This document shows, piece after piece, positions 1 through 40,419 of a stretch of 40,419 nucleotides of DNA. The translations under genes were made by a program, and so were the position numbers. The DNA is taken from positions 5,761 through 46,179 of the forward strand of contig MHVR01000005.1 of NCBI GenBank assembly GCA_001825315.1. Reading direction: 5' to 3'. The notes under the pieces were generated by a model. That model made no database searches. It was not told the DNA's origin and saw only the letters and a list, made by a program, of their open reading frames with translations. How positions within the stretch are numbered: position 1 is the first letter of the stretch; the number at the start of each line of letters is the position of its first letter. The stretch is from Candidatus Zambryskibacteria bacterium RIFCSPHIGHO2_02_FULL_43_14. Its GTDB lineage: Bacteria > Patescibacteriota > Minisyncoccia > Phycocordibacterales > Zambryskibacteraceae.

Positions 1-125
1 CCGCTACACGCGCTTGTGCGAATCGTGCATGAAAGCGTGCCAGCATATGCAACTTTCAATAACCCCACTCCCGCTAAAAAAGCGACGATAAATACAAAAA
101 TAAGCAGAAACACTTTTTTTAACAT
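1..125 (-). CDS. Secreted protein, N-terminal part only (runs off left edge)
   Basis: Reverse strand from ATG at 125 reads MLKKVFLLIFVFIVAFLAGVGLLKVAYAGTLSCTIRTSACS..., a clear signal peptide, open to the window edge. Confidence 0.65.
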   Translation of the reverse strand, partial: MLKKVFLLIFVFIVAFLAGVGLLKVAYAGTLSCTIRTSACS

Positions 126-159
126 AAAGCTTGTCTGTTACAAAACTTAAAAACTTTAA

Positions 160-1329
160 TTACCACACTGTAATTTTACATTGCCCATCTCCACCCTTGC
201 CCGAGTTGGCCGCTTCCGATCCACCACCTCCGCCACCGGGCTGCGTTCCTCCTGTAGCCGGAGTTGTGGCTGTATTACCAGCGCCACCAGCTCCTCCGAA
301 TACAGAAGTTCCTCCAACACCTTCCGGAGCTCCAGCGCCATCTCCCCCCCCGCCACCCCCGCCGCCATACAAAGAGTTACCGCCGCTATATGCAGTCCCG
401 TTATCTTGTCCGCCGCCTCCACCGCCTCCGCCCCAAGTTCCCCAACCACCATTTCCAGCGTTATCTCCTCCTCCGCCGCCGCACATATCCCCAAATAATT
501 TCTCCGCAACTCCTGCCGCAGCAGTACCGCATCCTATACCACCCACTCCACCCGTTGCTCCATCCCCTGTACCAGTACCTCCTGCGCCCCAAACTCCTCC
601 TCCCCCACCTCCGCCACCATCAGCAGCCGTAGCTCCTTCACCACCGCCGCCGCCGTAAATAGTGAATACATCAAAGGTTGTGTTTCCACCTACGCCACCG
701 TCAGTTTCATCCGCGGTTACCGCCGCGCCACCTTCGCCAACATTGCATGTTTCTGTGCCAGCAAGGGATGACAAAGGAACCACAACTTGAAGATAACCGC
801 CGCCTCCGCCTCCGCCGCCAGCATCCGCGTTTCCACCACGACCACCAGCCCCGCCACCACCCCATAATTCAATGAGGGCGACCGTGCCTGCGCTTGGCTT
901 GGTCCAGTCATTATCTGAAGTAATGGTTTGAATATTGACAGCGGCGGATGGCGCGGTCCATGTCCCATCTCCTCGCCAAAAAGTTGAAGCACCGGCGCCG
1001 GTGCCGCTATTTAAGTTTGTCACCGGAAGGTTGCCGGTCACACCGTTTGAAAGATCAACCTGCGCCCACGCGGGATTGTTGCTTGCGCCGGTGTTGGAGA
1101 GATAACGGGTAGCACTCTCATTTTTGGCAAGAGCCGAGAGGCTGTCGGTCGCATCGCCATAAAGAATATCGCCTTGGGCCACACCTCCGCCGATTGCTGA
1201 AAAGTCATGGCCCGGATCGGGAGTATCGGCAAGCGCGATGCCTATTATGGAAAGTGATATGGCAATAAGCCAAAAGATGCTCAAAACTTTATTGAGTGTC
1301 GGTTTTATTTTTTCAAGAATATTTTGCAT
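160..1329 (-). CDS. Secreted glycine-rich protein with phage tail-fibre-like motif
   Basis: N-terminal hydrophobic segment; [32 protein letters not shown] motif; long poly-Gly C-terminal domain. Confidence 0.8.
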
Positions 1330-1477
1330 ATTTTTAAAGTAAAGATTGATTAATTTTATGCGACCAAACTTTTATTTACTTATATTAAAATTATAGCAGG
1401 TTTTTCTGGTGCAATGATAGGCAAATCCTACTTTCACCCCATTTTGTTTTTCCATACTGTATCTTTTTCTACAAAAC

Positions 1478-1553
1478 TGGAGCCACCTGTCAGATTCGAA
1501 CTGACGACATCCACTTTACAAAAGTGGCGCTCTACCAACTGAGCTAAGGTGGC
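1478..1553 (-). tRNA. tRNA-Thr (anticodon TGT), CCA encoded
   Basis: Reverse complement GCCACCTTAGCTCAGTTGGTAGAGCGCCACTTTTGTAAAGTGG...GTTCGAATCTGACAGGTGGCTCCA folds as a cloverleaf. Confidence 0.95.
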
Positions 1554-1562
1554 TTTACTGCT

Positions 1563-2015
1563 CTACTTTACCTCTTCCTCGCTGTTTTGAGAACCCAGCC
1601 CGACAGAGTCGTTCTGGCGGGCGTCTTCATAGACGTCGTTTATTTCCCCGTTCCCCTTCTCTATGTCGGACATATTTTTGAAAAATTCTGATATGCCGTC
1701 TGGTTTTTTTAATAATCTTGAGTCTCGCATTTCGTTAATATACCGCTCTCGTTTTTCTCTAAGAAAAGAAAACAACTTGTTCAAGGAATTTCTTGAATGC
1801 AAAGGGATGCGTCTCTTGAGGAGTAGTAAAGTTTTTTCCTTACCCTCGGAATAAAAGTGGACCATTCTGAGATAGAGTCCTCGAATATGAGTATCGCCTT
1901 TTGAGATGACATTTGAAATGAAGAATGGCTTTCGACGTTTCTCTTCCACCTTCTTGGCAATAAGCAAGAGTATCATCGCCAGACCGGAAATATTGAAAAT
2001 AATGACGGACATCAT
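1563..2015 (-). CDS. Hypothetical protein with N-terminal transmembrane helix
   Basis: ORF with N-terminal hydrophobic segment and charged remainder. Confidence 0.55.
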   Translation of the reverse strand: MMSVIIFNISGLAMILLLIAKKVEEKRRKPFFISNVISKGDTHIRGLYLRMVHFYSEGKEKTLLLLKRRIPLHSRNSLNKLFSFLREKRERYINEMRDSRLLKKPDGISEFFKNMSDIEKGNGEINDVYEDARQNDSVGLGSQNSEEEVK

Positions 2016-2032
2016 ATCGCAATAATTTTGCG

Positions 2033-2485
2033 TTAATTGATAGAGAAGCGAACGAAGTGCCCCACTTCGGTGCGCTCACCGAATTTTTGCACTGTGTTGT
2101 TAATGAGATCGCTAATTTTCTTCTCGGTATCTTTAATGAAAGGTTGTTCAAGTAGTGTAGTCGTGTCGGCGGGAGACATCGCGGCAATGTGCATGGCTAT
2201 ATCGCGAGCAATAGATTTAAATTCTGGATTTTTGGCTACAAAGTCAGTCTCACAGAGAAGTTCAAGCATTACTCCAATCGTTTCACCGGCATGAATATAT
2301 GATACCACCACACCCGCAGCCAGACTGCGAACCCCTTTCTTCTTGGCGATCTCGGCACCTTTCTCTTTGAGAAGGACGATAGCCTTATTTTTGTCCCCGC
2401 CCGCCTCTTCCAACGCGGTCTTACACTGCATGATAGATAGGCCAGTTTCTTCGCGCAGAGCTTTAATTTCTTCCATGGTGATCAT
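2033..2485 (-). CDS. tsf: Elongation factor Ts (short form, 150 aa)
   Basis: MITMEEIKALREETGLSIMQCKTALEEAGGDKNKAIVLLKEKG UBA-like N-terminus; LLCETDFVAKNPEF core motif; downstream of rpsB. Confidence 0.95.
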   Translation of the reverse strand: MITMEEIKALREETGLSIMQCKTALEEAGGDKNKAIVLLKEKGAEIAKKKGVRSLAAGVVVSYIHAGETIGVMLELLCETDFVAKNPEFKSIARDIAMHIAAMSPADTTTLLEQPFIKDTEKKISDLINNTVQKFGERTEVGHFVRFSIN

Positions 2486-2494
2486 TTTTGAGAA

Positions 2495-3220
2495 TTATTG
2501 TTCTATTTTTTGTGTTTCTTTCCCCTTCTTGTATGCAGTAACTAGTTCCTTAAGGATGAAAGCAATGCTTTGTCTCGAAGAGTCGTTACCCGGGATGGCA
2601 TAATTAAGCTCGTAGAGATTGGTATCAGAACCGGCAAGGGCCACTACAGGAATGCCAATCTTTCTCGCCTCGGCGACGGCTATATATTCTTTCTTTGGGT
2701 CAATGATTACCAGAAACTTCGGTAAAGCTTTTAAACGGGAGAGTCCTCCGAAATAGATAGAAAGTTTTTCAATTTCGCGATCAAAAAGTAGACGCTCTTT
2801 TTTAGTATATTTGCTAAGCTCGCCCTTTTCTTTTTGCAGAGTTAAGTCTTCTAGCCGAATAATACGTTTCTTGATCTCCGAAAAGTTTGAAAGAGTTCCC
2901 CCAATCCACCGGCCGGCAACATATGGCATCTCAAGTTCACGGCCCGCCTTCATGATAGCTTCTCTAGCCTCACTTTTGCCCCCGACCCAAAGACCCATTA
3001 CTCCTTCCTTTCCCTTCCCTTCCACAAAAGCAAGAGCTTTTTCCAACTCTTTGCTTGTTTTCTCAAGATTGAAAATTTCAATATTATTCTTAGAACCAAA
3101 GATGAATGGTTTGGCCGAAGGATGCCTGCGAGATTTCACAAAACCGAAATGGGCTCCGACAGAAAAAAGAGCGTCAAAGGCGCCCTTCCCGACGACTGAA
3201 GCTTTATTTGTTTTTTCCAT
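2495..3220 (-). CDS. rpsB: 30S ribosomal protein uS2
   Basis: GAHFGFVKSRRHPSAKPFIFG, RWIGGTLSNF, DPKKEYIAVAEARKIGIPVVALAGSDTN motifs. Confidence 0.95.
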   Translation of the reverse strand: MEKTNKASVVGKGAFDALFSVGAHFGFVKSRRHPSAKPFIFGSKNNIEIFNLEKTSKELEKALAFVEGKGKEGVMGLWVGGKSEAREAIMKAGRELEMPYVAGRWIGGTLSNFSEIKKRIIRLEDLTLQKEKGELSKYTKKERLLFDREIEKLSIYFGGLSRLKALPKFLVIIDPKKEYIAVAEARKIGIPVVALAGSDTNLYELNYAIPGNDSSRQSIAFILKELVTAYKKGKETQKIEQ

Positions 3221-3252
3221 ATAGGGTATAAAGTCTAACAGAAAAGCCGGTT

Positions 3253-4044
3253 TTATACAATAGATTCTCCATATTCTTTCATAGTCCCTATTATCGGTTC
3301 AATTTCTCCCTTTAAAATTCTCTCGATATTATGCCAAGATTTCTTAATGCGGTGGTCGGTTATTCGGTCTTGGAGAATGTTATAGGTGCGGATTTTCTCC
3401 GAACGATCGGCAGTGCCAATCTGGATTTTGCGATTGAGAGATTGTTTGGTCGATTCCTCTTCATTTTTCTTGGCTTCAAGTTTTGCGATGAGAATACTCA
3501 TGGCTTTCTCACGGTTCTTTAACTGGCTTCTTTCCGCTGTCGAGCGTACATCAATACCGGTTGGTTTGTGGATAATTCTTACCGCCGTTTCTACTTTATT
3601 GACATTCTGCCCACCAGCGCCTCCTGAACGGGAAAATTCTATCTCAAGATCCCCCGGCTTTATCTCTATACTAGTTTTCTTGCGAATCGGCAAAATTGCC
3701 ACTGATGCCGTGGAAGTATGCACCCGACCCATTTTTTCTGTTTCCGGTATTCGTTGGATACGATGAACTCCCGTCTCAAAACGTAATTTTTCATAAACTC
3801 CTTGCCCCTTAATTTCTACGGCCGCTTCCTTGTATCCGCCAAGAGCGCTTTCAGATATGTAAAGCACTTTTGCACCCCAATTTTTAAGCCCGGCATAGAG
3901 GATATACATGTTAGCCAATTCTTTGGCAAAGAGCGCCGCCTCCTCTCCCCCGGCGCCAGCACGCACCTCAAGAATTATCTCATTGGGAAATTCTTCTGTT
4001 TCCGCATTCTCTTGACTTTTTTTCCACTCTTGCCAATCCATCAT
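3253..4044 (-). CDS. prfA: Peptide chain release factor 1, N-terminally short
   Basis: [25 protein letters not shown] (PxT-type motif), [18 protein letters not shown] (GGQ); start overlaps stop of upstream rpmE. Confidence 0.9.
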
Positions 4045-4298
4045 TTCTTAGCCTTAGCCCGTTTTTGTTTAAAGCGTTCAACCCTGCCAGCAGTATCCAA
4101 GGTACGAACCTCGCCGGTATAAAAAGGATGTGTCGCGGAAGAAATTTCAACCCGAAACACGGGATATTCTTTCTTGTCCACTTTAGCTTTGGCAGTCTCT
4201 TTGGTCACCACTGTGGAGGGAATAATAAATTCCGTGCCGTCAGAGTTATCGATAAAAAGCACTGGTCTGTAAACGCTCGGATGAATCCCTTTTTTCAT
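4041..4298 (-). CDS. rpmE2: 50S ribosomal protein bL31 (type B)
   Basis: [29 protein letters not shown]...[13 protein letters not shown]. Confidence 0.9.
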
Positions 4299-4321
4299 TT
4301 GGACCTTATTCTATCAGAAAA

Positions 4322-5770
4322 TTAGAGGTCTTGCAAGAAATCGATATCTTGTTGGATGGTCGCAGCATTTGCCATTACGATGTTACCATAACCCAGTCCC
4401 GGTCCCGCCCTGCCATTTACATAACAAGTTCTTCCAGAATTATACTTACAAGCAGCGGTGCGTTCGTTGGTCCAGTCTTGGGTATTGGCCCCTAAGTCTC
4501 GCAAATATAATGCGGATGCCATAAAGGCGTCAGCAGGGTCCCATGGATTTGATATAGACTTGCCAGTGGCTTGATTGATAGCAGACTCCATACCTTTCCA
4601 GGTAGAGGCAATAAATTGCGCCGGTCCCATTCCGCCTCCATAGCCGCCAGATTGAGGACATGAGACTGGCTGCGCATATGAGTCGAGACCAAGCTTTTTT
4701 GTGATTTCAATGAATGGGTCAACATCTCTGTTGCCTTTCATTACTTGAGATAAATAAGTGCCTGTATTTCTGCCTTTCCCATCCCCTTTGTTGGGCGTAT
4801 TAGTCAAGAGACATTGTCCAATATTTCTGCCAAAAGTGCCATCACTACCCTTCCCAGATTCTGTGGCAAAGATACCCAATATAAAAGCCGCTCTCACGCC
4901 AGTTCTAGCGCTGGCATTTTCCGCGTATCGTAAAGCATCGCCGAACTCGATGGGCCCAGCATCACGAAGAGGAAAGAGTGTCGACCGAATCTTGGCCGCC
5001 TTAGCCTGTCTATCAGCCAGCACTTGTTCGTAAGTTTTTTCTTTGGTCTTATTTATAGCCAAAAGAGTTTTTTTCTCCGCTTGGTCCACCTCAACTTCTT
5101 TCTTAGCCTTCTCCATAGCAGCGCGAGCAGCCGCTTCGGCTTCCCGCTTCTTATCTAAAGTCGCTTTTTCCGATTCCGTTAGAGTTCTGATTGTGCGTAA
5201 TTCGGCAAATAGACTGGCAAGGGCCCGTTCGGTTGAGGCGTAAGTATCGATATCCACAAAGAATTCAGAAAGATTCTTATCAGAGAGCATCGCTTCAACC
5301 AAGGAATAAGAATTAATATCGTTTGTTTTGCGCAGAATATCGGCCACCGCTTTCTTGTTGTTCATGAGGCGAGTGTTCAATACGGAAATTTCTGATTGTT
5401 TGGTTGCAATATCTTTTGTCAAATTGGTAATGGCAATATTTTTACCTTTGATTTTGGCTTGAGCAGCGTTAATCTTGGCTGTTAGTGCCGTAATATCTCT
5501 GGTAAATGAAGCGCTGTCGTTTTTGGTCTCATTGAGAGTTTTGGTCCATTGCTCGATCTCTTTGTTGCAAGCTTCAAGTTCCGCTTCAAGTTGATCTCGA
5601 TTCTTGCCTGTAATTTGATCGGTACAGATACTCTGTGCCAAACTATGGTTTGGTACAATCAAAAAGCCCAGAATGAACGATAGGGCATAAATTGTTTCAG
5701 ATAGATTAAACTGGAGGTGTCTCTTTTTTCGCTTCACTTTCTTTAGTTTCAATAGTTTCTTCTTCCTCAA
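4322..5770 (-). CDS. Secreted coiled-coil protein with C-terminal lytic transglycosylase-like domain
   Basis: Signal segment, long coiled coil (EnvC/PcsB-like), then ATESGKG...GGGMGPAQFIASTWKGM...NPWDPADAFMASALYLRDLGA; start uncertain (overlaps rplY by 65 nt). Confidence 0.8.
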   Translation of the reverse strand: MRKKKLLKLKKVKRKKRHLQFNLSETIYALSFILGFLIVPNHSLAQSICTDQITGKNRDQLEAELEACNKEIEQWTKTLNETKNDSASFTRDITALTAKINAAQAKIKGKNIAITNLTKDIATKQSEISVLNTRLMNNKKAVADILRKTNDINSYSLVEAMLSDKNLSEFFVDIDTYASTERALASLFAELRTIRTLTESEKATLDKKREAEAAARAAMEKAKKEVEVDQAEKKTLLAINKTKEKTYEQVLADRQAKAAKIRSTLFPLRDAGPIEFGDALRYAENASARTGVRAAFILGIFATESGKGSDGTFGRNIGQCLLTNTPNKGDGKGRNTGTYLSQVMKGNRDVDPFIEITKKLGLDSYAQPVSCPQSGGYGGGMGPAQFIASTWKGMESAINQATGKSISNPWDPADAFMASALYLRDLGANTQDWTNERTAACKYNSGRTCYVNGRAGPGLGYGNIVMANAATIQQDIDFLQDL

Positions 5771-6383
5771 CTTTACCTTTTTTCATCACTTCTATTTCTG
5801 ACAAGTCTACTGGGGCTGTCACTTCCTCTTCTTTCTCTTCACGTGGAGCACTAATTAGAGCGACTACTTCTTCTGGATTTTCTTTAAGCTCTACACCTGT
5901 CGGTAAAGCAATATCTTGAGCGATAATTTGATCGCCGAAATTCACTAAAGTGCTAATGTCTAATTCAATGCTATGCGGTAAATCTTTCGGCATCGCTTCC
6001 ACCTTCAATTTGTGGAGCACTTTCATCAGTATACCTCCTAGGTCTTTTATTGCCGGAGAGACCCCGGTGAACTCAATAGGCAGTTCCACTTCCACTTTAT
6101 GGCCTTTCTCGAAAACGTAAAAATCTGCATGGCGAAGGTTGCCTGATACAGGATCTAGGTCTACATCTTGAATCAAACTTTCTTTGCTTCCGGTCGGTGT
6201 TTCTAGATTGACTACGCTAGATTCTCCCGCTTCTTCCCAGACTTTTAAAAAATCAACTTTAGGTATGGAGATAAGCGTGGATGCTTCCTTTTTACCATAA
6301 AAGACTGCGGGAATTTTTCCCGCTTTTCTGACCGCTTTCGCTTTGGTCTGTTTATCCCGTATTTCTACCTTTAAGGTAAGCAT
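5706..6383 (-). CDS. rplY: 50S ribosomal protein bL25 (Ctc-type)
   Basis: RKAGKIPAVFYGKKE, IQDVDLDPVSGNLRHADFYVF motifs. Confidence 0.92.
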   Translation of the reverse strand: MLTLKVEIRDKQTKAKAVRKAGKIPAVFYGKKEASTLISIPKVDFLKVWEEAGESSVVNLETPTGSKESLIQDVDLDPVSGNLRHADFYVFEKGHKVEVELPIEFTGVSPAIKDLGGILMKVLHKLKVEAMPKDLPHSIELDISTLVNFGDQIIAQDIALPTGVELKENPEEVVALISAPREEKEEEVTAPVDLSEIEVMKKGKVEEEETIETKESEAKKETPPV

Positions 6384-6414
6384 ACGCCCATTTTATTCTT
6401 TTTAGCGTACAAAA

Positions 6415-6801
6415 TCAACTAGTATTATTTGTCGGATATCTGGTGCCGCGCTTGATGAAATTAGTCTCTATATCTTTTAAAGCAAACTTATCTTTAAAAA
6501 AATTAACAATAAAATCAGTATCCATGTTATTTCTACAGGTATAGACATCTGCCGTTACAAAACCTCTTTTAGGAAAAGTATGCACGCTAATATGGCTTTC
6601 TGCTATAACCACGACGCCAGTCCAACCACCTGGATCTTTTATTTCATTATCTTCAGCGTGGAATATCATGGGTTCGGAGAGTTGTCTCATACCTAAAAGA
6701 TTTGGTAACTCATTGAGACAAGACAATACCAAGTTTTTATTATCAAGCAGTTCTTCTTTCCCGCCATATCCATCAATCGTTAAATGTTCACCAAAGTTCA
6801 T
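6415..6801 (-). CDS. speD: SpeD-family pyruvoyl-dependent decarboxylase (S-adenosylmethionine decarboxylase-like proenzyme)
   Basis: ESHISVHTFPKRGFVTADVYTC self-cleavage and active-site region. Confidence 0.88.
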   Translation of the reverse strand: MNFGEHLTIDGYGGKEELLDNKNLVLSCLNELPNLLGMRQLSEPMIFHAEDNEIKDPGGWTGVVVIAESHISVHTFPKRGFVTADVYTCRNNMDTDFIVNFFKDKFALKDIETNFIKRGTRYPTNNTS

Positions 6802-6873
6802 ATAAAATATTATACACAGAAAAATATTTTTTGGAGATAATTATTGGTCAAAATCTTAAAAGTGTGGATAAGA

Positions 6874-8517
6874 TTATTCGCGAGCAATATGAGATTCCAA
6901 GTACTCGAGGGTGCCGTTAACCTTTTTGCCGGGATTGAAAATATTTTGCGGATCGAAGATGTCTTTAGTTTTTTTAAAAAGCGCTAACACAGCAGGGCTA
7001 TACATTTTGCTCAAGTAAGGAGTGCGGATAATGCCATCGTTGTGCTCGCCAGTAATTGAGCCTTTGAATTCCCTTACCAGATCATAGAATTTATCTGAAA
7101 CAGCTAAAATCTTAGCCCGTTCACTTTTCTTCATCAGGTTCATGAGTGGAATGATGTGAAAATTGCCATTACCGGCGTGACCGGCGATGTTTGCTTCTAT
7201 GCCATGGTCTTTCAATATCTTAAGCGCTTTTGGCAGAAACTCCGGCATTCTCTCGGGCTTGATGCAGAAATCATCTACGAAGGGCGCGGTTCTCTTATTA
7301 TTGACGTGTTCGCGGAGTAGATTGAACGATTCCCTTCTCATAACCCAAAACTTGTTTTCTTCGGAATCTTTCTCTATCACTCTATGCCAGATATTAAATG
7401 ATTTTATTGCTTCAACAATTTTTCGAATTTTACTCTTTACTTCTTCTTCAGTCTCTTCGGCAATCTCAACAAGTACGACCAATTTAGGCAGACCGAGCAT
7501 CCTTGCTCCTATCAACATCTCTGGGATAAATTTTACGGCGAATGAAAGTAAACTATTGCCGGCTCTCTTGGCAATTTCCGGCATGAAGCGCAATCCCAAT
7601 TTAATGGTTTCTTCGTCAAATGTCTCTAAACTCTCCGGTTCATAGGGCAATACAGCCTTGACTACTTCCGGTAGTTCGTTCCACGATTTGAAAAATAGCG
7701 CCACCATATCGTGGTGTTGTTTTTCTGGAACCAGTTGAATTTTAGCTTCAGTCACAATACCCAGAGTGCCTTGAGAACCGACGAGTAATTTATTGAGATC
7801 AAAAATTTCTTCCCCCGTGTGCAAAGCTCGACTTTGCACATTCCAAAGATAATATCCTGCAGAGTTTTTCGAAACATCAGGTAGCGCCTCTTCTATTATC
7901 TCTTTATGTTCTTCTATTAAATTAAATAAATTTTTGTATAGATTACCTTCAAAATCTCCTTGCGCCATCTTCGCCTCCAACTCGACTTTACTAAGTGGTT
8001 TGACTACGTACTCATTGCCGTCAGAAAAAATTACCTTCATTTCCAAGACAAACTTTTCCATTTTACCGTAACGCAAAGTCTTCTCTCCCGCGCAATTATT
8101 GGCAATCATACCCCCTAGAGCGCATAAATTCTTAGAGGCCGGAAAACAAGGAAGAATGAGACCTTTGACAAGTGTTTGCTTTTCGAAGTCTCGATAGTAT
8201 GCGCCCGGTTGCACTACGATATTTACCCCGTGGGACTCACCTATATGGTTCATATGTTTGGTTACATCAGCGATAATAGATTCATTGAGTGGTCCGCCGG
8301 TCATATCGGAGCCAGCAGCTCTCATAGTTAACGAGTGACTAGGATTTTCTCTAATCCATGTAACCAACGCTTTCAGATCTTCGGCATCTTTCGGGAACAC
8401 TACAAGTTCCGGCCTGACTTCAAAGAGACTTGCATCTCGCGAATATGTCCTAAGCGTTACCTCATCGTCTGCCACCTCTCCCTTAAAAAATTTCTTGATT
8501 TCCTCTGCTAGTCTCAT
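6874..8517 (-). CDS. FAD-binding oxidase (GlcD / D-lactate dehydrogenase-like)
   Basis: PKDAEDLKALVTWIREN, RAAGSDMTGGPL, NNCAGEKTLRYGK, GSQGTLGIVTEA, HAGNGNFHIIPL, GEHNDGIIRTPYL. Confidence 0.9.
   Translation of the reverse strand: MRLAEEIKKFFKGEVADDEVTLRTYSRDASLFEVRPELVVFPKDAEDLKALVTWIRENPSHSLTMRAAGSDMTGGPLNESIIADVTKHMNHIGESHGVNIVVQPGAYYRDFEKQTLVKGLILPCFPASKNLCALGGMIANNCAGEKTLRYGKMEKFVLEMKVIFSDGNEYVVKPLSKVELEAKMAQGDFEGNLYKNLFNLIEEHKEIIEEALPDVSKNSAGYYLWNVQSRALHTGEEIFDLNKLLVGSQGTLGIVTEAKIQLVPEKQHHDMVALFFKSWNELPEVVKAVLPYEPESLETFDEETIKLGLRFMPEIAKRAGNSLLSFAVKFIPEMLIGARMLGLPKLVVLVEIAEETEEEVKSKIRKIVEAIKSFNIWHRVIEKDSEENKFWVMRRESFNLLREHVNNKRTAPFVDDFCIKPERMPEFLPKALKILKDHGIEANIAGHAGNGNFHIIPLMNLMKKSERAKILAVSDKFYDLVREFKGSITGEHNDGIIRTPYLSKMYSPAVLALFKKTKDIFDPQNIFNPGKKVNGTLEYLESHIARE
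7818..7840. repeat. 23-bp palindrome inside FAD oxidase CDS
   Basis: TGTGCAAAG-CTCGA-CTTTGCACA. Confidence 0.8.
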
Positions 8518-9362
8518 AATTTATTAAAAAGTTTGAGTTTGGCGGTGACAATTTTTTTCATTTCCGCCACTCCTTCCGCCATAAATTTATAAGGCGCCAA
8601 TTCGTCTGAACTTAACCCTTTCTCTATCCCCTTTTTGTACGCAACTCTAAGTTCGGTATTGATATGCACAATTCGTATACCAGCATTAATTGCTTCCAAC
8701 ACCTCTTCATCGGTGTTGCCGGAGGCGCCGTGAAGAACCATCGGTATTGTTACAACTTTAGCCAAATCTTTTATCCGTTGAATATTTAATTTTGGCTCAC
8801 CCGAGCGGACTAAACCGTGAATATTACCAACCGAAGGCGCGAAAAGATCCACCAATGTCTCGTTTATAAACCTCTTGGCATCTTCCGGCGTAGTTTGGGT
8901 CTTTTCCGATACTCCTTCCGGAATTTCGTCTCTAAACATTGAACCTGATCCGATAAATCCAAGTTCTCCTTCGACTAACATATCCGGATGCTTTGCTCTG
9001 GCATAATTCACTACTTCCTTGGTCATAGTCACATTTTCAAAGAAAGGTTTCTCCGCCCCATCGATAATGACTGAGTCGAAGTGAGCATCAATTGCCTCTT
9101 TCGAAGCTTCAACAGAATATGTATGGTCGGCGTTTAAAAAGATTGGTTCTCCCTGATCCTTTTTCGCCTGCACTAGTACCTTAATTTCCGCTACACCAAG
9201 AAAGCTTCTTTCTTTCTCCGAAACACCAATGATGACCGGCACGGCGAGCTCTTGAGCTGATTCCGTGACCGCCTTAAATCCTTCTGAATCCGAGACATTG
9301 AAGTGCCCTATAGCAACTTGTTTCTCTTCGGCCCATGCGAGGTATTCCCTTAAACTTTTCAT
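8514..9362 (-). CDS. Class II fructose-bisphosphate aldolase
   Basis: MKSLREYLAWAEEKQVAIGHFNVSD, LNADHTYS, VEGELGFIGSG, LHGASGN; the longer ORF start (9497) would overlap the divergent PfkB gene, so start moved to ATG at 9362. Confidence 0.88.
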   Translation of the reverse strand: MKSLREYLAWAEEKQVAIGHFNVSDSEGFKAVTESAQELAVPVIIGVSEKERSFLGVAEIKVLVQAKKDQGEPIFLNADHTYSVEASKEAIDAHFDSVIIDGAEKPFFENVTMTKEVVNYARAKHPDMLVEGELGFIGSGSMFRDEIPEGVSEKTQTTPEDAKRFINETLVDLFAPSVGNIHGLVRSGEPKLNIQRIKDLAKVVTIPMVLHGASGNTDEEVLEAINAGIRIVHINTELRVAYKKGIEKGLSSDELAPYKFMAEGVAEMKKIVTAKLKLFNKL

Positions 9363-9393
9363 TCTTATAATTCTATCATGATATACTTTCCGT

Positions 9394-10380
9394 ATGCATG
9401 ACTTCATAGCCATTGGTGATATTGTGACTGATGCGTTTATTAAACTCAAAGATGCGAGTGTCTCTTGTGATATCAATCGCGAGCATTGCACTATCACTAT
9501 GGCTTTCGGGGATAAGATTCCTTATGAATCGGTGGAAGTGGTGAGGGCTGTTGGCAATAGTTCGAATGCCGCTGTCTCGGCAGCTCGGCTTGGACTTAAG
9601 AGCGCTCTGGTCACCAACATGGGAGATGACCAGAATGGCGTGGAGTGTCTTGAGAGTCTAAAAAAAGATGGCGTAGTGACAGACTTTATCTCTATTCATC
9701 AAGGCAAGGAAACAAATTATCACTATGTGCTTTGGTATGAAGATGACCGCACTATCTTGGTCAAACATCAGGAATATGACCGGATTTTCCCGGACGTAGG
9801 CAATCCTAAATGGCTTTACCTTTCTTCTCTCGGGGGAGATACTCTCGGCTACCAAAAACAGGTTGTTGAATTTATTAAAAATCATCTTGATATCTCCCTT
9901 GCCTTCCAGCCGGGCACTTTCCAAATACAACTAGGGAAAGATGAGCTGAAAGATATTTACGCTCGCACCAATATTTTCTTTTGTAACATAGAAGAAGCCG
10001 AAAGAATTTTAGGTCTTAATACGTTGGGGACTGCAGAATTATTAAAACGTATACATGAACTTGGGCCAAAGATTGTAATTATCCATGATGGGCCAAAAGG
10101 TGCTTACGCGTTTGATGGACAGAATATGTGGTACCAGTCGGCATATCCCGACCCAAAACCGCCGTTCGAACGCACCGGCGCCGGAGACGCGCTTGCCTCC
10201 ACCACAGTAGCGGCTCTCTCTTTAGGTAAAGATCTGGAAACGGCTCTAAAGTGGGGTATGATTAATGCCATGTCGGTGGTCCAGCAAGTCGGCGCCCAAA
10301 AAGGCCTTCTCACTCGCTCTCAAATCAACGAGTACTTAAAAAACGTATCTGAAAGCTTTCAGGTCAAGAAGTTGGATTAA
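9394..10380 (+). CDS. PfkB-family carbohydrate kinase
   Basis: AIGDIVTDAF N-terminus, GNSSNAAVSAARLGLKSALVTNMGDD, C-terminal ERTGAGDALASTTVAAL. Confidence 0.9.
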   Translation: MHDFIAIGDIVTDAFIKLKDASVSCDINREHCTITMAFGDKIPYESVEVVRAVGNSSNAAVSAARLGLKSALVTNMGDDQNGVECLESLKKDGVVTDFISIHQGKETNYHYVLWYEDDRTILVKHQEYDRIFPDVGNPKWLYLSSLGGDTLGYQKQVVEFIKNHLDISLAFQPGTFQIQLGKDELKDIYARTNIFFCNIEEAERILGLNTLGTAELLKRIHELGPKIVIIHDGPKGAYAFDGQNMWYQSAYPDPKPPFERTGAGDALASTTVAALSLGKDLETALKWGMINAMSVVQQVGAQKGLLTRSQINEYLKNVSESFQVKKLD

Positions 10381-10386
10381 ATTACC

Positions 10387-11373
10387 TTAGCGTTTTAAGA
10401 TTTTGTTGACTGCTTTTATAATACTTTTTATACCCATGCCGTAGTGTTCAATCAGTTCTTCCGGAGTGCCGGACTGGCCGAATTGGTCGTCTACTCCTAT
10501 AAATTCTATCGGGACCGGGAAATTTTTAGCTAGACACTCTGCTACCGCGGAACCCATACCACCTCTTATCTGATGTTCTTCTACTGTAATGATTTTGCCA
10601 GTCCTTTTAGCAAAAGCCGTGAGAGTCTTTTCGTCAAGAGGTTTTATAGTCGAGAGATTCATTACTTCTACTTGAATTCCTTTCCCTTCCAGCTCTTTGG
10701 CTACTATGAGAGCTTTATGGAGAAGTGCGCCGGTGGCAACAATACCCGCTTGAGGTTTATCAGACTGCCAATAAATTTGGGCCTTTCCTATTTCAAAAGG
10801 AGTAGTTGCAGTTGTCATTACGGGTGTCTTTTCGCGAGCTAAACGTATATAGACTGGAGTGCCAGTGTCTACGCTCGCGATAGTCGCTTTCTTTGCCTCG
10901 AGAACATCACATGGAGAAATTACTATCATGCGAGGAAGCACTCTGGTAATAGCAATATCTTCAATGGCTTGGTGCGTGCCGCCATCGGGTCCGACCGAGA
11001 TACCGGCATGCGAGCCGGCAATCTTGACCGGCCTGTCGTTATAACAAATAGTGGTGCGAATTTGTTCCCAATTTCTGCCGGGACTAAACATGGCGTAGGA
11101 ACTTATGAAAGGAATCTTGCCCATGGCCGCAAGCCCTGATGCCACGGAAGCGAGATTCTGTTCAGCCACTCCCATTTGGATAAAGCGATTCGGAAACTTT
11201 TCGCTAAAGAGGTTCATTTTAGTAGATTCTGTCAAATCAGCGCAAAGTCCCACTACTCGCAAATCTTTCTCCCCCGCTATCAAAAGTCCTTCACCGAATC
11301 CTTGGCGGATTGGCATTTGTTCGATTTTCTCATCGAACATCTTCATGTTCAGTTTTAAATTAGGATTGAGCAT
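10387..11373 (-). CDS. Transketolase C-terminal subunit
   Basis: RQGFGEGLLIAGEKDLRVVGLCADLTEST, MGVAEQNLASVASGLAAMG, DGGTHQAIEDIAI. Confidence 0.9.
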   Translation of the reverse strand: MLNPNLKLNMKMFDEKIEQMPIRQGFGEGLLIAGEKDLRVVGLCADLTESTKMNLFSEKFPNRFIQMGVAEQNLASVASGLAAMGKIPFISSYAMFSPGRNWEQIRTTICYNDRPVKIAGSHAGISVGPDGGTHQAIEDIAITRVLPRMIVISPCDVLEAKKATIASVDTGTPVYIRLAREKTPVMTTATTPFEIGKAQIYWQSDKPQAGIVATGALLHKALIVAKELEGKGIQVEVMNLSTIKPLDEKTLTAFAKRTGKIITVEEHQIRGGMGSAVAECLAKNFPVPIEFIGVDDQFGQSGTPEELIEHYGMGIKSIIKAVNKILKR

Positions 11374-11395
11374 TATTTATAGTGAGTTTATCGAA

Positions 11396-12289
11396 CTATT
11401 GGTGTTCTGATTTTATTTCACCGCCGAGGGTGCGCAATTCCGCCAGAGCCACCGCTCCCTGTTTGTCAGCCGGCACTTTATCGGTCGGGCCAAGGCCCGG
11501 CGGATTGCCGTGCCAACGGTAGTCACGTTCGAATTCGGGAACGCCTTTGCCGGCAATAGTGTGAGCGATAATAATAGTTGGTTTGCCAAATACCGCTTTG
11601 GCCGCCTCGAACGCATCAGCAATTTCTTCTATATTGTGCCCATCTATCTCGATGACGTGCCAGTTCCACGCGCGCCATTTGTCGGAGAGTGACTCTAACG
11701 GCATGACATTTTCTGTGTAGCCGTCTATTTGGATATTGTTTCTATCTATAACAGCAGTGAGATTATGAAGTTTTTCTTTACCGGCAAGCATAGCCGCTTC
11801 CCAAGTCTGCCCACACTCAAGTTCACCGTCCGAAAGAAGCGTGTAAACGCGTCGATCGCTTGTTAGACCGTGATCAATTTTATCTGCAAGAGCCATGCCG
11901 ACAGCTTGAGAAAGTCCGGAACCCAGCGGGCCCGAACTGGTTTCAAGCATTGGTAAAAAATCCCGGTGCGGATGCCCTTGCAGGCGCGAGCCGAATTTGC
12001 GTAAAGTTTTTAGTTCTTCAACTGGGAAATAGCCGGCATGAGCCATGGCTGAATAGAGCACCGGGCAAATGTGACCATTGGAGAGTACTAGTCTGTCCCG
12101 CTCTGGCCAATCGGGCTTTTTAGAATTATGTCTCAAAGTATGGAAAAAAAGCACGGTAAAGATATCAGCCATATCCAAGGATCCGGCGGTATGTCCAGAA
12201 CCGGCGGCGATGAGTGATTCGATAAGCGAAATTCTGATATCATTCGCCTTCTCTTTCAGTTCAATTATTCTTTCATCAATGAATTCCAT
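11396..12289 (-). CDS. Transketolase N-terminal subunit
   Basis: GHTAGSLDMADIFTVLFF, SNGHICPVLYSAMAHAGYF, SSGPLGSGLSQAVGMALA, LLSDGELECGQTWEAAMLA TPP-binding motifs. Confidence 0.92.
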   Translation of the reverse strand: MEFIDERIIELKEKANDIRISLIESLIAAGSGHTAGSLDMADIFTVLFFHTLRHNSKKPDWPERDRLVLSNGHICPVLYSAMAHAGYFPVEELKTLRKFGSRLQGHPHRDFLPMLETSSGPLGSGLSQAVGMALADKIDHGLTSDRRVYTLLSDGELECGQTWEAAMLAGKEKLHNLTAVIDRNNIQIDGYTENVMPLESLSDKWRAWNWHVIEIDGHNIEEIADAFEAAKAVFGKPTIIIAHTIAGKGVPEFERDYRWHGNPPGLGPTDKVPADKQGAVALAELRTLGGEIKSEHQ

Positions 12290-12822
12290 ATTTCTCTAAA
12301 ATGAGATCCTATGACAAGTCTGTCAGCGCCTGCTTCTTGAAGCTCTTTGAAATTATTCAAATCTATTCCCCCGTCAACACTTATTGGAAGATGTGGGAAC
12401 TTTTTCTTTACCTCTCTTATTCTATCAAAAATTCTTGCATCAAACGGGTGCCCTTGGTGCCCTATCTCCTTTATAGACATAAGGTGGACGAAATCCACAA
12501 AATCAAGAAACGGCGCAAATTCATCTACAGATTTGTCAATTTCTACACCCAACCCTACTTCTGCATGGTCGCGACATTTCACAATACTTTCGTCCGTTTT
12601 ATGAACAATTATTCTCTTTACTCCCCTCTCTACCCAGCGGTCGACAATCTCTTCTGGAGATTCAACCATCAAGTGTGCTTCGAAATCCTTAGCTATCGGT
12701 GCCCAAATATCTTCTTCAAGTACATCGAGATGCACAAATGGAATTTCAAGTGGTAAAGCCAATGTCTTCGTTAAGAAATCTTCAACATCCTTTGGTAGTA
12801 TGGCGGGTATGATCTCGTTCAT
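12265..12822 (-). CDS. Ribulose-phosphate 3-epimerase-like protein (divergent, 185 aa)
   Basis: PAILPKD, VHLDVLEED, AHLMVESPEE, HLMSIKEIGHQG, ISVDGGIDLNN. Confidence 0.75.
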   Translation of the reverse strand: MNEIIPAILPKDVEDFLTKTLALPLEIPFVHLDVLEEDIWAPIAKDFEAHLMVESPEEIVDRWVERGVKRIIVHKTDESIVKCRDHAEVGLGVEIDKSVDEFAPFLDFVDFVHLMSIKEIGHQGHPFDARIFDRIREVKKKFPHLPISVDGGIDLNNFKELQEAGADRLVIGSHFREIWNSLMKE

Positions 12823-13316
12823 CGCTTGTCTATTTTTTCTATACGTCTTTTATGCCTCTCATCTCCTGAAAATGGAGTTTCTAACCAATCTTTCACTGCT
12901 GATTTTGCTTCATCCTCACTTAAGAATCTCGCTCCAAGAGATAGTATATTTGAATCATTATGACCTCTTGAATTTTTAATTATTGATGTTTCTCCTCTAC
13001 TTGGGGCGTAATACTCTACGGCTCTGACATTTTTAAATCTATTTGCACACATCGCCTCACCCTGCCCAGAACCACCTAAAACAATTCCTCTATAATTGGG
13101 ATTTTTAGAAATTTCTTCAGCTACTTGGATAATAAAATCAGGATAATCATCAGTTTTGTTGTATTCAAACGCGCCTTTATCTTCTACTTCATAACCAAGC
13201 TCTTTCAAAAAAGGAACTAATTTTTCCTTAAGTTCAAATCCGGCATGGTCAGAACCGATAAAAATTTTTCCGCCAAAGGCGGACCCGCCTCTGGCGGGCA
13301 TGTCCTGATTATTCAT
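12819..13316 (-). CDS. rpiB: RpiB/LacA-type sugar-phosphate isomerase
   Basis: IFIGSDHAGFELKEKLVPFLKELGYEVEDKG, GIVLGGSGQGEAMCANRFKNVRA, RGHNDSNILSLGARFL. Confidence 0.92.
   Translation of the reverse strand: MNNQDMPARGGSAFGGKIFIGSDHAGFELKEKLVPFLKELGYEVEDKGAFEYNKTDDYPDFIIQVAEEISKNPNYRGIVLGGSGQGEAMCANRFKNVRAVEYYAPSRGETSIIKNSRGHNDSNILSLGARFLSEDEAKSAVKDWLETPFSGDERHKRRIEKIDKR
13269..13298. repeat. Paired 15-bp palindromes at the rpiB start
   Basis: TCCGCC-AAA-GGCGGA directly followed by CCCGCC-TCT-GGCGGG. Confidence 0.85.
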
Positions 13317-14310
13317 GTTTGATATGTTGCCCTAGCTTTATAACATGATTGACTAATGTATAGGCATACCCCATCTCATTGTCATACCATGCCACGACTT
13401 TTACCAAAGTGCCTCCAACGACTCTCGTCATATTTAGGTCCGCTATCGAACCGTAAGTACTTCCGAGGATGTCGGAAGACACAAGTTCCTCTTCTGTAAC
13501 GGTAAAAACTCCTTCCCATCTTTTCTCACCGGCTGCCTTTTTTAAGATTGAATTAATTTCTTCGACGCTTGTTTCTCTCTTTGCGATGAACGTGACATCC
13601 ACTATTGAGCCGGCCGCTACCGGTACCCGCATAGAAATACCGTCAAAGAGTCCTTGAAGTTTGGTAAAGGCTTTAGTCACAGCAATGGCCGCGCCGGTCG
13701 AAGACGGCACGATATTTGCCGCCGCCGCGCGCCCTTCCCGAAAACCTCTCTTGGAGGGGCCGTCTACCAAAGATTGTGAGGCGGTATAACCATGCGTGGT
13801 GTTTAGAAGCGCTTTCTCAATACCGAGGGCTTCGTCAAGAATGGCTATTAAAGGACTGCCGGCGTTAGTCGTACAAGAAGCGTTGGAAGTAATCTGGCAG
13901 GTAGCAAGCTTCTCTTCGTTTACTCCCATTAATACCGTGGCCCCCTCGATTTCTGGTATCGGTTCGTCTTTCATAGGTGCGGTTACCACTACCCTTTTGG
14001 CGCCGGCATCCAGATGCGCCTTCGCTCCGGCATAGGTAGTAAAAAAGCCCGTTGATTCAACAGCTATATCTATGTCGAATTCTTTCCATGGCAGTTTTGA
14101 AGGATTTTTTTCTTGTAGGAATTTAACGTCAAACTTACCATTCCATTTTCCATAAACGGTGTCGTGTCTTAAGAGATACTCAATATTTTCTCGGTCACCA
14201 AGATCATTGATTGCGACCACTTCAATCTCTGGACATTCTATAGCTAATTTATAAAAAGCCCTACCAATCCTCCCTGCGCCGTTTATTGCCACTCTGGTTA
14301 CTTTTGTCAT
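13309..14310 (-). CDS. gap: Glyceraldehyde-3-phosphate dehydrogenase
   Basis: VAINGAGRIGRAFYK, SNASCTTNAGSPLIAILDEALGIEKALLNTTHGYT, WYDNEMGYAYTLV. Confidence 0.95.
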   Translation of the reverse strand: MTKVTRVAINGAGRIGRAFYKLAIECPEIEVVAINDLGDRENIEYLLRHDTVYGKWNGKFDVKFLQEKNPSKLPWKEFDIDIAVESTGFFTTYAGAKAHLDAGAKRVVVTAPMKDEPIPEIEGATVLMGVNEEKLATCQITSNASCTTNAGSPLIAILDEALGIEKALLNTTHGYTASQSLVDGPSKRGFREGRAAAANIVPSSTGAAIAVTKAFTKLQGLFDGISMRVPVAAGSIVDVTFIAKRETSVEEINSILKKAAGEKRWEGVFTVTEEELVSSDILGSTYGSIADLNMTRVVGGTLVKVVAWYDNEMGYAYTLVNHVIKLGQHIKHE

Positions 14311-14313
14311 ACC

Positions 14314-14757
14314 TCAAATTGTAACATATTGGCCTATGTCGATGCGATATTTATCGCTAAAGCCGGCCGGAAGTTCTAAAACGTATTTTACCACCTGATT
14401 GGGATAGAAAATTTGCGGGAAAGTTTCAGGCGAGACTTGTTTTTCTATGCCGACAATTTGCCACTCCTCATTAATCCAAACGATATCTATAGGAAAGTTC
14501 ATATTTTTCATCCAAAAACCGTATTGCGCCGGATTATCGAATATGAAAAGCATGCCGGTGCCCTCCGGAAAGATTTTTCTTTCTGACAAACCCTTAGCGC
14601 GTTTTTCCAGAGTGTCGGCGACCTCTGCTATTACGCTGACACTATTTATTTTTATGATTTTAGTCTGATTTGTTCCAAGTAAAGATTCTTGGAAAAATAA
14701 AAACATCGAGCCGAATATAATTATCAATCCTATAATTAGAAAAAATGTATTCTTCAC
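14314..14757 (-). CDS. DUF192 family membrane-anchored protein
   Basis: LEKRAKGLSERKIFPEGTGMLFIFDNPAQYGFWMKNMNFPIDIVWINEEWQIV; start placed at GTG 14757 because the ORF start at 14802 reads through a terminator hairpin. Confidence 0.8.
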   Translation of the reverse strand: MKNTFFLIIGLIIIFGSMFLFFQESLLGTNQTKIIKINSVSVIAEVADTLEKRAKGLSERKIFPEGTGMLFIFDNPAQYGFWMKNMNFPIDIVWINEEWQIVGIEKQVSPETFPQIFYPNQVVKYVLELPAGFSDKYRIDIGQYVTI

Positions 14758-14772
14758 GGTTCTAAGTATAAC

Positions 14773-14796
14773 AAAAAAGCCCCGAAGGGCTTTTTT
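14773..14796 (-). terminator. Rho-independent terminator downstream of the RRM gene
   Basis: AAAAAAGCCC-CGAA-GGGCTTTTTT, U-tract on both strands. Confidence 0.8.
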
Positions 14797-14819
14797 GTTC
14801 AATCCGCCTCAACGGTGGA

Positions 14820-15101
14820 TTACATAGGTCGACGATCGCGAGGAGCGCGAGGCTCGAGCGGACGTGCAACATTCACAGTCAATTTTCTTCCTTCGAAATC
14901 TTGACCATTGTACATGTTGATGGCTGCTTGAGCTTCATCATCATTTGACATCTCGACGAATCCGAAACCTTTGCTTCTGCCGGTCATCCTGTCAATAATA
15001 ATTGACGAGGAAGAGACAGTACCCGCCTTCGCGAACAAGTCACTGAGGGCGGCTTCTGTCGTGGAATAAGGAATTCCTCCGACGTATAGCTTTGTTGTCA
15101 T
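14820..15101 (-). CDS. RRM-type RNA-binding protein
   Basis: KLYVGGIPYSTTEAALSDLFAKAGTV (RNP2) and SKGFGFVEM (RNP1). Confidence 0.93.
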   Translation of the reverse strand: MTTKLYVGGIPYSTTEAALSDLFAKAGTVSSSSIIIDRMTGRSKGFGFVEMSNDDEAQAAINMYNGQDFEGRKLTVNVARPLEPRAPRDRRPM

Positions 15102-15103
15102 AT

Positions 15104-15210
15104 TCTTTGCGCCGGCATTATATTAACCATGTAAGTGCCGGACCGATCTCATTTCGCGCTCTCTTTCGGATTAACCTAAAGTAACCTCTCAACGAGAACC
15201 TTACATGTTT
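15104..15210 (-). promoter_or_regulatory. Possible structured 5' leader RNA of the RRM gene
   Basis: Closing 8-bp inverted repeat CATGTAAG (15128-15135) / CTTACATG (15200-15207) around a GC-richer interior just upstream of the start codon. Confidence 0.4.
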
Positions 15211-15242
15211 CAACTGTAACATATCATCATAATTTATGCAAC

Positions 15243-15452
15243 TTACTTCGGTAGTTCCTTTTTAAACCAATTTTTCAATTTGTCCCAAACTAAGAATCTA
15301 ATTCCCAATATCTCTAGGCCTAATACTAAAAGGAATCCCACTGGCGTAAATGGCGTGATAATAGAGATTAAGCCAATAACAACGAGAATTACGCCAACAG
15401 TTTTTCTCACTTTCGGATTTTCAGTCCAAATTTTTTTAATTTTTTCTTTCAT
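15243..15452 (-). CDS. Small membrane protein (PGPGW-like)
   Basis: 69 aa, NPKVRKTVGVILVVIGLISIITPFTPVGFLLVLGLEILGIRFL hydrophobic core. Confidence 0.6.
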   Translation of the reverse strand: MKEKIKKIWTENPKVRKTVGVILVVIGLISIITPFTPVGFLLVLGLEILGIRFLVWDKLKNWFKKELPK

Positions 15453-15587
15453 TCCGTTAGAAGTTTATTAATAGTCATATTACCACTTTTTCTCTGCATT
15501 GCACTCCGTAGCTTTGCTTTGCCCATCGTAGCCTTGGTGAAGTTGGGACAAAGGATGGGGTAGTAAATTTTTTAGATTTATTCAAGT

Positions 15588-15791
15588 CTATTTCTTATAC
15601 TCCAAAATATCTCCGGGCTGACACTCCAGAGCCTTGCAGATTGCTTCCAGCGTTGATAAGCGAACAGCTTTCGCCTTTTCGTTTTTCAAGATGGAAATGT
15701 TGGCCATTGTGATACCGACTTTTTCCGCAAGGTCGGTAACGCTCATTTTCCTTTTCGCCAACATGACGTCAATGTTAATGATGATTGCCAT
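15588..15791 (-). CDS. XRE/Cro-like HTH regulator (YozG-like)
   Basis: KRKMSVTDLAEKVGITMANISILKNEKAKAVRLSTLEAICKALECQPGDILEY. Confidence 0.9.
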   Translation of the reverse strand: MAIIINIDVMLAKRKMSVTDLAEKVGITMANISILKNEKAKAVRLSTLEAICKALECQPGDILEYKK

Positions 15792-15796
15792 GCTAG

Positions 15797-16306
15797 TTAA
15801 ACAGTGAAGTCATTTTCCGACTTTATCTCTACAGCACTTTGTAAAGTTCTTTCAAACACGGCCGCGGCCGTGGCGACTACGATAGAAATAAAGGTAGCCA
15901 CAATAGACACGGCAACAAAGCCCGCCGGATCGTCATCCGCGTTGCCATTAAAAGATACCCTTATGTATATTGCTGCTATCACAATCAAGCAACTCAGTAC
16001 GATTGCGCAATATTTTATATTCCTTAAAGACTTCACGGATTCTAGTGAGAATACTTTATTTTGTCTGATGTATCCCAGTAATTTAAACGCCTGATACAGC
16101 GCAATGAAAAACGCGATAGACACGAGATATCCATAGATTATGAAAGGGTCAGCGTAAATACTAAACAGGTCTAAGTTTGTTGCTCTCCCTTCAGTCAAAG
16201 GAAACCGAATCATAATGGCCAGTGCTACTATGCCGATGAGTACAACGACGACTTGAAGAAATATTGTTGAGCTTTTTTTCATAAATGGGACTTTTAAACT
16301 ATTCAT
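15797..16306 (-). CDS. DUF2975-like membrane protein
   Basis: Four hydrophobic segments; paired with an XRE regulator directly downstream, as in yoaS-yozG-type loci. Confidence 0.7.
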   Translation of the reverse strand: MNSLKVPFMKKSSTIFLQVVVVLIGIVALAIMIRFPLTEGRATNLDLFSIYADPFIIYGYLVSIAFFIALYQAFKLLGYIRQNKVFSLESVKSLRNIKYCAIVLSCLIVIAAIYIRVSFNGNADDDPAGFVAVSIVATFISIVVATAAAVFERTLQSAVEIKSENDFTV

Positions 16307-16391
16307 ATCCCATCATAGTTTATCGCATATCGTTTGTCAATACATATTTATCGTTACATGTGAATAACGAGCTAACACCTTCAATTCCAAT

Positions 16392-16479
16392 TGGCGGAGG
16401 CGGAGAGAGTCGAACTCTCGAGGGCTTGCGCCCTACACGCTTTCCAAGCGTGCGCACTAGGCCACTATGCGACGCCTCC
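16392..16479 (-). tRNA. tRNA-Ser (anticodon GGA), CCA encoded
   Basis: Reverse complement GGAGGCGTCGCATAGTGGCCTAGTGCGCACGCTTGGAAAGCGTGTAGGGCGCAAGCCCTCGAGAGTTCGACTCTCTCCGCCTCCGCCA; long variable arm. Confidence 0.95.
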
Positions 16480-16594
16480 TTCAGCGCTAAATTTATCATA
16501 TTTAAATATCTAATCCCACTATGAACTACTCGTAGACTCAAACCCGCTATTCAAATTATACACTTTATTTGCTATCGCGAATATCCTGTGTAAT

Positions 16595-17143
16595 CTATAC
16601 GAGACTAAATCGATGTTTCAGGTCGAGTTCATTGTCTATATGACTGGCTTCAATAAACCGTACGAATTTTCTAATGTTATAAAATTCGACTATATATTCT
16701 ATTTCATTACGACACTCAAATGAAATTACAAAAACTGATCGTTGTAATTCAATGAATCCGAGTCTTTTCAACTGATAGCGAAACATTTCTCTAATCTTCT
16801 TTTTCTTTTCTGGTATATCAAATATCACAATCCTCCATTTTTTATCCCACTTATGCCTCTTAACAACCATCTTGTCTAGATTATAAGTCAGAGCCGCCCT
16901 TTTCCCCTCCGAGGAAAGGATAAAAGTGGTTGTTCCATCTTTATTATCTTTCTGATGAATGAGCTTAGATTTATACAGAGTTCTTATAGACGATATAAGA
17001 TATCTTCTATCAATCTCTTTCCATTCTTCATGTATTGCTCCAAGTATTTTTAAATATCCTCTGGGCGAACGAGAGAGACCTAGAGTCAGGCCCCCAAGTA
17101 AAAGAAGTAATATTTTTTCTTGAGTTGATCCCCTACGTGGCAT
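16595..17143 (-). CDS. PaaX-like / Cas2-like HTH protein
   Basis: N-terminal winged-HTH-like region; C-terminal WRIVIFDIPEKKKKIREMFRYQLKRLGFIELQRSVFVISF resembling the Cas2/PaaX ferredoxin-like fold. Confidence 0.7.
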   Translation of the reverse strand: MPRRGSTQEKILLLLLGGLTLGLSRSPRGYLKILGAIHEEWKEIDRRYLISSIRTLYKSKLIHQKDNKDGTTTFILSSEGKRAALTYNLDKMVVKRHKWDKKWRIVIFDIPEKKKKIREMFRYQLKRLGFIELQRSVFVISFECRNEIEYIVEFYNIRKFVRFIEASHIDNELDLKHRFSLV

Positions 17144-17263
17144 ATATTTGTATTGTATTTATTAAATCATATCACTTATTAGCGATAGCAAATATCTAGT
17201 AACATTTATAAATTTATACAATCATCGACAATCTACTTCTTTTTTTGTCGTGTTCTCAAGACT

Positions 17264-17860
17264 TCATCTACCATTTTTATTTCCATACGCCACTACTTTA
17301 TTACGACCGTCGTGCTTGGCAGTATAGAGTGCTTGGTCCGCGCGTTTGACCAATTCAGATAAAATTAAACCTTTTTCAGAAGAAGCGACACCTGCACTTA
17401 TAGTGAGATGAAGGTTTGGCACTTCCGAGAAAATAAGACCTTCCACCTTCACCCTTATTTCTTCGGCTTTTATCACGGCATCTTGTTCGTTTGCGCCAAG
17501 GAGACTCACTATCACCTCTTCTCCACCCCAGCGCGCGACAGTATCGCCCGTCCGCAGAGTAGTTTGAATAGTCTTCGAGACTTTGCGTAAGACCATGTCA
17601 CCAATATCATGTCCATATGTATCGTTGATACCTTTGAAGTGGTCAATATCAAAAAAGACGATACTGATGTTTCTAAACCCAAACCACTCTTTACGTTTAC
17701 CCTGCTCATTACCGGTAAGAGTAGTAAGATAAATACCCAACTCTTCTTCAAAAAATGCACGAGTCTTGAGTTTTGTGAGAGAATCATGAATCAAGTCCCT
17801 TTCAAGTTCATGGACCTGTATTTCTAGTTCAGCTATGCGTTTATCTTTATCTTGGTCCAT
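17264..17860 (-). CDS. GGDEF-domain diguanylate cyclase
   Basis: DSLTKLKTRAFFEEEL, FFDIDHFKGINDTYGHDIGDMVL, VARWGGEEVIV, ADQALYTAKHDGRNKV. Confidence 0.93.
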   Translation of the reverse strand: MDQDKDKRIAELEIQVHELERDLIHDSLTKLKTRAFFEEELGIYLTTLTGNEQGKRKEWFGFRNISIVFFDIDHFKGINDTYGHDIGDMVLRKVSKTIQTTLRTGDTVARWGGEEVIVSLLGANEQDAVIKAEEIRVKVEGLIFSEVPNLHLTISAGVASSEKGLILSELVKRADQALYTAKHDGRNKVVAYGNKNGR

Positions 17861-18752
17861 AAGATGTGCCTATTAAAGCGCGAATTCTCTCTTCCACCGG
17901 CGGGTGGGTCATAAAAAGTTTATGAAGGCCAATGGTTGATTTCACGTTAAATGGATTAGTGATAAAGAGATGTGCCGTCGCATTGTTGGCTAGACGCATT
18001 GGAAGAGACGGGGCACTAATTTTTTTCAAAGCGCTGGCCAATCCTTCCGGATATCGGGTCAGAAGGGCGCCGGAAGCATCAGCGAGAAATTCACGTTTAC
18101 GCGATATGGCTAGTCGAATAAGGGTGGCGGTGACAGGTGTCAAGATCGCTAAAATAAGGCCAATAATTAGTAAAATTGCTCCCCCATTATTGTCTCTATT
18201 ACGATTACTTCCCCACCTTTGTGAACGTAGGAAAAGGTCGGAAAGCATAGTCACAAAGCCCGCCATTACCACCATCACGGTTGAAAGGAGTATGTCGCGG
18301 TTACCGATATGAGATAGTTCATGAGCGATTACCCCTTCAAGTTCATTTTTATTGAGCGTCGTAAGTAGGCCGATAGTAACACAAATCACGGCATGCTCTT
18401 TATTCCGCCCAGTAGCAAAAGCGTTTGGCACCGGGTCGTCTATTACGAAGAGTCCGGGCATAGGTAATCCCGCAGTGATAGAGAGATTCTCGACGGCATT
18501 CCAGAGATCGAAATATTGGTCCCTTGTTGCGGGCTTTGCCCCGTGGAGTTTGAGTACAATTTTATCAGAGAACCAATACGAAAAGATGTTCATAATAATT
18601 GCAAAAGTAAAAGCAACATAAAGGATAACGGTATTGCCATAAAGATATGAAAAGAACCAACCGAAAGCCATAATGATAGAAAAGAAAAGCGCCATTAAAC
18701 CCCACGTCTTCCAGATATTCTCATCTTGGTGAGTGTAGATATTGCTCGACAT
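17847..18752 (-). CDS. htpX: HtpX-like M48 zinc metalloprotease
   Basis: GVIAHELSHIGNRDILLSTV, SRKREFLADASGALLTRYPEGLASAL, THPPVEERIRAL. Confidence 0.93.
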   Translation of the reverse strand: MSSNIYTHQDENIWKTWGLMALFFSIIMAFGWFFSYLYGNTVILYVAFTFAIIMNIFSYWFSDKIVLKLHGAKPATRDQYFDLWNAVENLSITAGLPMPGLFVIDDPVPNAFATGRNKEHAVICVTIGLLTTLNKNELEGVIAHELSHIGNRDILLSTVMVVMAGFVTMLSDLFLRSQRWGSNRNRDNNGGAILLIIGLILAILTPVTATLIRLAISRKREFLADASGALLTRYPEGLASALKKISAPSLPMRLANNATAHLFITNPFNVKSTIGLHKLFMTHPPVEERIRALIGTSYGPR

Positions 18753-19312
18753 TAAAACTTGACTGCAACAGGTTCTCTAGCAGTTTCTTCTTCAAGTTCA
18801 AAGAATTCCATAACCGAAAAATGGAACATTCCAGCGATGAAATTGTTTGGAAAGGATTCTATTTTAATATTGAGATCACGAACATTAGTATTATAGAAGC
18901 GACGGGCCGCTTGAATTTTGTTTTCTGTATCAGAAAGTTCTTCTTGAAGTTTGAGAAAATTTTGGTTTGCTTTCAAATCCGGATAAGCTTCAGCCAAGGC
19001 AAAGATAGATTTGAGTGCGCCGCTAAGCACATTTTCTGCCTTGCCTCTCTCCCCTATATCACCTGCATTCATAGCTGCCGCACGAGCTTTTGTCACATTT
19101 TCAAACGCGCTCGATTCGTGTGTAGCATACCCTTTAACTGTATTTACTAGATTTGGAATAAGATCGTAACGACGCTTGAGTTGAATATCAATATCCGCCC
19201 AAGCTTCTTTAGTCCTATTGACCAGACGAACGAAACCGTTGTAAGCAAATACTACCCAGAGAAAAATAATAACTACAGCAATAAAGAGAATTAATGTTAT
19301 GGACATAACCAA
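18752..19312 (-). CDS. lemA: LemA family protein
   Basis: YNGFVRLVNRTKEAWADIDIQLKRRYDLIPNLVNTVKGYATHE, ARRFYNTNVRDLNIKIESFPNNFIAG. Confidence 0.93.
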   Translation of the reverse strand: MVMSITLILFIAVVIIFLWVVFAYNGFVRLVNRTKEAWADIDIQLKRRYDLIPNLVNTVKGYATHESSAFENVTKARAAAMNAGDIGERGKAENVLSGALKSIFALAEAYPDLKANQNFLKLQEELSDTENKIQAARRFYNTNVRDLNIKIESFPNNFIAGMFHFSVMEFFELEEETAREPVAVKF

Positions 19313-19326
19313 ATTATATCACAAAC

Positions 19327-21329
<2,003 letters not shown>

Positions 21330-21377
21330 ATTGCTCGCATTATATTCAAAAAAACTTCAAAGTCAAACTCACCTGCT

Positions 21378-21400
21378 TGTGCAAAGTCGAACTTTGCACA
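21378..21400. repeat. 23-bp palindrome upstream of groES
   Basis: TGTGCAAAG-TCGAA-CTTTGCACA. Confidence 0.85.
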
Positions 21401-21464
21401 TTTAATCCGTCTTACACAAATTGCGCATTTTTGGAAATTGGGGTAATATTGGGGAGTACAAACG

Positions 21465-21692
21465 ATGATTCAGATTCTTCCCTACATCCAGATTGTCCTT
21501 AGTCTTCTTCTCGTGGCGGGAGTGCTTCTCCAGCGCTCGGAAGAAAGTCTTGGTTCCGCCTTCGGCAGCGATGGTGCTGCTGGAGGGCGCTTTATGCGCC
21601 GTGGATTTGAAAAGATTCTTTTTAACGCCACTTTAGTTGTTGCCGTCCTTTTTATTCTTTCTGCCTTTGCCAATCTTCTTATCGGCCGATAG
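21465..21692 (+). CDS. secG: Preprotein translocase subunit SecG
   Basis: VLLQRSEESLGSAFGSDGAAGGRFMRRGFEKILF between two hydrophobic helices. Confidence 0.88.
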   Translation: MIQILPYIQIVLSLLLVAGVLLQRSEESLGSAFGSDGAAGGRFMRRGFEKILFNATLVVAVLFILSAFANLLIGR

Positions 21693-21718
21693 TTTGATAA
21701 ACTCATTACAAGTAAGAA

Positions 21719-23473
21719 ATGAATTATAAAGACGCGCGAGTGCTTCTCTCAAAGCGCTTCAATGTCCCAAAAGAATATTCAATCCGTAAAATCTTGCGTT
21801 CGTTTACTATAGCCGAGAAGGCGGTTTTCTATTTTTTCGCTTCAATTTTTATTTTCTCTGGCATCACTCTTTTATGGCAAGTCAACAGCGCTTATCTCGT
21901 AGAAGTGCCCACTCGTGGCGGTATTCTGACGGAGGGAGTAGTTGGCAATCCCCGCTTTATCAACCCAGTGCTGGCAATTTCGGAGGCAGATAAAAATCTT
22001 GTAGCTCTTCTCTACTCTGGTTTGGTACGCATTACTCCGACTGGTAAAATTGAAAATGATTTGGCCGAGGAGGTAATAATTTCAGAGGATCGTTTAACCT
22101 ATACGATTCGTATTTATGAAGATGCCCGCTTTCACGATGGTGAGCCTCTTACAGCCGATGATGTTATCTTTACCATCGATAGAATTATCGATCCTGCCAC
22201 TAAAAGCCCGAAACGTGGCAACTGGGATGGAGTTACGATCGCTAAAATAGATGACCGGACCGTCTCGTTTACTCTAAGACAGGCATACACTCCATTTATT
22301 TACAATTTGACAATTGGTATTTTACCTAAACATATATGGAAGAATGTTTCCGATGATGAATTCTCTTTTAGTCAGTTTAATACTCTACCAATCGGTTCTG
22401 GGCCATATAAAGTAGAAAGGGTTGAGAGAAATTCGGGTGGTATTCCGAATTTCTATTCACTCAGTCCGTTTGAAAGTGTTTCGAGTAAAGCGCCATTTAT
22501 AAAAAATTTAGTTTTCAGATTTTATCCGAGCGAAATCGCGCTCATTGAAGCTTATAACAAAGGCATCGTGGAGAGCTTAAGCGGTATCTCACCAGAAAAG
22601 ATACTTGAACTCAAGAGAAATGGCCAACAGATTATCTCTTCCCCTCTACCTCGTGTTTTTGCCGTCTTTTTCAATCAAAATCAATCTAAAGTACTTTTAA
22701 ATAAAGAAGTGCGTCAAGCGCTTGATCTCACAAGTCCTAAAGAAGAGATAGTCGAAACAGTTCTTGGAGGATATGGTACGGTCATCGATAGCCCTTTACC
22801 TGCAGGCATTTACTCTTGGACGAGTGCCAAAGAGAAACTTACATCCGAAGAAAGGATGGAAACGGCCAAAGCGCTTTTAGAAAAAGCTGGCTGGAAAGCC
22901 AATATGGAAACTGGTGTACTTGAAAAGAAATCTGCCTCTGGTACAATAACTTTGTCGTTTTCTATCTCTACCGGTAATGCCCCAGAACTTCGGGCAGTGG
23001 CGGATGAGCTGGTCGCTCGATGGCAGAAACTTGGTGCGAAGGTTGACATTCTCGTCTTTGAGACCGGTGACCTAAACCAAAATATTATCCGTCCGAGAAA
23101 TTTCGACGCTCTTCTTTTCGGCGAAGTGGTTGGTAGAAACGCAGATCTCTATCCCTTTTGGCATTCCTCGCAAAGAACGGACCCGGGACTCAATATTGCT
23201 CTCTACACTAACAGTCACGCTGATAAATTACTAGATGACGCCAGAAGTGCCAGTGACTCCGATACAATAGAGAAAAACTACAAAATGTTTGCGGAAGAGT
23301 TACAAGCCGATGTGCCAGCCGTCTTCCTTTATACACCCGGGTTTCTTTACGTCGTGCCGAAGTCGGTAAGGGCGATTAATCTGGGTTCACTCGCGGTTTC
23401 TCAAGACAGATTTCTCGGCGTGAAAGACTGGTATATCGAAACGGATAGGGTTTGGAAAATATTCGTTAATTAA
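21719..23473 (+). CDS. ABC transporter peptide-binding protein, SBP family 5
   Basis: RGGILTEGVVGNPRFINPVL, YEDARFHDGEPLTADDVIFTIDRI, PIGSGPYKV. Confidence 0.88.
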   Translation: MNYKDARVLLSKRFNVPKEYSIRKILRSFTIAEKAVFYFFASIFIFSGITLLWQVNSAYLVEVPTRGGILTEGVVGNPRFINPVLAISEADKNLVALLYSGLVRITPTGKIENDLAEEVIISEDRLTYTIRIYEDARFHDGEPLTADDVIFTIDRIIDPATKSPKRGNWDGVTIAKIDDRTVSFTLRQAYTPFIYNLTIGILPKHIWKNVSDDEFSFSQFNTLPIGSGPYKVERVERNSGGIPNFYSLSPFESVSSKAPFIKNLVFRFYPSEIALIEAYNKGIVESLSGISPEKILELKRNGQQIISSPLPRVFAVFFNQNQSKVLLNKEVRQALDLTSPKEEIVETVLGGYGTVIDSPLPAGIYSWTSAKEKLTSEERMETAKALLEKAGWKANMETGVLEKKSASGTITLSFSISTGNAPELRAVADELVARWQKLGAKVDILVFETGDLNQNIIRPRNFDALLFGEVVGRNADLYPFWHSSQRTDPGLNIALYTNSHADKLLDDARSASDSDTIEKNYKMFAEELQADVPAVFLYTPGFLYVVPKSVRAINLGSLAVSQDRFLGVKDWYIETDRVWKIFVN

Positions 23474-23486
23474 AACTTAAAGACAA

Positions 23487-25268
23487 ATGAATCCAATAGA
23501 TAATGCGTTTGCAAGTGGCCTGCGTCACAAAAATATTCATCGAAGGTCTAACGCGCCTGTGATGGTTAAGAAGACTAGCGATATCGTCCCGCCTCTCGGG
23601 GATAGTATTAGAATTATCCCTTTGGGAGGTGTGGAAGAGATCGGCAAGAACATGACCGTCATTGAATTTGGCGAGGATATTATTGTGATTGATGCCGGCA
23701 TCCAATTTACTGACGATGATACTCCCGGTGTTGATTACATTTTACCGAATATCAAGTATCTAGAAGAACGCAAGGATCGGATTCGCGCCTTAGTAATTAC
23801 CCATGGCCATCTCGACCACATCGGTGGTATTCCCTATCTCATCACCCGGCTCGGCAACCCGCCAATCTATACCCGTGAATTTGGCGCACTGCTTATTCAG
23901 AAACGTCAAGTAGAATTTCCCCAACTTGCTCCGCTTAATATTAAAATTGTGGAAGTGTCTGATAAATCTATTCCCATTACAGACAACCTTAAAGTGCGAT
24001 TCTTTGGCTTGACTCACTCTATACCGGACTCCAACGGTGTCATTATCGAAACGCCTTATGGTGATATTGTCAATACCGGTGATGTGCGTATAGAAAATGA
24101 AAACGGCGTACCTGCAGAGAAAGAAATAGAGCAGTATAAAATGTTTAAAGATCGCAATGTCCTTCTCTTCACTATGGACTCGACCGGCATAGACAAACCC
24201 GGTTTTTCCCCGTCAGAAACCTCTATCTTAAAAAATATAGACACCATCGTAGCGACCGCTCCGGGTAGAGTGATTTTGGCCACTTTCGCTTCCCAAGTTG
24301 AGAGAATTGTAGAATTTTTTAATATCGCTAGACGTTATGGCAAGAAAGTCGTTATAGAAGGTCGCAGTATGAAAACTAACGTCGAGATTATTAAACATCT
24401 TAATCTAGTTAATACAGATCATATCGTTCCCATCGAGGATATAGAGAAGTATCCGCCAAACAAAATTATAATGATTGCTACAGGTGCCCAAGGCGAAGAA
24501 TTCGCCGCCTTGATGCGCATGTCCAACAAGACTCATAAATTTATCCGTCTACAACGTTCCGATACCATTATTCTCTCCTCTTCAGTCATTCCGGGCAATG
24601 ACCGCGCCGTTGAGAAACTAAAAGATAATCTTTTCCGTCACGATTCCAAGATAATCACTTATCTTGATTCGGATGTGCATACTTCTGGCCATGGTAAGCG
24701 CGGCGAGCTCGAGTGGGTGCACAAACAAATTCCATATAAATATTTTATGCCCGTGCATGGCAGCCACTTCCGGCTCAAGATGCACGCCGAACTTGCCGCT
24801 AGTCTCGGCTGTCCGCGAGAAAATATCATAGTTCCGGACAACGGTAGCATTATAGAGATTCAGGATAAGGGCGCCAGATTCGTTAAATTGTCGGAGAAAG
24901 CGCCTTCGGACGACATGGTCGTGGAAGGCCTCTCTATCGGCGATATTTCGGAAGTGGTTATTCGAGACAGAAAAATGTTGGCAGAAGACGGCATATTCGT
25001 CGTCATCGCCTTAGTAAATACCAGAACCGGACGACTCAGGAAATCGCCGGATATTATCGCTAGAGGATTTGTTTATCTGCGAGAGTCGCAAGAACTTCTT
25101 TCGGAAGCGCGTTCCGTTATCAAGCGTTCTATCGAGTCCACCACCGTGGGTACAAATCCCATCAATTTCGACTATGTTAAAAATGCAGTGACCGAGGATG
25201 TTTCCCGCTTTCTTTTCCAACGCACTGCCAAGAAACCCATAGTCATCCCCGTTATCTTAGGAGTATGA
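23487..25268 (+). CDS. rnj: Ribonuclease J
   Basis: GGVEEIGKNMTVIEF, THGHLDHIGGIPYL, NTGDVRIE, ATGAQGEEFAALMRMS, SGHGKRGELEWVHKQIPYKYFMPVHGSHF. Confidence 0.95.
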   Translation: MNPIDNAFASGLRHKNIHRRSNAPVMVKKTSDIVPPLGDSIRIIPLGGVEEIGKNMTVIEFGEDIIVIDAGIQFTDDDTPGVDYILPNIKYLEERKDRIRALVITHGHLDHIGGIPYLITRLGNPPIYTREFGALLIQKRQVEFPQLAPLNIKIVEVSDKSIPITDNLKVRFFGLTHSIPDSNGVIIETPYGDIVNTGDVRIENENGVPAEKEIEQYKMFKDRNVLLFTMDSTGIDKPGFSPSETSILKNIDTIVATAPGRVILATFASQVERIVEFFNIARRYGKKVVIEGRSMKTNVEIIKHLNLVNTDHIVPIEDIEKYPPNKIIMIATGAQGEEFAALMRMSNKTHKFIRLQRSDTIILSSSVIPGNDRAVEKLKDNLFRHDSKIITYLDSDVHTSGHGKRGELEWVHKQIPYKYFMPVHGSHFRLKMHAELAASLGCPRENIIVPDNGSIIEIQDKGARFVKLSEKAPSDDMVVEGLSIGDISEVVIRDRKMLAEDGIFVVIALVNTRTGRLRKSPDIIARGFVYLRESQELLSEARSVIKRSIESTTVGTNPINFDYVKNAVTEDVSRFLFQRTAKKPIVIPVILGV

Positions 25269-26413
25269 TAAGATTCGCAATTGTTCTCATCATCACCTTC
25301 TTTGTTTCGCTTCATTGGGGTGCCATTCTCTATGTAAACTCTTCTCTTTTAAGCAACTTCTTTACGCCTGATATTATCAGCATTTTTTTCCTTCTCGGTG
25401 GTGTCGGTAATGTTATCCTTTTTCTTCTCGCTCCCAAATTAATCGAGCGATTAGGCAAACACCGACTTCTATTGTCTTTCTTAATACTTGCCGCAGTAAG
25501 TACTTTAAACTTAGCTTGGGCAACCACAGAAGCGTTAGTGGCCATTTCTTTTATTATTTATGCCAGCACAATTTACATGATATTTTACTGTTTTGACATC
25601 TTCCTTGAAGAACTCTCGACAGATACTAAAACGGGCGAGATACGAGGTATTTATATTGCCACGATTCACTTAGGACTAATCTTAGGACTATTCATGCTTA
25701 CCGTTCTGGCAATAGCAGATGTTCTTAAATATGTTTATATAGCCGCAACCGTTTTACTTGTTCCTCCGATTCTTTTTACAATTTTTTCTCTCAAAACATC
25801 CTCGCCGACATGGCACGGACTTCATAGACATCATGCTCTCTTGCCGTTCGGGCTTTGGTGGCGAACTCGGAGCATCAGACGAGCGACTCTAGCCAGATTC
25901 TCACTTGAATTCTTTTATACCTTCATGACTATTTACGCGCCTCTATATCTGCATAGCGTACTCGGTTTCGAGTGGAACGTGATCGGTACGATGTTTATAG
26001 TAATGCTTTTGCCTTTTATTTTTTTCCAATGGCCTGTGGGTAAATTAGCAGATCACTTTATTGGAGAAAAAGAATTGATGATTATTGGATTTCTTCTCAT
26101 GATTGTCTCTCTCCTTTTTATGCCTTACCTTGAAGCGGTAGTGATTGTTTGGACTCTCGCTCTATTATTATCCCGAGTTGGAGCCAGTCTTGTCGAAATC
26201 ACAACTGACAGCTATTTCTTCAAACATATAAGCGCTTATGATATTCGGCTTTTGAGCATCTTCCGCCTAACTCGGCCAGCAAGCATTGTTCTCGGCACCG
26301 CGGTCGGCGCTATATCTTTAAATATCTTTTCATTTGAAAAAATATTTTTCGTCTTGGCTTTGGTAGTTTTCTTTGGCCTTAAAGAAAGTTTGCTTATCAA
26401 AGATACCCTCTAA
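25265..26413 (+). CDS. MFS-type multi-spanning transporter
   Basis: About 12 hydrophobic segments; start overlaps RNase J stop. Confidence 0.75.
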   Translation: MIRFAIVLIITFFVSLHWGAILYVNSSLLSNFFTPDIISIFFLLGGVGNVILFLLAPKLIERLGKHRLLLSFLILAAVSTLNLAWATTEALVAISFIIYASTIYMIFYCFDIFLEELSTDTKTGEIRGIYIATIHLGLILGLFMLTVLAIADVLKYVYIAATVLLVPPILFTIFSLKTSSPTWHGLHRHHALLPFGLWWRTRSIRRATLARFSLEFFYTFMTIYAPLYLHSVLGFEWNVIGTMFIVMLLPFIFFQWPVGKLADHFIGEKELMIIGFLLMIVSLLFMPYLEAVVIVWTLALLLSRVGASLVEITTDSYFFKHISAYDIRLLSIFRLTRPASIVLGTAVGAISLNIFSFEKIFFVLALVVFFGLKESLLIKDTL

Positions 26414-26428
26414 AGGGTGAATATTCAT

Positions 26429-27073
26429 TTATTTTCTATATTCTACTATCTCTCCAGCATGAATTTCAACTTCGTCTGCCTTGCGTAAATTTCTTATTTG
26501 TTTCGGAGAGAGAATCTTGGTATGAGGCGAGTGGTCAAGTTTGTGGGCAAGATCCGCCAAATTTTCTTTGCTTACAATCCACCTGTTTCCATACTTTGAT
26601 ATATCGAAAGGATTGGAAAAGCTTCTTAATGTTTTTCTACCATTATTCAGAAAATATTCGTGAAAGTAGGACATGACCAATTCGCGCACACTTCGGTATA
26701 TCGGTTCGCGATAACGCAGAACTGCGTGGTTAGTTTTGGAAATAGCGCCCCATCCGCCGTTCTCTCGAAACAAAGCGACCACATGATCGAAATCTGGCCG
26801 GACGGTTTTGAGATCAAGAAGGAGCGGCTGTTTACCCTGAATCCAGAGCGCGGCGGCTGCTATAAGCGCTCCTTCGAAACAATGCGCTCGTCCCCTTTTC
26901 AACGCAAATCTGACTGAGGAATGAGTTTCTCCTCTTTTCTCAAAATTAAAAGGCAGAGAGTTTAGAAAATCTTGAATTTTCTTCGGCCGAGAAAGTCTCT
27001 TGAGTACCTGCCACTCCTTTTGTGTCAGTCCGGAATCTTTCAGACTCAAGGTCTTATTGCTTTTCTTTGACAT
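26429..27073 (-). CDS. Conserved hypothetical, possible transglutaminase-like cysteine hydrolase
   Basis: GRAHCFEGALIAAAAL ... PDFDHVVALFRENGGWGAISKTNHAVLRYREPIYRSVREL; likely start MSKKSNK near 27073. Confidence 0.6.
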   Translation of the reverse strand: MSKKSNKTLSLKDSGLTQKEWQVLKRLSRPKKIQDFLNSLPFNFEKRGETHSSVRFALKRGRAHCFEGALIAAAALWIQGKQPLLLDLKTVRPDFDHVVALFRENGGWGAISKTNHAVLRYREPIYRSVRELVMSYFHEYFLNNGRKTLRSFSNPFDISKYGNRWIVSKENLADLAHKLDHSPHTKILSPKQIRNLRKADEVEIHAGEIVEYRK

Positions 27074-28775
27074 AACCTTTTTCTCTTTCAAGAAGATTAC
27101 GCCAGTGTCTGTCCTTTTCTAATTCAAAGGCCTTTGAATCGAAGCTGTGAGTTTCTATAAGAGATGCGGCGTGATGAGCTCCTAAATGATGAGGTATAAC
27201 TACGTACGAAGCTCCAGCAGCATAAAGTTTCTTGGCTTGTTCGATATCATGCGAGATAACTATGGCAATGCCGGTGGGATTATGATTACGATAATGATTG
27301 ATCAAAAGCAAATTAGTCTTAAGTTCTGGTATAGTCGAGATAATGAGCTTGGCCTTGGTAAAATTGATCTCTTGTAGAAACTCAATATCCTCGGCATCCC
27401 CGTAACGGTAAGGGATGCGCCATTCTTTAAGGCGTGCGATAGATCGCGGACTAAAATCAACCACCAAATAACTAGCTGTTATCTTTTGCGCCGCTTTTAC
27501 AAACTCAAACCCCACTCTGTCATAGCCGAAGATGATGACATCAGTGCAATTATTATTAAGATCTTGTACTGGCATAGTGGAGCGACGAAGAATTAGAAAA
27601 ACCAAAATCGGCTTAAGCCAAAGATAAACATAATCCGCATATAATATCAGATAAGTTGAGACAGCGATTGTGATAATCCCGACTAAAGTGATAAGCGAGA
27701 CCACCTCTTGACTGATATGGCCAAAATAATATCCGAGAGTGGCAAGAATTAGGGAAAATTCGCTAATCTGCGCCACAGTCAAGCCAGCCATGAAGGCGGT
27801 GCGAGTGCGATAACCGAGTATATTCATTAATAAAAGAACGATCAATGGATTGCCAACAAGAACAAAAATGCTTAAGACCAACGCTGGAATAAGTAGAAGA
27901 GAAATTTGATTTACCACAAGCTGTGAACCCAACAAGACAAAAAAGAGCATGATAAAGAAATCTCTTAAGGGTTTTAAACGAGAAGCTATTTCGTAAGCGA
28001 AAGGTGAAACAGCGAGAGTGATACCAGCTATCAAGGCGCCAATCTCGATAGAAAAGCCCAAAACATAAAAAAGAGAAGATAATCCGAGACCCCACGCTAG
28101 AGAAAAGATAAAGAGAATCTCTTGTTGTTCAGCAACAAAAGCTGAAATGCGTGGTAAAACATGCTTACTTATCAAATACAGAAGAGCGACAATTATCGTC
28201 CCCTTACCTATTAAGATAAAGATTTCGAGAGCCGTGGTAAAGGAGAAATTGATGGCGTTAGTCGCGGCCGCACCCATCACACTGACACCCAAAAGTAGAA
28301 TGACTGCTACGATATCTTGAACCAGAAGGAAACCGATCGATATTTTGCCGTAAAGTTTTTGAATATCCCCCCTATCCGACAATAACTTTGAGATAATAAT
28401 CGTGCTTGAAAAAGTTAGCGCTACGGCAACATAGAGCGAATTTATCGTCCCTAATCCCAACGCGCGAACGATAAAAAATCCTATAAGCGAAGTGAAAAGT
28501 ATTTGTCCCAGACCGGTTATAACAGAAGTTCTGCCAACCTCGCGCATCACGTCCGGATTAAGCGTTAAGCCGATGATAAATAAAAGAATAGAGACTCCAA
28601 TTTTTGAGAAGAGTTCTATCTCCTCGCGGGCCTGGAGAATATCGAGAGCATACGGACCGACCAAAATGCCGACGGCAATGTAACCGACGATGAGTGGCTG
28701 TTTGAGAAATTTAACCACCAGTGAGACAGCGGTGGCCAGAACAAGTATAAGAGAAAGTTCGACGAAGACGGTCAT
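27054..28775 (-). CDS. KefB-like monovalent cation:proton antiporter with TrkA-N domain
   Basis: CPA2-type TM region then DVIIFGYDRVGFEFVKAAQ...YRYGDAEDIEFLQEINFTKAKLIISTIPE. Confidence 0.9.
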   Translation of the reverse strand: MTVFVELSLILVLATAVSLVVKFLKQPLIVGYIAVGILVGPYALDILQAREEIELFSKIGVSILLFIIGLTLNPDVMREVGRTSVITGLGQILFTSLIGFFIVRALGLGTINSLYVAVALTFSSTIIISKLLSDRGDIQKLYGKISIGFLLVQDIVAVILLLGVSVMGAAATNAINFSFTTALEIFILIGKGTIIVALLYLISKHVLPRISAFVAEQQEILFIFSLAWGLGLSSLFYVLGFSIEIGALIAGITLAVSPFAYEIASRLKPLRDFFIMLFFVLLGSQLVVNQISLLLIPALVLSIFVLVGNPLIVLLLMNILGYRTRTAFMAGLTVAQISEFSLILATLGYYFGHISQEVVSLITLVGIITIAVSTYLILYADYVYLWLKPILVFLILRRSTMPVQDLNNNCTDVIIFGYDRVGFEFVKAAQKITASYLVVDFSPRSIARLKEWRIPYRYGDAEDIEFLQEINFTKAKLIISTIPELKTNLLLINHYRNHNPTGIAIVISHDIEQAKKLYAAGASYVVIPHHLGAHHAASLIETHSFDSKAFELEKDRHWRNLLEREKGYVKEKQ

Positions 28776-30418
28776 TTTTTCTTTATAGCGGCTTGAATAA
28801 AAGCGGTGAAGAGGGGGTGTGGCGCCAATGGTCTAGCCTTGAATTCAGGGTGGAATTGCGTTGCCAGAAAAAATGGGTGAACACTCTTTGGTAATTCGAC
28901 TATCTCGCAGAGCTTCCCGTCTGGAGAGATGCCAGAGAAGATCATGCCTGCGGCGGTAAGTTTATCTATATATTCCGGATTGACTTCAAAGCGATGCCTG
29001 TGCCTCTCGGAAATTTTATTTGTCCCATACGCTTGATGGGCAAGAGTCTTTGGTTTAATTACGGCTGGGTAGGCTCCAAGCCGCATACTCCCGCCGTAGT
29101 CCCCCTTGATAAGTTTTTCTTTTTGCTCTTTCATCACGTCTATCACCGGATATTTGGTGCTTTTATTTATTTCTGTAGTATGAGCGTTTATGAGACCGGC
29201 CTTATTTCTTGCATATTCTACCACCGCAAGTTGCATGCCGTAACAGAGTCCGAGATACGGAATTTTATTTTCTCTGACAAATTTTATCGAGCCGAGAATC
29301 CCATCTACACCGTTAGTGCCAAACCCGCCTGGTACTATCACCCCGTCGTATGCCCTAAGTTCGTTTATCGAACGCTTGCCGGTCTCATATTCTTTGGAAT
29401 TTATCCAGATGAGCTCTGGCTTAACGTTTTGCCAATATGAAGAAAATTTTATAGCTTCTATGACGGAAACATAAGCGTCAGAAAGAACGAAGTCCCCGGT
29501 ATCAAAATACTTGCCTATGACCGCGATTTTAAGTTTCTTCTTTGCCGACTTAGCTTTCGAGACAAACCTTCTCCAAGCTATCAAATCCTTTTTGCGGGGT
29601 CTTATACCGAAATGGCCAAGAATCCTTTGGCTTAATCCGTCCCGTTCGAAATTAATCGGTACTTCGTAAATACTTTCAATGTCAGGCGCGGCTATGATGT
29701 CTCTACTCGATACTCCGTTGGCGACGGCTATTTTTTCTTTGCGCTTTTGGTCAATAGGTATTTCGCTTCTGGCAATAACCATATCCGGCTGAATACCATA
29801 CGAGTTAAGTTGACGGATAGCGTTTTGGGTTAATTTGGTTTTCATCTCGCCTATTTTACCTGGCACGGGCAAGTAAGAAACCATCACAAACATCACATTC
29901 TCCGGTTCTCGAATCTTTAAAAGTCTGGTCGCTTCCAAGAAAATGGCATTCTGATATTCCCCGATAGTTCCGCCGATTTCAAAGACGGTGAAATCGGCAT
30001 TCGTCTTTTTGATAGAGCGTTTGATACGATTTAATATTTCTTCGGTAATATGATAGACGGGTTCAACACACTTGCCGTTGTATCCTAAAGCACGCTCTTT
30101 ATCGATAACGTATTTGAAGACCATGCCGTTGGTCAGGTAATTTTCGGCTGGCATGTCAGCGTTAAGAAAACGCTCATAATTACCCATATCTTGGTCTGTC
30201 TCAAGGCCGGAGTCGAGCACAAACACTTCGCCATGTTCGACCGGATTCATGGTGCCAGCATCGACATTTAAATAAGGATCAGCTTTGATGAGACTAATCT
30301 TGAAACCTTTAGATTGAAGGATGGTGCCTATAGAAGAGGTGGCCACTCCCTTACCTACCCCGCTCATCACTCCGCCCACAACGAAGATATATCTATGCTT
30401 CCTTTCCTTCCTTCTCAT
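28772..30418 (-). CDS. pyrG: CTP synthase
   Basis: YIFVVGGVMSGVGKGVATSSIGTILQSKGF, DPYLNVDAGTMNPVEHGEVFVLDSGLETDQDMGNYERFL, PGGFGTNG, YLGLCYGMQLAVVEYARN. Confidence 0.97.
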   Translation of the reverse strand: MRRKERKHRYIFVVGGVMSGVGKGVATSSIGTILQSKGFKISLIKADPYLNVDAGTMNPVEHGEVFVLDSGLETDQDMGNYERFLNADMPAENYLTNGMVFKYVIDKERALGYNGKCVEPVYHITEEILNRIKRSIKKTNADFTVFEIGGTIGEYQNAIFLEATRLLKIREPENVMFVMVSYLPVPGKIGEMKTKLTQNAIRQLNSYGIQPDMVIARSEIPIDQKRKEKIAVANGVSSRDIIAAPDIESIYEVPINFERDGLSQRILGHFGIRPRKKDLIAWRRFVSKAKSAKKKLKIAVIGKYFDTGDFVLSDAYVSVIEAIKFSSYWQNVKPELIWINSKEYETGKRSINELRAYDGVIVPGGFGTNGVDGILGSIKFVRENKIPYLGLCYGMQLAVVEYARNKAGLINAHTTEINKSTKYPVIDVMKEQKEKLIKGDYGGSMRLGAYPAVIKPKTLAHQAYGTNKISERHRHRFEVNPEYIDKLTAAGMIFSGISPDGKLCEIVELPKSVHPFFLATQFHPEFKARPLAPHPLFTAFIQAAIKKK

Positions 30419-30561
30419 TTTTGTGTTTTTAATTTCTTTTTCTTTTTGATTGGATTCATCATGGCATTTTTCACTACCCCCTCAAGACGAGGCGGCGTGG
30501 TGAGATGGTCCATCTTGCGCAACATTTTCTTCCTATCGACGAATTCCTTTCTTCTGCTCAT
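30415..30561 (-). CDS. Small Lys-rich hypothetical protein
   Basis: MSRRKEFVDRKKMLRKMDHLTTPPRLEGVVKNAMMNPIKKKKKLKTQK; fits between phosphoribosyltransferase and pyrG with short overlaps. Confidence 0.35.
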   Translation of the reverse strand: MSRRKEFVDRKKMLRKMDHLTTPPRLEGVVKNAMMNPIKKKKKLKTQK

Positions 30562-31192
30562 ATGCTTTATTGAGATAGTATAACACCTCCTCGTCGCTTG
30601 TCTGTGGAAAATCTTCGTACCATTCTCCGATAGCGATAAGATTCTCGGGCTCGAGTACGCAGACAATTTTGTCGGCGTACGGTTTCAATAACTCTAGAGA
30701 ATCCCGGGCGCATATTGGAGATGCAAATATAAGCTCCTTTGGTTTATAAATCATCTTGGCTGATTCGAGCGCAACCCGCGCTGTCACTCCCGTGGCTAAA
30801 CCGTCATCCACTACGATAATCGTATCTATCGGCATACCCTTACTCCAGTTCCCGCTTTTATAACGGGTAGCCCTGCGCTCTAATTCCTGTCTCTCCTGTT
30901 CGACAGTATAGTCCAAGTCCTCCCGTTTGAGTCCAGTAGAGCGAAGGGTTTCTGCATCAAGTATTAATATGCCGCTAGGAGCGATGGCACCCACTCCAAA
31001 TTCCGGGTTGGAAGGCATACCAATTTTCCTGACAACCAGAATGTCGAGCGAAGCATCAAGCGCCTTTGCCACTTCATAGCCAATAGGAACTCCGCCTCGT
31101 GGCAAAGCTAGTATAAGCGGCCGGTTTTGCTTATACTCAAGCAATTTTCTCGCGAGTTTCTGTCCGGCGTCGATTCTATCTTTAAAACGCAT
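30533..31192 (-). CDS. Phosphoribosyltransferase family protein
   Basis: LALPRGGVPIGYEVAKALDASLDILVVRKIGMPSNPEFGVGAIAPSG ... IIVVDDGLATGVTARVAL. Confidence 0.88.
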   Translation of the reverse strand: MRFKDRIDAGQKLARKLLEYKQNRPLILALPRGGVPIGYEVAKALDASLDILVVRKIGMPSNPEFGVGAIAPSGILILDAETLRSTGLKREDLDYTVEQERQELERRATRYKSGNWSKGMPIDTIIVVDDGLATGVTARVALESAKMIYKPKELIFASPICARDSLELLKPYADKIVCVLEPENLIAIGEWYEDFPQTSDEEVLYYLNKAYEQKKGIRR

Positions 31193-31386
31193 TAGGACCT
31201 TTTAGGAACAATAAAGATGGCAAAAAAGTATGCCACAAGGCCGGGTACTACTCCACTGAAAATGACCACGAGTAGCCAGATCAGACGTAAGAGCGTCGGG
31301 TCAACATTAAAATATTCTCCCAACCCGCCACAAACGCCCGCAAAAATCTTGTTTGTATTGCTCCGATATAATCTTTTTGTCTCCAT
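31192..31386 (-). CDS. PspC domain protein
   Basis: KRLYRSNTNKIFAGVCGGLGEYFNVDPTLLRLIWLLVVIFSG. Confidence 0.93.
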   Translation of the reverse strand: METKRLYRSNTNKIFAGVCGGLGEYFNVDPTLLRLIWLLVVIFSGVVPGLVAYFFAIFIVPKRS

Positions 31387-31452
31387 GTTTTTAATAATAT
31401 CAAAAAATATGTCATTGAAAAACCCTCAATTTACATGTATCGTATCATTTAT

Positions 31453-31523
31453 TGCGGGATCATCTAGTGGTAGGATGCGACTCTCTGGAAGTCGTCACCT
31501 TGGTTCGAATCCAAGCCCCGCAG
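31453..31523 (+). tRNA. tRNA-Gln (anticodon CTG)
   Basis: TGCGGGATCATCTAGTGGTAGGATGCGACTCTCTGGAAGTCGTCACCTTGGTTCGAATCCAAGCCCCGCAG; anticodon loop CTCTGGA. Confidence 0.9.
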
Positions 31524-31625
31524 CACTTCTTCACCTTCGCCGGACGAAGGATCATCAGTGCCTGCGGCCGGCATATACAAAAGAGAAGAAGTCCCTGAAC
31601 GAAAGTGAAGGGCCTAAAATTCTCT

Positions 31626-31868
31626 ATGTCTTACTTTGTATATATTCTAGAGTGTGCAGATGAATCTTTTTATGTCGGGTGTACCAATGACCTTGAAAAA
31701 AGGATAAATCAACATAATAATTTAAAATCTGGAGCACATTATACTAAGTTGAGAAGACCTGTTGTGCTTAAACATAAAGAGAAGTTTAATACATTAAAAG
31801 ACGCGAGAAAGAGAGAATCAGAAATCAAAGGTTGGCGTAGAGAAAAGAAGTTAGATTTAATGAAGTAA
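31626..31868 (+). CDS. GIY-YIG nuclease family protein
   Basis: MSYFVYILECADESFYVGCTNDLEKRINQHNN...GAHYTKLRRPVVL. Confidence 0.92.
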   Translation: MSYFVYILECADESFYVGCTNDLEKRINQHNNLKSGAHYTKLRRPVVLKHKEKFNTLKDARKRESEIKGWRREKKLDLMK

Positions 31869-31883
31869 AAACCGTGGGTTTCT

Positions 31884-31924
31884 GAGGGTAAAAGGTGTGG
31901 TAAAAGGTGTCAGGAACCTTTATT
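31884..31924. repeat. REP-like hairpin repeat copy A
   Basis: GGGTAAAAGGTGTGGTAAAAGGTGTCAGGAACCTTTATTTT. Confidence 0.85.
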
Positions 31925-31952
31925 TTGTATAACTGTATGTTAGTGTAGATTC

Positions 31953-32627
31953 ATGGGAAGACCTCATAGAACTGACATTGGTGGGTATGTGTATCATGTA
32001 TTAAACCGAGCTAATGCGCGAATAGTCATATTTAATAGTGACAGAGACTATCAAGATTTTGAGCAAATACTTTTTGATGCAGTCGAAAAGTTTAAGATGA
32101 GACTCATCGCATATACACTGATGCCAAATCATTTTCATTTAGTTCTATATCCAAAATATGAAGGTGAAATAAAAAAGTTCATGCACTGGATCACCCTTAC
32201 CCATACTCAAAGATGGCATGCACATACAAAAACAATAGGTTATGGGCATGTATATCAAGGGAGGTATAAATCTTTTTTAGTGGAAGAGGATTCATATTTG
32301 TGGGCATTACTGGCTTATGTTGAAAGAAATGCGTTACGAGCCAAATTAGTGAAATCTCTTAAAAACTGGCAATGGTCTAGCTATTACAAGCGATGGTATG
32401 GCACACAGTTGCAGAAAAAATTATTAGCCACCGATAGTATTGCTTGGCCTGATAATTACGATAAATTACTTTCTCTAACTGAAGAAAAGAAAAAGCTTGA
32501 AGTTATCAGAAATTCGGTCAATAGAGGAAAACCTTATGGCAGTGTTAACTGGACCAATAAAGTTTTAAAAAAATTTGGGTTAGAGATAACAGAAAGAAAA
32601 AGAGGCAGACCAAAGAAAGGTTCCTGA
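31953..32627 (+). CDS. REP-associated tyrosine transposase (Y1_Tnp, HUH family)
   Basis: MPNHFHLVLYP HUH motif, LLAYVERNALRAKLVKSLKNWQWSSY tyrosine motif. Confidence 0.93.
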   Translation: MGRPHRTDIGGYVYHVLNRANARIVIFNSDRDYQDFEQILFDAVEKFKMRLIAYTLMPNHFHLVLYPKYEGEIKKFMHWITLTHTQRWHAHTKTIGYGHVYQGRYKSFLVEEDSYLWALLAYVERNALRAKLVKSLKNWQWSSYYKRWYGTQLQKKLLATDSIAWPDNYDKLLSLTEEKKKLEVIRNSVNRGKPYGSVNWTNKVLKKFGLEITERKRGRPKKGS

Positions 32628-32676
32628 CACCTTTTATGCTCACCTTTTATGACCTGCCTTTTATGACACATCTTTT
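32616..32676. repeat. REP-like hairpin repeat copy B with degenerate tandem arms
   Basis: AAAGGTTCCTGACACCTTTTATGCTCACCTTTTATGACCTGCCTTTTATGACAC. Confidence 0.8.
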
Positions 32677-33049
32677 CATCTACATTTTTGAAACCGATAA
32701 AGACAATTTCGTTGGTTATTGCTTTAGCTCTGACAATAATTTCTTTAAGATTCGTGGAGAATTTCTCAGGTGAGATTTTGAAATTTCCTTTACTATCTTG
32801 TGAAGAATCATTACCACCAGTTTGAAAGATTATTACATTAGCCTTTCTGGCTTGAGCTTCTTTCTCAAATCTTTCTAATATCGTTTCTGTCGTACCACCA
32901 GAAACACTTAGATTGTAGATTTCAAAATAATTATCTGCTTCGCTCCCATGAGCAAGAGATAACCAAAGGCGATTTACCCAGCCTCCTTTTTCAGTATCCC
33001 AAACACCCCAGGCAGTGCTGTCTCCAAACACACAAATGCTTTTATCCAT
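32640..33049 (-). pseudogene. SGNH/GDSL hydrolase, 3'-truncated by the repeat/transposase insertion
   Basis: CVFGDSTAWGVWD, GGTTETILERF, VIIFQTGGNDSSQD; ORF tail past about 32640 (KRCQEPFFGLPLFLSVIS...) is antisense of repeat B and the transposase. Confidence 0.7.
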
Positions 33050-33067
33050 ATCAAGAGTATATCAAAT

Positions 33068-33118
33068 AGTGGGGTAAAAGGTGTCAGTGGGGTAAAAGGT
33101 GTCAGGAACCTTTTACCT
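33068..33118. repeat. REP-like hairpin repeat copy C
   Basis: GTGGGGTAAAAGGTGTCAGTGGGGTAAAAGGTGTCAGGAACCTTTTACCTT. Confidence 0.85.
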
Positions 33119-33150
33119 TGTCTGACGAGTTATCGTCTTGCATCACAAGA

Positions 33151-33176
33151 GGTCCAACATTCGTGTTGGCCCTTTT
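33151..33176 (+). terminator. Terminator-like hairpin with TTCG tetraloop
   Basis: GGTCCAACA-TTCG-TGTTGGCCCTTTTT. Confidence 0.6.
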
Positions 33177-33216
33177 TCATTTGTAATAACGTTGAAATTA
33201 TGATAATATTTTTTAC

Positions 33217-33513
33217 ATGGAATTTCCTAAAGAAAAATTTGAAATTTCGGAAATGGAAAAATTTTTGGAAAAGCATGAGTTTCACCATATTCATTCCGAT
33301 ATTTTTGAAAGAGTCATAACTTTGGTTATTGCCGCTTTAGGTTTAATTGCCGCTCTTGCTTGGGATGAAGCTCTAAGACATATTTTTGAAACACTATTTG
33401 GTGGCAAGGGAACTTTGTTAGAAGAAATTTCATATGCGTTAGTGATAACAATTCTCGCGGCACTTATTTCAGTACGATTAGGAAAATTTTTTTCAAAACA
33501 TAAAGAAAAATAA
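33217..33513 (+). CDS. Small membrane protein (DUF5654-like)
   Basis: 98 aa, ERVITLVIAALGLIAALAWDEALRHIFETLFG plus a second TM segment. Confidence 0.7.
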   Translation: MEFPKEKFEISEMEKFLEKHEFHHIHSDIFERVITLVIAALGLIAALAWDEALRHIFETLFGGKGTLLEEISYALVITILAALISVRLGKFFSKHKEK

Positions 33514-33536
33514 GCAATCTATTTTTCTCCAAGGGA

Positions 33537-33563
33537 GCAATACTTTTCCTAAATTAATCCTTG
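33537..33563 (+). repeat. 27-bp direct repeat, copy 1
   Basis: GCAATACTTTTCCTAAATTAATCCTTG; copy 2 at 33970-33996 differs by one base. Confidence 0.85.
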
Positions 33564-33643
33564 GTAAAAGATGGTAAAAGGTTCCTGACACCTTTTACCC
33601 TCATTGGTAAAAGATGGTAAAAGGTTCCTGACACCTTTTACCA
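33562..33643. repeat. REP-like hairpin repeat copies D1 and D2 (tandem)
   Basis: (TTGGTAAAAGATGGTAAAAGGTTCCTGACACCTTTTACC) twice, separated by CTCA. Confidence 0.9.
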
Positions 33644-33932
33644 TGTAGAAAAGATTGCGGAAGCTGTCGTCCACTATTACAACAGCTTAAAGAAGCAGAA
33701 CCGTGGAGGACACGCAACGTGTCTCCTGGTAATTTTAAAAAGTGCTAACGTTGTGTCAACACAACTTGAAGAACATGAAAAGTTTACTCTGTCTTGGGCA
33801 ACAGCGGAGGAAATTCTATCTAACTGGGAAGACGAGAATGAGGACAAAAGTTACGACCATTGGATATATTTCCTCGAACAAACTACAAATAGACTAAAAG
33901 AACTAGGTTACGATAGAACTAGTAGGATATAA
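33621..33932 (+). pseudogene. Unlisted ORF remnant, 5' end replaced by repeat D2
   Basis: Open frame ...FYHVEKIAEAVVHYYNSLKKQNRGGHATCLLVILKSANVVSTQLEEHEKFTLSWATAEEILSNWEDENEDKSYDHWIYFLEQTTNRLKELGYDRTSRI*; no in-frame ATG. Confidence 0.5.
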
Positions 33933-33941
33933 CTCGCAAGT

Positions 33942-33968
33942 AACTCGCAAGGACGGTCCTTGCGAGTT
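33942..33968. repeat. 27-bp palindrome
   Basis: AACTCGCAAGGAC-G-GTCCTTGCGAGTT, perfect 13-bp arms. Confidence 0.85.
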
Positions 33969-33969
33969 C

Positions 33970-33996
33970 GCAATACTTTTCCTAAATTAACCCTTG
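33970..33996 (+). repeat. 27-bp direct repeat, copy 2
   Basis: GCAATACTTTTCCTAAATTAACCCTTG. Confidence 0.85.
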
Positions 33997-34017
33997 CAAC
34001 AAACCATATTAGAAGTT

Positions 34018-34632
34018 CTAGAATCCCGTAAAGACCATCACCGTGCCTTTAGAATAACTTAGTATAATCTGATTACCGCTTTGGTAAATTATTGCGCCAA
34101 AGTTTAACATTGAGACGAAAGCGCTTTCAATTTCCATAAGATTTGAGGGTGTCGCGCAATACATCATAGTGCTGGCTAGATTACTTACCTTGAGTAAGTT
34201 TCCATCTAAAACAAAATTGCCACTCATACTGTTGCAGAACTTCGCGCTTAGAGCACCTTCTTCAAAAGATAATATGTATCTTGAATCTAAAGGGATAGCA
34301 TTGCCATTATATGAGGTCATTCGAAATATTGAGCCATTGAGATTGGATGCCGATGGGATACTTGGAACCGGTTCTGGAGCCGGAGTCGGAGTCGGAGTCG
34401 GAGTCGAAGTCTCGACTGGTTTAGAAATCTTCGTATTGCTTTGAGAAGAAACCGACTTTTGCGCACTGCCTACATCACCAGATTTATTTATGTTTTGCGT
34501 ATTCGTGGGAGTACTTGTAGATATACTGATAAGTTGGTCATCATTTTCTCGAGTCTCATCTCTATTCAAAAATATTAGCCCTAAAATGACTACAACAATG
34601 GCGGTAATAATATATACATGGTTTGTTTTCAT
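34018..34632 (-). CDS. Membrane-anchored META-domain-like protein
   Basis: N-terminal TM, TPTPTPAPEP linker, then LNGSIFRMTSYNGNAIPLDSRYILSFEEGALSAKFCNSMSGNFVLDGNLLKV. Confidence 0.7.
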   Translation of the reverse strand: MKTNHVYIITAIVVVILGLIFLNRDETRENDDQLISISTSTPTNTQNINKSGDVGSAQKSVSSQSNTKISKPVETSTPTPTPTPAPEPVPSIPSASNLNGSIFRMTSYNGNAIPLDSRYILSFEEGALSAKFCNSMSGNFVLDGNLLKVSNLASTMMYCATPSNLMEIESAFVSMLNFGAIIYQSGNQIILSYSKGTVMVFTGF

Positions 34633-34697
34633 ATATGCCTATATTAGCGTTTATTGAAATTAAGGACAAGGTGAGGATAAAGGTTATAGGTTGTAAT

Positions 34698-34738
34698 AGT
34701 CTGGCTTTTTCAATACAGACTGTGTTATAATGCAGACT
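34698..34738 (+). promoter_or_regulatory. Candidate promoter with repeated CAGACT hexamers upstream of the metalloprotease gene
   Basis: TATAAT at 34726-34731; AGTCTG 34698-34703, CAGACT 34716-34721, CAGACT 34733-34738. Confidence 0.45.
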
Positions 34739-34765
34739 TATTAATCAAGTCAGTTCACATATTTT

Positions 34766-35533
34766 ATGAAGTTGAGAAATAAGGCGGTATTTGCAGTTTC
34801 AGCGCTTATTATCGGCGGTTTAGCATCAGTCGCGTACGCAGATCATTCATGGGGCGATTATCATTGGGCGCGTACGGCAAACCCTTTCACCCTTGAACTT
34901 GGAGATAATGTTTCTTCTGCATGGGATAGCTATCTCGCAACCACGGCAAGCGATTGGAGCGTTTCCATAGTGCTCGATACTCTTGTCAAACCGGGGAAAA
35001 CTACGTCACGCACATGTAGGGCGACAAACGGACGCATTGAAGTCTGTAGTGCTAAGTACGGCTTTAACGGCTGGCTTGGAATAGCCCAGATTTGGGTAAG
35101 TGGAAACCATATTGTAAAAGGTATAACAAAAATGAACGATTCATACTTCAATACCCGCACTTACAACACCTCCGCATGGCGTAATCTTGTAATGTGTCAG
35201 GAAATCGGCCATACTCTCGGCCTCGATCACCAAGACGAAATCTTTGACAACCCGAACCTTGGCACATGTATGGATTATACGAACAATCCATCAACCAACC
35301 AACACCCAAATCAGCACGATTACGACCAACTTGAAGCAATCTACGCGCATCTCGATAACGTAAATACTATATCCTCTTCCAATTCAGTAAACAGAAGACA
35401 AGATGTTGATTTAGATAATCCATCAGCATGGGGCAAAGCAATCAAAAAGGATAAACAAGGCAGAAACTCACTCCATGTTCGCGATCTTGATAAAGGAGAA
35501 AAACTCTTTACTTTCGTAGTCTGGGCTCAATAA
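34766..35533 (+). CDS. Secreted matrixin-like zinc metalloprotease, atypical motif
   Basis: Signal peptide; MCQEIGHTLGLDHQDE followed by TCMDYTNNP (Met-turn-like). Confidence 0.8.
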   Translation: MKLRNKAVFAVSALIIGGLASVAYADHSWGDYHWARTANPFTLELGDNVSSAWDSYLATTASDWSVSIVLDTLVKPGKTTSRTCRATNGRIEVCSAKYGFNGWLGIAQIWVSGNHIVKGITKMNDSYFNTRTYNTSAWRNLVMCQEIGHTLGLDHQDEIFDNPNLGTCMDYTNNPSTNQHPNQHDYDQLEAIYAHLDNVNTISSSNSVNRRQDVDLDNPSAWGKAIKKDKQGRNSLHVRDLDKGEKLFTFVVWAQ

Positions 35534-35546
35534 TATAATAGTTAAA

Positions 35547-35571
35547 GGGGAGCGCGCACTGCGCGCTCCCC
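35547..35571. terminator. Hairpin between convergent genes (likely bidirectional terminator)
   Basis: GGGGAGCGCGCA-C-TGCGCGCTCCCC perfect 12-bp arms. Confidence 0.7.
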
Positions 35572-35578
35572 TGATTGG

Positions 35579-35782
35579 CTACTTTTCTCCTTCCAATTCT
35601 CCTTCTAATCGAAGTTTGAGTCCGTGTTCGGGTTTGGGAGTGGACTCTTTTGTGGGTTTGGAGTCAATCTGGATTCTGAACTCCTCCAGTACTACAATCT
35701 GACAGTCCTCACACAAGTTGAAACGTTTACCCTCTTTCTCCTTGCATTTGCAGCACTTCTTGCTTCTCATGCACACCCCCAC
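35579..35782 (-). CDS. Small Cys-rich (zinc-ribbon-like) protein
   Basis: CCKCKEKEGKRFNLCEDCQ. Confidence 0.5.
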   Translation of the reverse strand: MGVCMRSKKCCKCKEKEGKRFNLCEDCQIVVLEEFRIQIDSKPTKESTPKPEHGLKLRLEGELEGEK

Positions 35783-35848
35783 TCTAGACCTTCAACCCAG
35801 TCCGATTCTAGCATAACATCCAACCCAATTTGGGCAAACGGGACAAAT

Positions 35849-36307
35849 TTAACGAACAGTCAGAGTACCGACCATGCCCATAGCGCGATGATTACCGACT
35901 GAACAGTAGTATTCGAAGGTACCAGTTTTGTCAGCAAGGAAAGTGATGGTCTCTGTTTCTCCGACTTTTAGTACGCGAGTAGAAGTGTTGAATTCATCTA
36001 TCTTTAAGTCGTGAGTACCGTTGATATTTTTGACTGTAATCTTGACAGTATCTCCTTTATTGACTGTTATAGTCGAAGGTGAGAATGAGAAAGAAACTGT
36101 GTCAACACTAAACTCTTTGACAGTTACAGACGTAGTTTCTTCCACTTCCTCTTCTGTTACTATCATCTCATCCACATTGCTTCCGGGAACAGGCATATTG
36201 TTATTAATCTCGCCATCTGTCGGCGCGATAGTTTTATTTTTAAAAAGTAGGAAACCGCCGGCAATCAAGATAATAACCACAACAATTGAAATAAATTTAT
36301 TATTCAT
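35849..36307 (-). CDS. Membrane-anchored cupredoxin
   Basis: N-terminal TM; GTHDLKIDEFN ... GTFEYYCSVGNHRAMGMVGTLTV gives His/Cys/His/Met type-1 copper ligands. Confidence 0.88.
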   Translation of the reverse strand: MNNKFISIVVVIILIAGGFLLFKNKTIAPTDGEINNNMPVPGSNVDEMIVTEEEVEETTSVTVKEFSVDTVSFSFSPSTITVNKGDTVKITVKNINGTHDLKIDEFNTSTRVLKVGETETITFLADKTGTFEYYCSVGNHRAMGMVGTLTVR

Positions 36308-36318
36308 ATTACCTTGGA

Positions 36319-37260
36319 TTATACCTTAAGATATTTTCTGATAGCAAGAAGACTTGAGATGGCGCCGATGAAAACTCCAGAAGCTACGATGATAAGAGCA
36401 ATTTCCAGGAAATGACGAAGATAGTAGGAGAAGATATTGAAGCCGATAAAGAAACTTTCAGTAGTACTCCCAAGCCAATAAGTTAAAGGCAGGAGTAGTA
36501 ATAAAGTCAGAAATCCAGCCGTTATTCCATAGATAATCCCAACCACCACAAAGGGCCCTTGAATATAAGTGGTTGAAGCGCCTACCAGACGCATGACGCT
36601 TATCTCATCTCTAGCGATATAGATAGTCAAGCGGATAGTATTGAAAGCAATTAGTACAGAAATAATCGCTAGAAAAATCGTTAGGGCGAAACCCATGCGG
36701 TCGGCGGAAGCGATGATATGAGTGAGTTTGTCTATAGCCGCCTTATTTTCGAAATAGTTGATGCGATCAACAATGGTAATGCCATCCGAGGAGAGCGCAT
36801 TGCCACCTTCGAGAAACTCCGCCACCGAGGCATATTGGGAAGGATCTCTGGCTTTAATATTGAGAACTGCTCCCAAGGGATTCTCCCCCAACTCGTCAAG
36901 CGCAGAGAGGATAGATTGGTCGCTTGAGTGTCTCTCTTTGAAAGCGGTTAAGGCCTCATCCCGTGATACGTAAGTAACCAGAGAGACCTCCGTGAGAGAT
37001 TCAAGAGCGTGTCTAACATTTAAAATATCCTCTTCTTTTGCCGAGGTGACAAAGGTAACGTTGATGTCGATTTTGTTTCTTAGTTCTAGAAGTGTGATAT
37101 CAAGAATAGCGCCGGAGAAAGAAATAAGGCCAACGACCATGAGAGTTACCATCATGACCAGAACGGAGGCGAGAGAAACTGTGCCATCTCTCCAGAAATT
37201 GAAAAAGCCGGTGCGTATAATCCTTTTTAATTTCATCCAGAACATTCTCTTATTGCTCAT
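36319..37260 (-). CDS. ftsX: Cell division protein FtsX
   Basis: FxxxGxxS topology, IYIARDEISVMRLVGASTTYIQGPFVVVGIIYG. Confidence 0.93.
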   Translation of the reverse strand: MSNKRMFWMKLKRIIRTGFFNFWRDGTVSLASVLVMMVTLMVVGLISFSGAILDITLLELRNKIDINVTFVTSAKEEDILNVRHALESLTEVSLVTYVSRDEALTAFKERHSSDQSILSALDELGENPLGAVLNIKARDPSQYASVAEFLEGGNALSSDGITIVDRINYFENKAAIDKLTHIIASADRMGFALTIFLAIISVLIAFNTIRLTIYIARDEISVMRLVGASTTYIQGPFVVVGIIYGITAGFLTLLLLLPLTYWLGSTTESFFIGFNIFSYYLRHFLEIALIIVASGVFIGAISSLLAIRKYLKV

Positions 37261-37955
37261 TTAAAATATTTGCCGGCCTTGTCGTCGCGCACAACTCTGC
37301 CTTGTTCTATGGCGACGACTCGACCGTTTAACGAATCAATTATACCCTTATTGTGTGTAGTCAGGATGACGGTAGTGCCCAGATTGTTAATTTTTTTCAG
37401 TATCTGAACCACATCATAAGTGTTTACCGGATCAAGATTGCCTGTCGGCTCATCCGCTATGATAACTTCTGGCTCGTTGACCAATGCCCGGGCGATAGCC
37501 ACTCTCTGTTTTTCCCCGCCCGAGAGTTCGCGCGGGAAATTCCAAATTTTAGGCGTCAAATCAACCAACTCAAGCACATGAGGTACATCTGATTCTATTT
37601 CCTCATCTGTTCGGCCTGCCGCCTCCATAGTGAAAGCGATATTCTCATAAACAGTCTTATTGGGCAAAAGACGAAAGTCTTGGAAAACCATACCCACTCT
37701 CCTACGAAATTCATTAATTTCCTTCTTATCGAGAGCGTGAACGTTAACAGATTCGTAATATATAACGCCACGAGTCGGCTTCTCTTCGCCGAGAAAGAGT
37801 TTCAATAATGTGGTTTTGCCCGCGCCGGATGGTCCGACGATGGAGATAAATTCCTTTGGTTCAATGGAAAAAGTTACTTCCTCGAGAGCTACAGAACTAT
37901 CTGGATAAACTTTGGAAACACGGTCAAAAACAATCATTACCTTCAATTCTATCAT
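37257..37955 (-). CDS. ftsE: Cell division ATP-binding protein FtsE
   Basis: [66 protein letters not shown]. Confidence 0.96.
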
Positions 37956-37967
37956 GCGGAGATTTTC

Positions 37968-40043
37968 TCAACAAGATTTTATATCAATAACCTCGACGGC
38001 AACGGGTTCAGTCGGAATTTCGGTACTCTCTTCAGGAACAACTGTCTCCGGAATAATCGTCTCTTCAAGAATCATCTCTACTTGCCCAGCCGACGTATCT
38101 TCTACAACTTCAACAGAGGAAGAAATATCCAATAAAGACTGAGTCGAAGTGGATATTTTTATTTCTGGTTCTACAACCTCAATTTCTTCTATAGAAGTTG
38201 GGGATGGACCATTTGTTGCTGTAGGAGTAGATAAATCAAAAATGGGAGAAAATATATTTACCAATTCAACGGGGATAATTTCTGTGTTTTTTTCCAAAAC
38301 ATTATTTGACTTACCAGGTGTCGGTATTGGGTCTACAAATGAGCCAGTGCCATTAGGGATGCGCGCGTAAGATTTGTTACTTGGAATATTGCTACCATTG
38401 ACACAATCACCATCAGGATCTGAGGGAATCTCGTCATTTATCTCTCCAGAGGTAGGAATTAGATCACAATAATCATAGTCTGAAGTATATGCGTATGAAT
38501 CTTGAAGTATATTACTGGCGTTGAAGAGCTTCACTGTATCACCAGTATTATTCCATACTGATTTGTTCATATAAACTACGAGATAACCACTGGCAGGAAT
38601 AGTGGTCGTGGCTGGTAACGTATTTAGGTTTGTTATGTCTGTATTGCCCATACCGCCAGAAGCATCTTGTGTATACCAGCCACTAAGGTTAACGGGAGCC
38701 CCAGTAAGATTATATAGTTCGACCCATTCGCCTTGTGGTTTGTCACTACTGTCTGTCCCAAAATCGAAGATAAAGTCTGGATCACTTGCATCACAACTTG
38801 CGTTATTTTGGTCACTACAGAGTGGTCCGTCTGGACGTGGTAAGAATTCGTTGATAACGACAGAAGCCGCGATTGTTTCTGCTGTTATCGATATATGAAA
38901 TCGCTCTTCATCTCTGAAACCGCTAGTTTCAAATGACGGTACGCCGTCCATCCATGCTTTATAAATAAGATCAAATTCGCACGTTTCGCCCCCAGTTATC
39001 GACTGACCAGAGAGAACCGAGATGGCAAAATCCCAGAGGCCAAAATCCACTGTCGTTCCGACTGAAAATGCTGATAAGGCGCCGCTATATGAAAGCACGT
39101 CGCTTGTGGCACTAAGAGCAAGCGCATCACACAAACTATCATCGCCACCAGTCTTCTCATACTCTACAGTATATTGCGTTGGCAAGCTTCCAACTACCAA
39201 GGAAACATTGGTCTGGAACTGTGATTCATCACTAGTGCTATTACTAATAACCCCTTCAAACCCAGTGTTCGAGAGAATGATATCGAGAATGCCTGCATCG
39301 AAAACACTTCCGCTAGAACTTTCGGCGTCTGAAAAATACGAAGTCGTACCGCTGAATCCTGTAAAAATCAAACCTATGCCAAAGAAAATAAAAACACTTA
39401 TTGTAAAAGGCGCTTTTGTCTTTCTCTTGGTATTATCAGAATAGACAAAATAAACCGGTCGCAAGACATCATCCATCTGATGAATACGTTTAAGCACTTT
39501 ATTTGTGGGAACTTTGGTCGAATCCCCTTTCTTACGTCGGATTACCTTGCGAATTTCTTTCCCAATATCGATAATTTCGTTGAGAATAACTAGCGCGGCG
39601 GGAAATGCAATAAGAAGTATAAATCCGACCGGCTGTCTGGCGAAGTCTAATAGATAACCGACATTCGGCGCGGTGAAAATTACTTTTCCTATGACATCAT
39701 TTTTCTTGACAGACGTCGGATCAGGTTCTTCGTTAGCATCGCCTTTTGCTTGATATAAGATTTTGTCTTGTATTTCACTAATTGAGATTATGCGGTGAGT
39801 CGTTGGGTAAGAAATGGAACTATCTTCTCCGAAAGTTATAATGTCTCCCACGTTGTAGACAGAAGCAGGCTTGATCACCACAATACTACCGGTCTTAATA
39901 AATGGCTCCATTGAGCCAGATTTTACGATCTTAATTTCAATATTGCCTTTTATCGGCAGAAGCGGGGCAAAGAAAAGAGAGGCCACTCCCACAAGAAGAA
40001 ACATGAATATTCCGTATGTAGCTTTGGCTATGAATCTTTTCAT
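37968..40043 (-). CDS. SipW-like signal peptidase fused to TasA/CalY-type segment and lamin-tail domain
   Basis: VKSGSMEPFIKTGSIVVIKP, YPTTHRI, AKGDANEEPDPTSVKKNDVIGKV; then FSGTTSYFSDAESSSGSVFDAGILDI; then INEFLPRPDG...GEWVELYNLTGAPVNLSGWYTQDASG. Confidence 0.85.
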   Translation of the reverse strand: MKRFIAKATYGIFMFLLVGVASLFFAPLLPIKGNIEIKIVKSGSMEPFIKTGSIVVIKPASVYNVGDIITFGEDSSISYPTTHRIISISEIQDKILYQAKGDANEEPDPTSVKKNDVIGKVIFTAPNVGYLLDFARQPVGFILLIAFPAALVILNEIIDIGKEIRKVIRRKKGDSTKVPTNKVLKRIHQMDDVLRPVYFVYSDNTKRKTKAPFTISVFIFFGIGLIFTGFSGTTSYFSDAESSSGSVFDAGILDIILSNTGFEGVISNSTSDESQFQTNVSLVVGSLPTQYTVEYEKTGGDDSLCDALALSATSDVLSYSGALSAFSVGTTVDFGLWDFAISVLSGQSITGGETCEFDLIYKAWMDGVPSFETSGFRDEERFHISITAETIAASVVINEFLPRPDGPLCSDQNNASCDASDPDFIFDFGTDSSDKPQGEWVELYNLTGAPVNLSGWYTQDASGGMGNTDITNLNTLPATTTIPASGYLVVYMNKSVWNNTGDTVKLFNASNILQDSYAYTSDYDYCDLIPTSGEINDEIPSDPDGDCVNGSNIPSNKSYARIPNGTGSFVDPIPTPGKSNNVLEKNTEIIPVELVNIFSPIFDLSTPTATNGPSPTSIEEIEVVEPEIKISTSTQSLLDISSSVEVVEDTSAGQVEMILEETIIPETVVPEESTEIPTEPVAVEVIDIKSC

Positions 40044-40051
40044 TTATTTAA

Positions 40052-40419
40052 TTAATTCCATCTGTTCCACCTAAATCGATTAAACCAGCCCGTAATACCA
40101 TGATTAATATTCCTCTTGTCTTTTTTATCATCGTGGCCATCATAGTCATTGTTGGAGTGATCATCGTCATCATCTTCATCGTCATATCCGCCACTCATCG
40201 AGAGCGGGCAGAAAATGGTATTCTGTTCTTCGAACAAATCTTTTAAAGTCTCATAATCTCCTCCGGGATAAACGGCGTTGAACATGTTTATCACTTCCGC
40301 AACTGTATAGGCGAAGTCTATGTCAGGATTGGCTGCGTTAAGAAGCGCGGCTACAGTTTGTCTGCCAAGCGCGTTAAGCCCTCCCCCGCCCTGATTCAAA
40401 ACTTGCAGGAGCGACTTAT
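40052..40419 (-). CDS. C-terminal part of a probable surface protein (truncated by window edge)
   Basis: Frame open to the edge: KSLLQVLNQGGGGLNALGRQTVAALLNAANPDIDFAYTVAEVINMFN..., then acidic Asp-rich stretch and basic/aromatic tail. Confidence 0.65.
   Translation of the reverse strand, partial: KSLLQVLNQGGGGLNALGRQTVAALLNAANPDIDFAYTVAEVINMFNAVYPGGDYETLKDLFEEQNTIFCPLSMSGGYDDEDDDDDHSNNDYDGHDDKKDKRNINHGITGWFNRFRWNRWN

Follow-up and report, generated by a model that had tools for sequence, protein, structure and literature searches.

The fused gene and its operon

We analysed a window of 40,419 nucleotides from Candidatus Zambryskibacteria bacterium RIFCSPHIGHO2_02_FULL_43_14, which spans C5:5761-46179 of a 618-kb genome in 23 contigs and whose right end is the contig end (G, C and L numbers denote genomes, contigs and loci). 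Its minus strand carries an open reading frame of 691 aa without internal stop. According to the original prediction, made from the letters alone, this single frame encodes, in order, a SipW/S26B-like peptidase, a basic cytoplasmic linker, a second membrane segment with a TasA/CalY-like signature, a beta-rich region, a lamin-tail domain (LTD) and an acidic tail. The stop-free frame and profile matches bear out this order:

37968..40043, minus strand: entire fusion gene, 691 aa; peptidase and substrate also fused in G003, G008, G012 and G020
39519..40043, minus strand: ER/SipW-type signal peptidase domain, residues 1-175; TIGR02228, SEC11A/SEC11C relatives
39957..40013, minus strand: membrane segment 1, residues 11-29; hydropathy 2.39
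39912..39914, minus strand: S44, expected catalytic serine (SGSMEP); invariant, aligned with SEC11 SGSMEP
39795..39797, minus strand: H83, expected catalytic histidine (THR); invariant, aligned with SEC11 HR
39738..39740, minus strand: D102 of GDANEEPD, expected acidic residue; invariant, aligned with SEC11 GDN
39570..39626, minus strand: membrane segment 2, residues 140-158; hydropathy 2.31
39411..39569, minus strand: basic linker on the cytosolic side, residues 159-211; counterpart of the N-region encoded by the separate partner gene
39456..39476, minus strand: linker motif MDDVLRP, residues 190-196; alignment of the fusions and the G037 partner
39351..39407, minus strand: membrane segment 3, residues 213-231, hydrophobic core of the SipW-type signal; hydropathy, signal HMM, TIGR04088
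39333..39347, minus strand: predicted cut site TTS/YF, residues 233-237, between S235 and Y236
38859..39338, minus strand: TasA-like beta-sandwich, residues 236-395; AlphaFold2 model, hhalign to TasA/CalY
38364..38858, minus strand: lamin-tail module, residues 396-560; PF00932, similarity to the LTD of the separate G190 partner
38484-38750, minus strand: Pfam LTD core, residues 432-520; PF00932, 58.2 bits
37971..38363, minus strand: acidic Glu/Val/Pro/Ser/Thr-rich tail, residues 561-691; 24 D/E, 5 K/R
40052..40417, minus strand: last 121 aa encoded by the operon's third TasA-like gene, truncated at the contig end; N-terminal part at the end of contig C3

The LTD exceeds the Pfam gathering cut-off of 34.3, the linker is basic (16 K/R versus 6 D/E over residues 158-211) and the tail acidic, all as foreseen. 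Since three hydrophobic segments are present, with the strongly basic linker between the second and the third, we infer from the positive-inside rule an inside-outside-inside-outside topology. The N-terminus would lie inside, the catalytic domain outside and the linker inside again, and the third membrane segment would lead out to the cut site, placing the TasA-like domain, the LTD and the tail outside the cell membrane. The TasA/CalY-like signature is present, on the third of three membrane segments and not on the second.

The right edge of the window falls inside the gene upstream of the fusion gene. Two complete TasA-like genes (307 and 390 aa) and the start of a third are located at the end of contig C3, and a 379-aa homologue from G012, used as yardstick, suggests a gap of about 50 codons between C3 and C5. 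As read from the sequence, the operon order is tasA-like 1, tasA-like 2, tasA-like 3, the fusion gene, then ftsE and ftsX.

The ftsE- and ftsX-like genes, named from sequence, lie directly after the fusion gene (36319-37955), and such a pair is also found near the operon in G003, G008 and G020. The third TasA-like gene (40052-40417; L187:9916-10632) is without the usual FFSDTE signal motif, reads ALYAREAEPGITFATYGIDLKIDS, and is kept at the same place in G003, G008, G012 and G037. Upstream of this genome's own TasA-like genes, L187:5007-5924 (C3:35006-35923) encodes a 305-aa exported protein, perhaps of the CAP/SCP type; similar proteins are encoded next to the operon in G003 and G037. Another exported protein, with a HEIGHTLGLDH zinc-metallopeptidase motif, is encoded at 34766-35533 of the window.

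The peptidase half

The predicted SipW/S26B-like peptidase with its SGSMEP, THRI and GDANEEPD motifs was confirmed: residues 31-157 match TIGR02228 with 100.6 bits (cut-off 51.85), and S44, H83 and D102, and likewise D108 of GDANEEPD, are invariant over 18 CPR homologues. A search of the PDB with a profile of 18 related peptidase domains found SEC11A/SEC11C (E=2e-16 to 6e-15), and the alignment of S44, H83 and D102 to SEC11 indicates the Ser-His(-Asp) instead of the Ser-Lys type. Residues 35-177 also match the Bacillus SipW model NF046067 (E=1.2e-31); since the 109.8 bits are below its equivalog cut-off of 190, the peptidase is, as judged by this model, SipW-like and not a SipW ortholog.

Only one peptidase in the whole genome exceeded the TIGR02228 cut-off in a profile search of the contigs. 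A second, weak match on contig C14 (28.8 bits) is probably the housekeeping signal peptidase, and the search found no second SipW-type peptidase. Since the fused enzyme is the sole SipW-type peptidase found in the genome, it presumably also processes the free TasA-like proteins in trans.

Mature domain and predicted cut site

The beta-rich region of the original prediction corresponds to a beta-sandwich in the AlphaFold2 model of residues 236-395 (pLDDT 91.3, pTM 0.83). The first residues of this domain are disordered, as expected of a donor strand; in TasA, the donor strand comprises residues 28-38 (PMC9674648). Using hhalign, the mature domain aligned to Bacillus TasA/CalY (probability 95.3, E=2.4e-8, 133 columns, the first ~25 of which drive most of the match), and the alignment begins exactly at P1'. 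The Bacillus set used here matches the TasA structures 8aur and 5of1. Foldseek with a two-domain model gave mixed beta-sandwich matches, after which a single-domain model was made for the structure search; top matches of the mature domain were the donor-strand pilins FimA, CsuA and CfaB (TM about 0.48), and TasA was missing from the 50 best. By sequence, the mature domain had no match in the PDB, and PF12389 (TasA/camelysin) gave no Pfam match in the window protein. The separate G068 partner reached 19.4 bits against PF12389 (cut-off 22.5), and two free G003 substrates exceeded that cut-off.

The signal HMM detected residues 212-255 of the fused protein (E=8.9e-12), and TIGR04088, the profile of SipW-dependent signals, scored 18.6 bits near residue 235 (18.4 in a second run), just under its cut-off of 19. 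TTS/YF of the window protein combines a small P1 and an aromatic P2' after a hydrophobic core, as in SipW-dependent signals. Among 14 fusions, P1 is S/A and P1' aromatic (Y/F) in all, while P2' is F/Y/L and P3 is T in 13 each; the pattern matches that of 141 free substrates, and these counts lean towards conservation because the site anchor partly scored P1 and P2'. The membrane segment before the site has just 9-12 of 24 positions in common with the same-genus fusions. A substrate with aromatic P2' is poorly cleaved by E. coli LepB, and TasA with Phe at P2' is cut by SipW (PMC10269814).

Since P1, P1' and P2' are conserved and the alignment to TasA/CalY starts where the mature chain would start, sequence comparison supports a functional cut site in the fused chain, and the fused peptidase likely cleaves its own putative S235/Y236 site. 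At P1, however, Ser is found in 11 of the 14 fusions versus Ala in 129 of the 141 free substrates, and split partners of the same clade as the fusions have Ser too. With Ser rather than Ala, cleavage at the predicted site might be slow or fail altogether.

The fusion is shared and recurrent

One fused open reading frame of 462-522 aa is present in the same-genus genomes G003, G008 and G012 and in the same-family genome G020. These proteins align to about residues 1-395 of the window protein and are without LTD. That is, of the architecture sought in relatives, the peptidase-substrate fusion was found and the LTD was absent. Both halves of the fusion are under purifying selection (dN/dS of G003 versus G008: 0.14 for the peptidase, 0.20 for the mature domain). 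A frameshift or an assembly join might be suspected in a draft genome of 23 contigs with a window that ends at a contig end. But this end lies upstream of the fusion gene, peptidase and substrate are likewise fused in four further genomes of the family and dN/dS is well under 1 in both halves, which rules out such an artefact with near certainty. A fusion unique to this genome is likewise ruled out by its recurrence, and the objection that homologues are always encoded as two genes fails since fused and split forms both exist.

In our sample of the order, 45 of the 397 genomes encode a peptidase above the cut-off, eight of them with a fusion (G000, G012, G020, G137, G206, G257, G269 and G335). 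The phylum sample yielded the peptidase in about a quarter of the genomes (90 of 380) and at least nine fusions (G000, G477, G483, G505, G549, G559, G647, G671 and G727); seven phylum-sample fusions, besides the window's own, carry a Pfam LTD. Peptidase-signal-LTD fusions are thus also found in distant lineages. By record name, the relatives belong to the Parcubacteria group within Patescibacteria (Taylorbacteria, Nomurabacteria, Zambryskibacteria and Kaiserbacteria). L113 and L104 have only weak SipW-type signals (E 0.012 and 0.0042). Among the best 80 loci of a scan of named genomes, every fusion that carried a SipW-type signal belonged to Patescibacteria. The peptidase tree requires about 12 changes between the fused and the split state, of which starred branches force at least five, with gain and loss indistinguishable; the number of 12 is approximate since the 100-row tree scored the fused G727 as split.

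In six fusions (G137, G206, G269, G335 and two Kaiserbacteria), only a short acidic Glu/Pro-rich tail follows the signal; short-acidic-tail loci without a folded domain are L047, L096, L099, L167, L168 and L169. The LTD as the point of the fusion is ruled out, given sister fusions without LTD and fusions with just an acidic tail. In G464 (L229:548-1876), a camelysin-like stretch follows the peptidase in the same chain (PF12389 20.6 bits, below the cut-off), and behind it come an LPETG-like sequence and a membrane segment at the C-terminus.

The fused part belongs to a distinct partner class

Elsewhere in the order, 46 of the 72 examined loci consist of sipW and then a gene with a SipW-type signal. 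This partner overlaps sipW in 35 of the 46 split loci, by exactly 4 nt in 12. Its cytosolic N-region is long (signal start at median residue 37, versus 3 in other substrates), and 31 of the 46 partners have an LTD, versus 1 of 123 other TasA-motif (SipW-type substrate) proteins of the same loci; these LTDs were called with a home-made HMM, with a Pfam check on six separate partners and the Chisholmbacteria fusion. Judged by these sequence features, the downstream partner is a distinct class, set apart from the bulk TasA-type subunits. Nine of the 14 fusions carry the linker motif MD(D/E)(V/I)(L/F)xP or a sequence near it, and the separate G037 partner reads TDGVFAP; by this alignment the fused linker is the counterpart of the separate partner's N-region. 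The motif might contact the membrane or cytosolic part of the peptidase. The original prediction of a peptidase fused to its own substrate class therefore holds for a SipW-type substrate but not for a bulk TasA-type subunit: the fused part is a special partner, which is normally encoded by the adjacent downstream gene, has a long N-region and in most cases bears an LTD.

The two halves differ in their relationships. While the peptidase half is 81-82% identical to those of G003 and G008, the mature TasA-like part is only about 34-35% identical. In contrast, the TasA-like part and the LTD are 44% and 66% identical to the separate partner of G190, a member of another family whose own peptidase is only 43% identical to that of the window. 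The mature-domain tree joined the window protein and G190 (support 97/90), and a mature-domain clade of the window protein with the same-genus fusions was rejected (p about 1e-4 or less). On the peptidase tree, joining the window protein and G190 gave p=0.09 in the AU test, and so the discordance rests on the identities and the mature-domain test. The comparison suggests that the mature half was probably exchanged between lineages, with a junction near the cut site. The LTD module of the original prediction is thus present in the window protein, as part of a probably exchanged mature half, and optional in the fusions at large.

What the fused protein might do

On balance, we consider it probable that the operon is a Patescibacterial counterpart of the sipW-tasA fibre system, in which peptidase and dedicated partner act as one protein that cuts the free TasA-like subunits, and probably itself, releasing a TapA-like minor subunit. 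Acting in trans, the peptidase would process the operon's free TasA-like subunits; it would probably also cut its own S235/Y236 bond, either in cis or between two copies. The released TasA-LTD protein would be a low-copy minor subunit that starts, caps or docks the fibre, a role comparable to that of TapA in Bacillus; its LTD would be an exposed module open to exchange. In TasA fibres, subunits join through a donor strand at the N-terminus, and TapA is regarded as the likely starter (PMC9674648, PMC10151520). We count in favour of this reading the intact, invariant catalytic residues, and the free TasA-like genes at the end of C3 together with the single peptidase above the TIGR02228 cut-off. 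Gene order and overlap are what suggests a TapA-like accessory role of the partner, that of a low-copy fibre starter providing the first donor strand. Given the short-acidic-tail fusions, release of a structural subunit cannot explain every case. The term 'self-processing surface factor' of the original prediction agrees with the conserved predicted cut site and is too narrow, as the sole SipW-type peptidase presumably acts in trans.

Cleavage as proposed here is compatible with a neutral origin, in which a stop codon was lost between overlapping, co-translated genes and the parts work as before; only the role of the fusion itself would be dropped. Such an origin would suit three observations: most pairs overlap (35 of 46), the linker of the fusions is the counterpart of the N-region in the partner, and the tree alternates between fused and split forms. 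Repeated fusion of the same pair across distant lineages nevertheless suggests at least tolerance of 1:1 coupling, and the fusion is retained within the genus under purifying selection; we regard neutrality as a serious, though less than even, prospect. It is rather unlikely, in our view, that the chain stays whole as a membrane-held base, in which the TasA-like domain beside the peptidase would take the donor strand of a trimmed subunit, rooting the fibre at the processing site, while LTD and tail reach the cell surface. Such a base would fit the Ser at P1 in most fusions, the long N-regions already typical of split partners (median 37), which may be anchors rather than removable signals, and the membrane association of TapA in B. 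subtilis (PMC10151520). An uncut anchor, however, would not need the conserved P3, P1 and P2', and some fusions are without any TasA-like domain.

The six fusions in which nothing but a signal and short acidic tail follows the peptidase would suit a built-in competitor: the fused signal would occupy the active site of its own peptidase, be cut slowly, as P1 Ser would allow, and tune the activity on free substrates, the domains behind it being secondary. We think this improbable: the window protein, like many others, has a conserved folded domain as its mature half, this half is under purifying selection where tested, and the same domains also exist as stand-alone proteins, for which control of this kind would be weak. 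Release of a minor subunit aside, the peptidase might also carry the fibre starter in a combined processing and assembly machine, so that trimming and the first donor-strand contact occur on one membrane protein. We offer this as a tentative and doubtful proposal; if true, peptidase-coupled rooting of surface fibres, ending in exchangeable LTD-type surface modules, would have arisen repeatedly in Patescibacteria.

Significance and comparison with known systems

In the literature searched, which covered only a minority of subscription journals, we found no description of a SipW/TasA-type system in Patescibacteria or of a signal peptidase fused to its own substrate. The parts are individually known; that literature yielded neither the fusion and its recurrence nor the class of LTD partners nor such a system in Patescibacteria. 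These are tiny bacteria, most of them uncultured. All members in culture are said to live on other microbes (PMC12206443), which makes Patescibacterial surface fibres candidates for a role in host contact. The recurrent fusion points to the partner protein that should be tested first, offers a one-gene assay for SipW-type cleavage and hints at how such fibres are started.

ER/archaeal-type signal peptidases (SEC11A/C, TIGR02228) have the SGSMEP serine, the HR histidine and the GD-N aspartate in common with the fused peptidase, but carry no fused substrate; in longer haloarchaeal relatives (for example L130, L146 and L161), the signal HMM recognised no SipW-type signal. The tapA-sipW-tasA operon of B. 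subtilis likewise combines an ER-type peptidase, substrates with aromatic P2' and TasA-related mature domains, and tapA and sipW overlap (PMC10151520) as partner and sipW do in Patescibacteria. However, it encodes three separate proteins, whereas the partner described here is located downstream, fused and LTD-bearing. The sipW-calY operon of B. cereus (camelysins) resembles the present one in having SipW and several TasA/CalY-type substrates per operon, but has neither fusion nor LTD. The originally drawn contrast with Firmicutes, where SipW and its TasA-type substrates are separate proteins, holds. Bacterial LTD surface proteins share PF00932 on an exported protein; unlike in these, the LTD described here is tied to a SipW-type peptidase, by fusion or by adjacency.
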